A stretch of 64,000 bases of DNA. It comes from Gemmatimonadota bacterium. Its GTDB lineage: Bacteria > Gemmatimonadota > Gemmatimonadetes > Gemmatimonadales > Gemmatimonadaceae. Below are positions 1-64,000 of this stretch, piece by piece. Position 1 is the stretch's first letter. Every line of letters starts with the position of its first letter. The position numbers and the translations under genes were made by a program. The notes below the pieces were generated by a model that ran no database searches, had not been told where the DNA came from, and saw nothing but the letters and a program-made list of their open reading frames with translations. The stretch lies in NCBI GenBank assembly GCA_028287235.1, contig JAQBQB010000030.1, forward strand, positions 186,001 to 250,000, written 5' to 3'.

Positions 1-806
1 GCGACATCGGCGCGCCGCCCTTCTCGAAGCGCGAGGCACACCGGCTCCGCGCCATCGCCGATTACGCGGCGCTCGCGCTGTGGAAGGCCGAGTCGCTCGA
101 GCAGGCACAGGCGGCTGATCGAGCGAAGAGCCGTTTTCTCGCCACGGTATCGCACGAGCTGCGTACGCCGCTCACCGCGCTGGCCGGTTACGAGGAGTTG
201 CTCGTCGACCAGGTCATCGGCCCGCTCTCGGAGAGCCAGCTCGATGTGCTCGAACGCATGCGGTCGGTGACCCAGCACCTCGCGGCGGTGATCGAAGAGG
301 TGCTCGCGTTCTCGAGCCTCGACGAAGGACGCGAGACGGTGCGGACCACCGACTTCCTCGCGGCAGATCTGGTTCACGCCGCGGCTGCGGTGATCGAGCC
401 GCTCGCGCGCCAGAAGCACCTCGCCTTCAAGTCCATGGTTCCCGACGCGCCGCTCCGCATGACGAGCGACGTCGACAAGATCCGGCAGATCCTCGTCAAC
501 CTCGCCGGGAACGCGGTCAAGTTCACCGACGCCGGCGAAGTGGGACTCGAGCTGCGCAGGAGAGATGGCGACGTTTGCTTCATCGTTCGCGACACGGGCA
601 TCGGCATTGCCCGGCGCGACCTCGACCGTCTTTTCCGGCCGTTCGCCCAGCTCGATACCGGACTGACCCGCCGCCACGGCGGAACTGGGCTCGGCCTCTA
701 TATCTCCCACCGATTGGCCGAGCTCCTCGGCGGCCGAATCGAGGTGGAATCCGAGCCCGGAAAGGGCTCGGCGTTCACGCTCGTTCTGCCAGGCGACGAG
801 CCCTAA
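1..806 (+). CDS. Sensor histidine kinase, C-terminal part (gene starts before the window)
   Basis: The reading frame is open from base 3 and has no start in the window, so this is the 3' end of a longer gene. The first ~40 residues resemble the tail of a GAF sensor domain followed by a linker helix. The H-box SHELRTPL follows, with the phospho-accepting His at bases 153-155. The catalytic ATPase domain then shows an N-box (NLAGNAVKF), a G1 box (DTGIGI), an F-box (LFRPFAQ) and a G2 box (GTGLGL), and the protein ends about 40 residues later with no receiver attached. It is a cytoplasmic or membrane-associated autokinase; its signal and partner are unknown because the sensor lies upstream. The H-box codon context shows that an internal ATG at 198 is not the true start. 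Confidence 0.9.
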   Translation, partial: DIGAPPFSKREAHRLRAIADYAALALWKAESLEQAQAADRAKSRFLATVSHELRTPLTALAGYEELLVDQVIGPLSESQLDVLERMRSVTQHLAAVIEEVLAFSSLDEGRETVRTTDFLAADLVHAAAAVIEPLARQKHLAFKSMVPDAPLRMTSDVDKIRQILVNLAGNAVKFTDAGEVGLELRRRDGDVCFIVRDTGIGIARRDLDRLFRPFAQLDTGLTRRHGGTGLGLYISHRLAELLGGRIEVESEPGKGSAFTLVLPGDEP

Positions 807-871
807 GTCACGGCAGGATAGAGACGTCCGGCCCGTATCCCCTCCCTCCGGGCTCTCATTAGATTTGGGGC

Positions 872-3622
872 ATGTCCAGCCTCCCCATCACGGGCGTCTT
901 CAACGACGGCTACATCGCGGATGTGTACGAGTCGTACCGCCGGGATCCAGCCTCCGTCGATGAATCGTGGCGCCAATTCTTCCGCGTCGCGGAACAGCTC
1001 GTTGGCGCGGGTGGCGCGCCGGGCGCGTACGACGCCTCTCTCCTTCGGAAAACGGCCGCCGCCGCGTCGCTCCTCGGGGCCATCCAGCGCCACGGCCATC
1101 TCGCCGTCCAGCTCGATCCCCTCGGGACCCCGCCTCCCGGCGCCGCCGAGCTGAAGCCGGAATTTCACGGCATCGCCGAAGCCGACCTGCGCCAGATCCC
1201 GGCGTCCGCGCTGGGTTACGACGGCGCCGGCACCGCGGCGGACGTCGTGCAGAAGATGCGCGAGTGGTACTGCGGCGCGATCGCATATGAGTTCGAGCAT
1301 CTCGGCGAAGAGGGCGAGCGGCAGTGGTTCCGCTCGACCATCCAGTCGGGCGAAGCGACGACTCCGCTCACCGACGGAGAGAAGCGCGCGCTCCTTCAGC
1401 GCCTCACCGACGTCGACGGCCTCGAGCGCTTCCTCGGCAAAGCCTACGTCAGCGTGAAGCGCTTCTCGATCGAAGGCGTCGATCTGCTCGTTCCCATGCT
1501 CGACGAGGCGATCGCCGCGGGTGCCAAGACCGGCGCGCGCGTCACGATCATCGGCATGGCGCACCGGGGGCGGCTCAACGTGCTCACCCACGTGATGGGC
1601 AAGTCGTATCGCGCGCTGCTCGAGGAGTTCGAAGGACATCATCCGGATACGAACGCCGAGAGTGACACCGGCGACGTGAAGTATCACAAGGGCTATCGCG
1701 GCACGCGTGACATTCCCGGCGCCGGCCAGGTCGAGATCGAGCTCATTCCAAATCCGAGCCATCTCGAGGTCGTGAATCCCGTCGTGGCAGGCATCGCCCG
1801 CGCGCGCCAACGCGTGAAGGGCGCCGCACCGAACACGCGCGACGAGCCCAGCGTGCTGCCCGTCGTCGTGCACGGCGACTCGTCGTTCCCGGGCGAAGGG
1901 GTCGTGCCCGAGACGCTCAACATGTCGCTCCTGCGCGGCTATCGCGTGGGCGGCACGCTGCACATCATCGCGAACAACCAGGTCGGCTTCACTACCGATC
2001 CGATCGACGCGCGCTCCACGCACTACGCGAGCGATCTCGCCAAGGGCTTCGAGATTCCCATCGTGCACGTCAACGCCGACGACGCCGAAGCCTGCGTCCA
2101 GGCCGTGCGGCTCGGTATCGCCTACCGCCAGCGGTTCAACAAGGATTTCGTCATCGACCTGGTCGGCTACCGCCGGCACGGGCACAACGAAGCCGACCAG
2201 CCGGCGTTCACGCAGCCCTTGATGTACAAGATCATCACCGAGCACCCCACGCCGCGCCAAGTGTTCGGCGCCCGGCTGGTGCGCGAGCGGGTGATGAGCG
2301 AAGACGACGTGAAGTCGGCCGACAAGACGCTCTACGATCATCTCAACGCGCTCTACCAGGAGATGAAGAAGGCCGGCGGCGCCGACACGAAAGGCGATCC
2401 GAAAGTCGCCGCTCCGGCGCCCGTCGCGGCCGAGACGGCGGTCCGTTCCGAGAAGCTCGTGGCCCTCAACGAGCAGCTCCTGAGCTGGCCGACGACGTTC
2501 AAGCTTCACCCCACGATGGCGCGCACGCTGCCGAAGCGCCGCGAGGCGATCAACACCGGTCTGATCGACTGGGGCCATGCCGAGTCGCTCGCCTTCGCCT
2601 CGCTCCTCACCGAAGGCACGAGCGTGCGCATCACCGGCCAGGACGCCGAGCGCGGCACGTTCTCGCACCGCCAGGCGGTGCTGCACGACGTCAACACCGG
2701 CGAGCTCTTCACGCCGCTCGCCAACCTGCCCCAGTCCTCGGCGGCTTTCGAGATCTATAATAGCCCGCTGTCCGAGACGGCCGTGATCGGCTTCGAGTAC
2801 GGGTTCAGCGTCGCCGCGCCCGACGAGCTCGTGCTCTGGGAGGCGCAGTACGGCGACTTCGCCAACGTCGCGCAGCCCATAGTCGACCAGTTCATCTCGG
2901 CCGGCCGCGCGAAGTGGAAACAGGAGTCGGGTTTGGTGATGCTCCTGCCACATGGCTACGAGGGGCAGGGCCCGGAGCACTCGAGCGCACGGCTCGAGCG
3001 CTATCTGCAGCTCGCGGCAGAAGACAACATGGTCGTGGCCTACCCGTCCACGCCCGCGCAGTACTTTCACGTGCTGCGCCGCCAGGCGCTGCGCCGTCCG
3101 CGCCGCCCACTCGTGCTCATGCAGCCCAAGCAGCTGCTGCGCATGCCCGCGGCCGCGTCCAAGCTCGAGGACCTCGCGACGGGCACGTTCAAGCCTGTGA
3201 TCGACGATCCGACGGCGTCGCAGAATCGCGACGCCGTGCAGCGCCTCGTGTTTTGCACCGGCAAGATCTATTACGATCTCACCGCGGCCGAGCGTCCGGC
3301 GAACGTGGCGATCATTCGCGTCGAGGAGCTCGCGCCCTGGCCACGCGAGGTCGGTGCGCTCGTGGACCAGTATCCGAACGTCGAAGAAGTGGTGTGGGCA
3401 CAGGAAGAGCCGAAGAACATGGGCGCGTGGACGTACGTCCAGCCGCGCCTGCGCGCGTCGATCGGCACCGTGACCACGCTGCGCTATGTCGGCCGGCCGG
3501 AACGTTCGAGCCCCGCCGAAGGTTACAAGTCATCACACGACGTCGAGCAGGCGCGCATCGTCAAAGAGACGCTCACGTACGCGCCGGCGTCCACGAAGAA
3601 AAAGGCGGGCGCCGCACGCTGA
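872..3622 (+). CDS. sucA: 2-oxoglutarate dehydrogenase E1 component
   Basis: This is the thiamine-diphosphate-dependent E1 subunit of the 2-oxoglutarate dehydrogenase complex, which decarboxylates 2-oxoglutarate and passes succinyl to the E2 lipoyl domain in the TCA cycle. The 916-residue length fits the family. The N-terminus (FNDGYIADVYESY near residue 10) is the usual E2-binding start. GMAHRGRLNVL lies near residue 228, GDSSFPGEG near 335 and NNQVGFTTD near 368; the last two frame the ThDP/Mg2+ site. The C-terminal transketolase-like half is complete (PHGYEGQGPEHSSAR). A G-rich stretch sits just upstream of the ATG. No sucB or lpd follows, so E2 and E3 must be encoded elsewhere. The long open frame on the opposite strand is a codon-bias shadow. 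Confidence 0.96.
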   Translation: MSSLPITGVFNDGYIADVYESYRRDPASVDESWRQFFRVAEQLVGAGGAPGAYDASLLRKTAAAASLLGAIQRHGHLAVQLDPLGTPPPGAAELKPEFHGIAEADLRQIPASALGYDGAGTAADVVQKMREWYCGAIAYEFEHLGEEGERQWFRSTIQSGEATTPLTDGEKRALLQRLTDVDGLERFLGKAYVSVKRFSIEGVDLLVPMLDEAIAAGAKTGARVTIIGMAHRGRLNVLTHVMGKSYRALLEEFEGHHPDTNAESDTGDVKYHKGYRGTRDIPGAGQVEIELIPNPSHLEVVNPVVAGIARARQRVKGAAPNTRDEPSVLPVVVHGDSSFPGEGVVPETLNMSLLRGYRVGGTLHIIANNQVGFTTDPIDARSTHYASDLAKGFEIPIVHVNADDAEACVQAVRLGIAYRQRFNKDFVIDLVGYRRHGHNEADQPAFTQPLMYKIITEHPTPRQVFGARLVRERVMSEDDVKSADKTLYDHLNALYQEMKKAGGADTKGDPKVAAPAPVAAETAVRSEKLVALNEQLLSWPTTFKLHPTMARTLPKRREAINTGLIDWGHAESLAFASLLTEGTSVRITGQDAERGTFSHRQAVLHDVNTGELFTPLANLPQSSAAFEIYNSPLSETAVIGFEYGFSVAAPDELVLWEAQYGDFANVAQPIVDQFISAGRAKWKQESGLVMLLPHGYEGQGPEHSSARLERYLQLAAEDNMVVAYPSTPAQYFHVLRRQALRRPRRPLVLMQPKQLLRMPAAASKLEDLATGTFKPVIDDPTASQNRDAVQRLVFCTGKIYYDLTAAERPANVAIIRVEELAPWPREVGALVDQYPNVEEVVWAQEEPKNMGAWTYVQPRLRASIGTVTTLRYVGRPERSSPAEGYKSSHDVEQARIVKETLTYAPASTKKKAGAAR

Positions 3623-3657
3623 CATCGTGGCGGCACCCGTTCTACCGAGGGAATACA

Positions 3658-6279
3658 GTGTTGAAGCGAGCAATCGTCGTTGGTTGTAGTCTGCTCTTCG
3701 CTGCCGCGCCGCGCCTCTCTGCACAGGAGCGCGGCGCCGCTGCATTGGGTGAGCTGGTTCAGAGCCTTGGTACGACGACGCGCGTCCTGATGATCGGCGC
3801 GCACCCCGACGACGAAGACACGCAGCTCATCGCGTACCTCGCCAAGGCGCGGCACATCGAGACGGCCTACCTGTCGCTCACCCGCGGCGACGGCGGACAG
3901 AACCTCATCGGCAACGAGCTCGGCCCCGTGCTCGGCATGATTCGCACGGAAGAGCTCCTCGCCGCGCGGCGCATCGACGGCGGGCGTCAGTACTTCACGC
4001 GCGCCTTCGATTTCGGGTTCTCAAAAAATATCGACGAGACGTACGAGCACTGGCCGAAGGACTCGATCCTCAAGGACATGGTGGAGATCGTGCGCGCCTT
4101 CCGGCCGCAGGTGATCGTCTCGGTGTGGTCGGGTACGCCGCAGGACGGCCACGGTCATCATCAGTACTCCGGCGTGCTGGCGCGTGAAGTGTTCGACGCC
4201 GCCGCCGATTCGGTTCGCTTCCCCGCGTCGGCGGTGCACGGACTCAAGCCCTGGACGCCGGCAAAGTTCTATCGCAGCAACCGCCGCGGCGGCGGTGGCG
4301 TGATGTTCAACGTCGGCGAATACGATCCGCTCACGGGCCGCACCTATTCCGAGCTCGCGACCGAGAGCCGCTCGCAGCACCGGTCGCAGGGCCAGGGACA
4401 GCTTCCGCAGCGTGGGCCGCGGTTGGACGCGGTGAAACTCGAGGCGTCGCGCGTCTCCAATCCGAGCGACGCCGAGCGCGGCCTGTTCGACGGTATGGAC
4501 TCGAGCTGGACGCGCTTCAAGACGCTGCGTCTCGCCGATTCAGTGCGCACGGCGATCGACTCGCTGCCGGCCGCGCAGGCTGCCGTGACCCGGTCGCTCG
4601 ATCTGCTCGACCCGTCGAAGACAGTGCCCTCGCTCGTCACGTACGTGCGACTCGCCTCGCGCGCCGCGAACGGCGTGACGTGCGAAACGCTCGAGGCGCT
4701 CAACTCCGAGATGCAGACGTGCGATGCCGCGATGGGAGACCTGTCGCTCGCGCTGTCGTCGACGCGCCGTCGCGCGATCGAGGCGCTGCTCAGCGCCGCG
4801 GCCGTCACCGTCGAAGCCACCGCTCCGCGCGAGCTGATCGCCGAGCGCGACACGATGCCGGTCACACTGTCGGTGTACAACCAGGGCAAAACCACGGTCT
4901 CGATCGAGAGCGTGTCGCTCACCGATCAGCTCTCCGTGGCGTCGAAGCAGGCGCGCCCCATTCGTCCCGACAGCTTGGGGCGGCAGACGCTGCGCTACCG
5001 CGCCGCCGACATGCCCACGCTGCCCTGGTGGCTCCGCCGCCGTGCGCCTGCGGGGAGCGACATGTTCAATCAATCGTCAGCCGAGATGGTGATCGGCGAC
5101 GATCGGTTGCAGAGCTCCGGTGTCGAGGCCGTGCTTCGCATCGACGGAATCGCGGTGCCGGTGCGCACCGGTCCGATCGTGTATCGCTTCGGCGATCGCG
5201 CGCGCGGCGAAGTGCGCCGTCCCATCTCGACGATTCCCGAGATCTCCGTGCTGCTCCAGCACGAAGTGGAGTACGCGCGCGCCAACGCGCCGTTCGACCG
5301 GATGATGCTCGTCGCCGTGCACTCGGCGGCCACGACGCCGCGTGAGGTCGACGTGTCGCTCGCGCTCCCCCCGGGATTGAAAGCCGATTCCGCGAAGCGC
5401 CATCTTACCATTCCCGCATTTGGCGACGCGAGCGTCTATTTCCGCGTGCAGGGGCGGCTCGCCGCCGGTCGTCAGAAGATCACGGCCACGGCCACCAGCC
5501 ATGGCGAGAATTTCACGCTGGGCTTCGTGCCCATCGAGTACGAGCACATTCGGCCGCAGCGTTACTACCGTGAATCGAGTGTCCAGCTCGAGGCGGTGAG
5601 CGCGACGTTCGCCAACCTGCGCATTGGCTACATTCGCGGTGTGGGCGACAACGTGATGCCGATGCTCGAGGAGCTCGGGCTTCCGGTGGTCGAGCTCGAC
5701 CCGGCCACGCTGCCGCAACTGAAGCTCTCGGCGTTTACGACCATCGTGATCGGCAGCCGCGCGTATGAGGCGAACAGCGCCGCGCTGCTCTCCAACACGC
5801 CGCTGCTGATGAAGTTCGCGCGCGACGGCGGCACGGTCATCACGCAGTACGGACAGAACATGAGCGCGCCCGGCATCCTCCCGTTCTCGGTATCGCGCGA
5901 AGTAGACCGCGTGACCGACGAGCATGCCGCCGTCCGTGTGCTCGATCCCGGCTCGCCGCTGCTCTCTGCGCCGAACAAGATCGGCGACGCGGACTTCGCG
6001 AACTGGGTGCAGGAGCGCGCGTCGTACATGCCGCACACGTTCGATGCGCAGTATCGCACCGTGTTCTCGATGAACGACAAGGACGAGGCGCCGAACGACG
6101 CCGCGTTGCTCGTCGCGCCGCTCGGGAAAGGCGCCTACATCTACACCACGCTCTCGTTCTTCCGGCAGCTCCCCGCCGGCAACCCCGGCGCGGCGCGGCT
6201 GTTCATCAATCTGCTCTCCGCCGGCCAGCGCGCCGCGAACCGCCCGCTCACGCCCAAGGCTGGACCGGTGCGCCCGTGA
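3658..6279 (+). CDS. Secreted PIG-L family deacetylase with C-terminal Rossmann-like domain
   Basis: I place the start at GTG 3658 (TTG 3661 is equally possible). A GAGGG-like ribosome site lies about 7 nt upstream, and the resulting N-terminus is a signal peptide ending near ...RLSAQ at residue ~23. The open frame extends much further upstream inside sucA, but that part is a shadow. Residues ~47-53 carry AHPDDE, the zinc-binding signature of PIG-L/LmbE N-acyl-sugar deacetylases, and HGHHQYSG near 166 supplies the third ligand region. A middle beta-rich segment (~380-640) follows, then a C-terminal ~220-residue domain resembling a glutamine-amidotransferase-like or ThuA-like fold. The 873-residue length is far above simple LmbE proteins (~250). 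The likely substrate is an N-acetylated glycan outside the cytoplasm, but the sequence does not fix it. Confidence 0.85.
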   Translation: MLKRAIVVGCSLLFAAAPRLSAQERGAAALGELVQSLGTTTRVLMIGAHPDDEDTQLIAYLAKARHIETAYLSLTRGDGGQNLIGNELGPVLGMIRTEELLAARRIDGGRQYFTRAFDFGFSKNIDETYEHWPKDSILKDMVEIVRAFRPQVIVSVWSGTPQDGHGHHQYSGVLAREVFDAAADSVRFPASAVHGLKPWTPAKFYRSNRRGGGGVMFNVGEYDPLTGRTYSELATESRSQHRSQGQGQLPQRGPRLDAVKLEASRVSNPSDAERGLFDGMDSSWTRFKTLRLADSVRTAIDSLPAAQAAVTRSLDLLDPSKTVPSLVTYVRLASRAANGVTCETLEALNSEMQTCDAAMGDLSLALSSTRRRAIEALLSAAAVTVEATAPRELIAERDTMPVTLSVYNQGKTTVSIESVSLTDQLSVASKQARPIRPDSLGRQTLRYRAADMPTLPWWLRRRAPAGSDMFNQSSAEMVIGDDRLQSSGVEAVLRIDGIAVPVRTGPIVYRFGDRARGEVRRPISTIPEISVLLQHEVEYARANAPFDRMMLVAVHSAATTPREVDVSLALPPGLKADSAKRHLTIPAFGDASVYFRVQGRLAAGRQKITATATSHGENFTLGFVPIEYEHIRPQRYYRESSVQLEAVSATFANLRIGYIRGVGDNVMPMLEELGLPVVELDPATLPQLKLSAFTTIVIGSRAYEANSAALLSNTPLLMKFARDGGTVITQYGQNMSAPGILPFSVSREVDRVTDEHAAVRVLDPGSPLLSAPNKIGDADFANWVQERASYMPHTFDAQYRTVFSMNDKDEAPNDAALLVAPLGKGAYIYTTLSFFRQLPAGNPGAARLFINLLSAGQRAANRPLTPKAGPVRP

Positions 6280-6398
6280 CCGCGCCGCGAAATCCAGAGC
6301 CCGCGAACCGCTTCCGGAAAACGCTCGCCAGCGTGATGGCCGTGCAGGTCATCACGCTGGTGCTGCTCTGGCTTCTTCAGCAACGGTACAGCGTCTGA
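6276..6398 (+). CDS. 40-residue single-span membrane protein, likely symporter accessory
   Basis: This short ORF starts with GTG whose last two bases and following A form the TGA stop of the deacetylase gene (GTGA overlap), so it is translationally coupled. It encodes 40 residues: a polar, basic N-terminus (about residues 1-15) and one hydrophobic helix (about 20-35, VMAVQVITLVLLWLLQ) ending in QRYSV. The sodium:solute symporter begins 34 bases later. Small single-span partner proteins encoded next to sodium symporters are a known arrangement, so an accessory role is my inference. I do not recognise the sequence itself. Confidence 0.6.
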   Translation: MTAPRNPEPANRFRKTLASVMAVQVITLVLLWLLQQRYSV

Positions 6399-6432
6399 CC
6401 CGCGCCGCGGCCCACGACCCACGTTACACGCG

Positions 6433-8106
6433 ATGAATCCACTCAACTGGATCATCGTCGTCGGATGGCTGACGTACATCGTGATCCACGGTATTCGCCG
6501 CTCGCGCGCCAGCACGGGAATCGACGGCTACCTGCTCGCCAATCGCAGCATTCCGTGGTGGGCCGTAGGCCTCTCGGTCATGGCGACGCAGCTCTCCGCC
6601 GTGACGATGATCGGCACCACGGGGCAGGGCGCCACCGACGGCATGCGCTTCGTCCAGTTCTACTTCGGATTGCCGCTCGCCATGGTGATCCTCGGTGTGA
6701 CGCTCGTGCCGTTCCTGCACGGCGCCGGGGTGTACACCGCGTACGAGTTTCTCGAGCGGCGCTTCGACGCGAAGACCCGCTCGCTCACCGCGTTCTTGTT
6801 TCTGGTCTCGCGCGGCATGTCGTGCGGGACGATCATCGCCGCGCCCGCCGTCGTCTTCTCGGCCATCTTCGGCTGGCCCGTGAGCTTGTCGGTCGCCGTG
6901 ATCGGCGTGCCGGCGGTGCTGTACACCATGGTCGGCGGCGTCACCGCGGTTACGTGGGTCGACGTCAAGCAAATGATGCTCATCGTCATCGCCATGGTGG
7001 CGGTGGTGATCACGCTGCTCGTGCAGATGCCCGTGGCGCCGTCGGACGCGCTGCACATCGCCGGCGCCGCGGGGCGGCTCCGCGTGTTCGACTTCTCATT
7101 CAGTCTCACCAACACCTACACGTTCTGGTCGGGATTGATCGGCGGCACCTTCCTCATGCTGTCGTACTTCGGCACCGATCAGAGCCAGGTGCAGCGGTAT
7201 CTCACGGCGAAGTCGGTCGACGACGCACGGAGCTCGCTGCTGATCAGCGCGTATTGGAAGATCCCGCTCCAGGCGCTCGTGCTGCTCATTGGCGTGCTCG
7301 TGTTCGTGTTCTATCAATTCGAGCGGCCGCCCCTCCTGTTCAACCCCGCGCACGAGCGGCGTGTACGCAGCGCTGAACCCGCGGTGTACGCTGGGCTCGA
7401 GTCGCGCTTCGCCGCCGGCACCACGGCGCGCGAAGCCGCGGCGCGCGGGCTCGCCGCGGCCGAAGATGCGCACGACCCCGCCGCCGCCTCGGGCGCGGCG
7501 CGCGTGCTCAAGGTGACCGAGGACAGCGTCGACGCCGTGCGAACCGAAGCGCTCAGCCTTGCCGCGCGCGTCACCGGCCAGCCGTCGAAGGACGTCAACT
7601 ACATCATCCCGCGCTTCGTCATCGATCATCTCCCGATCGGACTGGCGGGGTTGTTCATCGCCGCGGTGATTGCCGCCGCGATGAACGCCATCTCCGGCGA
7701 GCTCAACTCGCTGTCGACCACCACGGTGATCGACTTCTATCGGCGATGGGCGCGCCGGGAGGCGACCGATGAGCACCTCCTCGTGGTATCGCGCGTGGCC
7801 ACCGTGGTGTGGGGCCTCTTCGCCTGTGTCGTCGCCACGTACGCCGTGAACCTCGGCTCGCTCATCGAAGTCGTGAACCGTTTCGGATCGTTCTTCTACG
7901 GATCGATCCTCGGCGTCTTCCTGCTTGCGATGATTCCGCGCGCCCGTGCGACGGGCGCATTCTTCGGGTTGATCGCCGGCATGGTGACCGTCGGCGCCGT
8001 CAACTTTGCCGCACCCTCGATCTCTTTCCTCTGGCACAACGTGATCGGCGCGGTGACCGTGCTCATCGTCGGCGGCCTGCTCAGTGCGCTGAGGCGCGCG
8101 ACATGA
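6433..8106 (+). CDS. Sodium:solute symporter (SSS family)
   Basis: This 557-residue multispanning inner-membrane protein has the typical SSS N-terminus (LNWIIVVGWLTYIV), then the conserved IPWWAVGLSVMATQLSA region near residue 36 and VTWVDVKQMMLI in the fifth/sixth helix area. It should import a small organic solute with Na+; the substrate is not evident. A soluble loop of ~80 residues, rich in Ala, Arg and Glu, interrupts the helices between YQFERPPLLFNP and VNYIIPRFVIDHLP (about 295-388) and is unusual for the family. Its position after the deacetylase and the 40-residue membrane ORF suggests uptake of a deacetylase product. The stop overlaps the next gene by 4 nt. Confidence 0.9.
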   Translation: MNPLNWIIVVGWLTYIVIHGIRRSRASTGIDGYLLANRSIPWWAVGLSVMATQLSAVTMIGTTGQGATDGMRFVQFYFGLPLAMVILGVTLVPFLHGAGVYTAYEFLERRFDAKTRSLTAFLFLVSRGMSCGTIIAAPAVVFSAIFGWPVSLSVAVIGVPAVLYTMVGGVTAVTWVDVKQMMLIVIAMVAVVITLLVQMPVAPSDALHIAGAAGRLRVFDFSFSLTNTYTFWSGLIGGTFLMLSYFGTDQSQVQRYLTAKSVDDARSSLLISAYWKIPLQALVLLIGVLVFVFYQFERPPLLFNPAHERRVRSAEPAVYAGLESRFAAGTTAREAAARGLAAAEDAHDPAAASGAARVLKVTEDSVDAVRTEALSLAARVTGQPSKDVNYIIPRFVIDHLPIGLAGLFIAAVIAAAMNAISGELNSLSTTTVIDFYRRWARREATDEHLLVVSRVATVVWGLFACVVATYAVNLGSLIEVVNRFGSFFYGSILGVFLLAMIPRARATGAFFGLIAGMVTVGAVNFAAPSISFLWHNVIGAVTVLIVGGLLSALRRAT

Positions 8107-8495
8107 CCCGAGCCTTCACGATCCTGCTGGCCGACGACGACCCGAACGTGCGCATGTTTCTCGCGCGGACGTTCGAGCACATGGGGTGCCGCACGATCGA
8201 GGCGGCCTCGGGCGCCGACGCCATCGACGTGGCGCGCTCGACGCTCGTGGACGCGATCGTGATGGACATCGACATGCCCGTCATGAACGGCATCGTCGCC
8301 ACGCGCCTGCTCAAGCGGAACAAGCTCACGGCGGGAATTCCGATCATCGCGCTCAGCGGCGGCATGGGCGATCGCCAGCGTCACGACGCGATGGCCGCCG
8401 GCTGCGCGAACTATCTCACGAAGCCTGTTGCCCCCGGGACGATCGTCGCGGAAGTGTTGCACTGGCTGAAGGGCGCGGTGCCGAAGTCGAGCTGA
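8103..8495 (+). CDS. Receiver-only response regulator
   Basis: The ATG overlaps the symporter stop (ATGA), so the two are coupled. The 130-residue product is one receiver domain with no output module. The acidic pocket is DDD at 11-13, the phospho-acceptor is Asp55 (MDIDMP), the conserved Ser is in ALSGG and the Lys is in LTKPV. Such CheY-like proteins work as phosphate shuttles or by binding a partner. The nearest kinases are upstream at the window edge and downstream at 10.6 kb; neither is in the same transcription unit. Confidence 0.88.
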   Translation: MTRAFTILLADDDPNVRMFLARTFEHMGCRTIEAASGADAIDVARSTLVDAIVMDIDMPVMNGIVATRLLKRNKLTAGIPIIALSGGMGDRQRHDAMAAGCANYLTKPVAPGTIVAEVLHWLKGAVPKSS

Positions 8496-8580
8496 ATCGC
8501 TCGCCGCGAGCAGCGCCGCATGATGACGCGTACGCGCCTCGCACCACCCGCTGCCGCCGCAATCGACCGTGTCGGTCGGG

Positions 8581-8820
8581 TCAGCCGCCGATTCCGCGAC
8601 GGTAGAGAACGATACGCTCGGCCTCGAGCCAGTCGAGCAGGTCGTCTCCTGCGGTGCAGCCTCGCGCGAGGTATATCGCGTATGCCTGGGCTCTGATTTC
8701 GGACTCGATCGCGCTCCGGTCGTGTACCGGAGCGGGTTCCTTTCCAACCGACCCGGTGGGAGCGTTCTTGAACGCACTCCGGGTCTTCGGAATCTTCTTG
8801 GCGGGCTGAGAGGCAATCAT
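8581..8820 (-). CDS. DUF2934 domain protein
   Basis: This 79-residue protein has a Lys-rich, probably disordered N-terminus (about 1-35). A DUF2934 helix pair follows, recognisable from IRAQAYAIYLARGCTAGDD and DWLEAERIVLYRR. DUF2934 proteins are small and their function is unknown. The gene lies downstream of the GntR gene on the same strand with a 72-bp gap, and is convergent with the receiver-only regulator. The start is the only ATG that keeps the frame. Confidence 0.7.
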   Translation of the reverse strand: MIASQPAKKIPKTRSAFKNAPTGSVGKEPAPVHDRSAIESEIRAQAYAIYLARGCTAGDDLLDWLEAERIVLYRRGIGG

Positions 8821-8892
8821 GTTTCATCTCGGAGATCGGCGCACTGCCATATACGCCAAAACCGTTCCGGCGCGGCGAGCGCGGCGTTCAGC

Positions 8893-9912
8893 TCACGCCG
8901 AGCTTTGACGCGACGCCTCGTCGCTCGGTGCCGGCCGGACCGCTCTCGACGCCTCGAGATTCGCGCGCACGATGAAGTTGAAGATCTCGCGTGCCGACGC
9001 CGTTGAAATCGTGCGCGCGGCCGGCAGCAGTCGTCCGCGAATCGGCGTGCCGGCGAGCGCTTCGCGGACGCGATGTGTGACGTAGGTCGGCGCTCCGTCC
9101 GGAATCGCGGAGAGATCGTCGGTGCCGTGCACGAGAATGTGTAGGTTGTCGATGCCGCGCACATCCGCAAAAAACTTCTTCAGCATTTCGCCGAACTCCG
9201 CCGTTGCCACGACGGCGTACAGCGGTTGGCGCAGCAGCAGCGCCCACTCGCCGACGACGAGGTCCGGCCGCACGTCGACAACGACGGTCGGCTTGTTGAG
9301 CTCCGCGCCGATTTGCCGCGCCAGCTCGATGTGCGCGGCGGTCGCGATGAGCACGTCCGCGTGACGCAGCACCGCCGGGCGCACCTCGGCGTGCGCGAGA
9401 TCGGAGCCGACGATGCCGTCGGCGATCACGCCGAAGTCGTCGCGCAGCTCGCGGGCGAGACCCGCCGCCTGATCCCACGTGCTCGTGATCACGACGGCGC
9501 GAAGGCGAAGCGTTTCGATCGACCGGCGCAGCCACTCGTGCAGCTCGGGCGCGGGGATCTCGTGCGCGAATCCCTCGGTGAGCATCTCGACGAACCACTT
9601 GATCGGCAACGCGGGAAATCCCGCGCGGGTGGACGTGCTCATCGCGACGTACACGCCGCCGCGCTCACGTACGTCGACCAGCTCTTCGTCCGCGAGCTGG
9701 CGATACGCAACGAGAATCAACCGATGGTCGACCTGGAATTCCGTCACCAGCTCGCGCGCGCTCGGCAACCGATCGCCGGGCCGCAGCGTGCCCGCTTGCA
9801 GCCCGCGCAGCACCCGTCCGCGAAGGGTTTCGGCAATCGAAGTGCGCGGTTCGGGCACGGCGTCCTGGGGCGGAGAATCCTTCGTTGCGGCGGCTTGCGG
9901 CGCGCGGCCCAC
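8893..9912 (-). CDS. GntR-type transcriptional regulator with atypical effector domain
   Basis: Residues ~25-95 form a GntR winged helix: LQAGTLRPGDRLPSARELV, then a recognition-helix region (VDHRLILVAYRQLADEELV) and a wing with RGGVYVA. The remaining ~230 residues are not FCD, UTRA or an aminotransferase. They read as alternating beta/alpha segments (AVVITSTWDQAAGLAREL, ADVLIATAAHIELARQIG, PTVVVDVRPDL), like a periplasmic-binding-protein or Rossmann-type sensor. The likely start is GTG at 9912, and the sequence around it is a 9-10-bp tandem duplication. It faces away from the plus-strand operon starting near 10.2 kb, so it may control both itself and that operon. Confidence 0.85.
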   Translation of the reverse strand: MGRAPQAAATKDSPPQDAVPEPRTSIAETLRGRVLRGLQAGTLRPGDRLPSARELVTEFQVDHRLILVAYRQLADEELVDVRERGGVYVAMSTSTRAGFPALPIKWFVEMLTEGFAHEIPAPELHEWLRRSIETLRLRAVVITSTWDQAAGLARELRDDFGVIADGIVGSDLAHAEVRPAVLRHADVLIATAAHIELARQIGAELNKPTVVVDVRPDLVVGEWALLLRQPLYAVVATAEFGEMLKKFFADVRGIDNLHILVHGTDDLSAIPDGAPTYVTHRVREALAGTPIRGRLLPAARTISTASAREIFNFIVRANLEASRAVRPAPSDEASRQSSA

Positions 9913-10195
9913 GAAGGCCCACGAAAAAGAATCGTTCTACACTCTCGAAACCAGTCTGGATTTCCAGCCCTTGAGCGGCCCCGACAGTACGACCTATCGC
10001 TGGACACGATTTCTTGTGCAGGATAAGGCATGGGCAATATCTAGTACAACAAAAGTGAGCAGAACGGCTCATAACCTGCGAGAGTCAATCCCAAGTACGT
10101 CGAGACTCGCGCCGGTGTCTGGTCTGTCCCGCGCTCCATTTTGCCCGCTCCGCCGCCGGCGCGGCCGGGGTCCGGCATCTGCAATAGGCCCGGGG
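9913..10195. promoter_or_regulatory. Intergenic control region between the gntR-like gene and the 10.2-17 kb unit
   Basis: This 283-bp gap is the largest in the window and is locally AT-richer than its neighbours around 10005-10070. A weak sigma-70-like pair reads TTGTGC (10014-10019), an 18-bp spacer and TATCTA (10038-10043) toward the plus-strand genes. The pentamer AGTAC occurs three times (9986, 10043, 10094), about 51-57 bp apart. GntR operators often contain a GT...AC core, so these could be regulator sites, but three short matches are only modestly above chance. I find no convincing coding sequence here. Confidence 0.35.
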
Positions 10196-10522
10196 ATGCC
10201 AAGTCCCACGTTGGAAGCAGTCAGAGCATCGGGTGGTCTTTCGCTCACGGCGATCTCGCGGCTCGAGCGGCGCTTCACGGAAGCGCTGCGCCACGTGCCC
10301 TCCTCGCGCGTGAATCTTCGGCTCGCGGTACGCCACGTCGTCACCGAGCTCGAGGTGCAGGACGTCTCCAGCGACGTGGTGCGGCGCTTCGTGAGATTCG
10401 TCGCCGACCATCACCCCGAGCGAGACGATCTCGACCGCACGTCCATGGTGACGGGCGAGCGCGAGTCCGATCGCGTCGTGCGGCAGATGATGGAGTGGGT
10501 CGACGAGCTGAACGGGCCGTAA
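10196..10522 (+). CDS. Small hypothetical protein, first gene of a redox/signalling unit
   Basis: I do not recognise this 108-residue protein. The frame is open much further upstream, but ATG 10196 is the last plausible start before the helical region and leaves the intergenic control region free. The product looks soluble and mostly alpha-helical, rich in Arg, Val and Glu (LERRFTEALRHVPSSRV, VVRRFVRFVADHHPERDD), with no Cys and no membrane segment. The kinase gene follows 69 bp later on the same strand. It could be a regulatory partner of that kinase. Confidence 0.5.
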   Translation: MPSPTLEAVRASGGLSLTAISRLERRFTEALRHVPSSRVNLRLAVRHVVTELEVQDVSSDVVRRFVRFVADHHPERDDLDRTSMVTGERESDRVVRQMMEWVDELNGP

Positions 10523-10591
10523 GGTGCCGAGCGTCGGGCTCGTTCCGTGCAACGATAGATAGAGCTGTGCGCCCACGCACGGTCCCTAGCC

Positions 10592-11839
10592 ATGACATTG
10601 CCAGACTCGACCGCCTTTCAGACCGATGAATGCCCTCTCGCCGCGGCGCTCGCCTCGCGGCTGCGCGAGGCGCGATCGGAGCTCACGGCGAAGTGGCTGG
10701 AACGAATCGCGGCGCGCGTCGCGACCGACCCCAACCACATCTTTCCGTCCCAGGACCTGCTCGATCACGTTCCGCTCCTGATCGACGGGATCGCCGACTA
10801 CCTCGAGAATCCAACGAACGAGATCGGCGCCGACACTCCGGTGATCGGCAAGGCCGTGGAGCTCGGTGCACTTCGCCACAGCCAGGGGTTCGACGCGTAC
10901 GAGATTCTGAAGGAGTACGAGATCCTCGGCGGCATCCTCTTCTCCTTTCTCGCGCGCGTGGCGGACGAGGTCGAGGAGCCGTGTGACAACGGCGAGCTGC
11001 TCGTCTGCGGCCATCGGGTGTTCCGCGCCATCTCGATCGTGCAAGAGACGACCACCGGACACTTCTTGCGCCTCGCCGACGCGCAGGTTGCCGAACGGGA
11101 AGACCGGCTGCGCGCGTTCAACCGCGCCGTGTCGCACGAGATCAAGAATCAGATCGGCACGATCCTCGGCGCCAGCGAGGTGCTGCGCGAGGTGGGTGGA
11201 ACGATGACCGACGAGCAGCGCATCAAGTTCGTGGACATCATCTCGAACAACGCGCGCATCATGCGCGGCACGGTGGAGAATCTGGTGGCGCTGTCGCGCG
11301 GCCAGACGGATCCGCGGCAGCACCGGCACGTGCACCTACCCAACGCCGCGGCCGAATCGGTGCGCCAGCTTCGCGAGCGCGCGCAATCGGCGGGCGTCGA
11401 CGTGTGCGTCGGCGACTTGCCCGACATCGAGGTCAACGCCGCGGCGGTGGAGCTCGCGCTCAACAACCTCGTCTCCAACGCGATCAAGTACCGCGATCCC
11501 AAGAAGGACAAGCCCATGGTGCGAATCGACGGCGCCATCGAGGATCACGACGGTGAACGCTGGGTCGTCGTTCGCGTGCATGACAACGGGTTGGGCGTTC
11601 CGGTCGAGCTGCGACAAGGGCTGTTTCAGCGCTTCTTCCGCGCGCACGAAACGGTGACGCGCGCCGAAGGCACGGGCCTCGGGCTCAACATCGTGCGCGA
11701 GACCATCGAATCGCTGAACGGCAAAGCCTGGGCGGATTTCACCGTCGACGGCACGGTGTTCGCCTTCACGCTCCCGCTGCGTCGAACATCGGAGCTACAA
11801 CATGACCGCGGAACAGCCGGACGTTCCGGAAGTTCGTAA
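10592..11839 (+). CDS. Sensor histidine kinase with RsbRD-like N-terminal domain
   Basis: This 415-residue protein has no membrane segment. Residues ~15-160 form a helical bundle like the RsbRD N-terminal domain (SELTAKWLERIAARV, then ELGALRHSQGFDAYEILKEY), a fold otherwise found in stressosome RsbR proteins and some kinases. The dimerisation H-box follows with phospho-acceptor His182 (SHEIKNQIG). The ATPase domain has an N-box (ALNNLVSNAIKYRD), a G1 box (HDNGLGV) and a G2 box (GTGLGLNIV). No receiver is attached and no plain cognate regulator is adjacent. The next gene begins inside its last 38 bases, with its ribosome site within this coding sequence. Confidence 0.88.
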   Translation: MTLPDSTAFQTDECPLAAALASRLREARSELTAKWLERIAARVATDPNHIFPSQDLLDHVPLLIDGIADYLENPTNEIGADTPVIGKAVELGALRHSQGFDAYEILKEYEILGGILFSFLARVADEVEEPCDNGELLVCGHRVFRAISIVQETTTGHFLRLADAQVAEREDRLRAFNRAVSHEIKNQIGTILGASEVLREVGGTMTDEQRIKFVDIISNNARIMRGTVENLVALSRGQTDPRQHRHVHLPNAAAESVRQLRERAQSAGVDVCVGDLPDIEVNAAAVELALNNLVSNAIKYRDPKKDKPMVRIDGAIEDHDGERWVVVRVHDNGLGVPVELRQGLFQRFFRAHETVTRAEGTGLGLNIVRETIESLNGKAWADFTVDGTVFAFTLPLRRTSELQHDRGTAGRSGSS

Positions 11840-12893
11840 GGGGCAGACGTACGAATCGTTGAGCAAGGAGGAATTTGCGAAACGGTTCGACGCCCGCTTC
11901 TACGATCCGGCGTTCGACTATCTGCGCGACGAGCTCGCGCGGATTCGCGATGTGGCGTGGGACGGATATCACGAATATCGAAAGAGTCCGCGGACGCGGC
12001 CGGCCGGTGCCGGCTTCGCCGATCCGACCTTCGCGCTGCCGATCGAGTGGCTGGAGACGCGCGACCAGATCATCGACGCCCAGAAACGGCACGCGAATGC
12101 CGCGGCGCAGCGGCGCGTGCTCGTCATCTGCGCGAGCCCGCGCACCGACGCCACGTGTCCGGGCGAGATGTCGAAAACGTTTCGGCTCGCGCAACTCGCC
12201 CGGCAGATCGTCGAAGGCGACGACCAGTGCGAGTGCGATTTCCTCGACTTGAGCGCGCTGACCGCCGAATACGGGCGCGTCATCTATCCGTGCAAGGGCT
12301 GTGTCTCCACCGCGATGCCGCTCTGCCACTGGCCATGCTCCTGCTACCCGAATCACGCCATGGGGCAGACGGGCGACTGGATGAACGAGCTCTATCCGCG
12401 CTGGGTCGCGGCGCATGCGGTGATGATCGTGACGCCCGTGCATTGGTATCAGGCGCCGAGCGTGCTCAAGCTGATGATCGACCGCCTCGTGTGCGCCGAC
12501 GGCGGCAACCCGGATCCCACGAGCACACACGGCAAGAAGCCCGAGGAAGCGAAGGCGCTCGAAGTGAAGGGATGGCCCTATCCCAAGCATCTCGCCGGTC
12601 GCGCGTTCGGAGTGTTCGTGCACGGCGACGCGGTCGGGGCCGAAACGGTGCGCCGGTCGCTCACCGACTGGCTGCTCGACATGGAGCTCGTGCAGGCCGG
12701 GCGCGGCGTAGTCGATCGGTACATCGGATATATGGAGAATTACGCGAATAGCCACCATGCGCTCGACGCCGACAGCGCGGTGCAGGAGGATGTGCGCAAC
12801 GTGGCGCGCGAGGTGGTGGCAACCGTCAAGCTGATGCGTAGCGGGCGGTACGACGATCCCGCCCAGGGAATCAACGACCCGCGGCCGAAGTAA
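11802..12893 (+). CDS. Flavodoxin-fold NAD(P)H-dependent FMN reductase, Cys-rich
   Basis: A GGAG site at 11791-11794 lies 7 nt before the ATG, inside the upstream kinase gene. The 363-residue protein has a ~100-residue N-terminal extension, then a flavodoxin-like core starting at RVLVICASPRTDATCPG (FMN phosphate loop) and continuing through AVMIVTPVHWYQAPSVLKL. A five-Cys stretch at residues ~164-181 (CKGC, then C...PCSC) interrupts the core and could bind metal or form disulfides. It is probably a cytoplasmic quinone, flavin or disulfide reductase; the substrate is unknown. It sits between a sensor kinase and a type II NADH dehydrogenase, which suggests a redox function. Confidence 0.82.
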   Translation: MTAEQPDVPEVRKGQTYESLSKEEFAKRFDARFYDPAFDYLRDELARIRDVAWDGYHEYRKSPRTRPAGAGFADPTFALPIEWLETRDQIIDAQKRHANAAAQRRVLVICASPRTDATCPGEMSKTFRLAQLARQIVEGDDQCECDFLDLSALTAEYGRVIYPCKGCVSTAMPLCHWPCSCYPNHAMGQTGDWMNELYPRWVAAHAVMIVTPVHWYQAPSVLKLMIDRLVCADGGNPDPTSTHGKKPEEAKALEVKGWPYPKHLAGRAFGVFVHGDAVGAETVRRSLTDWLLDMELVQAGRGVVDRYIGYMENYANSHHALDADSAVQEDVRNVAREVVATVKLMRSGRYDDPAQGINDPRPK

Positions 12894-12941
12894 TCCGCCG
12901 GCAGTCGAGCGCGACTTTCCGAAGCCAGCGATCTTTCGAGT

Positions 12942-14303
12942 ATGAACCGACCGCGGGTCGTCATCGTCGGAGGCGGGTTCGGAGGACTGTACGCGGCGCG
13001 CGCGCTGGCGAACGCTCCGGTCGAGGTGACCGTCGTCGACCGCACGAACCACCACGTCTTCCAGCCGCTGCTCTACCAGGTCGCGACGGCGACGCTGTCG
13101 CCGACGGACATCGCCACGCCGATCCGCTGGCTGCTTCGCGCGCAGCGAAACACCGAGGTGGTGCTCGGCGAGGCAACGGAGATCGTACCTGATGAGCATA
13201 TTGTAAAGCTGGCGAACGGTCGCGCGATCGCCTACGACTACCTCATCGTTGCCGCGGGGGCGCGCCACTCGTACTTCGGGCACGCGGAATGGGAGGCGCG
13301 GGCGCCGGGACTCAAGACGGTCGAGGATGCGATCGAGCTTCGGCGGCGCTGGTTGCTTGCCTTCGAGCGCGCCGAACAGGCGACCGACGCCGCGGAGCGC
13401 GAGGCGAACCTCACCTTCGTCATCGTCGGCGGCGGACCGACCGGCGTGGAACTGGCCGGCATGCTGCCGACCATCGCGCGATTCGCGCTGCCGAAGGATT
13501 TTCGGCACATCGATCCGTCGGCGGCGCGCGTGCTGCTCATCGAGGGAGGTCCGCGATTGCTGCCGGCCTTTCCCGAAGACCTGTCGGCGCACGCCGAGTC
13601 GGATTTGCGTGACTTGGGCGTCGAAGTTCGCACGAGCACGATGGTGTCGAACGTGGGCGACGGGTTCGTCGATGCGGGAGGTGAGCGGATCGCCGCGCGC
13701 ACGATCTTCTGGGCGGCCGGAAACGCTGCGGCCCCACTCGGCGCCATGTTGGGAGCGCCGCTCGACCGCATGGGCCGCGTTCACGTCGGGGAAGACCTGA
13801 GCGTCGCGGGACATCCGGAGATTTTCGTCGTCGGAGATCTCGCCGTGCTCGAGAGCAAGCGAAAGCCCGTTCCCGGCGTTGCGCCGGCGGCGATGCAGAG
13901 CGGCCGCACGGCCGCCCGGAACATCATCCATACGATCGCGGGGGAAGGGAGGGAGCGGTTCAAGTACCGGAACAAGGGCGACTTGGCGACCATCGGCCGG
14001 TACCGGGCAGTCGGTGTGCTGGCGGGGCGCCATCTGAGCGGCGCATTGGCCTGGTGGACTTGGTTGCTGGTCCACATCATGTACCTAGCCGGGTTCCGCA
14101 ATCGCCTGAGCGTTCTGCTCGAGTGGGGCTATTCATTTTTTACGTATGAGCGCGGCGCACGGCTCATCACCGCGGATAGGCCGGCGCCCGTTGAACGGCC
14201 GCCCGAGATGTTGCCAAACGGCTCCATAGGCCGTCCATGGGAGGGCGAGATCGCCCCCAGCATGACGGCTTCCTCGCACGATCTTCCCCCACCCGCTCTG
14301 TGA
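12942..14303 (+). CDS. ndh: Type II NADH dehydrogenase (FAD-dependent NADH:quinone oxidoreductase)
   Basis: The 453-residue protein has two dinucleotide-binding motifs. The FAD loop GGGFGG is at residues ~10-15, and the NADH loop VGGGPTGVELAG is near residue 165. FQPLLYQVATATLSPTDIA is the typical NDH-2 sequence after the FAD site, and EIFVVGDLAVL marks the second FAD contact. The C-terminal ~60 residues (WWTWLLVHIMYLAGFRNRL) form the amphipathic membrane anchor. NDH-2 passes electrons from NADH to quinone without pumping protons. The stop shares 4 nt with a GTG start of the following kinase gene. Confidence 0.93.
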   Translation: MNRPRVVIVGGGFGGLYAARALANAPVEVTVVDRTNHHVFQPLLYQVATATLSPTDIATPIRWLLRAQRNTEVVLGEATEIVPDEHIVKLANGRAIAYDYLIVAAGARHSYFGHAEWEARAPGLKTVEDAIELRRRWLLAFERAEQATDAAEREANLTFVIVGGGPTGVELAGMLPTIARFALPKDFRHIDPSAARVLLIEGGPRLLPAFPEDLSAHAESDLRDLGVEVRTSTMVSNVGDGFVDAGGERIAARTIFWAAGNAAAPLGAMLGAPLDRMGRVHVGEDLSVAGHPEIFVVGDLAVLESKRKPVPGVAPAAMQSGRTAARNIIHTIAGEGRERFKYRNKGDLATIGRYRAVGVLAGRHLSGALAWWTWLLVHIMYLAGFRNRLSVLLEWGYSFFTYERGARLITADRPAPVERPPEMLPNGSIGRPWEGEIAPSMTASSHDLPPPAL

Positions 14304-16300
14304 CGCAGCCTTCCGTCGGCCTCGACTTCGCGCGCATCGGTATCACGGGCGTGCGATTCGAAGCGTTGTTCGAGGCGGTCCCACTCGCCATCGCGATTTT
14401 CGATGGCGAGCTGCGCCTCGTGAACGCCAACGCGCGCTATCGCGAGTTGACTGGGGTCGCGGCGTCGGGACAAGCGAAGGTCTCGATCTACGACGCGTTC
14501 CCCAACGCGCTCGCCGACCTCACCGATCAGATCGACTCCGCGCTGCGCGGAACCTCGGCCGCGACCGCGGCGCGGGTTCCGTTCCAACATCGCGGCGGCC
14601 GGCGGCTGATCGAGACGACGTTCGCGCAACTGGTCGAAGAGTCGGGTGGACGCGGAATTCTGTTCGCCGGCAACGACGTCAGCGAGCGTGAAGATCTCCG
14701 TGAAACCCTCAGCCGAAACGTCGCTCAGCTCGAGTCGATCTTCGACGTTATCCCCGACTCGGTGCGCGTGTTCGACACCGAAGGCCGCACGGTTCGCTCG
14801 AACACGCAGGCGATGCAGGACCATCCCTCGGGACAGCCGTCGACGCTGCGCGAGCTCTGGCAGCTCGATCGTCCGCGCACGGTGGACGGCACCAGCCTGT
14901 TCATGCACGAGCATCCCACGGCGCGCGCGTTGCGCGGCGAGCGGGTGCGTGGCGAAACGCTCGCCGTGCGCCGCGGCGTCGACGGCGCGCCGGTGATCAT
15001 CGAAGTCAATTCGAATCCACTGTACGACGAGCACGGAAAGATTCGCGGGGCCGTGACGGTGGAGCGCGACGTCAGTGTCAAGACACAACTCGCCAAGGCG
15101 CTCGAGGAAGAGGCACGCCGCACCGCGGAGCTGTACGAGCGCGTGTCGACGGAAGCGGAGCGTCTCGAGCGCATGGTGCAGGAGCGCACGCAGGAGCTCT
15201 TGGCTCTCCAGGAAGCGCGCTCACGCGAGCGTCGTCTAGCGGCGGTCGGCCAATTGGCCGCCGGCGTCATGCACGACGTGAACAACGCGCTCAACCCGAT
15301 CATGGCGGCGGCGTACCTGCTCGAGGCAAACGCCGAGAACCCGGTGGCCGTACGTGATTATGCGGTGCGCATCGCCAAGGCGGCCGAAACCGGCGCGGCG
15401 ACCGCGGCGCGAGTCGGCCGGTTCATCCGCCAGGAGCCGTTGCAGGCCGAGCGCGAAGAATTGATCGACCTGTCGCTCGTCTGCGACGAGGTCGTGGCGA
15501 TGACCCGGCCGCTGTGGGCCGAGCGCGCTCGCGGCGGAACGATCCATCTCGAGCGCGACCTCGCCGAGGGCGCGATGATCCGCGGTATCACGGGCGAGCT
15601 TCGCGAAGCACTGCTTAACCTCGTGCAGAACGCGTTGGACGCCATGGCGGGAGGCGGCACGCTCGGTATGCGTACGCTGGTCACCGACAGCGAAGTGAAG
15701 CTCGAGATCCGCGATTCGGGAATCGGTATGTCGGCGGAAGTGCGCGAGCGGGCGTTTGAGCCGTTCTTTACGACGAAAGGCAGGGCGGGCACCGGACTCG
15801 GCCTGGCCGAGGTGTATGGTATCGTCAAGCGCCATCGGGGATTTGCGGAAATCGAGTCGATGCCGGGGGTCGGCACCACGATTCGGCTCGTCTTCCCGAA
15901 ATCCTCACAGGTTGCGGCCGATATTGTTGTCGAAGAACCGAGAAAGCGGGTTGCGCGACGGGTGCTCCTAGTTGAAGATCATCCGGACAGCCGTGAGTTC
16001 ATGCAGGCGCTGTTGGAGTCGGACGGCCATACGGTGGACACGGCGATGGGAATACAGGAGGCAATGGAGCTCCTGGAGAAAGCTGAACAAGTGTACGAAG
16101 TGCTCGTCACCGACATCGGGTTGTCCGATGGAAGTGGGTGGGATTTGATCACCTTTGCCCGCGAGCGGTGGCCGTCGATGCGGATCGGCGTCGTCACGGG
16201 GTGGGAACCGAAGGTCGGCGCCGGGAAGGAAGGTGACTTCATTCTCCGAAAGCCGGTTAGAACATCTGAGTTGCTCGCGCAGGTCGCCGGCGCAGGCTGA
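14300..16300 (+). CDS. PAS-domain hybrid histidine kinase with C-terminal receiver
   Basis: I choose GTG 14300 because it overlaps the ndh stop (GTGA), a pattern repeated across this window; an in-frame ATG at 14237 is the alternative. The protein is about 666 residues and soluble. It carries two PAS domains (about 10-120 and 135-260), a coiled coil (ARRTAELYERVSTEAERLER) and an H-box of the AAGVMHDVNNALNPI type. The ATPase domain has LLNLVQNALDAM, RDSGIGM and GTGLGL. A receiver starting at VLLVEDHPDSREF has the acceptor Asp in LVTDIGLSDGSG and Lys in LRKPV. PAS domains next to flavoenzyme genes suggest redox or oxygen sensing, but no cofactor-binding residue can be assigned. Confidence 0.9.
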   Translation: MTQPSVGLDFARIGITGVRFEALFEAVPLAIAIFDGELRLVNANARYRELTGVAASGQAKVSIYDAFPNALADLTDQIDSALRGTSAATAARVPFQHRGGRRLIETTFAQLVEESGGRGILFAGNDVSEREDLRETLSRNVAQLESIFDVIPDSVRVFDTEGRTVRSNTQAMQDHPSGQPSTLRELWQLDRPRTVDGTSLFMHEHPTARALRGERVRGETLAVRRGVDGAPVIIEVNSNPLYDEHGKIRGAVTVERDVSVKTQLAKALEEEARRTAELYERVSTEAERLERMVQERTQELLALQEARSRERRLAAVGQLAAGVMHDVNNALNPIMAAAYLLEANAENPVAVRDYAVRIAKAAETGAATAARVGRFIRQEPLQAEREELIDLSLVCDEVVAMTRPLWAERARGGTIHLERDLAEGAMIRGITGELREALLNLVQNALDAMAGGGTLGMRTLVTDSEVKLEIRDSGIGMSAEVRERAFEPFFTTKGRAGTGLGLAEVYGIVKRHRGFAEIESMPGVGTTIRLVFPKSSQVAADIVVEEPRKRVARRVLLVEDHPDSREFMQALLESDGHTVDTAMGIQEAMELLEKAEQVYEVLVTDIGLSDGSGWDLITFARERWPSMRIGVVTGWEPKVGAGKEGDFILRKPVRTSELLAQVAGAG

Positions 16301-16347
16301 CCGCGTCTTCACGCTGGCGTCCGTAGGCGTGTGGGGCCAAATTCCGT

Positions 16348-16971
16348 ATGATGACAGAAACAAGCAATCGTATCCGCGTCCTGATCGCCGAGGACGATGA
16401 CAACGCACGATCGTTGCTCATCGATCTTCTCGGCACGCTCGGCCACACGATCGTCGCAGAAGTGTCGACGGGTCGCGAGGCCTTCGAGCGCGCGATGGAC
16501 GTGGTGCCTGACGTCGTGCTGCTCGACGTGCACATGCCCGACGGCTCCGGTATCGAAGCCGCCGAGAAAATTACACAGTCGATTCCCGGTGTCGCCGTCG
16601 TGTTGTTCAGCGGCGACCACACGCTCACCTTGAGCGATCGCGACGTCACCGCCACGGCGGCCATCGCGTTCCTTCCCAAGCCCGCGCCACCGCGCGTGCT
16701 CGATTCCACGATTCGTCTCGCTGCCACGCGCGCCAAGGAGTTGATGGCGGCGCGCGCGGATGCCGAGTCGGCGCGTCAGGCGCTGGAGAATCGCAAGACC
16801 ATCGAGCGCGCGAAGGGTATTCTCATGCGCCGCACCGGATCGTCGGAGCAGGAAGCCTATCGCATCCTGCAGCGCACGAGTCAGGACCGCTCCGTGCCGA
16901 TGGTCGAGATCGCGCGCGCCGTGCTGGCGAGCGAGCCGGGGTTCCAAGAAGCGGCGAAGGAAAAAACCTAG
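16348..16971 (+). CDS. ANTAR-domain response regulator (RNA-binding antiterminator)
   Basis: The 207-residue protein begins with a receiver: acidic pocket at 16-18, acceptor Asp60 in VVLLDVHMPDG, Lys in LPKPA. A coiled coil around 120-145 follows, then an ANTAR domain at about 145-195 (TIERAKGILMRRTGSSEQEAYRILQ). ANTAR proteins bind paired stem-loops in nascent RNA and prevent transcription termination when phosphorylated. The gene follows the PAS hybrid kinase by 47 bp and is the last of the run, so that kinase is the natural phosphodonor. I could not identify its RNA targets. Confidence 0.9.
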   Translation: MMTETSNRIRVLIAEDDDNARSLLIDLLGTLGHTIVAEVSTGREAFERAMDVVPDVVLLDVHMPDGSGIEAAEKITQSIPGVAVVLFSGDHTLTLSDRDVTATAAIAFLPKPAPPRVLDSTIRLAATRAKELMAARADAESARQALENRKTIERAKGILMRRTGSSEQEAYRILQRTSQDRSVPMVEIARAVLASEPGFQEAAKEKT

Positions 16972-16992
16972 ACTGCACAATCGCTGACGGAT

Positions 16993-17052
16993 ATGCGACG
17001 AGCGCGGACCGTGGGGGAAGAAACTTTCCGCCCGAGTCCGCGCTCGTCGTAT
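16993..17052. terminator. Hairpin terminator between convergent genes
   Basis: An inverted repeat of 14 perfect base pairs (16996-17009 with 17036-17049) extends to 17 pairs with one G-T wobble. The loop is 26 nt and contains a possible small inner stem. A short T-containing tail (ATTTGTG) follows on the plus strand. It lies exactly between the ANTAR gene (ends 16971, plus) and the metallopeptidase gene (ends 17074, minus), so it probably ends transcription from both sides. The T-run is weak, so Rho assistance may be needed. Confidence 0.65.
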
Positions 17053-17073
17053 TTGTGTCCCCGTTCGCCGCAG

Positions 17074-19125
17074 CTACCGGCTACGCACCACCGTGAACTG
17101 CACCAGTGGTGAAACGGGCAATCCGCCCGACGACCAGTCGATCGAGCCCGAGCCGTTCGCCGGAACGAAGAAGCGGAAATACGCCGCGCCGCCCGCGAAA
17201 ACCGATACGCTCGCCGGTGCGGCGTCGGAGACGGGAAAGACTGTGAGCGGATAGGTGTTGAGCGGAATACCGTTGCCATCTACGAGATGCGGGAATATGT
17301 CCCGGTAGTTCCAGCTCGGCTGCGAGAACTGCACGTTCGTTTGGCCGGCGAGGTCGTCGGCGAGCACCGACGTTGCCCAGTCGCGAATCTGCGTCATGTA
17401 GTTGCTGCCCACGACCCGGGCGAGATTGGCCTGGCCGCTCGTGGCGGAGTTGACGAGCTTGAAGAAGAACGTGCCGTCGGACGTTCCCTGATGGTCGGCG
17501 AGATAGCGCAGCAAGCTCCACGTCGCGCCGCGCGTTTCGAGCGAATCGTTGCCGGCGTACACTGACGTCGCGTTCGGTTTCTTGAGAAAGAACTTGTATC
17601 GCCCCGTGTTCTCGCTCTGATAGTTATTGAACGCGTTGACCGATGCGGTCGACCGCGTGACGGTCGCGGCGTTGATGTTCTGCCGCGGCGCCAGGTTGGC
17701 GACGTGGTAGTACAACAGCTCTTCGGCCACGTGGCTCAAGCCCTCGTTGAGCCACGTGTCCTCGAAGCCGGTGGCGTTGTTCACGTACAGGCGGCGGCCC
17801 GCGTTGATCAGATGCTGGAACTCGTGCGCCAGCGTTCCCGGCGTGTCGTCCTGCACGGATTGTTTCGAGACCGCGTCCGAATACCGCCCGGCGGGATCGG
17901 GGACGAGCGAGTAGTACATCTCGGCCACGTTGCTCGTTCGGCACGCTACAAGATCCTGGGTGGCGGTAGTCGGAAACAGATCGCGCTCGAAGAAGAATCC
18001 TCCAATCCGGCCGGCGCTTCCGCGCGGCGTGAGCCTGTTCACTTCCTTCGTGAAGAAGATGATCGTCTTGCCGTTCTTGTCGATGTCCGACGGGGCGCCG
18101 AAGTTGGCCACGTCGAGAGGACTGACCAACGTGTCGAAGGTCGTTGCGAACGACTGATACTCGGCGTCGGTGAACCCGCCCGCCGGATTCGCCGTATCGG
18201 CCACGACGATCGCGGTTTGCGAAACCGCCGCGACTCGCGCCGTAATGTTGAGCGGAATGTCGCACGCGTTCACGTCGCCCGGCTGTGCGTTCGCGTTCAG
18301 CGTGACGAGCGAGCCGATCGCCGGATTCGCCGGAACCGTCGCGAACGAGGCGGACCGCTGCCGCGACCACGCGCGTGCAGCCGGAATCTTCGGCGTGAGG
18401 TTTCGGCGGGCCACGTCGCGCAGGCGCGCCTCGAACGACGACTGCACGTTGTTCGTGCGATAGCGCGCGCCACCGCCAACGACCGACGTCGCGTCGAGCG
18501 ACGGCGCGAGCGACGCGGAGCTCACTCCTGTCACGCCGCCGGTCGTCCGCACGTTCACCGAGGCCACTTGAGAGCTATCGGGGTTTGCGTAGAACGCGAC
18601 GAGCGCGTACTCGGCGCCCGACGAACCGCCTCCGAGGCAAATGCCCGTTCCGTCGATGCCCGTCTGTACGCCGCCCACGGAGGGTGTTGTCGCGGCGCCC
18701 TTCGAGCAAGCGAGCGTCACCGTCGACGTTCCGGCGCTCACGCTGAACGTTGCGCTGAGGCTCGTTCCGGGAACCGTCGCGGTGACGACGACCGTTCCCG
18801 CGGACGAGCCGAGCGTCACCTGCGTCTTGGCCTGCCCGAGCACGTCGGTGGTGGCGGACGTTGGCGAGACGGTCGCGGCTCCGCTCGCGACGGCGAACGC
18901 CACGGTCGTGCCGGCGATCGCGCCGGTGGTGCCGGAGACTTTCACCACGAGAGGAACGGAGAGCGCCGTTCCCACGAGACCGACCTGGCCGTTGCCCGAG
19001 ACGATCGTGACGGCGGACGGTCCTGTCGTACCTGGGCCCGCCGGCTCGGATCCGCTTCCTCCGCACGCGACGGCGGCAACGGCGATCAGCACCGACAACG
19101 CTTCGCGAACGCGCGCAGCGGACAT
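17074..19125 (-). CDS. Lipoprotein-like zinc metallopeptidase with Ig-like domain
   Basis: The start ATG at 19125 is set by an AGGAGG site ending 4 nt before it; the open frame continues far upstream but is a shadow there. The 683-residue protein opens with a signal sequence and a VACGGSGS lipobox-like cysteine near residue 21. A bacterial Ig-like domain follows (~40-135, AVTIVSGNGQVGLVGTALS and GQAKTQVTLGS). The catalytic domain has HEFQH at 434-438 and a downstream NEGLSHVAEE at 460-469, consistent with a gluzincin peptidase such as family M30. It should be anchored outside the cytoplasm. The MFS gene lies 38 bp upstream on the same strand. The substrate is unknown. Confidence 0.82.
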   Translation of the reverse strand: MSAARVREALSVLIAVAAVACGGSGSEPAGPGTTGPSAVTIVSGNGQVGLVGTALSVPLVVKVSGTTGAIAGTTVAFAVASGAATVSPTSATTDVLGQAKTQVTLGSSAGTVVVTATVPGTSLSATFSVSAGTSTVTLACSKGAATTPSVGGVQTGIDGTGICLGGGSSGAEYALVAFYANPDSSQVASVNVRTTGGVTGVSSASLAPSLDATSVVGGGARYRTNNVQSSFEARLRDVARRNLTPKIPAARAWSRQRSASFATVPANPAIGSLVTLNANAQPGDVNACDIPLNITARVAAVSQTAIVVADTANPAGGFTDAEYQSFATTFDTLVSPLDVANFGAPSDIDKNGKTIIFFTKEVNRLTPRGSAGRIGGFFFERDLFPTTATQDLVACRTSNVAEMYYSLVPDPAGRYSDAVSKQSVQDDTPGTLAHEFQHLINAGRRLYVNNATGFEDTWLNEGLSHVAEELLYYHVANLAPRQNINAATVTRSTASVNAFNNYQSENTGRYKFFLKKPNATSVYAGNDSLETRGATWSLLRYLADHQGTSDGTFFFKLVNSATSGQANLARVVGSNYMTQIRDWATSVLADDLAGQTNVQFSQPSWNYRDIFPHLVDGNGIPLNTYPLTVFPVSDAAPASVSVFAGGAAYFRFFVPANGSGSIDWSSGGLPVSPLVQFTVVRSR

Positions 19126-19163
19126 GAACCCTCCTGACATTCGATGAGCCGAGCGACGTGAGA

Positions 19164-20435
19164 TCAAGCCGCTGGGGCTGCCTCGGGTTCGCGCTTCGGG
19201 CGAGTGTATTCCTCCATACCCAGCCCTAGCAGAATCGTGCCAGCCACGAGGCCGGCGGAGACTAAGAAGGGCAACTGAAAGGATCGGTCGAACGCCCAAC
19301 CCGCTAGAGCCGGAAAGAGCACGCGAGCGGCGCCCCCAAATGTTTGCTGAACGCCCATGTACAGCCCGCGCTCGTTGCTGGGGATCACCCGCGACAACAG
19401 CGCCGTCACGCACGGAAACGTGAACGCGGTGCCGAGCGGGATGAGTGCAACCGCAAGTGCCAGCGGCAGATACGGCAACAGAGCGACCACGGAAACCGGC
19501 AGCGCACCACCAAATCGCTCGGCGAACGCCGCGGGATCGGTCATCCGGTGCATGAACGGCAGCGACGCCAGCCCAATGGCCAACAACGCCGACCCGAAGC
19601 GCGACAGCCGCGCCTCGCCGAATCGGTCCACCGCCCATCCGAGAATGAAGAAGCGCGTGAGCACCGCGATGGCGCCGATGTACATGAAGAAGAAGCCGAT
19701 CGTCTTCGCGTTCACGCCAAAGCGTGCGGAGAGAAAGAGCGCGAGCACCGCGTTTACGCCGGAAAACGCGCCCATCGCGATGGCGTAGATCCAGATCAGG
19801 CGGGGCGCCGCCTCGTTCGAGTGCGTGATGACGCGCAGGATCGCGTCGCGCGACCGTCCGGGCTGATGCTTCGCCGTGCGCGCTTCCGTCATGTCGCGCG
19901 ACTCGACGAGGAATTTCCAGGTGAAGCCCATGTTGATGATGCACAGCCCCGACGCGATGAGCCCCGGTGCGTGCATCCCGGCCGCTCCGAGCGTCAGGCT
20001 GCCGAACACCGGCCCCAGGGTGACGCCGAGGTTGGTCGCGGCGGACAGCCACCCCAAGCCTTTCGCGCGCTGTTCCGGCTTGAGTGCGTCGGCCACGTAG
20101 GCCTGGATCACGCTCACCGTTCCACCGCCGGCACCCTGCACGAGCCGCGACAGAAAGAGCAGCCAGAGCGAATTGGAATACGCGAAGACGACGTACGAGA
20201 TCGCCGACGCCGCGAGCCCCACGAGCAGTGCCGGCCGGCGGCCGTACTTGTCGGAGAAGCGGCCCCACATGGGCGCGCTGATCAGCTGCGCGATGGCGAA
20301 CGAGGAGAAGAGCAGTCCAACGGTGAATCCACCCGCCCCGAAGGCCTTGGCGTAGAAGGGCATGAGGGGCACGATCATCAACAGTCCCACCATGTCCACG
20401 AACGCCGTGATCATCAGGACTACGAGCTTTCCCAT
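19164..20435 (-). CDS. MFS transporter (TetA-like drug/metabolite exporter)
   Basis: The 423-residue protein has about 12 hydrophobic helices and the MFS motif A region SAPMWGRFSDKYGRRPALL between helices 2 and 3, as in the TetA/Bcr drug:H+ antiporters. Helix 4-5 has RLVQGAGGGTVSVIQAYVAD, and the tail is soluble (TRPKREPEAAPAA). It is probably an inner-membrane proton-driven exporter; the substrate cannot be inferred. A weak -10-like TATTAT lies 45 bp upstream of the ATG. The metallopeptidase gene follows closely, so the two may be cotranscribed. Confidence 0.88.
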   Translation of the reverse strand: MGKLVVLMITAFVDMVGLLMIVPLMPFYAKAFGAGGFTVGLLFSSFAIAQLISAPMWGRFSDKYGRRPALLVGLAASAISYVVFAYSNSLWLLFLSRLVQGAGGGTVSVIQAYVADALKPEQRAKGLGWLSAATNLGVTLGPVFGSLTLGAAGMHAPGLIASGLCIINMGFTWKFLVESRDMTEARTAKHQPGRSRDAILRVITHSNEAAPRLIWIYAIAMGAFSGVNAVLALFLSARFGVNAKTIGFFFMYIGAIAVLTRFFILGWAVDRFGEARLSRFGSALLAIGLASLPFMHRMTDPAAFAERFGGALPVSVVALLPYLPLALAVALIPLGTAFTFPCVTALLSRVIPSNERGLYMGVQQTFGGAARVLFPALAGWAFDRSFQLPFLVSAGLVAGTILLGLGMEEYTRPKREPEAAPAA

Positions 20436-20479
20436 GTTTCCGTAGATGCTGGTAAGGGGAGAGGGGCGACTAGCAACAG

Positions 20480-20485
20480 ATAATA
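20480..20485 (-). promoter_or_regulatory. Possible -10 element for the MFS gene
   Basis: On the minus strand this reads TATTAT, 45 bp before the MFS start, in the only sizeable gap (20436-20562) between the ABC transporter operon and the MFS gene. No good -35 box stands 16-18 bp upstream. This is a weak assignment. Confidence 0.25.
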
Positions 20486-20562
20486 CGCAGTCCAGGTCGC
20501 CCTGCTCGCATGCCTGACGAATTCCTAACGCCTGCGCAGGTCACGCGCGCGCCGCTCCTACG

Positions 20563-21444
20563 TCACTCGGCCACTTTGCCGAGCGCCGCGGGGGGCGTGG
20601 CGCGACCGACCACGCCGGCGAGGGCGATGATCGTCAACGCGTACGGAATCATCTCGACGAACTGCGACGGGATGGCCTGTGCGCCCTGCAGTTGGATCTG
20701 CAGCGCGTCCGCCGCGGCGAACAGCAGACAGGCGAGCGCCGCGCGCACCGGGTCCCACCGCCCGAAGATGACCGCCGCGAGGGCGATGAAGCCGCGGCCG
20801 GCCGTCATCTCGGCGCTGAACTGATGCTGGTCGAGCGCGAGATAGGCGCCGCCGAGGCCCGCGAGCATTCCCGACAACGCGGCGGCGAGATAGCGAATTC
20901 GTCCGACGCGAATTCCCACCGACGTCGCGGCCACAGGATGCTCGCCCACGGCGCGAATGCGGAGGCCGAACGGTGTGCGGTAGAGCATCCACGCCACGAG
21001 CGCGACTGCCGCGATGCCCATCCAGATCAACGGATTGCTGGCGAGCGACGCCACGCCTGTTCCCGACTGCTCGGCGCCGAACCCCGGCACGCGCGGCGAG
21101 TTCGCCGAGCTGTGGAAGGTGAGGCGCAAGAAGAATCGCGTCATCCCAACGGCGAGCAGGTTGATAGCGATGCCGACGACGACCTGGTCGGCGCGGAAGC
21201 GGATCGCCGTGACCGCATACAGCAGCGCGATGGCGATACCACCGGCTGCCGCGCCGATCAGCCCGATCCACGGGCTGCCGCTGTAGTAGCTGGCGAGCGC
21301 CGCGCAGAAGGCGCCGGTGAGCATGTAGCCTTCGAGGCCGATCGCGATCAACCCCGAGCGCTCGGAGATGACGCCTCCGCTCGCGGCGAAGATGTAGGGA
21401 ATGACGATGCGCAGCGTCTGTGCGAGGAAGCCGAAGATGATCAT
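20563..21444 (-). CDS. BMP-type nucleoside ABC transporter, permease 2
   Basis: This 293-residue integral membrane protein of the BPD_transp_2 family has LVVGIAINLLAVGMTRFFL and GIRVGRIRYLAAALSGMLAG, typical of YufQ/NupQ-type permeases. It pairs with the upstream permease to form the channel of a nucleoside/purine importer. It is the last gene of a four-gene set in which the ATG overlaps the stop of the gene before it by 4 nt. The conserved coupling segment SERSGLIAIGLEGYMLTGAF is at the N-terminus. Confidence 0.93.
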   Translation of the reverse strand: MIIFGFLAQTLRIVIPYIFAASGGVISERSGLIAIGLEGYMLTGAFCAALASYYSGSPWIGLIGAAAGGIAIALLYAVTAIRFRADQVVVGIAINLLAVGMTRFFLRLTFHSSANSPRVPGFGAEQSGTGVASLASNPLIWMGIAAVALVAWMLYRTPFGLRIRAVGEHPVAATSVGIRVGRIRYLAAALSGMLAGLGGAYLALDQHQFSAEMTAGRGFIALAAVIFGRWDPVRAALACLLFAAADALQIQLQGAQAIPSQFVEMIPYALTIIALAGVVGRATPPAALGKVAE

Positions 21445-22550
21445 CGGTCCCCCTTCCTCAACATGCGTCGAACTTCAGGCACCGACGCCGCCACGGCGAT
21501 GATCACCACCGCCTGGAGCACGTCCACCATTTGCTTGGGCACCACCGCGTTCACGGCGAGACCACCCTGCGAGATCGTCGCGAAGACGAACGCCGCGAGG
21601 AGAACGCCGATCGGATTGTTTCGCCCCACGATCGCCACGGCGATGCCGAGGAAGCCCGCGCCGGTGGCGAAGGCATCCTCGTAGTAGTGCTTGTAGCCGA
21701 GCACGAAGTTCAGGCCGCCGATGCCGGCGAGCGCGCCGGACAACACCATGGCGCGCCACCAGACACTGCGCACGTCCACGCCGCCGTATTCAGCCGCGGC
21801 GGGTTGCAGACCGGTAGCGCGCAGCTCGAAGCCGCGGCGCGTACGAAAGAGGAACCACCAGGTGAGGACCACCGCGAGCAGCGCGATGAACAGTACGACG
21901 TTCGCCGCCGAGCCGTGGAAGGCCGCGATGTACGACGACAGCCGTGGAAGGCCGCCGGCGTGAATCTCCTCGGTGTGCAGCGAGGCCTCGACCTTGAGAT
22001 GCGCCGCCGTGAGGTAGTTGAGCAGCGCGAGCACGATGAAGTTCAACATGATCGTCGTGATCACTTCGTGCGCACCGAACCTGGCCTTGAGGACGCCTGG
22101 AACGCCGCCCACGAGACCACCGCCGATAGCGGCGGCGACGAGATACACCGGCAGCGTGACGAGGGCGGGCAGTCCCGGCGGCAGAATCAATCCGACCAGC
22201 GCCGCGGCGAAGCCGCCCGCCGCGAGCTGGCTTTCGGCGCCGATGTTGAACAGTCCGGCGCGCAGGCCCACCGCCACGGCAAGCCCCGTGAAGGTGAGCG
22301 TCGTCGTCTTGTAGAGCACCTGGCCGAAGCCGTAGGCGTTGCCCCAAGTGCCCTCGAAGAGCAAACGGTAGACGGTGCCCGGGTTCTGGCCGAAGCTGAG
22401 AATCAGCACGTCGCCGACGATCGCCGCGACGAGCAGCGCGACGACGACGGGGAGAATCGCTTCCTCGAGGGCGGCGAGACGCGACGCTGGGTTCACCGGC
22501 GGCGCGATCGCCGCGGGCGCCGGTGGATTTTCTGTGGCGGGTGTCGTCAT
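21441..22550 (-). CDS. BMP-type nucleoside ABC transporter, permease 1
   Basis: This 369-residue permease is of the YufP/NupP type. It has a Pro/Ala-rich cytoplasmic N-terminus (~1-30), about ten helices, and the signature LRAGLFNIGAESQLAAGGFA followed by KARFGAHEVITTIMLNFIV. It forms the membrane channel with the second permease. The start overlaps the ATPase stop by 4 nt, and its own stop overlaps the next start by 4 nt, indicating one polycistronic mRNA with translational coupling. Confidence 0.93.
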   Translation of the reverse strand: MTTPATENPPAPAAIAPPVNPASRLAALEEAILPVVVALLVAAIVGDVLILSFGQNPGTVYRLLFEGTWGNAYGFGQVLYKTTTLTFTGLAVAVGLRAGLFNIGAESQLAAGGFAAALVGLILPPGLPALVTLPVYLVAAAIGGGLVGGVPGVLKARFGAHEVITTIMLNFIVLALLNYLTAAHLKVEASLHTEEIHAGGLPRLSSYIAAFHGSAANVVLFIALLAVVLTWWFLFRTRRGFELRATGLQPAAAEYGGVDVRSVWWRAMVLSGALAGIGGLNFVLGYKHYYEDAFATGAGFLGIAVAIVGRNNPIGVLLAAFVFATISQGGLAVNAVVPKQMVDVLQAVVIIAVAASVPEVRRMLRKGDR

Positions 22551-24112
22551 GCGGCGTGCTCCGTCGCTGCGCCAGTCATGTAGGGGCCGAGCACTTCCTC
22601 ACTCGCTTCGGCCCGCGGCAGCACCGTGACGAGCCTGCCGCCGTACATCACCGCGATGCGATCGGACAGCGCGAGAATCTCGGCGAGATCGGCCGAGACG
22701 AGCAGAATGGCCTTGCCGGCGTCGCGCGCGTCGCGCAGACGGGCGTGAATGAACTCGATGGCACCCACGTCCACGCCGCGCGTCGGCTGCGCGGCGAGGA
22801 GCACCTGGAAGGCGCGTCCCATCTCGCGGGCGATGACGATCTTCTGCTGGTTTCCGCCCGACAGCGCGCGCGCCGGAAGCTGGGGGTCGACGGGACGAAT
22901 GTCGTAGGCGGCAATTTGGCGGCGCGCGTTCTCGTGAATCCGCTCCTGGTCGATTCGCACGCCGCGCGTGAAGCGATGCTGCTGCCCGAGGATGAGGTTT
23001 TCGGCGACGGAATAATCGAGGATCAGACCGCGCGCATGCCGGTCCTCCGGAATGTGCGACAGCCCCGCGTCTCCGCGCGCCTTCACGGTCAGCCGCGTGA
23101 TGTCGCGGCTGGCGATCGCGATTCGTCCGCCGCGTACGTCGCGCAGTCCGGCGAGCGCCTCGAGCAGCTCCGTCTGTCCATTTCCCTCTACGCCGGCGAT
23201 GCCGAGAATCTCGCCCGGTGCGACCGAGAAGCTCACGCCGTTCACCGCGGTCAAGCGTCGCGCGTCTTCGACGAGGAGATCGCGCACCTCGAGCAAAGGC
23301 GCGGACGGCGGCAGATGGGTCCGCGCGGCCGTATCCGCTCCGCGAACTTCGTCGATGTAGTGCATGGCGAGCTGCACGTCCCGGCCGACCATCGCCTTCG
23401 CGATCTCGGCCGGCCTCGTCTCCGCGGTCCGCAGCCTGGCGACCGTGCGGCCATTGCGCATGACCGTGATGGTGTCGGAGATCTCCATCACTTCGTCGAG
23501 CTTGTGCGTGATGAGAACGATCGTCTCGCCGCGCGCGCGCACCTGCCGCAGCACCTGCCAGAGCTCGTCGATCTCCGGAGGCGACAAAACCGCGGTGGGC
23601 TCGTCGAGAATGAGAATCCGGGCACCGCGATAGAGCGTTTTGAGAATCTCGACGCGTTGCGCTTCGCCCACGGACAGGTCGGCGACGGTGCGATCGGCGC
23701 GCACGGCAAGGCCGGTGGCGCGACTCAGCTCGGCGACCTCGCGTTCGGCGCGCTCGCGATCGAGCTGGCCGTTCTTCGTCAGCTCGCGGCCGAGCATCAC
23801 GTTTTCGGCGACGGTGAGCGTGGGCACCAGCATGAAGTGCTGGTGCACCATGCCGACGCCGGCGTCGATCGCCTCGGCGGTCCTCCAGCCGGTCACGTCG
23901 CGGCCGAAGACCTCCATGCGGCCCGAGTCGGGCGCGTACATGCCGCTCAGCACGCGCATCAACGTCGACTTGCCGGCGCCGTTCTCGCCCACGAGCGCGT
24001 GAATCTCACCCGCGGCCACCTCGAGCGACGCGCCTCGGTTGGCCTGCACGGGTCCAAACGACTTGTAGATGTCGGTCAGGCGAATGGCGGGGGAGGATTC
24101 CGCCATGCTCAT
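22547..24112 (-). CDS. BMP-type nucleoside ABC transporter, duplicated ATPase
   Basis: This 521-residue protein contains two ABC cassettes. The first has Walker A GENGAGKST near residue 40, an ABC signature variant (LSVGEAQRVEI) and Walker B ILILDEPTAVL. The second has a degenerate Walker A (GVEGNGQTELLEAL) and the signature LSGGNQQKIVIAREM. This asymmetry is normal for the sugar/nucleoside (RbsA/NupO-like) ATPases. ATG 24112 overlaps the stop of the binding-protein gene (ATGA); ATG 24106 is an alternative two codons later. The open frame further upstream is a shadow within the binding-protein gene. Confidence 0.94.
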   Translation of the reverse strand: MSMAESSPAIRLTDIYKSFGPVQANRGASLEVAAGEIHALVGENGAGKSTLMRVLSGMYAPDSGRMEVFGRDVTGWRTAEAIDAGVGMVHQHFMLVPTLTVAENVMLGRELTKNGQLDRERAEREVAELSRATGLAVRADRTVADLSVGEAQRVEILKTLYRGARILILDEPTAVLSPPEIDELWQVLRQVRARGETIVLITHKLDEVMEISDTITVMRNGRTVARLRTAETRPAEIAKAMVGRDVQLAMHYIDEVRGADTAARTHLPPSAPLLEVRDLLVEDARRLTAVNGVSFSVAPGEILGIAGVEGNGQTELLEALAGLRDVRGGRIAIASRDITRLTVKARGDAGLSHIPEDRHARGLILDYSVAENLILGQQHRFTRGVRIDQERIHENARRQIAAYDIRPVDPQLPARALSGGNQQKIVIAREMGRAFQVLLAAQPTRGVDVGAIEFIHARLRDARDAGKAILLVSADLAEILALSDRIAVMYGGRLVTVLPRAEASEEVLGPYMTGAATEHAA

Positions 24113-25152
24113 CTCGTACTCGGCACGCTGATCTTTCCCGCGATGATGTCGGCCTTGAGCTGCTCGAGTCGCGCGCGGGTGCTGTCGGGGATCAGCGCGC
24201 GATTGTGTTCGTCGTAGACGTACCCCACACCGTTCTGGGCGAGCCCGAACGTGTAGATGCCGCCCTTGAACTTGTGGTCCTGCACGCGCTTCACCATGTC
24301 GAAGACGGCGACGTCGATGCCCTTGACCATCGACGTTACGATCCGGCCCGGCGCTTCGTTGTATTGATCCGCGTCCACGCCGATGGCGAACTTGCCCGTC
24401 TGGCGCGCGGCCTCGAACACGCCGAGTCCCGTGGAGCCCGACGCATGATAGATGACGTTGACGCCCTGCTGGTACTGGTTGAGCGCGAGCTCTTTGCCCT
24501 TGCCCGGATTGCGAAACGCTTCGGGCGTCACGCCCGCGTACTGCGCCACCACGGTGCACGTAGGACAGACGGCGAGCACACCCGCCCTGTAGCCGGCCTC
24601 GAACTTCTGAATGAGAGGCACATCCATTCCGCCCACGAAACCGACTTTCTTGGAGTTGCCGACGAGCGCCGCGAGCGCGCCGACGAGGAAGGAGCCTTCT
24701 TCTTCCTTGAACTTGAGCGCGGCCACGTTGGGCGGCGGCGGAACGGGATTGCCCGCCCGGTCCGTCGCCAATGCGTAGTCGACGCCGGCGAAGTTGGTCT
24801 TCGGATACTCCTTCGCGAGCTGCGCGATGTCGTCGGTGAAGATGAAGCCGACGCCGATCACGAGGTCCATTTTTTCCGCGGCGAGGAGCCGCAGACCCGC
24901 TTCGCGATCGGCGCCCTCGCCCGGCTCGATGAGGCGAATGTGCGCGCCGAGCTCCTTCTCCGCGCGCTGCGCGCCGCGATACGCGCCGTCGTTGAACGAC
25001 TTGTCGCCGAGACCGCCCACGTCGAGCACGATCCCGACGTTGACGGCATCGGGCCTGGCGGCTTCGGCGGCGCCGGACACGCGCACAAAAAGGAGGGCCA
25101 CGTGGGCAACGACGAGCGCGCCCACGAGGAGGAGCAACTTACGCATGCGCAA
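24109..25152 (-). CDS. BMP family nucleoside-binding protein
   Basis: This 347-residue substrate-binding protein is of the Bmp/PnrA-like family. A signal peptide with a long hydrophobic core (LLLLVGALVVAHVALLFV) is followed by the family start VNVGIVLDVGGLGDKSFND. GVNVIYHASGSTGLGVFEAA in the C-terminal lobe is diagnostic. No lipobox cysteine is obvious near the cleavage site, so it may be free or tethered by its uncleaved helix. It leads the transporter operon and is divergent from nadB with only 66 bp between the starts. The probable ligands are purine nucleosides. Confidence 0.92.
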   Translation of the reverse strand: MRMRKLLLLVGALVVAHVALLFVRVSGAAEAARPDAVNVGIVLDVGGLGDKSFNDGAYRGAQRAEKELGAHIRLIEPGEGADREAGLRLLAAEKMDLVIGVGFIFTDDIAQLAKEYPKTNFAGVDYALATDRAGNPVPPPPNVAALKFKEEEGSFLVGALAALVGNSKKVGFVGGMDVPLIQKFEAGYRAGVLAVCPTCTVVAQYAGVTPEAFRNPGKGKELALNQYQQGVNVIYHASGSTGLGVFEAARQTGKFAIGVDADQYNEAPGRIVTSMVKGIDVAVFDMVKRVQDHKFKGGIYTFGLAQNGVGYVYDEHNRALIPDSTRARLEQLKADIIAGKISVPSTR

Positions 25153-25218
25153 AGTTTCGTTCGTGGCCGGGGCCGGGGCAAGGGACTGCGTTCAGGTCGA
25201 GCCATTACCTTTTCCCCT

Positions 25219-26727
25219 ATGCCCGAGCGGATTCGAACGCGGTTCCTCGTTGTCGGAAGTGGTGTGGCCGGATTGCACACCGCCTGGCGTGCCTCGGAGC
25301 ACGGCGACGTGCTCCTGTTGACGAAGCGATCGCTCTTCGACAGCGCGACGGCGTACGCGCAGGGCGGCATTGCCGCGGCGCTCGGCGCCGGTGATTCGCC
25401 GGCGCTCCACCGGCAGGACACGTTGGCGGCCGGTGCGGCGCTCTGCGACGCCGCGGCGGTGCAAGTGCTCGTCGAGGAAGGTCCGGCGCGCGTGCGCGAG
25501 CTACAGACGGCGGGCGCGCATTTCGATCTCGATCCGGCGGGCCGGCTCAAGCTTGGACGAGAGGCCGCGCACTCGAAAAATAGGATCGTGCACGCGCACG
25601 GCGACCAGACCGGCGCGGAGGTGGCGCGGACGCTCGTGGCGCGCGTGTCGGAAGCACCGCGGATCCGCGTGCTCGAGAAGGCACGCGTGCTCGAGCTCAT
25701 CGTCAAGCGAGGCGTGGCGTACGGCGTGCGGGCCAGCATCGCGGGCCGGGCGACGGAAATCATCGCCGACGCCACCGTGCTTGCGACCGGCGGCTGCGGC
25801 CAAGTGTACCGCTACACCACGAATCCCGTGGTCGCGACCGGCGACGGCTACGCGATCGCGCATCGCGCCGGCGTCACGCTCGCCGACATGGAGTTCGTGC
25901 AGTTTCACCCTACGGCGCTCGACACGCCGGAGAATCCACTGGCATTGATCTCCGAAGCGGTGCGCGGCGAAGGAGCGGTGCTCATCAACGCGAACGGCGT
26001 TCGGTTCATGAAAACGCGGCATCGCCTCGCCGAGCTCGCGCCGCGCGACGTCGTGGCGCGCGCCATCTTTCGGGAGCAGCGAAACGGCACCGTGTACCTG
26101 GATGCGCGAAAGCTGGGGAAGGGTTTCACGCAACGCTTTCCCGGAATCTTCGCGCTCTGCCAGGCGCGCGGCATCGATCCGAGAAAGGATCTGATTCCGG
26201 TGACGCCGGCCGCGCACTACATGATGGGCGGGGTCGTCACTGACCTGTATGGCCGCTCGAGCGCCCGCCGTCTCTACGCCGTCGGTGAAGTGGCGCGCAC
26301 GGGCGTGCACGGCGCGAACCGGCTGGCGTCGAACTCGCTGCTCGAGGGATTGGTCTTCGCCGAGCGCGTGGCGCGCGACCTGGCGTCGACCACGCGATTG
26401 ACCAAGCTGCCCACGCCGGGCAAATGGAAGGTGCCGCCGCTGGCTGACCGCGGCGCGGCGCAGGTGGCCGCGGACGCGATCCGCGACGTCATGTGGGAGG
26501 ACGCCGGCATCGCACGCACGGCGCGCGGCCTTCGCGCCGCCGTCGAGAAGCTCACCGAGATCGGCACACGACTTCCCGCCGGCGCCACGGAAGAGCTGAA
26601 CATGCTCCAGACCGCTCAGTTGATCGTCGAGGCGGCGCTTCTCCGCAAGGAGTCGCGCGGCGGGCACTATCGCGCCGACTTCCCCCGGTCCAACCGGACG
26701 TGGAAGGGACGGCACATCGAGCTCTAG
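25219..26727 (+). CDS. nadB: L-aspartate oxidase
   Basis: NadB is an FAD enzyme that oxidises L-aspartate to iminoaspartate, the first step of de novo NAD synthesis. I start it at ATG 25219 because the FAD loop VVGSGVAGLH then begins at residue ~11; the frame upstream overlaps the divergent binding-protein gene and is a shadow. AYAQGGIAAAL near residue 45, QFHPTAL near 235 and AHYMMGGVVTDLYGR near 335 are the fumarate-reductase-superfamily signatures. The 502-residue length fits the family. The C-terminal helical domain is complete (ESRGGHYRADFP). Confidence 0.95.
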   Translation: MPERIRTRFLVVGSGVAGLHTAWRASEHGDVLLLTKRSLFDSATAYAQGGIAAALGAGDSPALHRQDTLAAGAALCDAAAVQVLVEEGPARVRELQTAGAHFDLDPAGRLKLGREAAHSKNRIVHAHGDQTGAEVARTLVARVSEAPRIRVLEKARVLELIVKRGVAYGVRASIAGRATEIIADATVLATGGCGQVYRYTTNPVVATGDGYAIAHRAGVTLADMEFVQFHPTALDTPENPLALISEAVRGEGAVLINANGVRFMKTRHRLAELAPRDVVARAIFREQRNGTVYLDARKLGKGFTQRFPGIFALCQARGIDPRKDLIPVTPAAHYMMGGVVTDLYGRSSARRLYAVGEVARTGVHGANRLASNSLLEGLVFAERVARDLASTTRLTKLPTPGKWKVPPLADRGAAQVAADAIRDVMWEDAGIARTARGLRAAVEKLTEIGTRLPAGATEELNMLQTAQLIVEAALLRKESRGGHYRADFPRSNRTWKGRHIEL

Positions 26728-26747
26728 AAGCGCATTAACTTTGGCCT

Positions 26748-27785
26748 ATGGCAACCAGTAGCACACTGCACACGCGCGCCGACGCGATCGCCGAGCTGCA
26801 AGCCGACATCAAGCGGATCGCCCGCACGCGCAACGCCGTGATCCTCGCGCACAACTACGAGCGCCCCGAAGTGCAGGACGTCGCCGATTTCGTCGGCGAC
26901 TCGCTCGGCCTGTCGCGCGAAGCGGCGAAGACCGACGCCGACGTCATCGTGTTCTGCGGCGTCCACTTCATGGCCGAGACCGCGGTGATCCTCTCGCCGC
27001 AAAAGACCGTGCTGCTCCCCGATCTCGCCGCCGGATGCTCGCTGGCGTCCACGATCGACGCCGACGATCTGCGGCGCTGGAAAGCCGAGCATCCCGGCGC
27101 GGTCGTCGTGGCGTACGTCAATACCACGGCCGAGGTGAAAGCCGAGAGCGACTACTGTTGCACGTCGGGTAACGCGGTCGAAGTGGTGAACTCGATTCCC
27201 GCCGACCAGGAGATTCTCTTCCTGCCCGATATGTTCCTCGGCGCGCATGTGCGGCGTCTCACCGGGCGGCAGAACATCCACGTGTGGATGGGCGAGTGTC
27301 ACGTGCACGCCGGCATCGATCCGGAGAACATCCGGCTGCAGCGCGGGCTGCACCCCGAGGCGGAATTTCTCATCCACCCGGAATGCGGTTGCTCGACCAG
27401 CGTGCTCGAGGCGATGTCGGCCGGCGACGTGGACCCTGAGGGCGTGCAGATCCTCTCCACCGAAGGGATGATCAAGCGTCCGGCGCAGTCGCCGGCGGAC
27501 GAGTTCATCGTCGCCACGGAAGTGGGGATCCTGCATCGGCTGCGGCGCGAGAATCCGAGCAAGCGCTTCTTTGCGGCGAACGAACGGGCGTCGTGCGCGT
27601 ACATGAAGGTCACGACGCTGCCCAAGGTGCGCGACGCGCTGCTCCACAATCAGTATCGGATCACCGTGCCCCCGGCCGTCGCGGACCGCGCGCGTTTGGC
27701 GATCGAGCGCATGGTGGCGATCGGCGGCGGTTCGGCGGGGCCGGCCTTGTCTCCCGTCGCGGACGGCATAGATCCAGGGGAATAA
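26748..27785 (+). CDS. nadA: Quinolinate synthase
   Basis: NadA condenses iminoaspartate with dihydroxyacetone phosphate to quinolinate using a [4Fe-4S] cluster. The three expected cluster cysteines are C97 (AGCSLAS), C184 (GECHVHAG) and C283 (SCAYMKVTTL), with spacing like other bacterial NadA proteins. C213/C215 (ECGCST) are extra. AHNYERPEVQDVADFVGDSL at the N-terminus is the substrate region. It lies 20 bp after nadB and 13 bp before nadC, so the three genes are almost certainly one operon. Confidence 0.96.
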   Translation: MATSSTLHTRADAIAELQADIKRIARTRNAVILAHNYERPEVQDVADFVGDSLGLSREAAKTDADVIVFCGVHFMAETAVILSPQKTVLLPDLAAGCSLASTIDADDLRRWKAEHPGAVVVAYVNTTAEVKAESDYCCTSGNAVEVVNSIPADQEILFLPDMFLGAHVRRLTGRQNIHVWMGECHVHAGIDPENIRLQRGLHPEAEFLIHPECGCSTSVLEAMSAGDVDPEGVQILSTEGMIKRPAQSPADEFIVATEVGILHRLRRENPSKRFFAANERASCAYMKVTTLPKVRDALLHNQYRITVPPAVADRARLAIERMVAIGGGSAGPALSPVADGIDPGE

Positions 27786-27798
27786 CGGAGGTAGTCGA

Positions 27799-28746
27799 AT
27801 GGACATGCCCGAGCTTCCCCCGCCTCATCCGCAGGAGCGCAGGTCAGCGCCGCGCACCATCACGCCCTTCGAGGTGCCGGCAGTCGACGGGCTCGGGCTG
27901 CTGCGCTTTCCGCTGAAGCACGAGGCCCTCGAGGCGTTGGTGCGGTCGGCGCTGCAAGAGGACGGTGCGTTCAACGACCTGACGACGCTTGCCACCGTCG
28001 TCTCCGACCGCCGGTCGCGCGCCACGCTCGCGGCGCGCGAGAACGGCGTGATCTGCGGCGTGCCGCTCGCGCTCGAGGCGTTTCGCCAGCTCGACCCGAA
28101 GGTGTCCATTCGCATCGATCACGAGGACGGCACGCGCGTTCGGTCCGGCGATCCGGTGCTGTTCGTTACGGGACATGCGCGCGGTCTGCTCTCCGCCGAG
28201 CGCGTCGCGCTGAATTTCATGCAGCGTCTGTCGGCGATCGCGACGCTCACGGCGCAATACGTCGACGCGGTTGTGGGAACGAACACCAAGATTCTCGACA
28301 CGCGGAAGACGACGCCCGGCTGGCGCGCGCTCGAGAAGTACGCGGTGCGCGCGGGGGGCGGAACGAACCACCGAATGGATCTGTCGACCGGCGTGTTGAT
28401 CAAGGACAACCATCTCGCCGCGCTCGACGGCGACGTCGCGAAGGCCGTGACGCGCGCACGCGAGCTGGCGCCGGCCGGGGTGAAGATCGAAGTCGAGTGC
28501 GATCGCGTCGATCAGGTCGTTCGCGCGGCGGAGGCGGGGGCGGACATCATCCTGCTCGACAACATGTCGCTCGCGGATCTCGCGGAGAGCGTGCGCGTCG
28601 TGGACCGCCGGGCGATTCTCGAGGCGTCGGGCGGAGTGAATCTCACGACCGTGCGCGCGATCGCCGAGACGGGCGTGGACTGGATCTCGGTGGGTGCGCT
28701 CACGCACTCGGCGCCGTCAATGGATCTGGCGCTCGACTTCGACTGA
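27799..28746 (+). CDS. nadC: Nicotinate-nucleotide pyrophosphorylase (carboxylating)
   Basis: NadC (quinolinate phosphoribosyltransferase) converts quinolinate and PRPP to nicotinate mononucleotide. Diagnostic segments are LNFMQRLSAIATLT, TRKTTPGWRALEKYAV, GGGTNHRMDLS with LIKDNHL, and IEVECDRVDQV. The 315-residue length includes a ~35-residue N-terminal extension that is Pro-rich and charged. A GGAGG-like site (taacggaggtag) precedes the ATG. It completes the nadB-nadA-nadC set. Confidence 0.96.
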   Translation: MDMPELPPPHPQERRSAPRTITPFEVPAVDGLGLLRFPLKHEALEALVRSALQEDGAFNDLTTLATVVSDRRSRATLAARENGVICGVPLALEAFRQLDPKVSIRIDHEDGTRVRSGDPVLFVTGHARGLLSAERVALNFMQRLSAIATLTAQYVDAVVGTNTKILDTRKTTPGWRALEKYAVRAGGGTNHRMDLSTGVLIKDNHLAALDGDVAKAVTRARELAPAGVKIEVECDRVDQVVRAAEAGADIILLDNMSLADLAESVRVVDRRAILEASGGVNLTTVRAIAETGVDWISVGALTHSAPSMDLALDFD

Positions 28747-28758
28747 GCGCGCCGCCGC

Positions 28759-28935
28759 CTACAAGTCCGCGCAGCTCTTGTTGATCTGCTTGCAGTCGGT
28801 GCAGATCAACTTGCACTTGCGCCATTCCAGCCGAACCGACGCGCAGTAGTCGCAGCACTCAGGCGACTCGGCGGCGGCGTCCGGCTCGACGATCACTCCC
28901 GGGAGAATGAACGGTGTGGTGTGGCAGGGCGGCAT
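28759..28935 (-). CDS. Cysteine-rich microprotein
   Basis: This small ORF of 58 codons lies opposite and just after nadC. The product has eight cysteines (4, 27, 28, 31, 41, 45, 48, 55), in particular CCDYC, CKLICTDC and a last Cys near the end, a pattern that fits a small zinc or Fe-S site. It starts MPPCHTTPF, has no signal peptide or membrane segment, and ends SCADL. It is convergent with nadC (12 bp apart) and divergent from the ribonuclease gene. I do not recognise a named family. Confidence 0.65.
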   Translation of the reverse strand: MPPCHTTPFILPGVIVEPDAAAESPECCDYCASVRLEWRKCKLICTDCKQINKSCADL

Positions 28936-29086
28936 GCGTCTGAATTAATGCTCGTGGAGGGCGGAATGGAAAGACCGGCCTCAGATGGTTCGATGTTTTT
29001 TCGCTCTGCACCTCGGTGATCGATTCCTTTGTTTGACGATGCTCGCCACCACGGCTAGTCTCCTGTCCACCTTTGCCCGGACCGAG

Positions 29087-30556
29087 ATGAGCCACCACAA
29101 CGGCGGATCGTTCGACATGCATGCCGCGGCGCGCCGCATTCTCACGGCCGCGAAATTCGAGCCCGATCTCGACGCCGCCGCGACACGTCAGGTGGACCAG
29201 ATCAACGGTCCCGCGCCGATGCCCGCCGGGGTGAAGGATCTGCGGCAGCTGCCCTGGTCGTCGATCGACAACAACGAGTCGCGCGATCTCGATCAGATCG
29301 AAGTGGCCGAGCAGCTGCCGGACGGCAGCATCAAGCTCGTCGTCGCGGTCGCCGACGTCGACGCGCTCGTGCCGAAGGGCTCGCCGCTCGACGAGCACGC
29401 GTTCGCGAACTGCACGTCGGTCTACACGGGCATCGACGTCTTTCCGATGCTGCCGGAAAAGCTGTCGACGAACTTCACCTCGCTGAATGAGAACGAGGAT
29501 CGCCTCGCGATCGCGATCGAGACCGTCGTCGATCGGCAGGGCAACGTCACGGCGTACGACGTGTATCGTGCCATGGTGCGCAACAAGGCGCAGCTCGCCT
29601 ACGACGCGGTCGGCGATTGGCTCGGCGGCGGCGACGCTCCAACGAAGGTCGCCGGCAACGCCACGCTCATCGAGCAGCTCAAGCTGCAGCGCGACGCGTC
29701 GCAGCGGCTCAAGGCCGAGCGCATTCGCAACGGCGCGCTGGAGTTCGACACGATCGAGGCTACGCCGATCGCGAAGAACGGCAAGATCGTCGATCTCAAA
29801 GTTCTGCACCGGAACCAGGCGCGCGACTTGATCGAGGATTTCATGATCGCCAGCAACGTCGCGATCGCGAAATTTCTCGAGGCGAAAGGCCGCTCGGGCA
29901 TTCGCCGCGTAGTACGCGAGCCGGAGCGCTGGGGTCGCATCGTCGAGCTGGCGGGGCGCTATGGTGCGACGCTTCCCGCCGAACCCGACTCGCTCGCGCT
30001 CGCACATTTCCTCATCGAACGCCGCACGGCCGACCCCGATCGCTTTCCCGACCTCTCGCTTTCCATCGTGAAGCTGATGGGGCCGGGGATCTACGTGCTC
30101 GATCTACCGGGCAAGGACCCAGGCGGCCACTTCGGGCTCGCGACGCACGACTACACGCATGCGACCGCGCCGAACCGCCGCTACGCCGATCTCGTTACGC
30201 AGCGACTCGTGAAGGCGGCGTTGGCCGATGCGCCGCCGCCCTACTCGAACGACGAGCTCACGGCGGTCGCCAAACAGTGTACCGAGCGCGAGGACGCGGA
30301 GAACAAAGTCGAGCGCTCGGTGCGGAAGACCGTCGCGGCGTTGCTCCTGCGCGATCAGGTGGGCCAGACCTTCGACGCAATCGTGACGGGCGCGAACGAG
30401 AAGGGCACGTTCGTTCGCACCATTCGGCCGCCCGCCGAAGGAATGGTCGTGAGCAACCACAAGGGATTCGACGTCGGCGACAAGGTGCGCGTGAAGCTGG
30501 TGGCGGCCGATCCGAATAAAGGGTTCATCGACTTCGAGGGAAAGGGCGAGCGCTGA
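29087..30556 (+). CDS. RNB-domain ribonuclease (RNase II/R superfamily, short form)
   Basis: This is a predicted 3'-5' exoribonuclease. I start at ATG 29087 (MSHHNGG), which leaves an upstream promoter region; ATG 29039 and ATG 28985 are in frame and possible. The 489-residue protein lacks the long cold-shock domains of RNase R. The metal site reads SIDNNESRDLDQ, giving D61, D67 and D69, with Gln70 where E. coli RNase II has a fourth Asp. DLIEDFMIASNVAIAKFL and ATHDYTHATAPNRRYADLV are conserved RNB segments. A short S1/OB-like tail (FDAIVTGANEKGTFVRTI) ends the protein. It is convergent with zwf, with 4 bp between. Confidence 0.87.
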   Translation: MSHHNGGSFDMHAAARRILTAAKFEPDLDAAATRQVDQINGPAPMPAGVKDLRQLPWSSIDNNESRDLDQIEVAEQLPDGSIKLVVAVADVDALVPKGSPLDEHAFANCTSVYTGIDVFPMLPEKLSTNFTSLNENEDRLAIAIETVVDRQGNVTAYDVYRAMVRNKAQLAYDAVGDWLGGGDAPTKVAGNATLIEQLKLQRDASQRLKAERIRNGALEFDTIEATPIAKNGKIVDLKVLHRNQARDLIEDFMIASNVAIAKFLEAKGRSGIRRVVREPERWGRIVELAGRYGATLPAEPDSLALAHFLIERRTADPDRFPDLSLSIVKLMGPGIYVLDLPGKDPGGHFGLATHDYTHATAPNRRYADLVTQRLVKAALADAPPPYSNDELTAVAKQCTEREDAENKVERSVRKTVAALLLRDQVGQTFDAIVTGANEKGTFVRTIRPPAEGMVVSNHKGFDVGDKVRVKLVAADPNKGFIDFEGKGER

Positions 30557-30560
30557 GCGC

Positions 30561-32156
30561 TCACCCCGTTGGCTCGCGCCACTCTACCCCGTCCTGCTCG
30601 ATCAGCTCGTCCGCCTCGCGCGGTCCCCAACTGCCGGCGGCGTACGTCGGCATGCGCTTGGGCTTGTTCCCCTCCCAGTAGCGGAGCAGCGGATCGACGA
30701 CGCGCCACGCTGCTTCGACCTCGTCGCTGCGCGTGAACAACGTTGCTTCGCCGATCATCACGTCGAGGAGCAGCGTCTCGTATGCCGGCGCCGCGACCTC
30801 GCCGAACGCTTCGGCGTAGTTGAATTCCATGTCCACCGGCGCGATCTCGACGTTCGACGTGAGCGCGACGGCGGCGCCCGGCACCTTCACCTCGAAGTTG
30901 AGCGAGATGCCTTCGTTCGGCTGCACGCGCAGTACGAGCGTATTGGGACGCATGGTGCCGCTCGTCTCGCCGAACATCAGATGCGGTGGTGTGCGGAACT
31001 GCACCGCGATCTCGGAGACGCGGTTCTTGAGCCGCTTGCCGGAGCGCAGGTAGAAGGGCACGCCGTTCCAGCGCCAGTTGTCGATGAACAACCGCACGGC
31101 GGCGAAGGTCGGGATCGACGAGTCGGGATCGACGTCGGGCTCCTCCGTGTAGCCGTGAACGTGCTTGCCGCCGATGACGCCGCCGGTGTACTGCGCTCGC
31201 ACGGTGTTCTCGTTGATCGTTTCGGGCGTGAGCCACCGGATCGACTTGAGCACCTTCACCTTCTCGTCGCGCACCGCGTTGGCCGACATCTGCGGCGGCG
31301 GCTCCATCGCCGTGAGGCTCAGCAGCTGCAGCAGATGGTTCTGGAACATGTCGCGGACTACGCCCGCTTCCTCGTAATACTTGCCGCGTTCCTCCACGCC
31401 GACGTTCTCGGCCGCGGTGATCTGCACGTGATGCACCCACTGCCGGTTCCAGAGCGGCTCGAAGATCGAGTTGGCGAAGCGCAGCACCAACAGGTTCTGA
31501 ACGGTCTCTTTCCCCAGGTAGTGATCGATGCGATACGTCTGATGCTCGGCGAACAACCCGAGCACCAGGTCGTTCAGATGCTGCGCGCTCTCGAGGCTGC
31601 GGCCGAACGGCTTCTCGATCACGATGCGCACCCACGGACGCTCGTCGGGCGTGCGCGTGCGCGGCGCGAGTCCGCTTTTCGCGAGGTTGGTCACGATCGG
31701 CTCGAAGACGCTCGGCGGTACCGCGAGGTAGAACAGGCGGTTGCACTCTTCGCGCGGACGGCCGCGCTCGATGTCGGCGAGTCGCTGGCCGACCAAGCTG
31801 TAGTCCTCGGGCTTGGAGAGATCGGCCGAGACGAAGGCCAATCGCTTGCACAGCGCGTCCCAGAGCTCCTTGTCGACACCGCGAATCTCGTCCGACGTCG
31901 TCAGTGCCTTGTGCATCTCGGCGCGGAAGCTGTCGTCGGTCATGGTCTCGTCGCGCCCCACGCCGAGCACGCAGAACCTCTCGTCGACGAGATGTTCTTT
32001 CATCAACTGATAGATCGCCGGCATCAACTTGCGGCGACTCAGATCGCCGAGCGCGCCGAAGATGACCATCGTGCACGGATCCGCGCGATCGCGCTTGGCC
32101 GGTGGGTGAACCGCCGTCGTGGGACGCGCCGAGATGACTGGGCCGCCGCCGCTCAT
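30561..32156 (-). CDS. zwf: Glucose-6-phosphate 1-dehydrogenase
   Basis: This enzyme catalyses the first step of the oxidative pentose phosphate pathway and makes NADPH. The start is ATG 32156, overlapping the gnd stop by 4 nt; the open frame upstream of it is a shadow. The 531-residue product has the nucleotide loop VIFGALGDLSRRKL near residue 31. The active-site motif RIDHYLGKE is at about 210-218, with the catalytic His near 212. EKPFGRSLESAQHLN and the C-terminal VDMEFNYAEAFGEVAAPAYE are typical. The N-terminal ~28 residues are a nonconserved basic/Pro-rich extension. Confidence 0.95.
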   Translation of the reverse strand: MSGGGPVISARPTTAVHPPAKRDRADPCTMVIFGALGDLSRRKLMPAIYQLMKEHLVDERFCVLGVGRDETMTDDSFRAEMHKALTTSDEIRGVDKELWDALCKRLAFVSADLSKPEDYSLVGQRLADIERGRPREECNRLFYLAVPPSVFEPIVTNLAKSGLAPRTRTPDERPWVRIVIEKPFGRSLESAQHLNDLVLGLFAEHQTYRIDHYLGKETVQNLLVLRFANSIFEPLWNRQWVHHVQITAAENVGVEERGKYYEEAGVVRDMFQNHLLQLLSLTAMEPPPQMSANAVRDEKVKVLKSIRWLTPETINENTVRAQYTGGVIGGKHVHGYTEEPDVDPDSSIPTFAAVRLFIDNWRWNGVPFYLRSGKRLKNRVSEIAVQFRTPPHLMFGETSGTMRPNTLVLRVQPNEGISLNFEVKVPGAAVALTSNVEIAPVDMEFNYAEAFGEVAAPAYETLLLDVMIGEATLFTRSDEVEAAWRVVDPLLRYWEGNKPKRMPTYAAGSWGPREADELIEQDGVEWREPTG

Positions 32157-33055
32157 GTATGCTTCACCGCGTGACCGCCAAACTCGTTGCGCAGCGCGGC
32201 GATCACCTTGGCGCCGAACGACTCGTCCTGCCGTGAGCGGAAGCGTGTGAGCAACGACAGCGTGATGACCGGCGCGGGCACCGAGAGGTCGATCGCCTCC
32301 TGCACCGTCCAGCGCCCTTCGCCCGAGTCCTCGATGTAGCCCTTGATGTCGGACAGCGCGACGTCGTTGGAGAACGCCTTGACGGCGAGCTCGTTCAACC
32401 ACGATCGCACGACGCTGCCATGTTGCCAGACTTCGGCGATCTGCTTCATGTCCAGTTTGGGAAACGTCTTCGACGCATGCAGGATCTCATAACCCTCGGC
32501 GTAGGCTTGCAGCATGCCATACTCGATGCCGTTGTGGATCATCTTCACGTAGTGGCCTGCGCCGGTTGGGCCGACGTGCGCGTAGCCGGCTTCCGGCGCG
32601 AGCGACTTGAAGATCGGCTCGCACCGTTTGACGGCGGAGTCGCTTCCGCCCACCATGAGGCAGTAGCCGTTCTCGAGCCCCCAGATGCCGCCGCTCGTGC
32701 CGGCGTCGATGAGCTCGATCTTCGCGGCGGCGAGCTCCTGGCCGCGGCGAATAGTGTCGTGAAAGTTCGAGTTGCCGCCGTCGATGATGACGTCGCCGGC
32801 TGACAGGTGCGGCCGCAGCGCCGCGATCGTCTGATCGACCGGATCGCCGGCGGGCACCATGATCCAGATGACGCGCGGCGCCGGCAGTGCCTGCGCGACC
32901 TTCGTCAGATCGGCCGCGGTCGTCGCGCCGAGCTTCTCGTACTTCGCCATCACGTCGGCGGTGCGATCGAAGACCACGAGCTCGTGCCCGTTGCGCATGA
33001 GCCGCTCCACCATGTTGCCGCCCATGCGGCCGAGTCCGATCATCGCGAGCTGCAT
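32153..33055 (-). CDS. gnd: 6-phosphogluconate dehydrogenase (decarboxylating), short form
   Basis: This enzyme oxidatively decarboxylates 6-phosphogluconate to ribulose 5-phosphate. The 300-residue product is the short form, often NAD+-preferring, rather than the ~470-residue NADP+ enzyme. MQLAMIGLGRMGGNMVERL is the coenzyme-binding start, DAGTSGGIWGLENGYCLMVG is the substrate loop, and GHYVKMIHNGIEYGMLQA carries the catalytic Lys. A GAGGA site lies 7 nt upstream of the ATG. It is translationally coupled to zwf (ATGA). A hairpin with a T-rich tail separates it from the operon upstream. Confidence 0.94.
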   Translation of the reverse strand: MQLAMIGLGRMGGNMVERLMRNGHELVVFDRTADVMAKYEKLGATTAADLTKVAQALPAPRVIWIMVPAGDPVDQTIAALRPHLSAGDVIIDGGNSNFHDTIRRGQELAAAKIELIDAGTSGGIWGLENGYCLMVGGSDSAVKRCEPIFKSLAPEAGYAHVGPTGAGHYVKMIHNGIEYGMLQAYAEGYEILHASKTFPKLDMKQIAEVWQHGSVVRSWLNELAVKAFSNDVALSDIKGYIEDSGEGRWTVQEAIDLSVPAPVITLSLLTRFRSRQDESFGAKVIAALRNEFGGHAVKHT

Positions 33056-33071
33056 TTATCAGTCCTCAGTT

Positions 33072-33121
33072 AAGAAAAATCTAAAGCCGGGACGCGCTTC
33101 GATCGCGTGCGTCCGCGTCCC
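33072..33121 (-). terminator. Rho-independent terminator after the HAD gene
   Basis: Read on the minus strand, an 8-bp G/C-rich stem (33114-33121 with 33089-33096) with a 17-nt loop is followed by GGCTTTAGATTTTTC. It lies 10 bp after the stop of the HAD hydrolase gene and just before gnd. It should separate the acyl-CoA dehydrogenase/cyclase/HAD operon from gnd-zwf. Confidence 0.55.
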
Positions 33122-33130
33122 CGCTCCTCT

Positions 33131-33745
33131 TCACGCCAACAATCCTTGGGCTTGCAAATCGGCCCGCAGCTGATCCGCGCCGTGAAACTGAATCGTCCGC
33201 ACCCCAAGCGCCGCCGCGGGCGTCAAGTTCTGCACGCGATCGTCGACGAACACCGTCCGCGTCGGATCGGCCTGCGTCATGCCGAGCGCGCGCTCGTAGA
33301 TGGCGAGCGTCGGCTTGCGCACCCCGAGCCAGCAGGAGGTGAAAAAGGTCGGAAAGATGTCGCGCAACGCGAATTGCTCGATGCGGTAGTCGTTGAGCTC
33401 CGCGCTCTCGTTGTTCAACGTCGCCATGCGAACGGCGCCCGTCTTCGCGAGGTCGCGCGCCACGGCGATGCTGTCCGGCCACGGGACGCTCTGCGCGAAC
33501 ATGAACGTCTTGAATTCGGTGCGGTCGATCTCCAGACCGCTACAGAAGACGGTGAGGTCGAGATACTCGTCGAGCGTGATCTGTCCCGACTCCAGCGCGC
33601 CGACCGTTTCCTCGTGCCGATACTGAAAATCCTCGGGGTCGAGCCCGAACCGCTCGATCGCCGCGGTGCGTTGCTCGCGATCCCACCCGTTGCTCCCGAG
33701 CACTCCACCGATGTCGAACAGCACCAGCTCGACGTCGGGCGTCAT
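33131..33745 (-). CDS. HAD-family hydrolase (YihX-like)
   Basis: The 204-residue haloacid-dehalogenase-like protein has motif I LVLFDIGGVLG with nucleophile Asp11. The +2 position is Gly rather than Asp, as in YihX-type phosphatases. RTVFVDDRVQNLTPA is motif IV, and FTSCWLGVRKPTLAIYERAL covers motif III. A helical cap lies between. The substrate is probably a small phosphate ester but cannot be assigned. The ATG overlaps the upstream cyclase stop by 4 nt. Confidence 0.85.
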   Translation of the reverse strand: MTPDVELVLFDIGGVLGSNGWDREQRTAAIERFGLDPEDFQYRHEETVGALESGQITLDEYLDLTVFCSGLEIDRTEFKTFMFAQSVPWPDSIAVARDLAKTGAVRMATLNNESAELNDYRIEQFALRDIFPTFFTSCWLGVRKPTLAIYERALGMTQADPTRTVFVDDRVQNLTPAAALGVRTIQFHGADQLRADLQAQGLLA

Positions 33746-34377
33746 CCGACGAGCACCGCCCGCGCCGGTGCGCCATCCAGTCCGGCGAGCCGGAGCGGCA
33801 GGACGCGCAGCTCGTACGGCCCCATCGCGGGGCCGGACAGGTCGAGCCCTTCGACGATGATCACGCCCTTCTCGAGCAGCGTGCGGTGCGTGCGATGATG
33901 TCCGGAATGAAACTGTTCGACCGATAGGTAGTCGACGCCCACGAGCTTGACCCCGAGCGACACCAGATACGCCGCGCCGTCGGGCGCGAGATAGGTGTAG
34001 TCGTTCACGAACGGCTTCTCGCGAATGAAGCTCGAGTTGCGCGTCTTGATTAGAATCCGCGAATGGTTCTTGAGCTCGTGCCGGCGGAGATGGTCCTCGG
34101 TGACCGCCATGACGTCGTCCTCGACGCAGATCAGGACGGCCGGGCCCATCAACACGTCGAGCGGCAGCGCGTCGACCCCCAGTCCGTCGTCGAAGAAGTG
34201 CTTCGGCGCGTCGACGTGGGTGCCCGTGTGCGAGCCGAAACAGAGCAGCGAAACGTTCGCGCTCGCGCCCTTCGACACCTCTTGCTGCGGCGTGATGCCG
34301 ATGGGCGGATTGCCCGGATACACCAGGCCGTCGTGCGCGAGCGGAAGGGAAATGTCGTAAATGCTGGGCATGGTCAC
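33742..34377 (-). CDS. Cyclase/kynurenine formamidase-like metal hydrolase
   Basis: This 211-residue cyclase-family protein has the metal-binding motif HTGTHVDAPKHF at residues 50-61 (His50, His54, Asp56, His60). SIYDISLPLAHDGLVYPGNP is the usual N-terminus. Family members include KynB-type arylformamidases and isatin hydrolases. The gene is coupled by 4-nt overlaps to the acyl-CoA dehydrogenase before it and the HAD gene after it. No other tryptophan-catabolic gene is nearby, so a kynurenine role is only one option. Confidence 0.85.
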   Translation of the reverse strand: MTMPSIYDISLPLAHDGLVYPGNPPIGITPQQEVSKGASANVSLLCFGSHTGTHVDAPKHFFDDGLGVDALPLDVLMGPAVLICVEDDVMAVTEDHLRRHELKNHSRILIKTRNSSFIREKPFVNDYTYLAPDGAAYLVSLGVKLVGVDYLSVEQFHSGHHRTHRTLLEKGVIIVEGLDLSGPAMGPYELRVLPLRLAGLDGAPARAVLVG

Positions 34378-36131
34378 TCGGGTATGTCGAGAATTGCGTC
34401 CGTCACTCCATAACCTGCATCCTCCCGGACGCGGCGCGCCACCTGGCGGCGAGTCTCGTCCTGCTCCGACTGCAGGGTCAGGCGGACGGCGCGAAAGCGC
34501 CGTCCCGATTCCACCACAAACAAGTCACAAAGATCGAGCTCGCGCGCGCACTGCTCCACGCCGCGGTCGTCGACCAGCCGCTGCGTGCGCGCGATCGTGC
34601 ACGCGGTCGCGAACAGCTCGACCGCCATGTCGGCGAGCCGCTCCAGCTCCTGCTGGCGGTCGATGATCTCGCGGCGATAGAAACGAATCACGCGCTCCGT
34701 GGCCGAGCGCAGCTCCGCCACGTGCTTCTCCAGGTATTCCTTGTGCTTCGCCAGCCGCTCGTGCACGTCCACGTCGAGCGTTGGCGTCGCCCCGAGTGCG
34801 CTTCGCAAACGAGAGGCCGCGAATCCGCTGATCAACCCGAGGTTCTGCAACGGACGGCGCAGCGCGGTGCCGACTTCCTTGAGCTGCTCCGCCGGACCCT
34901 GAATGCCGTTCAGCGCGATGAACAGCCGCAGGATCTCGTTCGTTCCCTCGAAGATCCGGTTGATGCGCGAGTCGCGCAGGATGCGCTCGTACGGATAGGG
35001 CTTCACGAACCCCCGGCCACCCGCGAGCTGCACCATCTCGTCGGCGGCGCGCCAGAGCATCTCGCTCGCGAACACCTTGCAGCACGCGGCTTCGAGCGCG
35101 AAGTCGCCCTCCGGCTGCGAAGCGAGCTGCGTGAGCTCGCCGAGCATCGCGTCGGAGGCGTAGATGTCGGACGCGGTGCGCGCGAGCTTGCGCTGGGTGA
35201 TCTCGAATTCAACGATCGGCTTGCCGAACTGCACGCGCTTTTCGGTGAACTCCGCCATGTCCTTCATGATCCCTTTCGTTCCGGCGGTGCACCCGGCGGC
35301 GAGCGTCAACCGTCCGCCGTTCAGCACGTGCACGGCGACGGCGAATCCCTTGCCGACCGTTCCGAGCACGTGGTCGGCCGGCACCTGCAGATTGTCATAG
35401 TGCAGCTCGGCCTGCGTCGAGCCGCGAATGCCGAGCTTCCGGTAAGTGCCGGCAACGCTGAACCCGGGCATGTCGGGCCGAATGATGAACGCCGTGGGCC
35501 GTTGCACGCGCTCGCCGTGCCGCTCGGTGGGCGTCTGCGCGAAGGTTGCGATCACGCCGGCGCGGTGGCCATTCCCGATCCACTGCTTGCGGCCATTCAA
35601 GATCCAGTGCGAGCCGTCGGCGCTCAGCGTTGCCGCGGTCTTGATGTTCTGCGCGTCGGAGCCGACGTCGGGCTCCGTGAGCGCGTAGGCGGCGAGCGTT
35701 TCCCCGCGCGCGAGCATGGGGAGATAGCGCTGCTTCTGCTCCGGTGTACCGAAAAGCACGATCGCCTTGGATCCCAGCCCGCAGTGCACGCCGATCAAAA
35801 CCGCGAGCGAGGGGTCGACGCGCGAGACTTCGCCGAAGACGCGCGCGTAGCCGGTCGACGACAAGCCGGCGCCGCCGTACTCCTTCGGGATGGTGAGCGA
35901 GAGCAGGCCGCTCTCCGCCATCGCCCGGATGGTGGGCTCGGGGATGGTCTCCATCTCGTCGAACGCCGCCGAGTCGACGAGGCCCTCCGCGCGCATCTGG
36001 CGCAGGGCGTCGATCAACCGGCGAACCACCTTCGCCTCGCCCGGATCGTGAACGTCGAGCGGTTCCGGGAAGGGGAACAGCAGAGAATCGTGCAGAGCGC
36101 CTGAAAAGATGCCGCGGACGAAGGAAGGCAT
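34374..36131 (-). CDS. Acyl-CoA dehydrogenase family protein
   Basis: This 585-residue FAD enzyme, of the size of long-chain/VLCAD-like members, has ALTEPDVGSDAQNIKT (FAD/substrate loop, near 155), QWIGNGHRAGVIATFAQT and RGFVKPYPYERILRDSR. The catalytic-base region FEGTNEIL is at about 391-398. The C-terminal ~150 residues are a helical extension seen in FadE/VLCAD types. It should introduce a trans-2 double bond into acyl-CoA. It leads a three-gene operon with the cyclase and the HAD hydrolase. Confidence 0.92.
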   Translation of the reverse strand: MPSFVRGIFSGALHDSLLFPFPEPLDVHDPGEAKVVRRLIDALRQMRAEGLVDSAAFDEMETIPEPTIRAMAESGLLSLTIPKEYGGAGLSSTGYARVFGEVSRVDPSLAVLIGVHCGLGSKAIVLFGTPEQKQRYLPMLARGETLAAYALTEPDVGSDAQNIKTAATLSADGSHWILNGRKQWIGNGHRAGVIATFAQTPTERHGERVQRPTAFIIRPDMPGFSVAGTYRKLGIRGSTQAELHYDNLQVPADHVLGTVGKGFAVAVHVLNGGRLTLAAGCTAGTKGIMKDMAEFTEKRVQFGKPIVEFEITQRKLARTASDIYASDAMLGELTQLASQPEGDFALEAACCKVFASEMLWRAADEMVQLAGGRGFVKPYPYERILRDSRINRIFEGTNEILRLFIALNGIQGPAEQLKEVGTALRRPLQNLGLISGFAASRLRSALGATPTLDVDVHERLAKHKEYLEKHVAELRSATERVIRFYRREIIDRQQELERLADMAVELFATACTIARTQRLVDDRGVEQCARELDLCDLFVVESGRRFRAVRLTLQSEQDETRRQVARRVREDAGYGVTDAILDIPE

Positions 36132-36265
36132 GGGCTAAAAGGTATCAGGTTTGGCCAGCGGCCCCCGAGACCAGAGATCCCGCGACCGGAGCCCTCGCTC
36201 CTGAAAGGTTTCCGTAAACGCCTGCAGAGACTCTGGCCTGACCGCGTCCAAACCCTTTCTATTCA
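36132..36265. promoter_or_regulatory. Divergent promoter region, no motif recognised
   Basis: This 134-bp gap between divergent acyl-CoA dehydrogenase and histidine kinase genes must hold both promoters. I see no clear -35/-10 pair or strong palindrome in it. Confidence 0.3.
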
Positions 36266-38029
36266 ATGACCATGCGCCGTTCGCCCCGCCTGATCGGCAC
36301 TGTCGCCCTGCTGATCCTCGCACTGGTCGTGGCTGCTCTACTCGCCTACCAGGCCTGGGACACCGCGCGTTCCCAACAGCGCACGGCCGAAGGAGCGCTG
36401 CACGACTACGCCAAGATCGCCGACTGGCAGCTGACGCAGCAGGTGAGGAACGCCATGCTCGCGCAGGTCGTCACGTCGCTCAGCCGCCAAGCGTCGCGCC
36501 TTCTCCCCGACTCGCTGCCGAAAACGGTGATGACGCCGGAGGAGATCGAAGACGTCGCCCGCGAAGACATGAACTGGTGCGGCTGCCTCGGCGGCGTGAA
36601 ATACTTTTTTCGATACGATTGGAAGGACGGCGCCTTCCGCACCACGGAAACCGACCTGCCCGACGTGGACCTCGCGTGGACGCGCGACACGATCATCTCC
36701 TACGCCAGGTCGCTCGGGCCGCTCCATTCGCGGCGGGTGCTCGGGTTCCGCTATCCCGACGGACTCACGCAGCTTGCCGTCGTCCTCACCAACGATTCGT
36801 ACGCCACGCTCTTCGGCGAGCGGAATCACAAGCCGGTGCTCGTGGTGTTCGTCGTGGCGCGCGACGTCGACCGCGGATTGCCGGTCGAGGTATACGGCTA
36901 CGTGACGGAGCCGCGGCAGTTCCTGGCGCCCGTCGTCGCGAGCTTCCGCGGGAAACCGGGGAGCACGAGCTCACCGCTGCTGCCGGAATCGCTCATCCGC
37001 GGGTTGTCGGTCGACTCGATCCTCTCGATCTCCGTCACGACCCTCGCTGGAACCGAGGTGTATCAGTCGCCCGGTTGGGTTGCGCCGACGTACAGCGCCG
37101 TGGACACCGTCGAGCCAAACTTCGGGCGACTGATCCTGCGCGTCAGCCTGAACAAGAAGTTCGCCGGCGATCTGGTGGTGGGCGGGCTGCCGAGCTCGCG
37201 CTTGCCGATGTTGATCGCGCTCTTCGTCATCGCCGCGGGGCTGCTCACCGTCGCGCTGCTCCAGCTCCGCCGCCAACAGGAGCTCGCGCGGCTGCGCACG
37301 GAGTTCGTGTCGGGCGTGTCGCACGAGCTGCGCACGCCGCTCGCGCAAATCCGCTGGTTCGCCGAGCTGCTCCACCTGGGCAAGCTGCGCTCCGAGGAGG
37401 AGCGCACACGCTCGGCGGGCATCATCGATCAGGAAGCGCGGCGGCTCACGTATCTCGTGGAGAACGTGCTTAACTTCTCGCGCGCCGAGAAGGGAACGAA
37501 TCGCATCTCTCCATCGCCGGCCGACTTCGACCACGAGATCGCGGAAGCGCTCGAGCTGTTCGCGCCGCTCGCCCGCGCGCGCAAGATGACCCTCGCGGCG
37601 GCGCTCGGCGCCAACGCGGTGGTGTCGCTCGATCGCGACGCGCTCCGTCAGATTTTGCTCAACCTGCTCGACAACGCGGTGAAGTATGGACCGGCCGGGC
37701 AGACGATCAGCGTGGGCTCGGAGATCGCCGGCGATCGCGCGCGGGTCTGGGTCGAAGATCAGGGCCCCGGCATTCCGCGCGACGAGCGGCAGCGCGTCTG
37801 GGAGCCGTACGTGCGCCTCAACCGCGACACGGAATCGGCGACGGGCGGCAGCGGCATTGGCCTCTCCGTGGTCCGTGAGCTCGTGACGCTGCACGGCGGC
37901 CGCACGCGCGCCGAAAGCGCGCCGGGCGGAGGCGCGCGCGTGGTCATCGAGCTTCCGCTGACCCAGCCCGATTCACACGACTCTTCCGACCAGCCCGAAT
38001 CCCACGTGCAACTCAAGGCGGTTCCATGA
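36266..38029 (+). CDS. Membrane sensor histidine kinase
   Basis: The 587-residue protein has a first membrane helix at about 9-28 and a ~280-residue extracytoplasmic sensor domain with a CGC pair at residues 105-107 (NWCGCLGG). A second helix lies near 312-332 (LPMLIALFVIAAGLLTVALL). The H-box SHELRTPLAQIR follows, then an ATPase domain with LLNLLDNAVKYGP, EDQGPGI and GSGIGLSV. The stop overlaps the response regulator start by 4 nt, so the two form a coupled two-component system. The sensor fold is not one I recognise; the cysteine pair could bind metal or sense redox. Confidence 0.92.
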   Translation: MTMRRSPRLIGTVALLILALVVAALLAYQAWDTARSQQRTAEGALHDYAKIADWQLTQQVRNAMLAQVVTSLSRQASRLLPDSLPKTVMTPEEIEDVAREDMNWCGCLGGVKYFFRYDWKDGAFRTTETDLPDVDLAWTRDTIISYARSLGPLHSRRVLGFRYPDGLTQLAVVLTNDSYATLFGERNHKPVLVVFVVARDVDRGLPVEVYGYVTEPRQFLAPVVASFRGKPGSTSSPLLPESLIRGLSVDSILSISVTTLAGTEVYQSPGWVAPTYSAVDTVEPNFGRLILRVSLNKKFAGDLVVGGLPSSRLPMLIALFVIAAGLLTVALLQLRRQQELARLRTEFVSGVSHELRTPLAQIRWFAELLHLGKLRSEEERTRSAGIIDQEARRLTYLVENVLNFSRAEKGTNRISPSPADFDHEIAEALELFAPLARARKMTLAAALGANAVVSLDRDALRQILLNLLDNAVKYGPAGQTISVGSEIAGDRARVWVEDQGPGIPRDERQRVWEPYVRLNRDTESATGGSGIGLSVVRELVTLHGGRTRAESAPGGGARVVIELPLTQPDSHDSSDQPESHVQLKAVP

Positions 38030-38778
38030 CGTACTCAACGCTGATCGACAATCGCCACTCGCCGTCGGACATCATTCCACTGACCATGCCGCGCATTCTC
38101 ATCGTCGAAGACAATCCGGATCTGGCCTACGGCCTTCGCACGGGCCTCGAGATCGAAGGCTACGACGTGCAAGTTGCCGAAGACGGCGAGACCGGGCTCG
38201 ACCGCGCGCGTGCATGGACACCCGACCTCGTGATGCTCGACCTCATGCTTCCCGGCATGGACGGCTATCGCGTGTTGCGAACGCTGCGCGAGGGAGGATC
38301 GGACGTTCCTGTGCTCATCCTCACAGCGCGCGGCGAGGAAGCCGACAAAGTTCTCGGCTTCCGGCTGGGCGCCGACGACTACGTGACCAAGCCGTGCGGC
38401 GTGCTCGAGCTGTTGGCGCGGGTGGGTGCATTGCTCCGGCGGTCGCGTATCGCCGAGCATCGGGTTGGGGGAGCGGATGCACTCGAGCGGTTCGGATCCG
38501 TGGACATCAACCCGGCGTCGCGCACGGTGACGAAGGAAGGCACTCCAGTTGCACTGAGTCCCAAGGAGTTCGACTTACTGCTGGCTCTGGTTCGCCGGCG
38601 CGGCGCCGTTGCGTCGCGGGTCGAGCTGCTGCGCGAGGTGTGGGGACACCGCGTCGAGGTCATGACGCGCACGGTCGACATTCACATCGCGGAGCTGCGC
38701 CGCAAGCTGGAAGACGATCCATCGCAGCCGCGCCACATTCTCACGGTGTGGAAAGCGGGTTACAGACTCGAACCCTGA
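38026..38778 (+). CDS. OmpR/PhoB-type response regulator
   Basis: The frame starts at ATG 38026, overlapping the kinase stop (ATGA). ATG 38086 is the alternative and would remove a 20-residue tail ahead of the usual receiver start MPRILIVEDN. Counted from 38086, the acceptor is Asp52 (VMLDLMLPG) and the switch Lys lies in YVTKPCG. The C-terminal winged helix (ALSPKEFDLLLALVRRRG, TRTVDIHIAELRRKLEDD) binds DNA. It is the cognate partner of the upstream kinase; a lipoprotein-like gene follows 3 bp later and may be a target or accessory. Confidence 0.93.
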   Translation: MTYSTLIDNRHSPSDIIPLTMPRILIVEDNPDLAYGLRTGLEIEGYDVQVAEDGETGLDRARAWTPDLVMLDLMLPGMDGYRVLRTLREGGSDVPVLILTARGEEADKVLGFRLGADDYVTKPCGVLELLARVGALLRRSRIAEHRVGGADALERFGSVDINPASRTVTKEGTPVALSPKEFDLLLALVRRRGAVASRVELLREVWGHRVEVMTRTVDIHIAELRRKLEDDPSQPRHILTVWKAGYRLEP

Positions 38779-38781
38779 TCC

Positions 38782-39615
38782 ATGATGACCGACCTTCGCA
38801 CTCGTTGGACGACAACCCCGCGCCTCCTCGTCGTGGGGTTGATCATTTTGGGGGCTGCGTGTCATCACAGGCCGTCCGGCGGCACTCCATCACCCGCGGC
38901 GCCGGGCACAGCGCCCGCTCCAGCGGCCGTCGTCATTCGCAACGGCCCAACGCTCGTCCAGGCGATGCACGACCGCTACGCGGCATCCTGGTACCGCTCG
39001 CTGACCTTCACCCAGAAGACCACGCTCGGCCTCCCCAGCGGCGGCGACGTCGTGCAGACGTGGTATGCCGCGGTGAAGGTTCCTGGGCGGCAGCGCATCG
39101 ACTCGGACCTGGCTTCCAAGGCCGGCGTGCTCTTCGCGCGCGATAGTATCTACAACTTCTCCGGCGGCAAGCTCGTGCGTGCCGATTCCGGCTCGAACGA
39201 GCTCCTCGTGCTGGGCTTCGACGTCTACGGGCAGTCGGCCGCGCGAACCGAAGCGGCGCTCCGCGGGCTCGGGTTCGACCTGACGCGCTTTCACGAAGCC
39301 ACCTGGCAGGGAACGCCCGTGTACGTAGTTGGCGCGCTGCGCGGCGACACCACGTCCAAGCAGTTCTGGGTGGAGCGCGACCGGCTGCTGTTCGTTCGGA
39401 TGCTCGAGAATGCGCGGCAAGGGCACACCGACGTCCGGTTCGCCAAATACGCACCGGCGGGGAACGGGTGGGTGGCGACCGAAGTCACGCAGATCGTGAA
39501 CGGAAAGCGGCGTATCCTCGAGCAGCTCAGCGATCTGAACGCCAACGTGTCGGTGGCTGACGCCGCGTTCGACCCCAAACAATGGGCAACGGCGTCGCAC
39601 CGTTCGTCGCGGTAG
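38782..39615 (+). CDS. Exported lipoprotein-like protein of unknown function
   Basis: This 277-residue protein has a basic start, a hydrophobic segment and a cysteine at ILGAACHH (a weak lipobox because -3 is Gly), then a Pro/Ala-rich linker (~30-52). The rest is beta-rich with repeated strand pairs (LTFTQKTTLGLPSGG, DSIYNFSGGKLVRADS, VYVVGALRGDTTSKQFWV), like LolA/outer-membrane-lipoprotein-sorting folds. It begins 3 bp after the response regulator and is probably cotranscribed with it. It may be an extracytoplasmic signal component, by position only. Confidence 0.65.
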   Translation: MMTDLRTRWTTTPRLLVVGLIILGAACHHRPSGGTPSPAAPGTAPAPAAVVIRNGPTLVQAMHDRYAASWYRSLTFTQKTTLGLPSGGDVVQTWYAAVKVPGRQRIDSDLASKAGVLFARDSIYNFSGGKLVRADSGSNELLVLGFDVYGQSAARTEAALRGLGFDLTRFHEATWQGTPVYVVGALRGDTTSKQFWVERDRLLFVRMLENARQGHTDVRFAKYAPAGNGWVATEVTQIVNGKRRILEQLSDLNANVSVADAAFDPKQWATASHRSSR

Positions 39616-39717
39616 CCGAGCCTGGTATTAGTGTTCTCGAATAGCGTGATGTAGGCAGATGTTTATCCGTGACGTTAGCCGGCCGGCGATCGTGTTGCCT
39701 GTATTAACCTCCGGTGA

Positions 39718-41196
39718 ATGCGTCGACGGAACGAGCCGCGCGGCCCCGCAGGACAGGGCCGGCACGAGGGCACCGCTGAGCTGCAACACGCCGCGTGGTT
39801 GAGCGCCGCGGCACTCGCCGCCATCGCGCTCACCGTCGCGGGCACGTCGCTCGTGGGCGGCGGTCACCGGTGGCACAGCCTCATCGCGCTCGTCGTCTGT
39901 ATCGAGATCGCCGTCGTCATAGGGGCGATCTCTGGGCTCACGCGGAAAATCATGCGACACGCGCGGACGCTCGAGGAGCAGCGCCTCCTGCTCGAGACGC
40001 AGGCGTCCGAGCTCGGCAACGCGGCTGTCGAGGCCGAGGAGGCGCGCGCCCGCGCCGAGGGTGAGATGCGGCAGAAGGCGCGCGTCGTCGCGCTGTTGGA
40101 CGCGGCGCTCGCCACGTCGCCGGTGGGATTCGGGTTCTTCGACCCCCAACTCCGCTTTCTTCGCGTCAACGCGGCGCTCGCCAGAATCAACAATCGCGCG
40201 ACAGAAGATCACGTTGGCGCCACGCTGAGCGACATCGACCCGCGCCTCGCGGCCAAGCTGGAGCCGATGCTCGAGCGCGTGCTGGCGACGCGCAAGCCGA
40301 TCTCGAACGTGGAGTTCGGCGGAATAGCGCCCGCGGCCGGAGGCCGCCCACACCGCTGGCTCACGAGCGGGTTCCCGATCATCACCGCCGACGGCGACCT
40401 GTTCGGCGTCGGCATCGCCGTCACCGACGTCACCGAGTTCAAGCAGCTCGAAGAGCAGTTTCTCCAGGCGCAGAAGATGGAAGCCGTGGGCCGGCTCGCC
40501 GGAGGTGTGGCGCACGACTTCAACAACCTGCTCACGGTCATCAACAGCTACGCCGAGTTGATGCTGTACGATCCGGAGATGTCGCGCGCCCACATGGAAG
40601 TCGAGGAGATTCGCGGAGCCGCGGCGCGCGCCGCCAAGCTCACGCGACAACTGCTCGCGTTCAGCCGCCGTCAGGCGATGGAGCCGCGCCTGGTCAGCCC
40701 GAACGACGTGCTGCGCGGCGTCGAGACGCTGCTGCGGCGCCTCGTCGTCGGCAACGTCGACATCGTCACCCGCCTCGCTGTGGACACGCCGCTCGTCCGC
40801 GTCGACCCCGGACAGCTCGAGCAGGTCCTGATGAACCTCGCGATCAACGCCGCCGACGCGATGCCCGACGGCGGCAGCCTGCGCATCGAGACGGCCTGCT
40901 CGACACTCGGCGAGGAGGTTCGCCGCGCCGATCCCGATCTCGTCGCCGGCGACTACGCGGTGATTCGCGTGACCGACACGGGCCATGGGATGGACGCGGC
41001 GACCGTGGCCAAGATCTTCGAGCCGTTCTTCACGACGAAGGAATCGGGCCGCGGCACGGGGCTCGGGTTGTCGACGGCGTACGGAATCGTGAAGCAGTTC
41101 GGGGGACATATCGACGTCGACAGCCACCCGAACGCGGGAACGGTGTTCACCGTCTACCTGCCGACGGCGACGAAGGGAGAGCTCGTCGAGACGTAG
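39718..41196 (+). CDS. PAS sensor histidine kinase (membrane-anchored)
   Basis: The 492-residue protein has two N-terminal membrane helices (~25-45 and ~58-78), a coiled coil (~80-120) and a PAS domain (~125-240; GFGFFDPQLRFLRVN). The H-box is GGVAHDFNNLLTVINSYAEL near 268-288. The ATPase domain has LMNLAINAADAMPDGG, VTDTGHGM and GTGLGLSTAYGIVKQFGG. H-boxes of this HDFNNLL type often work with separate receivers; none is adjacent. The 102-bp gap before it carries no motif I can assign. The start is ATG 39718. Confidence 0.88.
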   Translation: MRRRNEPRGPAGQGRHEGTAELQHAAWLSAAALAAIALTVAGTSLVGGGHRWHSLIALVVCIEIAVVIGAISGLTRKIMRHARTLEEQRLLLETQASELGNAAVEAEEARARAEGEMRQKARVVALLDAALATSPVGFGFFDPQLRFLRVNAALARINNRATEDHVGATLSDIDPRLAAKLEPMLERVLATRKPISNVEFGGIAPAAGGRPHRWLTSGFPIITADGDLFGVGIAVTDVTEFKQLEEQFLQAQKMEAVGRLAGGVAHDFNNLLTVINSYAELMLYDPEMSRAHMEVEEIRGAAARAAKLTRQLLAFSRRQAMEPRLVSPNDVLRGVETLLRRLVVGNVDIVTRLAVDTPLVRVDPGQLEQVLMNLAINAADAMPDGGSLRIETACSTLGEEVRRADPDLVAGDYAVIRVTDTGHGMDAATVAKIFEPFFTTKESGRGTGLGLSTAYGIVKQFGGHIDVDSHPNAGTVFTVYLPTATKGELVET

Positions 41197-41287
41197 CTCT
41201 TCCGCACGTCCGGAACGAGGTGTTGTTTCTTCGGAAGTCGCCTGCGCGACGATTGTCCTTGCGTCTCTCCCTCCCGATCAACCCATC

Positions 41288-42613
41288 ATGCTCATTCGCA
41301 ACTTCGCCGCCGCGGCATTGCTCGTCGCCACACCGATCCTCGCGCAAGAGCTGAAAGGAACGGGAACTACAGTCCTTCGCGCCGCGCGCGTGATCGACGG
41401 AACGGGCGCCGCGCCGATCGTGAACGGCGTCGTCGTGGTGACGGACGACAAGATCGTCGCGGTGGGCAAGCAGGGATCGGTGACGATTCCGGCCGGCGCC
41501 AAGATCATCGACTTGGGCGACGCGACGCTGATGCCCGGATTCATCGACGCGCACACGCACATCATCGGCCGCGAGCTGAACGATCCCGAGGCCGACGCGG
41601 CGGCGGTGAAGGACTTCGACGCCGTCGGCGCGATCATCGGCGTTGCCAACGCGCAGAAGACACTCCTCGGCGGCTTCACGACGATTCGCAACGTGGGCGC
41701 GCCGAACTTCGACGACATGGCGCTGCGCAAGACGGTGAGCGAAGGCTTCGTGATCGGACCGCGCATGCAGAACGCCGGACACGCGACCGGCATCACCGGC
41801 GGCCACTGCGACGAGAACGGCTACAAGCCCGGCCTCATGGACGGCGGTCCGCGCAACGGCATCGCCGACGGCCCTGACCAGATCCGCGCCGCGGTGCGCT
41901 ATCAGGCGAAGTACGGCGCCGACGTCATCAAGACGTGTGCGACGGGCGGCGTGCTCTCCGAAGGCGACGCGGTGGGCGTGCCGCAATACACGTACGAAGA
42001 GATGAAAGCGCTCGTCGACGAAGCGACGAAGCTCGAGCGCAAAGTCGCCGCGCACGCACACGGCGCCGAGGGAATCAAGATCGCCGTGCGCGCCGGCGTG
42101 GCGTCGATCGAGCACGGCTCATTCCTCGACGAGGAGGGCGCGAAGATGATGGCGCAGCGCGGCACCTACCTCGTGCCGACGTTCAGCGCGGGCGAGGCGG
42201 TGGAGAAGGCGGTAAAGGCGGGCATGCTCAAAGGACTCAAGGCCGAGAAGGGCCTCGCCGCCGCGGCCGCGATGCGCAACGCCGTGAAGATCGCCGTGCG
42301 CGACGGCGTGCCCATCGCCCTCGGGACCGACGCCGGCGTGGGATCACACGGCACGAATGGACACGAGTTCACGTTGATGGTGCAGTGGGGCGGCATGACG
42401 CCCATGCAGTCGATCGTCGCCGGAACGATGAGCGGCGCGAAGCTGCTCGGCTGGGAGAACCGCATCGGCTCGTTGACGGTCGGCAAGTTGGCGGACGTCG
42501 TCGCGGTGCCGGGAGACCCGTTGCAGGATATTCGGGTCATGGAAAAGGCGAATTTCGTAATGAAAAATGGATACGTGTACAAGAGTGCTACTGTGACGCC
42601 GGCGTTGCCTTGA
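41288..42613 (+). CDS. Secreted amidohydrolase (imidazolonepropionase/peptidase-like)
   Basis: The 441-residue protein starts with a signal peptide (cleavage near ATPILAQE, residue ~20). The metal motif HTH is at 89-91 (FIDAHTHIIG). A Lys in ADVIKTCATGG could be the bridging carboxylated Lys. AAHAHGAEGI and SIEHGSF supply two more His ligands, and ALGTDAGV the Asp. These features define the amidohydrolase superfamily as used by Xaa-Pro/Xaa-Arg dipeptidases and imidazolonepropionases. An export signal and the lack of hut genes favour an envelope peptidase or lactone/amide hydrolase. Confidence 0.88.
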   Translation: MLIRNFAAAALLVATPILAQELKGTGTTVLRAARVIDGTGAAPIVNGVVVVTDDKIVAVGKQGSVTIPAGAKIIDLGDATLMPGFIDAHTHIIGRELNDPEADAAAVKDFDAVGAIIGVANAQKTLLGGFTTIRNVGAPNFDDMALRKTVSEGFVIGPRMQNAGHATGITGGHCDENGYKPGLMDGGPRNGIADGPDQIRAAVRYQAKYGADVIKTCATGGVLSEGDAVGVPQYTYEEMKALVDEATKLERKVAAHAHGAEGIKIAVRAGVASIEHGSFLDEEGAKMMAQRGTYLVPTFSAGEAVEKAVKAGMLKGLKAEKGLAAAAAMRNAVKIAVRDGVPIALGTDAGVGSHGTNGHEFTLMVQWGGMTPMQSIVAGTMSGAKLLGWENRIGSLTVGKLADVVAVPGDPLQDIRVMEKANFVMKNGYVYKSATVTPALP

Positions 42614-42632
42614 TAGGGGCGTGGCGCAACTA

Positions 42633-42655
42633 GCCGCTCGTCCCGCTAGAGCGGC
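42633..42655. terminator. Weak inverted repeat between convergent genes
   Basis: A 6-bp stem (42633-42638 with 42650-42655) lies in the 45-bp space between the amidohydrolase stop and the DUF255 gene stop. It has no T-run. It may help termination in both directions but is marginal. Confidence 0.25.
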
Positions 42656-42658
42656 CAG

Positions 42659-44698
42659 TCACAGCGACAGCGCCTCGAGTTGCGCCGCGAAGGCTTCTGG
42701 CGTGCTCACCGGCTTATCGCACGCATAGTTGCGACAGACGTACGCCATGGCTCGCCCGTCACCCGTCTCGCGGCCCGCCATGAGCGCGACGTCGGCACTC
42801 GGCTCGCCGCCCGCCAGCACGAGCGACGGCACATACCGCTCCGCCGCCGCGCGATCGAGCGCGATGAAATCGACCTGGTTCGTTTCGCCGACGATCACCA
42901 CCTCGATCGCGCCGTTCACGAGCATGTCCGCGCTTCCCAGCAGGTGCCCGAACGCCGTTGGGTAGCGCGCGATCGACGGCGCGAGCGTCTCGACGACGTA
43001 GGTCGCGCGCCGGCGCGCATCGCTGTCGTCCAACAGTTCCGCCAGGCGGAGCAACAGCTCCACCGCGAGCGACGTGCCCGACGGAACCGCGTTGTCCGAG
43101 ATCTCGCGCGGGCGCGTGATGAGCTGCTCGTGGTCCGACGCCGTGTCGTAGAACGCGCCCGTCGCGTCGTCCCAGAACCATTGCACCAGCGCGTCGCGCA
43201 TCTCGCGTGCGCGGTCGATCCAACGCCGGTCGAAGGTCAGCTCGTACACGGAGAGCGCGGCGAGACCGAGCGCCGCGTAGTCCTCGAGATAGCCCGCGAC
43301 ACGCGCGTCGCCGTTCTTGTACGACCGGAAGGCGCGGCCGTTTCGCACCAGCGACGCGAACAGGAAGTCGGCGCTCTCCACCACCACCGCGCGATAGTGA
43401 TCGTTTCCGAACGCGCGCGCCGCCTCGGCGATGCCTCGCACCATGAGCCCGTTCCACGACGCGAGAATCTTGTCGTCGAGTCCGGGCCAGATGCGCTGCT
43501 TGCGCACTTCGTACAACGCCGTCTTGGCACGCGCGACGAGGTCGGAGAGCTGCGCGTCGGAGATCTTGTGGCGCGCCGCCAGCGCGCGGTGGTCGCCGAC
43601 GACCGACAGGATCGTGTGGTCCTCGAAGTTGCCGCCGTCGGTCACGCCCCAGTAGGCCCGCAGAACCGGCGCGTCGGCGCCGAGGATCGCGTCGAACTCC
43701 TCGGCGCTCCAGACGTAGAACTTGCCTTCGTGTCCTTCGCTGTCGGCGTCGTACGACGAGTAGAAGCCGCCTTCGGGTGAGCGCATCTCGCGAATCGCCC
43801 AGTCGATCGTTTCTTCGGTCACGCGGCGCACCTCGTCGTCCTTCGTCGCCTGCCAGAGATGCGCGCCGAGCCGAACGAGAAGGGCGTTGTCGTAGAGCAT
43901 CTTCTCGAAGTGCGGCACGAGCCAAACCGCGTCCACGGCGTACCGCGCGAACCCGCCGCCGACCTGGTCGTAGATTCCGCCGCGCGCCATCTGCTTGAAC
44001 GAGTGCGACACGATCGCCAGCGCGTGCTCTACGTTGCGCCGCGCGGCGTAGCGAAGGAGAAAGTCGAGCGACATCGTCTGCGGAAACTTGGGCGCGCCCT
44101 CGAAGCCGCCGTTCGTCTCGTCGTACCGCTGGCTGAGCGCGCGGTAGGCGTTGTCGAGGAGTGCGGGCGCGAGTGGCCCCGCGTTGCGCGTCGCCTCGGC
44201 CGCGGCGCCGTACATCTCGCGCACCGACGCCGCGGTGCGGGCGACGTCGTCGGGTTTCGACTTGTACGCGTCGGACACGACGTTGAGAATTCGCGTGAAC
44301 GACGGCATGCCGGCGCGCTCGTCGCGCGGAAAGTAGGTGCCGCCGTAATACGGAACGCCCTCGGGCGTGAGGAACATCGTCATGGGCCAGCCGCCGTGTC
44401 CCGTCATCGCCTGAACCGCTTGCATGTAGATGCCGTCCAAGTCGGGCCGCTCCTCGCGGTCCACCTTGATGTTGACGAACCGCTCGTTCATCAGCGCGGC
44501 CGTGGGCGCGTGCTCGAACGACTCGTGCTCCATGACATGACACCAGTGGCAGGCCGCGTAGCCGATGCTCAGGAGAATCGGCTTGTCCTCGCGCTTGGCG
44601 CGGTCGAGCGCCTCCGGGCCCCACGGATACCAATCCACCGGATTGTTCGCGTGTTGCAGGAGATAGGGGCTGGTCTCGTGGGCGAGGCGGTTGGGCAT
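42659..44698 (-). CDS. DUF255/thioredoxin-domain protein (YyaL/SPATA20-like)
   Basis: This 679-residue protein has an N-terminal thioredoxin-fold DUF255 domain with CHWC at residues 50-53, preceded by NPVDWYPWG and followed by [21 protein letters not shown]. The C-terminal two-thirds are an alpha/alpha-toroid of the six-hairpin glycosidase type (~220-660), as in human SPATA20 and B. subtilis YyaL. The exact reaction is unknown. It has no signal peptide and is divergent from the PHP protein with only 26 bp between the starts. Confidence 0.92.
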
Positions 44699-44724
44699 TG
44701 TGAGAAGCGAGTCGGAGCGTCAGT

Positions 44725-46110
44725 TTGACGGGCAGTCAACTACCACGCTCAAACTATACCGCGTTGCCACGCTCCACTTCGCAGCAATCGTCGCAAACGT
44801 CGCAATCGTCGCACGCATCGCGAGCTCAGCACGCGGCCGCCGACACGCCCCCGCGCGCCGCGTGGTATCGTCGCGCGATTCCGTGGTGGGCAATCGCGGT
44901 CACGCTGCTCGTGCTGATCACCGCCGCCGTTCCCGTCGACGCCATTCGCGACGCCGCGACGCTCGGGTCGGTGGGTGAAGCGCGGCTCGACCAGTCGGCC
45001 TCCTACCTGTCGGTCGGGCCGATCTCCAACGTGCTCGACACGCTGACCCTCATGACCGTCGGCCAGCACATCGCCATTCTGCTCTGGGCGATCGGCATCT
45101 TCGCCCTCTGGCGCGTCCTTCGCGCGCGCCGCCGCGCCACCCGTGTGCGGCGCGAAGTCGTCGCCGCGCTGCTCTTTCTCACGGGTGTCGTGCTCGTGTA
45201 CGTCGTCGGCGCACTCATGCCCCGTCCCATGGCGGAGCTCGTGGCCTCCGACGGCAGCGTGCTCGCCATCGACTTCCACTCGCACACCGAGTACTCGCAC
45301 GACGGCCGTCCGGGGTGGACCGAGGACGACGTGCGCAACTGGCACCGTGGCGCGGGCTTCGACGTCGCGTACATCACCGATCACGCCACGTTCGAGGGCG
45401 CCGAGCGCGGAGTGGCGGGGAATGCGAGCCAGGCGGGGGAGGGGACGATCCTGCTCCAGGCCCTCGAGGTGTTCTACCGCGGCGAGCACGTGAACATCCT
45501 GAGCGCCGGCCGCCGCTATCGCGGTATCACGACGCCCAACCTGAAGGACGTCGACGAGCAGGCGCTGCAGCTCGCCGGTATTCTCGCCGCGACGTCACCC
45601 GTGCTCATCGAGACGGTGCCGGCGAACCTCGACAAGGTGCCGGCGACGACGCAGAACGCTCCGGGAGTGAACGCCATCGAGATCGTCGACGGCGCGCCGC
45701 GCGGCCTCGCGCAGACACGCAAGGAGCGCGCGAAGATTCTGCACATCGCCGACAGCCTGAACCTCGCGCTCGTCGTCGGCTCGGACAATCACGGTTGGGG
45801 ACGCGCCGCGCCGGGGTGGACGCTGATGCGCATTCCCGGCTGGCGCGGCATGAGCACCGACTCGCTGTCGCGCCGCATCGAAGACGTCCTGCGCGCCGGA
45901 CGGCATGACGCCACGCGCGCCGTGGAGCGGCGCGTGGCCGGCGGCGCGAATCCGCTGTCGCTCGTCTTCGCGCTGCCGCTCGTCGCGTGGCGCATGTTCA
46001 CCACGCTGTCGGCCGACGAGCGGGTGATGTGGCTCATCTGGACGTGGGGGCTGGTGCTGCTCGTACGCGGCCTGCGCGCTTACCGCATTCGCCCGTCCGC
46101 GACGACGTGA
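44725..46110 (+). CDS. Membrane-embedded PHP-domain hydrolase
   Basis: The open frame begins with TTG 44725 (TTG 44764 also possible). The first ~45 residues are a Ser/Gln-rich low-complexity tail from a short repeating TCGCAA-like DNA pattern. Membrane helices follow at about 50-70, 112-130 and 148-166. Then comes a PHP metal-dependent phosphoesterase domain (~180-400) with DFHSHTEYSHDG (His185, His187), YITDHATF and GSDNHGWG. Two more helices near 413-430 and 435-452 close the protein. The metal site is probably on the extracytoplasmic face. Its stop overlaps the GT39 start by 4 nt. The substrate is unknown. Confidence 0.78.
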   Translation: MTGSQLPRSNYTALPRSTSQQSSQTSQSSHASRAQHAAADTPPRAAWYRRAIPWWAIAVTLLVLITAAVPVDAIRDAATLGSVGEARLDQSASYLSVGPISNVLDTLTLMTVGQHIAILLWAIGIFALWRVLRARRRATRVRREVVAALLFLTGVVLVYVVGALMPRPMAELVASDGSVLAIDFHSHTEYSHDGRPGWTEDDVRNWHRGAGFDVAYITDHATFEGAERGVAGNASQAGEGTILLQALEVFYRGEHVNILSAGRRYRGITTPNLKDVDEQALQLAGILAATSPVLIETVPANLDKVPATTQNAPGVNAIEIVDGAPRGLAQTRKERAKILHIADSLNLALVVGSDNHGWGRAAPGWTLMRIPGWRGMSTDSLSRRIEDVLRAGRHDATRAVERRVAGGANPLSLVFALPLVAWRMFTTLSADERVMWLIWTWGLVLLVRGLRAYRIRPSATT

Positions 46111-47666
46111 CCGCCGCGGACCTTCGGCCGCACGACGATCGGCGCTGGCGGCTCGCGCTCGTCGTCGTGACGGCGGCTGTCGTGGTGCGGCTGCTGTTCG
46201 CCGCGCTCATCGAGCTCTTTCCCGACGAAGCGTACTACTGGGACTGGTCGCGGCATCTCGCCGCCGGCTACTTCGACCATCCGCCCGGCATCGCGATCCT
46301 GGTTCGGCTGGGCGGCCTACTTACCGCGCCATTCGGACAATCGGCGTCGCCGCTCGGCGTTCGGCTCGGGGCCGTGCTCGCCGGGTGGATCGCCGCGACG
46401 GCCACCGTGGCCACCGCGCGCCGGTTGAGCGGCGACGGAGCGGCGTTGCGCGCGGCGGTGCTCATCACCGTGATGCCGCTCGCCGCGGCGGGATTGATCC
46501 TCGCCACGCCAGACGCGCCGCTGCTCGCGGCAACGGCGGCGGGTCTCTACTGCGTCGTGCGCGCGTTGGAGAGTCCGGTGGGATCGGCGATCTCGCTGCG
46601 CTGGTGGTCGCTCACGGGTGTCGCGCTCGGAGTAGCGTTCGCGTCCAAGTATACGTCGATCTTTCTGCCGGTCGGCGTCGTGCTCGCGATCGTGTTGCGG
46701 CCCGAGCTGCGCGCGCGGCTGCGCGAGCCGGGGCCGTACGTCGCATGTGTCGTCGCGACGGTGGTCTTCTCACCGGTGCTCGTCTGGAACGCGCACCACG
46801 GCTGGATCTCCTTCGTCTATCAGGTGCGCCACGGGCTGGGGGCGCCGCAGGGATCCGCGCTGCTCGCCGCGTGGAAGCACGAGGGAGATTTCTTCGGCGG
46901 GCAGGCGGGGCTCGCGTCGCCGATTCTGTTCGTGATGATGGTCGTCGCGGTCGTGCGCTCGCTCGGGCGTCGCGCGTCGGCCGCGCACTTCGTGTTGGCC
47001 ATGGTGGCGGCGCTGTCGTTCGGCTTCTTCGTTTACAGTGCGGTCAGGCAGCGCGTGGAGCCGAACTGGCCGGCGCCGGCGTACATCCCGGCAATCGTGC
47101 TGCTCGCGACGATGAGCTGGAGCAAGCGCGGCGAGAAGTGGCTCGGCGCGGGCATCGCGCTCGCGGCGCTGCTCTCTGTGGTCATCTACGTGCAGGGCGT
47201 CACGCCGATTCTGCCCCTCGCGCCGGCGAAGGACCCCATCGCCCGCGCCTATGGGTGGCACGACGTGACGGTCCGCGCCGACAGCGTTGCGCACGCGGCG
47301 ACGGCTGACAACAACGGAACGACGTGGCTGGGTGGCGATCGCTATCAGGAGGCGGCGGAGCTCGCGATTCAGGATCCGGCGCACCCGACGACGTTCGCGA
47401 TGAACCTCTCGGGACGCCCGAACCAGTACGATCTCTGGCCGCGCTTTCCCGATCGCGCGAAGGCGGGCGACAATCTCGTGCTCGTGCTCGACGAATCCGA
47501 CGGTCCGCACGACGTGGTCACGCTGCTGGCGCCCTACTTCCAGTCGGTTCGGCTCGACCACTTGGTGTCGCTTCGCCGCGGCGAGGGCGAGGTCGGTCAG
47601 CGCAGGCTGTGGCTCCTGAGCGGGTGGCGCGGCGGCTGGCCGTCAACGCCGGTGTCGGCGAGGTAA
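46107..47666 (+). CDS. GT39-type (ArnT-like) integral membrane glycosyltransferase
   Basis: Starting at GTG 46107, which overlaps the preceding stop (GTGA), the product is 519 residues. It has an N-terminal helix and an acidic loop DEAYYWDWSRHL, then HPPG (GYFDHPPGIAILVRL). These are the catalytic first-loop features of the PMT/ArnT superfamily, which transfers sugars from polyprenyl-phosphate donors. About ten helices and a C-terminal extracytoplasmic domain follow. The target could be a lipid, glycan or protein. Coupling with the PHP protein suggests a shared envelope pathway. Confidence 0.88.
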   Translation: MTAADLRPHDDRRWRLALVVVTAAVVVRLLFAALIELFPDEAYYWDWSRHLAAGYFDHPPGIAILVRLGGLLTAPFGQSASPLGVRLGAVLAGWIAATATVATARRLSGDGAALRAAVLITVMPLAAAGLILATPDAPLLAATAAGLYCVVRALESPVGSAISLRWWSLTGVALGVAFASKYTSIFLPVGVVLAIVLRPELRARLREPGPYVACVVATVVFSPVLVWNAHHGWISFVYQVRHGLGAPQGSALLAAWKHEGDFFGGQAGLASPILFVMMVVAVVRSLGRRASAAHFVLAMVAALSFGFFVYSAVRQRVEPNWPAPAYIPAIVLLATMSWSKRGEKWLGAGIALAALLSVVIYVQGVTPILPLAPAKDPIARAYGWHDVTVRADSVAHAATADNNGTTWLGGDRYQEAAELAIQDPAHPTTFAMNLSGRPNQYDLWPRFPDRAKAGDNLVLVLDESDGPHDVVTLLAPYFQSVRLDHLVSLRRGEGEVGQRRLWLLSGWRGGWPSTPVSAR

Positions 47667-47674
47667 ACGAACGT

Positions 47675-48193
47675 TTAGGCGGTCTGCGGCTCGCGGCTGT
47701 TCGCCTTGTGCGCCGACCTCACGCCCTCGAGCAGCTTGAGCAACTGTCGCTGCTCGGCGTCGGACAGGTTGCCGACAGCCACTTCGTCGGCGCCTTTCAT
47801 TGCTTCATCGAGCTCCTCGAGCACGGCCAGCCCTTCCTCGGTGATGTAGCAGAAGACCTGCCGGCGGTCGGGCGACGTACGCTCGCGGCGCGCCAGCCCT
47901 GCCTTCTCGAGCTTGTCGAGGAGGCGCGTGATACCCGGCGCCTCGTGGATCATGCGGTCGCGGATCACGAGCGTGGGCAGGCCCTCGTCGCCCGCGCCGC
48001 GGAGGATGCGGAGCACGTTGTACTGCTGCGTCGTCACGCCGCTCCGCGCCACGACCTGCGCGAAATGGCGCTCGATGAGCGCCGCGGTTCTGAGAATGCT
48101 TACGGCGACTTCGGCCTTGACCGAATGAAACGGACGCCGCTGGGCGATCTCCGCCTGCAGTCCCGTTCCTTCTTTGGAGGGCGGCGTGCTCAC
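47675..48193 (-). CDS. MarR-family transcriptional regulator
   Basis: I place the start at GTG 48193, giving 172 residues, because it overlaps the stop of a short leader ORF that has the only strong ribosome site. The open frame extends to an ATG at 48322 (215 residues), but that extra part would fill the divergent promoter region. The winged helix is at about 60-130: GVTTQQYNVLRILRGAG, LVIRDRMIHEAPGITRLLDK and RRERTSPDRRQVFCYIT (wing). MarR proteins are dimeric repressors that often respond to phenolics or oxidants. It is convergent with the GT39 gene and divergent from the TetR gene. Confidence 0.86.
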   Translation of the reverse strand: MSTPPSKEGTGLQAEIAQRRPFHSVKAEVAVSILRTAALIERHFAQVVARSGVTTQQYNVLRILRGAGDEGLPTLVIRDRMIHEAPGITRLLDKLEKAGLARRERTSPDRRQVFCYITEEGLAVLEELDEAMKGADEVAVGNLSDAEQRQLLKLLEGVRSAHKANSREPQTA

Positions 48194-48231
48194 CTGGCGC
48201 CCCCCGGGCGTGTCTTTCGCTTGTGCCGCAT
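48190..48231 (-). CDS. 13-residue basic leader ORF of the MarR gene
   Basis: On the minus strand a perfect AAGGAG (48237-48242) lies 5 nt before an ATG at 48231. It opens a short ORF of 13 codons, MRHKRKTRPGGAR, whose TGA shares 4 nt with the GTG start of the MarR gene (GTGA). The MarR frame has no start codon at good distance from that ribosome site. This looks like a leader peptide with six Arg/Lys residues that couples or attenuates MarR translation. The regulatory role is inference. Confidence 0.5.
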   Translation of the reverse strand: MRHKRKTRPGGAR

Positions 48232-48356
48232 CCTGTCTCCTTCGGTCAATTTCGCGACGTAGCCTGATGATAGACGTTTGCCGCGAGAGACGCGAGCCGC
48301 CATTGTTCAGAACGCACAGCACCCACCGCGCGCTGGCCGATCTTCGGAACAGGCAA
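48232..48356. promoter_or_regulatory. Divergent control region of marR-like and tetR-like genes
   Basis: This region holds the promoters of the two divergent regulator genes. Toward the MarR side a -10-like TATCAT is at 48267-48272 on the minus strand, without a clear -35. I see no strong palindromic operator. Confidence 0.35.
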
Positions 48357-48989
48357 ATGACGACTCCGCGCTTTCGTCCGCCGCAGCAGCATCGCAGTCA
48401 GGAGACGTTGGATCGGATATTGGATGCAGCCGAACGTGTGCTCGACGACAAGAGCTTCTCCGAAGCCACCTTGGTCGAGATCATGGAGCGCGCCGGTGTC
48501 ACCGTTGGGGCCTTCTATCGCCGCTTTCCCGACAAGAACGCGCTGCTGCACCTCATGGACGAGCGCTTCTTCGGTGAGCTGTATGCCCGCGGCGACGCGG
48601 TGCTCAGCCCCAACCGTTGGCCTGACGCACCAATCGCCGACATCCTCGGAGAGTTCACGCGCGAAGCGGTCATCATCTACCGCGAGCGCCGCGGCCTGCT
48701 CCGCAGCTTGTTCCTCCGCGCGCGGATCGATCCCGTCATCCAGGACACCGCCCGCCAGGTGAACGCGCATCTCATCCAGCGCCTCGTGGCGCTCCTGATG
48801 CCGCGCGTCGCCGAGATTCGCCATCCCGATCCCCGGCGGGCAATCGAGCTCGGCTACATGGTGCTCGTCGGCGCACTGCGCGAGACGACGCTTTTCGGCG
48901 AGGTGTGGCCCACGCCGAACCTCGCCGATGGCTTGGATCTCACCGGCGAGCTCACGAGAGTGTACCTCGGATATCTGGGCGTGTACTAG
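48357..48989 (+). CDS. TetR-family transcriptional regulator
   Basis: Start ATG 48357 gives the usual TetR opening; the open frame before it runs back into the MarR side and is a shadow. The 210-residue protein has an HTH at about 12-58 (ETLDRILDAAERVLDDKSF, TLVEIMERAGVTVGAFYRRF) and a helical ligand domain. The regulator is divergent from the MarR gene. The nearest downstream gene in the same direction is the TonB-dependent receptor, 118 bp away. Confidence 0.92.
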   Translation: MTTPRFRPPQQHRSQETLDRILDAAERVLDDKSFSEATLVEIMERAGVTVGAFYRRFPDKNALLHLMDERFFGELYARGDAVLSPNRWPDAPIADILGEFTREAVIIYRERRGLLRSLFLRARIDPVIQDTARQVNAHLIQRLVALLMPRVAEIRHPDPRRAIELGYMVLVGALRETTLFGEVWPTPNLADGLDLTGELTRVYLGYLGVY

Positions 48990-49107
48990 CGCGCTCGGGT
49001 CCGTGTTGGCGCGTGCACTTGGCAAGGCGTCGACCGTTCGCCGAGCCATCCGGACGGTTCACCGAATAGTTGTAAGAGAACACGCCGGAGCCGTCGTACG
49101 GTCGAGC

Positions 49108-51303
49108 ATGACGACGCTCCATCGATTCCTCCTCATCGCGGTCGCTCCAACCGCACTCGCCGCGCAGACGCCCGCAGCGCACGTCGTTCGCGGCGTATTG
49201 ACCGCGCTGTCCGGCGCGCCCATCTCCGGGGCGAACATCTTTCTCCTCGAGTCGCTCGACGGCGCGCTGAGCGACAGCGCCGGGCGCTTCGCCCTTCGCA
49301 CCACGGCCACCGGCTCGGTCACGATCGTCGCGCGCCACATCGGCTTCGCGCCGGCGTCCGCGATCGTGCCGGTCGACACGTGCGGCGTCGTCGCGCTCAC
49401 GCTCCTTTCGCAGGCCGCGGCGCTCGTGCCCATCACCGTGCAGGCCGGAGCCTATCGCGCCGGCAACGAGCGCGGCGCCACGCTCACGGCGATCGAAGTC
49501 GTGTCCACCCCCGGCGCGACGGCCGACGTCATGCGCGCGATTCAGACGCTACCCGGCGTGCAGAACGTCGACGAAGGCACCGGCCTGTTCGTCCGCGGCG
49601 GCGACGTGAGCGAGACGAAGGTGTTTCTCAACAACGTCGTCATGCTCTCGCCGTACAACTATCAAACGCCAACCGGCAACTACACGGTATCCGTCAATCC
49701 CTTTCTCCTCGACGGCATCTTCTTCAGCTCCGGCGGCTTCGGCGCGCGCTACGGCAACGTGCTCTCGGGCGTTGCCGATCTACGCTCGGCGGGACGCCCC
49801 GGCGTGAGCAGCGAGACCGCCGTCGCGGGGCTGGCGAGCGTGTCGAGCGGCGTCGACCTCGCGCTCGACCACGGCCTCACGGTGCACGCCACCGCCGAGC
49901 ATCACGACACGGAGTACCTCTTCAAATTGAACGGCGCCACGCGCGACTACGCGCCGGCGCCGAAGGGCGGCACCTATAGCGGCAGCATCATCTACAGCTA
50001 CCGCCCCACCGCGGAGATCAAGACCTTCGCCATCGACCAGAGTACGTCGCTCGGCATCGGCGTCACCGATCCGTCGTTCAACGGCGGCTACTCGGCCGAT
50101 GTTCGCGGCCGCATGATGCAGGCGGGATGGAAGGACGTCTTCGGCAGCGTGTCGCCCACGGTCAGCGTGTCGTACGCCACCGCGGAGCGCAGGGAAGGAT
50201 TCGGCGTCTTCGAGCTCGGCACGAGCGAGCGCTGGACGCAGGCGTTCGCGCAAACGGCGTGGAGTCCCGACGATCGCTACACCTTTCGCGTGGGCGGCGA
50301 CGCCGACTGGCGCGACACGCGCTTCGTCGGATCGATTCCCCAGTCGCAGTCCGACGTTGGCCCCGGTGCGCGCACCACCGTGTTCGATTCGCCCGTGACT
50401 GGATCGCACAGCGGTGTGTTCGGTGAAACCGATTGGCGCGCGCTCGAGGATCTGCGCTTGATCGCCGGGATACGCAGCGACTACTCGACGCACACGCGCG
50501 AGCACACCGTCGATCCGCGCCTGTCGCTCGCGTACAAGCTCGGCAACGCGACGCTCACGGCGGCCGTGGGCGAATATCATCAGGTGCCCGATCCCATCTA
50601 TTTGTCGTCGGGTATCGGACAGGCGGGCATGGGCCCCGAGGCGGCGCGCCAGCTCGTCGCCGGCGCGCAGCTCGGTGAATCGGGCGGCGTCGCGCGCATC
50701 GAGCTCTACGACAAGCGGTATCACGACCTCGTCGGACTCACGCGCGACAGCAAGACGGCGGTTGGTGGCGGCACGGGCGACGCGCGAGGCGCCGATGTCT
50801 TCGTCAAGCGCCAGCTCTGGCCCTTCTTCTCGGCGCGCGTGGCCTACAGCTACGTCGATTCGCGCCGCACCGATCCGGACACGCGCGTCATGGCACCGGC
50901 GGCGTTCGACATAACCAACTCGGTCGCGATCATCGGCGACCAGGCGCTGCCAAAGGGATGGAGCTTCAGCGCCGCATGGCGTTGCGCCACGGGCAAGCCG
51001 TTCACACCGGTGACGGGCGCCAGGTTGAATGCGGGCCGACAGGTGTGGGTGCCGTCGTACGGATCACCGAACAGCGACCGGTTGCCGGCGTTCAGGCGCG
51101 TCGACGTCGCGCTGTCGCGCGTCACGAGGCTCTCGCCGAGCAATCAGCTGGTGTACTTCTTCTCGCTCGACAACGTGTTCGACCGCGACAACATCTACCA
51201 GTACACCTACTCGCCCGACTATACGAAGCGCGTTGCGGTGCGCAGCCTGTTCAACCGATCCGTGTACTTCGGCGGATCGCTCACCCACATCGGAAACCGA
51301 TAA
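49108..51303 (+). CDS. TonB-dependent outer-membrane receptor
   Basis: Start ATG 49108 yields a signal peptide (LHRFLLIAVAPTALAAQ). The open frame upstream overlaps the TetR end and is a shadow. Residues ~25-100 are a carboxypeptidase-regulatory-like domain (VVRGVLTALSGAPISGANIF). The plug domain follows (~110-220; TPGATADVMRAIQTLPGVQNV and GLFVRGGDVSETKVFLNNV), then a beta-barrel to the end (VYFGGSLTHIGNR). At 731 residues it is on the short side. The substrate is unknown. The stop TAA shares a base with the next ATG (TAATG). Confidence 0.92.
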   Translation: MTTLHRFLLIAVAPTALAAQTPAAHVVRGVLTALSGAPISGANIFLLESLDGALSDSAGRFALRTTATGSVTIVARHIGFAPASAIVPVDTCGVVALTLLSQAAALVPITVQAGAYRAGNERGATLTAIEVVSTPGATADVMRAIQTLPGVQNVDEGTGLFVRGGDVSETKVFLNNVVMLSPYNYQTPTGNYTVSVNPFLLDGIFFSSGGFGARYGNVLSGVADLRSAGRPGVSSETAVAGLASVSSGVDLALDHGLTVHATAEHHDTEYLFKLNGATRDYAPAPKGGTYSGSIIYSYRPTAEIKTFAIDQSTSLGIGVTDPSFNGGYSADVRGRMMQAGWKDVFGSVSPTVSVSYATAERREGFGVFELGTSERWTQAFAQTAWSPDDRYTFRVGGDADWRDTRFVGSIPQSQSDVGPGARTTVFDSPVTGSHSGVFGETDWRALEDLRLIAGIRSDYSTHTREHTVDPRLSLAYKLGNATLTAAVGEYHQVPDPIYLSSGIGQAGMGPEAARQLVAGAQLGESGGVARIELYDKRYHDLVGLTRDSKTAVGGGTGDARGADVFVKRQLWPFFSARVAYSYVDSRRTDPDTRVMAPAAFDITNSVAIIGDQALPKGWSFSAAWRCATGKPFTPVTGARLNAGRQVWVPSYGSPNSDRLPAFRRVDVALSRVTRLSPSNQLVYFFSLDNVFDRDNIYQYTYSPDYTKRVAVRSLFNRSVYFGGSLTHIGNR

Positions 51304-52070
51304 TGACACGGACACGAACGCTCTACCTGCCGGCGGTCGCCGTGATGATCGCCACCGCTGGCTGCATGCAGGCGAGTGCCCAGCAGGACAAAGCGCCGCC
51401 GAAGTGGGCCGACACGATCAGTATGGAAATCGAGAAAGCACAGATCGCCGGAGACGCCGCGAGGCTCGACGCGGCGTCGGCGCTCGCGTCGCGCGTCGCG
51501 ATGGCCTATCCGAACGACGGCTTGGTGCTGCACTATCGCGGCTACGCGCTCTACCGGCAGGGGGTGCAGCAGATGGCAAAGGGCGCCGACGGCAGCGCGC
51601 TGTTCCAGCAGGCGCAGCGCGTGCTCGAGCAGTCGCTCAAGACACATCCGCTGCCGGAGACGCACATGCTGCTCTCGACGATCGACGGCCAACTCATTTC
51701 GAAAGACGTGTCGCGCGCCATGGAGCTTGGAATGGCGTCGCAGGCGTCGTCGAGCGCTGCGGTCTCGCTCGGTCCGAACAATCCGCGCGTCTGGCTGCTG
51801 CGCGGCCAGAGCGCAATCTTTACTCCGCCCGAGTACGGCGGCGGATTGGGACCGGCCGAGAGTCAGCTCGAGCACGCGATCGCGCTGTTCGCCAAGGACG
51901 CGCCCAAGCCCGGTGAGCCGAGTTGGGGGAAGGCCGAAGCGTTGGCCTGGCTCGGACAGGTGTACGAGAAGAAAAGAGACAAGGTGAAGGCCGCGGAGAT
52001 GTACAAGCAGGCGGTCGACGCGGCGCCGACGTATGCGTTCGCCAAGTTCCTCGCCGCCTCACTCAAGTAA
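51303..52070 (+). CDS. Exported tetratricopeptide-repeat protein
   Basis: The 255-residue protein begins with a lipoprotein-like signal (AVAVMIATAGCMQASAQ, Cys near residue 21). It has helical TPR-like repeats, for example RVAMAYPNDGLVLHYRGYALY, NPRVWLLRGQSAIF and AEALAWLGQVYEKKRDKVKA. It is probably a periplasmic partner of the TonB receptor, since its ATG overlaps that gene's stop and a similar receptor/TPR pairing is known in nutrient uptake. The middle segment GPAESQLEHAIALFAKDAP is the best repeat. Confidence 0.7.
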   Translation: MTRTRTLYLPAVAVMIATAGCMQASAQQDKAPPKWADTISMEIEKAQIAGDAARLDAASALASRVAMAYPNDGLVLHYRGYALYRQGVQQMAKGADGSALFQQAQRVLEQSLKTHPLPETHMLLSTIDGQLISKDVSRAMELGMASQASSSAAVSLGPNNPRVWLLRGQSAIFTPPEYGGGLGPAESQLEHAIALFAKDAPKPGEPSWGKAEALAWLGQVYEKKRDKVKAAEMYKQAVDAAPTYAFAKFLAASLK

Positions 52071-52090
52071 TTCCTCACGAGGTCATCGCC

Positions 52091-53191
52091 ATGCCGATGG
52101 AGATCACGCGAGCGAGAAGCTGGTCGTGGTATGCGCTCGTCTGGGTGCCGATCGCGCTGCTCCACTCGCTCAACATCGCGGCGACGTCGCCGATTCCCAT
52201 CTCGCAGGCTGCGATCGCCGGCGCGACGTACGTGATCCCGGTGGCACTGCTGGGCGTCGCCGTGTGGTGGCTCACGGGCGTGCTCGACTGGCCGCCGCGC
52301 AACAAACCGCTTTTCATCTTGGTGCACATTGCCGCGGCGATCCTGTTGTCGGCGATCTGGCTGGGCGTCGAAGTCGGCTCCATGGCGCTCGGCATGGGGG
52401 CGTACGCGGCCATCGTGCTCGCGAAGACGTTCGCAGGTTTCCAGGCGGTGGACGGCGTGATCGTCTACGCGCTGATCGCCGCGGGCTCGTACGTGATCCG
52501 CATCGCCGCGCGGTTGCGCGAGCAGGAAGCGCGCACGGCGCGCGCCGATTCGCTGCGCATGCAGGCCGAGCTCGCGGCGCTGCGCGGGCAGCTCAATCCG
52601 CATTTTCTCTTTAACACGCTGCACACGCTCACCGCGCTCGTTCGCCGCGACCCCGACACCGCGGAGAACGCCCTCGAGCGGTTCGGCGACATGTTGCGCT
52701 ACGTGCTCGACGTGAAGCGGTCGGCCCGCGAGGACGTTACGGTCGCCGACGAGATGCACTTCGTGCGGAACTATCTCTCGCTCGAGCAACTCCGCTTGGG
52801 CGACCGGCTCCGCGTGGTCGAGCAGATCGATCCCGACGCACTCGACTGCGTGCTGCCGTCGCTCACGCTGCAGCCTCTGGTCGAGAACGCCATCAAGTAC
52901 GGCATCGCCCCGCGCGCCGCCGGCGGCACGCTCACGATCGGCGCGTCGCTCGACGACGAGTCTCTCACCCTTGAAGTGCGCGACGACGGACCGGGCGCGC
53001 CGAGCGACGTGATCGATGGCGCGAGCGGGGTGGGACTCCGCGCGGTGCGCCAGCGATTGGAAACGCGGTACCCGGGTCAAGCCCGCTTCGCCGTGACCAC
53101 GGCCCCGCGCGAGGGCTTTGCCGTGCGCTTGGGGCTTCCGGCGACCACCGGCTCCGAGACGCCGCGGCAACCGGCGACACTGCACGCATGA
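52091..53191 (+). CDS. LytS-type sensor histidine kinase
   Basis: Start ATG 52091, with a GAGG site 8 nt upstream, gives 366 residues. About four membrane helices lie in the first ~140 residues (WYALVWVPIALLHSLNIAA, ATYVIPVALLGVAVWWL and others). The His_kinase domain has QLNPHFLFNTLHTLTALVRR, with the acceptor at His171. The ATPase part has LQPLVENAIKYGIAPRAAGG and RDDGPGA. LytS-type kinases pair with LytTR regulators; the next gene is one and overlaps it by 4 nt. It is 20 bp after the TPR gene. Confidence 0.93.
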   Translation: MPMEITRARSWSWYALVWVPIALLHSLNIAATSPIPISQAAIAGATYVIPVALLGVAVWWLTGVLDWPPRNKPLFILVHIAAAILLSAIWLGVEVGSMALGMGAYAAIVLAKTFAGFQAVDGVIVYALIAAGSYVIRIAARLREQEARTARADSLRMQAELAALRGQLNPHFLFNTLHTLTALVRRDPDTAENALERFGDMLRYVLDVKRSAREDVTVADEMHFVRNYLSLEQLRLGDRLRVVEQIDPDALDCVLPSLTLQPLVENAIKYGIAPRAAGGTLTIGASLDDESLTLEVRDDGPGAPSDVIDGASGVGLRAVRQRLETRYPGQARFAVTTAPREGFAVRLGLPATTGSETPRQPATLHA

Positions 53192-53937
53192 AGACGCGCG
53201 CGCTCGTCATCGAGGACGAGCCCATCGCGCGGCGGCAGCTCCGCGATCTGATCGGCGAGGTGGACTGGATCGACTGCGTGGGCGAAGCCGCGGACGGACT
53301 GACGGCCGTGGCGCTCATCGACGAGCTCGAGCCCGATCTCATCTTTCTCGACATCGAGATGCCGGAGCTCAACGGGCTCGGGGTGCTCGGCCGCATCCAG
53401 CACGATCCCGCCGTGGTGTTCACGACGGCGTACGACAAGTTCGCCGTCGCCGCGTTCGAGCTCGAGGCGATCGACTACCTCCTCAAGCCGTTCGGACGCG
53501 ATCGCCTACTCGCCGCGCTCGAGCGCGTGCGCCGCGCGGTGCGCGGCGGGTCGGACGTTTCGGTGTCGCAACGTGCGCACGAGGCAGTCGATCAGATCGG
53601 CGGAGCCGGGCCCCTCGCGCGCATCTTCGTGCGCGACCGCGGGCGCATTCTGCCGATCGCCGTCGGCGACATCGAGCGACTGGAGGCCGACGACGACTAC
53701 GTCGCCGTCCACAGCCGCGGCCGCCGCTTTCTCGTCTATCTCGGCATGAACGAGTTCGAGTCGCGCCTCGATCCCGAGCGCTTCCTGCGGGTGCACCGCT
53801 CCCACATCGTCAACCTCGACCACGTCGCCGCACTCGCGCCGTACGACGCGACGCGGCTGCAGATCGAGATGAAGGACGGCAAGCGGATCATCGCCAGCCG
53901 CACGCGGTCGCGAGAGTTGCGGGGTTTGGCGATCTGA
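53188..53937 (+). CDS. LytTR-family response regulator
   Basis: This 249-residue protein overlaps the LytS stop (ATGA). The receiver has acidic residues EDE near 9-11, acceptor Asp55 (IFLDIEMPELNG) and Lys in YLLKPFG. The LytTR DNA-binding domain occupies about 145-245 (ERLEADDDYVAVHSRGRR, FLRVHRSHIVNLDHVAAL). It is the last gene of the TonB receptor-TPR-LytS-LytTR run. The 124-bp gap after it carries no motif I can assign. Confidence 0.93.
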   Translation: MKTRALVIEDEPIARRQLRDLIGEVDWIDCVGEAADGLTAVALIDELEPDLIFLDIEMPELNGLGVLGRIQHDPAVVFTTAYDKFAVAAFELEAIDYLLKPFGRDRLLAALERVRRAVRGGSDVSVSQRAHEAVDQIGGAGPLARIFVRDRGRILPIAVGDIERLEADDDYVAVHSRGRRFLVYLGMNEFESRLDPERFLRVHRSHIVNLDHVAALAPYDATRLQIEMKDGKRIIASRTRSRELRGLAI

Positions 53938-54061
53938 TCGTCGCCCACCGCCGTCATTCCGAGCGAACACTCCCGAACGAGCACTCCAAAATCCGCTTTC
54001 TCCGTGCGGAGCGGCTCGGTGGCACTGGCGAGAGAAGCCGGCATAGCTCAGGTTTTTTCAC

Positions 54062-55438
54062 ATGCCACTCGCCTCCGACCTCGAAGCTTTCTTCGCGAAA
54101 AACCAGTCGCGTGCCCGCGACGAGCTGTTCGACTTGCTGCGGATTCCGAGCGTGAGCGCTCGGTCCGAGCACAACCCGGACACGGCCCGTGCCGCCGATT
54201 GGGTGGCCGAGTCCATGCGCAGGATCGGCCTCACCGCCACGGTGCATCCCACCAAGGGACACCCCGTGGTCGTCGGCGAATGGCGCAAGGCAAAGCCGGG
54301 CGCGCAGACGGTGTTGATCTACGGGCACTACGACGTACAGCCGGCCGAGCCGCTCGAGCTCTGGGACAGCCCGCCCTTCGAGCCGACGGTGCGCGACGGA
54401 AAGATCTACGCCCGCGGCTCGGTCGACGACAAAGGCCAGCTCTACCTGCACATCAAGGCACTCGAGGCACACCTCACGGCGCGCGGCACGCTGCCGGTGA
54501 ACGTCATCGTACTTGCCGAAGGCGAGGAAGAAGTCGGCAGCGAGCACCTCGCCGCCTTCATCGAGGACCATAAGGATTTGCTCGAATGCGGCGCCGTGGT
54601 GATCTCCGATTCGGCGATGTTCGCGCCCGGCCTTCCGTCGATTCTATCGTCGCTGCGCGGACTGGCGTACTTCCAGATCGACGTGCAGGGTCCCACCACC
54701 GACCTGCACTCCGGCAGCTACGGCGGCGCGGTGATGAATCCGGCGATGGCCCTGGCGCGCATCCTCGCCACGATGCATGACGCCGACGGCCACGTCGCGA
54801 TCGAGGGCTTCTACGACAAGGTGCGCGACTGGGGCGAGGATGCCCGCAAGCAAATTCGCACGCTGCCATTCGACGACGCGCACTTCCGCGCCGAGACGGG
54901 CTCTCCCGAGCTGTTCGGTGAGAAGGGGTACTCGACGTTGGAGCGCATCTGGATGCGCCCCACCTGCGAGGTGAACGGCCTGCTCAGCGGCTACACCGGC
55001 GAGGGCGCGAAGACCGTGTTGCCCGCGAAGGCGATGGCCAAAGTGAGCTGCCGGCTGATTCCCAACCAGACGCCGGACGAGATCGAGCATCTGATGAAGA
55101 AGCACGTCGAGCGTGTCGCGCCGAAAGGAGTGACCGTCACCGTGACCCACCTGCACGGCGGTCACCCGTGGCGCGCCGATCTCGATGGTCCGCTGTTCGA
55201 CGCCGCGCGCCGCGCGCTCGCGACCGCGTTTGCACGCGAGCCGGTCGTCACCGGCGAGGGCGGCTCGATACCCGTCGTCGGCGATTTTCAGAGAATACTT
55301 GGCGCGCCGGTGCTGCTCGTCGGCTTCGGTTTGCCGGGAGAGAACGCGCACGCTCCCAACGAGTGGATGAGCGAGGAGAACTATTTCAAGGGTATGCGCG
55401 CCATGGCGGCGCTGTGGGACGAGCTCGCCGCCGGCTAG
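54062..55438 (+). CDS. M20-family dipeptidase
   Basis: The 458-residue cytoplasmic metallopeptidase has a dizinc site of the M20/M25/M40 type: His89 in LIYGHYDVQP, Asp in RGSVDDKGQLY near 121, and Glu in AEGEEEVGSEHL near 155-165. The dimerisation domain lies at about 200-310 (DLHSGSYGGAVMNPAMAL), and GEGGSIPVVGDFQR and NAHAPNEW are near the C-terminus. The likely role is cleaving dipeptides or an N-acyl amino acid. Its TAG stop overlaps the tamB stop on the other strand (CTAG). Confidence 0.93.
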   Translation: MPLASDLEAFFAKNQSRARDELFDLLRIPSVSARSEHNPDTARAADWVAESMRRIGLTATVHPTKGHPVVVGEWRKAKPGAQTVLIYGHYDVQPAEPLELWDSPPFEPTVRDGKIYARGSVDDKGQLYLHIKALEAHLTARGTLPVNVIVLAEGEEEVGSEHLAAFIEDHKDLLECGAVVISDSAMFAPGLPSILSSLRGLAYFQIDVQGPTTDLHSGSYGGAVMNPAMALARILATMHDADGHVAIEGFYDKVRDWGEDARKQIRTLPFDDAHFRAETGSPELFGEKGYSTLERIWMRPTCEVNGLLSGYTGEGAKTVLPAKAMAKVSCRLIPNQTPDEIEHLMKKHVERVAPKGVTVTVTHLHGGHPWRADLDGPLFDAARRALATAFAREPVVTGEGGSIPVVGDFQRILGAPVLLVGFGLPGENAHAPNEWMSEENYFKGMRAMAALWDELAAG

Positions 55439-58400
55439 AACCTCCACTCGCGCAAAATGAACCCGCCGTACGACAACACCGGCCGCGTGGGCTGGTTGTT
55501 GAGCGTGGGTTCTCGCAGGAGGATCCGCGGTTCCACGCTGGCGTTGAAGTGCCAGCCGTCGGTCGTGCGGTGCTCGATTCCGAAACCGGGGCGGAACGCC
55601 TGCTCCTGCACGCTCACGAAGGTGCGGCCGTTGATGTATTTCCCCGCCTCGATCTTCGTCTGCAGGATGAAGTTGCTGAACGCGTTCCCGCCGTTGAACA
55701 ACGGCACGTCGCCCGGCGTGATGTCGAGCACGTCGGTGCCGAACGCGCGCCCCGCCTGCACCTCGAGCTGATCGACGAGCACGCCCACCGCGACGCTCGC
55801 CAGGCGAGTGACGGCGATCCGCGCGCCGGCTCCGAACAGGTCGGTCGCACCGGCGCCGCCGGCAATGCTCGACGAGTTGAAGGCGAGGAGCGACGTCGAC
55901 GACTGGCCGAAGGCGAGAAGGCTCAACAGCTCCGACTGCGTGCGCGGCGGTTGCGCGTCGCTCTCGAGCGCAAGCTTCGGCTTCTTGAGCGTGCCGCCGA
56001 TCACGACGCTGATGTTGATCGCGCCGCGCGGCGCCTGCACCAGGTATTCGCCCGTGATCTGCAGGGTGGGATTCACGTCCGCCGTGCCGATGAACATCGC
56101 CGACCCGCGTTTGATCTGAAACCGCTTGCTGAGGATGTTGTACTCGCCGCGATCCGTCGTCACCACGCCCGTCAGCGACAGCGCCTGCAAGTTGTAGACG
56201 ATGTTCACCGGATCGTCGGTGTAGATCTCGATGTTCGCCTCTCGGTTGCGCACCCACGTGTCGTGGTTGATGGCGAGCGACATCTCGACGCGCAGGTTCG
56301 CCAACAGCGGAGACAGGGGCGGGAAGAGATCGCGGTCGGCGACGATCGCGGTGTCGAGCACGTTGAACAGCGCCGGATCGCCCGCGCCGATGAGATGCTG
56401 GCCGCTCGTCTCCGGCGCGTAGATCACGCCCTGGGTGATCGTCGCCGCTCCGCTCAGGAACGGCTTGTCGAATGGCCCGGTGAACGCGAGGCCGGCGTCG
56501 ACGCGAATTTTTCCCTTGTCGTTGTTGAGGAGCTCCGCGCCGCTCGACACGAGAAAGAGGTTGAACGCCGGCGTGCGCCAGTTGCCAACGGCCACAGTGC
56601 CGCGCACCCGCACCGAGCCGCGCGCCGCGCCCACGAGCGAATCGACGTACACCGTGTCGTTCGCCATCCGCACCGACGCCGCCACGTCGGTGAAGTTCGC
56701 GCCGGTGGGAACGAGCTTCACCGATCCATGGTCGAGCGTGAAGCCGCCCACGAGCGCCGGCTGCTTGAGCGTTCCGCGCATGCTGAACTTTCCCGCCGCG
56801 CGCCCGTGGAAGTCCGAGACGAGCGTCGTGAACTGCGGAATGAGCTCGAGCGGCAGGCTGTCGGCGACGACGTCCACCGCCATCGGATTGGGCAGCAGCC
56901 GGCTGCCCGTTACGCCGGACAGCGCGAGGTTGATCGGAATGTGCCCGTCGGCCACCATCATCGGCTGGCCGCCGTTGCGCAGCGCGTCGACGTGCGTCAC
57001 GAGCTGCTGGTCGGCGTAGCCGAAGCGCCCGTGTAGCTCGGGCACCACCGCGCCGTTGTACGTGCCGTCGAGCAGGCCGAACGCGCCGCTGAACGCCGGC
57101 GCGGCGAGCGTACCCGTCATCGTGCCGGCGAGCGTGATCATCCCCGTCATGTTGACGTCGGTTTGCACGATGTCCACGACGTTCGACACCGGGAAGTTGT
57201 CCACTTCCAGGTTGAAATTCGCCACGCCGCTCGTCGGCAGCAGACCGTTCGCGTAGACTCGGCCGTTCGTGCGGTTGCGCAGCTCGAAGTTCGTGACCTG
57301 AATGCCCGGGCCGCCCCACTGCACCATTCCCGGATGCGGCATCGACCAGTAGGCCGTGTCGAAGCGGAAGGTCATGTCGGCGAGCCGCAGCTCCTTCCGG
57401 TCGGTGTACAGCGCGTAGTCGCCCTTCGCGCCGTACTCCCGATTGTCGCCCTGGGTCACGGCGAGCTCGATGTGCCCGCCCGGCGACTTGTAGGTGACGC
57501 GCGCGCTGAGCGTGTCGAACGCGAAGCCCATCGCGGTGAGGCTGTCGGCCTCGAGACCCACGGCGAGCGTGGCCTGCGGCGTGCGCGCGTTGATCCACGC
57601 GTACTCACTCTGGAACCGGCGCACGAAGTTGCCGCGCGCCACGACGTTCTCGCCGCCGGCGCGCCCGCGCAGATCGAAATCATACAGGTTGCCGCGCAGC
57701 GTTCCCGCCGCGTAGACCTTGCCCGAGATCGTGTCGCCGGGCACCGGCTGCGGCACCGTCATGGCGAGACGCGGCGCCGGCCGGCCGTTGATCATCCGCT
57801 CCATCTCGGTCGCGCGGTCGGCGCGCACCGAATCGGCGCGCGCACGCTGGGCGGCTCGCTGCAGCACCTGCGGCCGCGGCGCCACCGCCGTCGTGGCACC
57901 CGCCGTCTTCGGCAACCAGCGATTGAATGCGCCGAGTGAGTCGACGGCGACCGTGTAGGTGAGCTGGCCGGTCCGCTCGCGCGTGAGCCCGAAGCTGCCC
58001 GACACGTTGGCGGCGGTATGCGCGCCGTACGCGTACAGCCGCTGAATGTCGGCGAGCCCGTTCGCGATGCTGGCGCGCACCGACATCGTGTCCACCGCCA
58101 CGCTGTCCCACCGCGACGTCGAGAGGTCGGCGGCGATCACCGTGTGCATCGTGGCAAGCGTGGTGCCGCGGCCGCGCACCAACGCGTTCGCCGTGAGCGA
58201 CGTGACCGGGGCCTTGCTGTCGATCGTGCGCAGGTTGAGCGTGTAGAGGCTCGACGTGAGGTCGTAGCCTTTGTCCTTACTCGCGAGGTCGAGCGTGCCG
58301 CGCGTCACGAACCGTCCGCCGTCGGGCAGGCGCAGGTCCGCCTGCACGCGCAGATTTCGCAGCGAGCCGACGAGATGCAGCGGCCCCGCCGCGCTCCCCT

Positions 58401-60039
58401 GCAAACCCGCGGCGGGGAAGAAGCGTCCGACCTCGACGAGCGACACCGGCCGCGCCTTCACGTCGACGTCGAAGTACTGGCCGCCGGCCAGCCGCACCGT
58501 CGCCTTTCCGTCGACGACCGACCGCGTGCCACGGTCGCGATGGTCGAGATTGGCGACGATCGCGAGCTGCGTGTTGGTCGATCCGTTCACCGTTGCCGTG
58601 CCGGTGACGACGCCTTCGATCGGCAGCGTCGGCATCCAGGTGCGCGCCATGTCCACCTGGACGGGCAGCAGTTGCAGATGCAGGTCGCGGGCGCGGAGCC
58701 CAGCGCCGGTGAGGAAGCCCACCTCGCCCACGGCGATGATGCGGCTCGCTCCCGCGCGCTGATCGGCGAAGGTGACGTCGGTGTCGATCACGAGCGCGTG
58801 CGTGCCGCCGCGCAACGTCGCGCGGCCGGCGAACACGCCGCGGCGCGGCGACTTGAAGTGCGGAATCACCTGCTCGAGCAGCCGCGTGTCCACACCGGTG
58901 AAGCGCACGTTCGTGTTGTGGATCGCGATCGTGTCCGCGAGCGTGATGGCGAAGGCGCCCGCGGCGTGCGCGTTCTCGACGGTGATGTCGGCGTTGGTGA
59001 CCGTGTAGGCCTGTACCGCGCCGCGCCACGTGAGCGCGAGGTCGAGCTTTCCGGTGCCGGCCGGCAAGCGCGGATAGATCCAGCGCATGTCGGCGAAGGC
59101 GGCGGGGTCGCTGTGCACCGACATCGTCATGTCGCCCGAGCTGAACACGTAGCTCCCGTCGCCGGTGGCCTTGGAGCTGGGAAGCGCGGCATACGCGCCC
59201 TTCCACCAGACCGAATCGTTGTTGAAGGGGAACGAGCCTTTGAGATCTCGCACGGTGGCGCCGGGCGCACGGAAGGGATACGCCTGCATTCTCAGCGCCG
59301 ACACCTGCAGCAGGCGATCCTTCACCCCGGGCTCGGAGAGCCGGAGCAGCGGAAACTTTCCGGTGACGGAGTCGAGCTGCACGATCTTCTGAAAGCCGCC
59401 GGGCACTTGGCGAATCATGAGCCGCGAGCCGCCGGCCAGCGCTTCGCGCACCACGCTATCGCGCGCCTGGCGGTTCAACTTCGCGCTGGGGCTCCACGGC
59501 GTGCGCACGATCAGCTGTCCGCCGACCACCGTCGCGTTGGTGAAGCGAATCCAATCCAACCACCCATTTTGCTGCGACGGTGGGTGCGGCGTGGTGTCGC
59601 GCGGAAAGATGCGCTCCCAGTTCCATTTGCCGTTCGGCGGCCGGTCGAGCACGATCACCGGGTGCACGAGCTCTCCGCCGTCCACCCAGATGTGTTTGCG
59701 CAGCAGGGACAGAATGTCGTAGTTGCCCCTGAACGACTCGGCCGCGACGAAAGGCGTGCCGCTGCTGTCGGTGATCGAGAAGTCGTGCACCGTCATGCCC
59801 GTGAGCAGGTTGCCCGACAGGCTGCCGATCTTCGCCTTTCCGTGCACCACGCCGTTGAGATAGTTCTCCGCCACGCGCCGCACACGCTCGCGTCCCCAAT
59901 CGGTCCCGGTCAACACGAGAACGGCCACCGCCGCCACCAACACCAGGATCGCAATGCTCAGCAGCAACGCGACGAAGCCGCGTCCCCACCGCAGCTCGTC
60001 GTCTGGTACCCGCTCGCGACCACGCACTCCATCCTGCAC
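55435..60039 (-). CDS. tamB: Translocation and assembly module TamB-like protein
   Basis: The 1534-residue protein starts with GTG right after the tamA stop; a GGAGAAG site lies 8 nt upstream. An N-terminal membrane helix (~22-45; FVALLLSIAILVLVAAVAVLV) anchors it in the inner membrane. The long middle is repetitive beta structure of the AsmA/TamB kind. The C-terminal ~350 residues are the DUF490/TamB domain (DKGKIRVDAGLAF, YLVQAPRGAINISVVIGGTL). TamB proteins bridge the envelope and help phospholipid transfer or outer-membrane protein assembly with TamA. It and tamA form one operon. Confidence 0.88.
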   Translation of the reverse strand: MQDGVRGRERVPDDELRWGRGFVALLLSIAILVLVAAVAVLVLTGTDWGRERVRRVAENYLNGVVHGKAKIGSLSGNLLTGMTVHDFSITDSSGTPFVAAESFRGNYDILSLLRKHIWVDGGELVHPVIVLDRPPNGKWNWERIFPRDTTPHPPSQQNGWLDWIRFTNATVVGGQLIVRTPWSPSAKLNRQARDSVVREALAGGSRLMIRQVPGGFQKIVQLDSVTGKFPLLRLSEPGVKDRLLQVSALRMQAYPFRAPGATVRDLKGSFPFNNDSVWWKGAYAALPSSKATGDGSYVFSSGDMTMSVHSDPAAFADMRWIYPRLPAGTGKLDLALTWRGAVQAYTVTNADITVENAHAAGAFAITLADTIAIHNTNVRFTGVDTRLLEQVIPHFKSPRRGVFAGRATLRGGTHALVIDTDVTFADQRAGASRIIAVGEVGFLTGAGLRARDLHLQLLPVQVDMARTWMPTLPIEGVVTGTATVNGSTNTQLAIVANLDHRDRGTRSVVDGKATVRLAGGQYFDVDVKARPVSLVEVGRFFPAAGLQGSAAGPLHLVGSLRNLRVQADLRLPDGGRFVTRGTLDLASKDKGYDLTSSLYTLNLRTIDSKAPVTSLTANALVRGRGTTLATMHTVIAADLSTSRWDSVAVDTMSVRASIANGLADIQRLYAYGAHTAANVSGSFGLTRERTGQLTYTVAVDSLGAFNRWLPKTAGATTAVAPRPQVLQRAAQRARADSVRADRATEMERMINGRPAPRLAMTVPQPVPGDTISGKVYAAGTLRGNLYDFDLRGRAGGENVVARGNFVRRFQSEYAWINARTPQATLAVGLEADSLTAMGFAFDTLSARVTYKSPGGHIELAVTQGDNREYGAKGDYALYTDRKELRLADMTFRFDTAYWSMPHPGMVQWGGPGIQVTNFELRNRTNGRVYANGLLPTSGVANFNLEVDNFPVSNVVDIVQTDVNMTGMITLAGTMTGTLAAPAFSGAFGLLDGTYNGAVVPELHGRFGYADQQLVTHVDALRNGGQPMMVADGHIPINLALSGVTGSRLLPNPMAVDVVADSLPLELIPQFTTLVSDFHGRAAGKFSMRGTLKQPALVGGFTLDHGSVKLVPTGANFTDVAASVRMANDTVYVDSLVGAARGSVRVRGTVAVGNWRTPAFNLFLVSSGAELLNNDKGKIRVDAGLAFTGPFDKPFLSGAATITQGVIYAPETSGQHLIGAGDPALFNVLDTAIVADRDLFPPLSPLLANLRVEMSLAINHDTWVRNREANIEIYTDDPVNIVYNLQALSLTGVVTTDRGEYNILSKRFQIKRGSAMFIGTADVNPTLQITGEYLVQAPRGAINISVVIGGTLKKPKLALESDAQPPRTQSELLSLLAFGQSSTSLLAFNSSSIAGGAGATDLFGAGARIAVTRLASVAVGVLVDQLEVQAGRAFGTDVLDITPGDVPLFNGGNAFSNFILQTKIEAGKYINGRTFVSVQEQAFRPGFGIEHRTTDGWHFNASVEPRILLREPTLNNQPTRPVLSYGGFILREWRF

Positions 60040-62292
60040 TTAGTACGCTTCTCCGATCGAGAAGTGCAGCGTGAGACGGCTCAGCAGCGTCTTGCCCTGC
60101 GAGAAGTTGCGGGTGGCGCTCAACGGAACGATGTGCATCTGTCCCGTGCTGTCGCGTACCGCCGTGACCACCGCGAGATCCTCGGCGCGATTGGGGTTGA
60201 TGCCGAAGTCCACGCGAATCGGTCCCACCGGCGACTCATAACGGAAGCCGAAGCCCGGCGTCACCGCTCCCGTGCCCTTCACGATCGCGCTGATGCGCGG
60301 CAACCCTCCCGTGTTTCCCGATCCCACGACCGCGCCGTCGAGAAACACCGCGCCCACGATGTTGCGCAGCACGAGCCCCAAGGGAACCGGAAAGCGGTAC
60401 TCCACACTTCCCTCGAGCAGCGACGTGCCCCCGAGCGGCTGCGGCAGAAAGTCGGACGACTTGAGGTTCGGCGAGTTCGGATCGCAGAACTTGACCGCCT
60501 CCGGCGTGAGTTGGCAGGTGCCGCCGGCGAGGCTCTGCGCCTTGGCGAGCGTCGTCTCGTCGATGGTGAGCACGCGCGGCCCCAACTGGCTCTCGCCGTA
60601 GCCGCGCACCGAGTTGGCGCCGCCGGCGTAGAAGCGCTTTCTCGGATGCAGCACGCCGCTCTCCGCGCCGCTCGCCAGCGCGCGCACGAAGCCGAACCTG
60701 AGATGCGCCGTATAGACGTTCTGCGTGCCGCTCCGGTGCGTGTATGCGGCGCCGTCGAAGGCGAAGCGGTTGTACCGGTAGTCGGACGCGGTGAGCGACG
60801 ACGCGTGCTCGAGATCGACCCGCGCGACATACCCCTTCGTGGGCGAGAAGGGCAGGTCCGAGCGGTCGACGAATCCGGTGAGCGTGAGGGGCGACAGCGA
60901 CTGGTGCGAGCGGAACGACGCGATGGTCGGGGTGTCGCACACGCCGAAGTTCACGCAGAAGTACACGTCGCTCGCCGAGACGTTGTTGATCTCGTAGCGA
61001 TAGTTGAGGCTCACGGGCGCGCGCACGCGCACCGTGTGCGTGAACGTCGCCTGTCCACCGTAGCCGCGGTCGATGAACACGCCGGGGTTGATACTCCGGT
61101 GGGCAAAGAGGCCGAAGCCCGCCGCGTCGGCCGGCCGCCGCAGAAACGCCGGCTGCCGGAAGTCGATGCTCGCCGTGTACGTCGGCTGAAGATACGGCGC
61201 CACGTTGCTGTCCGACGCCTCGGCCACGTCCTTCCGTACGTTGCGGAAAATGCCGCGCCCCTGTAGCGACGACGCGAACAGGTTGCCCACCGCGCCGTCG
61301 ATGTCGAGCCGCCGCGCGCCGCCGAACAGATTGTAGCTCGTGTAGTGCGCCTGAAACTGGAAGAAGTCGATGTTGTTGAGCCCCGGACCGAACCGCGCCT
61401 CGTGCAGCGGCGCCTCGGTCACGTCGATCGTGACGTTCTTCACCGTGGTGTACTGCGGCGGCACGTCGATCGATGCGAGCCGGAAGAGATTCGACTCGTA
61501 GAGATTGCGCTGGCTTTCGAGAATCGTCGACTGGCGGTACGGATCGCCCGTCTTGAAGGCCAGCGAGTTCATGATCGTGGTGGTGTTCACGCGCTGGTTC
61601 CCGACCACCGTGATGCGCCCAATCGTCGTGGGCCTGTTCTGGATGAGGGTCACGCCCACGTCGGCAACGTGCGCCGCTTGGTCGACCGTGACGGTCGTGT
61701 CGACCACCGCGTCGCCGTACCCGCGATCCCACAGCTCGTTCTGAAAGAGCACACGCATGGAGTCGAGCCGGATCAGGTCGATCGGACTCTTGGCGTGCAA
61801 CAGCGTGAGCCGGTTGCGCACCTTGTCGGGGAGGAGCGTCGAGTCGTAGGCGATGGCGATCTTGCGCACCACCGTTGGCGGTCCCTCGTTCACCGTGAAC
61901 GTCACCTCGACCTGATTCGGCGCCAGGCGCTTCACGGCGGTGTCGACCTGCGTATCGCGGTAGCCGCGCTTCCAGTAGTACAACCGAATGCGCAGCACGT
62001 CGCGCCGCAGCTCCGCTTCGTCGAGGTAGAACTTGAACTCGAAGGTCGGCGAATGGCTGACCAGGCAGAACGGGCGCAGCAGAAAACTTCGGCACTTCGA
62101 CGTCTGAGTCGAGATGCTCTTCAGCAGGTCGTATTGGTCGACGTGATTGACGCCAACGAGATGAATCGCCCGAACCTCGGGCGATTGGGGTGTAGCGGGT
62201 CGAACGGATTGAGCGCGGACGACGACCGGAGCGAGACTGAGCGCTCCGGCGGTCAACAGGGCCCGGATCCGATTGGGAGTCGGGAAATGCAT
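60040..62292 (-). CDS. tamA: BamA/TamA-family outer-membrane protein
   Basis: I start at ATG 62292 (750 residues; signal MHFPTPNRIRALLTAGALSL), although TTG 62313 is seven codons upstream. Three POTRA-like domains occupy about 35-290 (AIHLVGVNHVDQYDLLKSI, TTIGRITVVGNQRVNTTTI). The C-terminal beta-barrel has an NSVRGYGESQLGP element, like the conserved VRG(F/Y) tetrad of Omp85 proteins, and ends LTLHFSIGEAY. The adjacent TamB-type gene identifies it as TamA rather than BamA. POTRA1 contains two Cys (KCRSFLLRPFC) that could form a disulfide. Confidence 0.86.
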   Translation of the reverse strand: MHFPTPNRIRALLTAGALSLAPVVVRAQSVRPATPQSPEVRAIHLVGVNHVDQYDLLKSISTQTSKCRSFLLRPFCLVSHSPTFEFKFYLDEAELRRDVLRIRLYYWKRGYRDTQVDTAVKRLAPNQVEVTFTVNEGPPTVVRKIAIAYDSTLLPDKVRNRLTLLHAKSPIDLIRLDSMRVLFQNELWDRGYGDAVVDTTVTVDQAAHVADVGVTLIQNRPTTIGRITVVGNQRVNTTTIMNSLAFKTGDPYRQSTILESQRNLYESNLFRLASIDVPPQYTTVKNVTIDVTEAPLHEARFGPGLNNIDFFQFQAHYTSYNLFGGARRLDIDGAVGNLFASSLQGRGIFRNVRKDVAEASDSNVAPYLQPTYTASIDFRQPAFLRRPADAAGFGLFAHRSINPGVFIDRGYGGQATFTHTVRVRAPVSLNYRYEINNVSASDVYFCVNFGVCDTPTIASFRSHQSLSPLTLTGFVDRSDLPFSPTKGYVARVDLEHASSLTASDYRYNRFAFDGAAYTHRSGTQNVYTAHLRFGFVRALASGAESGVLHPRKRFYAGGANSVRGYGESQLGPRVLTIDETTLAKAQSLAGGTCQLTPEAVKFCDPNSPNLKSSDFLPQPLGGTSLLEGSVEYRFPVPLGLVLRNIVGAVFLDGAVVGSGNTGGLPRISAIVKGTGAVTPGFGFRYESPVGPIRVDFGINPNRAEDLAVVTAVRDSTGQMHIVPLSATRNFSQGKTLLSRLTLHFSIGEAY

Positions 62293-62369
62293 GGCTGGGA
62301 ACAGCTTGAGCAAAGGGTAGGCCGAGGCGTCCTCTTCGCTAATACCGAGCCCTGCGGGGCGGATACTCG

Positions 62370-62419
62370 AGGTCCCTGGTCCCTGTTCTGGGTGTGCTCA
62401 GAACAGGGACCAGGGACCT
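62370..62419. repeat. Perfect 21-bp palindrome with 8-nt loop
   Basis: The arms 62370-62390 and 62399-62419 are exact inverted complements, and each arm contains GGTCCCT twice in tandem. The loop is GGTGTGCT. It lies between the rho stop (62465) and the tamA start (62292). Neither strand has a T-run after it, so it is not a standard intrinsic terminator. It may be a REP-like element, an mRNA-stabilising or attenuating hairpin, or a binding site. Confidence 0.8.
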
Positions 62420-62464
62420 AAAGCGCCCAATCGCACGCTTCCCGCGATCAATACGGTACCGGTC

Positions 62465-64000
62465 TTAGAGTCCAGCGAGCAACGAGTCGTTGGAAGGCGT
62501 TGCCGCGATGCGCTTGATCAGCCACTCCATCGCGCTCTGCGGCGGCATCTGGCTCAATCCCCGGCGCAGCGTGAACACGCTGTCGATCTGGTCGGCCCGG
62601 AAGAGCTTTTCCTCGCGGCGCGTGCCACTCGTACCGATGTCGATCGCCGGATAGATGCGCTTTTCCGCCAGGCTGCGATCGAGCTTGATCTCGCAGTTTC
62701 CGGTGCCCTTGAACTCCTCGAAGATCACGTCGTCCATGCGCGACCCGGTCTCGACGAGCGCCGTGGCGATGATGGTCAGCGATCCGCCGCCCGACGTGGC
62801 CGGTATCGAGCGCGCCGAGCCGAAGAAGGCTTTCGGCTTCGCCATCGCCGACGAGTCGAGTCCGCCCGACAACGTTCGTCCCGTTCCGCGCTCGGCGGTG
62901 TTGTGCGCCCGCGCCATGCGCGTGAGCGAGTCGAGCACGATGACCACGTCCTGGCCTGCCTCCACGAGCCGGTGCGCGCGGTTGAGCACCATCTCGGTGA
63001 CCTCCACGTGCCGCTGCGCCGGTTGGTCGAAGCTCGACGACACGACTTCGCCGACACCCCAGGAGACCGCCTCGCTCACTTCCTCCGGACGCTCGTCGAC
63101 GAGAAGAATCAACAGCGCCGCGTTCGGATGGTTGATCGCCACGCCTTCGGTGATCGCGTGGAGCAGGGTCGTCTTACCGGCCCGCGCCGGCGCGACGATG
63201 AGCGCACGCTGCCCGTAGCCGATCGGCGCGATGAGGTCGATCGCGCGCCGAGTGAGCTCGTGGCCGGTCTTGGCCGGACGTCCCGTTTCCATGAACAGCT
63301 TGCGCTCGGGATACGAGGCGGGTAGCGAGTTGAAGTCGGGGCGCTTCGCCGCGAGCGCGGGATCTTCACCATTGATCGTGCGGATCTCCACGACCGTGAC
63401 GCGGCCGCGGGGATCGACGCCGACCGTGGCGTCGATCAGATCCGACTTGCGCAGCGTGTACTGTCGCACGATGTGCGGCGGCACGTATGCGTCGCCCGCC
63501 TCGGCGAGATAGCTGTTGCCCGGGCGGCGAATGAAGCCCGCGTCGCGCGCGCCTTCGAACCATCCGCGCGTCTCCGTGGTGGCGACGATTTGGACGGGCG
63601 CCTGCGGTTGCTGCGCCTGGTGTGACTGACTTGGTTGATTGGCTTGATTTGGTTGCGCTGGTCCATCGCGGCGGGGACCGCGGCCGCGTCCTCTGCGGTG
63701 ACGCCGTCCGTTGCGGTCCTGTGGTCCGCCGTTGCGATCGCCGCGGTCTCCGCGGTCGTTTCTGTCGCCCCGGTCGGGACGGTCGCCGCGATCTCCGCGG
63801 TCGCGCTGCGTTGGTTGCTGCTGGTAGCTCTGGCCCGGTGCGTTTCCGCCGTCGCCACTACTGCCGGCTCCTGAATCTCCGCCGCCGTTGTCGGCGGCTG
63901 AAGGTGCGGAGGGCGCCGTCTCGGTGGACGACTGCCGGTCGGCGCGTGGTGGCGGCGGGCCCGAGTCGGACGAGCTCTCCTCGCGAGCCTGCGGTGAGGA
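62465..64000 (-). CDS. rho: Transcription termination factor Rho (N-terminus outside the window)
   Basis: The frame is open on the minus strand up to the window end, so the N-terminus is missing. The visible region upstream of ~63562 is low complexity: repeated GDR/RGD units, Gln/Pro-rich QPNQANQPSQS, and a basic RRHRRGRGRGPRR. This is the kind of insertion seen in Rho of Actinobacteria and Gemmatimonadota. The RNA-binding domain follows (GWFEGARDAGFIRRPGNSYL, VPPHIVRQY), then the motor domain with Walker A PARAGKTTLLHA and Walker B VVIVLDSLTRMARAH. It is the hexameric RNA/DNA helicase that ends transcription. The downstream palindrome may regulate readthrough into tamA. Confidence 0.95.
   Translation of the reverse strand, partial: SSPQAREESSSDSGPPPPRADRQSSTETAPSAPSAADNGGGDSGAGSSGDGGNAPGQSYQQQPTQRDRGDRGDRPDRGDRNDRGDRGDRNGGPQDRNGRRHRRGRGRGPRRDGPAQPNQANQPSQSHQAQQPQAPVQIVATTETRGWFEGARDAGFIRRPGNSYLAEAGDAYVPPHIVRQYTLRKSDLIDATVGVDPRGRVTVVEIRTINGEDPALAAKRPDFNSLPASYPERKLFMETGRPAKTGHELTRRAIDLIAPIGYGQRALIVAPARAGKTTLLHAITEGVAINHPNAALLILLVDERPEEVSEAVSWGVGEVVSSSFDQPAQRHVEVTEMVLNRAHRLVEAGQDVVIVLDSLTRMARAHNTAERGTGRTLSGGLDSSAMAKPKAFFGSARSIPATSGGGSLTIIATALVETGSRMDDVIFEEFKGTGNCEIKLDRSLAEKRIYPAIDIGTSGTRREEKLFRADQIDSVFTLRRGLSQMPPQSAMEWLIKRIAATPSNDSLLAGL

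Follow-up and report, generated by a model that had tools for sequence, protein, structure and literature searches.

A short out-of-frame ORF overlaps the start of a MarR-family gene in a Gemmatimonadaceae genome, in a layout consistent with translational coupling

The locus considered here lies in a 64,000-nucleotide stretch of a Gemmatimonadota genome (contig JAQBQB010000030.1, family Gemmatimonadaceae), hereafter the window, and its features are collected in Table 1: A gene for a MarR-family transcriptional regulator is preceded by a short open reading frame (ORF), with a Shine–Dalgarno (SD) sequence of its own, whose stop codon overlaps the MarR start codon. The family assignment comes from a Pfam scan in which the query was a longer, 215-aa version of the frame, and which returned MarR_2 (PF12802) with an E value of 2.3e-8 and 34.5 bits, against a curated cut-off of 27; the nearest solved structure to the protein is chain 3u2r. 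Orthologs in five congeners (L002–L006) are 76%–82% identical and, with the window's locus, make up the six same-genus loci compared below. A genome-wide contig scan found no further same-genus locus, the three closest entries (L031–L033) being taken as the same records as L003, L005, and L006. A convergent PMT-family gene faces MarR and is its neighbor in five of the six loci, and the divergent TetR-family gene was not found at the other five, within about 1.5–2.5 kb on each side.

Table 1. Features at the MarR locus, in window coordinates.
Feature	Position	Strand	Basis
MarR-family regulator gene, 172 aa, GTG start	47675..48193	minus	Pfam MarR_2/MarR
GTGA stop/start overlap, leader TGA with MarR GTG	48190..48193	minus	sequence
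13-codon leader ORF MRHKRKTRPGGAR, stop TGA 48192–48190	48190..48231	minus	sequence; out-of-frame counterparts in L003, L005, L006
Predicted hairpin CGCCC-GGG-GGGCG, with G-run ahead of MarR GTG	48198..48210	minus	minimum-energy fold; centroid minus outermost pair
Shine–Dalgarno sequence AAGGAG of leader	48237..48242	minus	sequence
−10-like element TATCAT, putative leader–MarR transcript	48267..48272	minus	TATCAT in 5/6, TATCGT in 1/6 orthologs
−35-like element CTCGCG, 18 nt from −10-like box	48291..48296	minus	CTCGCS, equal spacing, in 6/6 same-genus orthologs
Divergent TetR-family gene beside MarR	48357–48989	plus	this genome only among six same-genus loci

From the upstream stop to the conserved motif LQAEIAQRRPF, the MarR frame holds only two standard start codons, GTG 48322 and GTG 48193. 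We reject the long, 215-aa form beginning at GTG 48322 on two grounds: That codon lies upstream of a conserved promoter-like pair, and in-frame stops in the orthologs L003 and L006 allow MarR to start only at the site equivalent to GTG 48193. An earlier note on this DNA, made from its letters, had held that no other MarR start fits, and on this point it was right; it had also named a pattern that would speak against its reading, a long N-terminus conserved while the leader is not, and the stops in L003 and L006 exclude that long form. At the same-genus loci the MarR N-terminus consists of 7–14 variable residues ahead of LQAEIAQRRPF or its equivalent. The MarR start is hereby moved from 48322 to GTG 48193, which shortens the protein from 215 to 172 aa.

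The promoter-like pair, CTCGCS-N18-TATCRT, is found by alignment at all six same-genus loci, downstream of GTG 48322 in the window, and occurs once in the 2.1 million strand-bases of our genome sample. It is likely the promoter of a leader–MarR transcript, for which we infer a start near 48260. A sigma-70 promoter scan gave no consensus match, even though the two spaced elements are conserved in the alignment; the −35 half is unlike the sigma-70 consensus, and the pair may consist of a −10 element combined with a regulator site.

On the minus strand, the layout that the earlier note described is exact: a 13-codon leader with AAGGAG-N5-ATG (spacer ACAGG, ATG at 48231–48229) and a GTGA overlap onto MarR, the leader lying out of frame, at +1 relative to MarR. 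To ask how often this layout recurs, we looked for ORFs that begin with ATG, lie out of frame with MarR, and end at its start codon. Such an ORF is present at four of the six same-genus loci and at 3 of 33 other homologs (Fisher p 0.0055); the 3 outside positives include L022, whose start is probably misassigned (TTG, with an ATG just before), and L023, whose ORF starts upstream of its likely promoter. The comparison as a whole began with 47 loci, of which 39 were kept and 8 skipped for a missing motif or start (L010, L017, L018, L019, L021, L030, L113, and L186); L178 gave no match. In L002 and L004, which belong to the same genus, no such ORF was found. All four same-genus leaders are in the +1 frame relative to MarR, and their stop codons begin close to the first base of the MarR start, from 5 nt ahead of it to 1 nt past it. 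The GTGA overlap is present in L005 and L006 as well, with TAACGATG at this point in L003, where the overlapping GTG has become GTA, the leader stop is retained as TAA, and a new ATG lies two nt further on. The leaders vary in other respects: They have 13 codons in the window, 11 in L003, 12 in L006, and 30 in L005, and a 5-base SD match is seen in just two of them. In L005 an additional ATG in the MarR frame lies 5 nt past the leader ATG, and MarR may start there. A tree built from 13 MarR proteins to place the gains and losses of the leader gave no clear branching order inside the genus.

The same alignments bear on the suspicion that the assembly lacks one G in the G-run ahead of MarR, the gene truly beginning at ATG 48231. 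One extra G in the run would indeed fuse the leader and MarR frames, but the L003, L005, and L006 assemblies are also out of frame, and they lack this homopolymer; moreover, in-frame stops in L003 and L006 bar a MarR start at the leader. We reject this explanation as scarcely credible.

The arrangement had been taken in the earlier note as a sign of translational attenuation or coupling, and the note counted six Arg/Lys codons among the 13. That count is correct (4 Arg and 2 Lys in MRHKRKTRPGGAR), and it places the leader in the top 2.2% of 929 ATG ORFs of 11–15 codons in the genome sample. Such a bias could serve regulated attenuation, in which stalling on the basic leader (for example, when charged arginine or lysine tRNA is low, or in the presence of a ribosome-targeting drug) would alter folding or coupling and so set MarR levels. 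The bias is, however, peculiar to the window's genome: Basic residues number only 2 of 11, 3 of 12, and 7 of 30 in the orthologous leaders. Nor is the peptide conserved, as MRHKRKTRPGGAR, MGMHRVMTGAK, MPRASNNRRGQP, and the 30-residue leader have no evident sequence in common when compared by eye. Folding of the leader RNA does not exceed that of its shuffles (z of +0.60, with a minimum-energy structure of low probability), and no terminator-like site was found on the minus strand between 48100 and 48400. Attenuation of the ermC type requires a leader peptide that stalls the ribosome, as well as hairpins in the leader–gene interval that switch. The MarR locus resembles that type in that a short leader, equipped with an SD, precedes a gene with a possibly sequestered start; unlike that type, it shows no conserved peptide, and the leader stop overlaps the MarR start. 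We therefore regard regulated attenuation as improbable. Within the genus, what recurs at four of six loci is stop position and frame, and what does not recur is peptide, length, and basic content; of the two readings offered in the earlier note, coupling is the better fit, and attenuation is left without peptide conservation or unusual folding.

A further possibility is −1 slippage on CCCGGGG/GGGGGGC (48208–48199), yielding a MarR protein with the basic N-terminus MRHKRKTRPGGRQVSTPP. The leader frame does contain two overlapping X-XXY-YYZ heptamers here, a −1 shift from it enters the MarR frame, and a minor frameshifted uORF fusion is reported for PPE2 (PMC11260477); the leaders of L003, L005, and L006, however, have no such heptamer, and we consider slippage very doubtful. 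Equally slim is the chance that elongation through the basic G-run frame would decide between restarting at GTGA and slipping by −1 on CCCGGGG, hence two MarR forms. If that were true, MarR would also exist in a form with a basic arm at its N-terminus, and the two forms would be set by translation rather than by ligand.

How readily might such a leader arise by chance? The 73 nt between the −10-like box and the GTG were put through 20,000 dinucleotide shuffles, with the sequence from the MarR start onward left unchanged. An ATG ORF that was out of frame with MarR and had its stop at the MarR start turned up in 13.7% of the shuffles, such an ORF with a 5-base SD in 0.7%, and one with a 6-base SD in 0.2%. 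When each leader was shuffled independently, finding the ORF at four or more of the six loci had p 0.0007 and a 5-base SD at two or more of six had p 0.0002, figures that ignore kinship among the loci and rest on criteria chosen after the loci had been viewed. Short stand-alone SD-ATG ORFs overlapping a gene start are also rare in the genome background: Two, one of them the window's leader, were found among 786 coding-like ORFs, which a crude GC-position filter had picked from 1.07 Mb of the 5.73-Mb genome, window included. Four more 4-nt overlaps found in this sample lie at the ends of longer open frames, 142 to 457 codons upstream.

The claim that the leader has the best ribosome site in the region holds only in part. 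Its AAGGAG and spacing are as described, but the G-run before MarR pairs with the anti-SD equally well (−9.4 kcal/mol at 6-nt spacing, vs −9.3 for the leader SD), as computed with a consensus anti-SD that may differ from the organism's own, a 16S search of its genome sequence having given no match. The G-run, held in the predicted hairpin, could act as the MarR SD. In the window the MarR SD region costs 8.3 kcal/mol to open vs 1.6 for the leader SD, and the MarR start region 15.6 vs 5.6 for the leader start. The difference runs in the same direction in L005 (MarR 14.1, leader 3.4) and is reversed in L003 (MarR 8.2, leader 9.2) and L006 (MarR 10.7, leader 15.5), so the accessibility contrast is not a conserved feature.

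These figures feed the most substantial rival to coupling, that the leader is incidental and MarR initiates alone at GTG 48193, with the G-run as its SD or with none. The SD-ATG would then be present by chance or mildly tolerated, perhaps as the remnant of an older in-frame start. Besides the G-run pairing, this explanation is favored by the homologs, among which SD-less MarR starts are the rule (30 of 33 outside the genus have no SD match of at least 4 bases); by L004, where an in-frame GTG served by a strong SD follows the −10 element at a distance of 35 nt, just as the leader ATG does in the window; and by the two congeners that lack a leader. It fits poorly with the finding that leaders in four of six congeners agree in frame and very nearly in where they stop, and with the low frequency in shuffles of a 6-base-SD start having this stop. 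We hold an incidental leader to be an appreciable but unlikely possibility.

The reading we prefer, with a confidence a little above even, is that the leader, an upstream ORF, is translated and thereby couples translation to MarR constitutively, through termination and reinitiation. Ribosomes would enter at AAGGAG-ATG, which is the first good site that the transcript offers, and read the 13 codons while melting the small hairpin around the G-run before the MarR start; they would then terminate at TGA and reinitiate at the overlapping GTG; the amino acids of the leader would be incidental, and what would count is its being translated and the location of its stop. Leader translation, the dependence of MarR on the leader, and the role of the hairpin are all deduced here from sequence. 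Several observations argue for coupling: the properly spaced SD-ATG together with the GTGA overlap; the recurrence of the layout within the genus, in constant frame and with a near-constant stop, vs its scarcity outside; the retention of the stop in L003 even though the GTG is lost; the greater cost of opening the MarR start in the window; and the rarity of stand-alone leaders. Against it stand the absence of the leader from L002 and L004, the 5-base SD in only half of the leaders, the possible use by L005 MarR of its own in-frame ATG, and the reversed accessibility contrast in L003 and L006. Since SD-less MarR starts are usual outside the genus and the window's G-run is a possible SD, the leader may be unnecessary; and because the G-run possibly allows independent initiation, coupling is plausible only.

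By its sequence features, the locus fits among known cases of coupling by an upstream ORF, of the iraD and uPPE2 kind. The iraD leader ORF of Escherichia coli is an experimentally shown case (PMC5574718), and it is likewise a short ORF with a stop codon overlapping the start codon of a regulatory gene. There, translation is coupled and RNA structure encloses the downstream SD, as the predicted hairpin may do for MarR. Control of iraD, however, is exerted by CsrA binding at the leader ORF, whereas the MarR leader is not known to bind such a protein. For uPPE2-PPE2 of Mycobacterium tuberculosis, dependence on the uORF was shown with reporters (PMC11260477), and the two loci have in common an out-of-frame uORF with an SD, a 4-nt NUGA stop/start overlap, and a downstream gene without a clear SD. 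Unlike the MarR leader, uPPE2 belongs to a B12 riboswitch; an Rfam search of the MarR leader found no riboswitch and no family reaching threshold, the single match (RF01129, 14.7 bits vs a cut-off of 45) being attributable to chance. More generally, termination–reinitiation at 4-nt overlaps is described as widespread (PMC6728339); the gene pairs concerned have the 4-nt stop/start overlap seen here, but both of their frames are full genes, whereas the upstream frame here has 13 codons. A literature search, judged at the level of search results, found no MarR leader of this kind and no Gemmatimonas transcript-start study. If coupling holds, the locus would be a small case of uORF control of a transcription regulator in the Gemmatimonadaceae, a little-studied family. 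It is also an example of a leader kept by position and frame, not by peptide.

Two side observations concern other loci. The second stand-alone leader in the genome sample, at L119:19347–19400 (G000 contig 1, minus strand), reads GAGGAGG-ATG with the peptide MDTLFGCGRPSDAAGLT and has a 4-nt ATGA overlap with the gene for an 881-aa MacB/FtsX-type permease. Paralogous and more distant MarR genes, at L111:1950–2000 (minus strand) and at several of L021–L030, show a GTTATAAC-type palindrome flanked by TTGAC-like and TATNAT-like elements, and their ATG comes a few bases past the −10, a pattern that suggests leaderless, self-repressed MarR transcripts.
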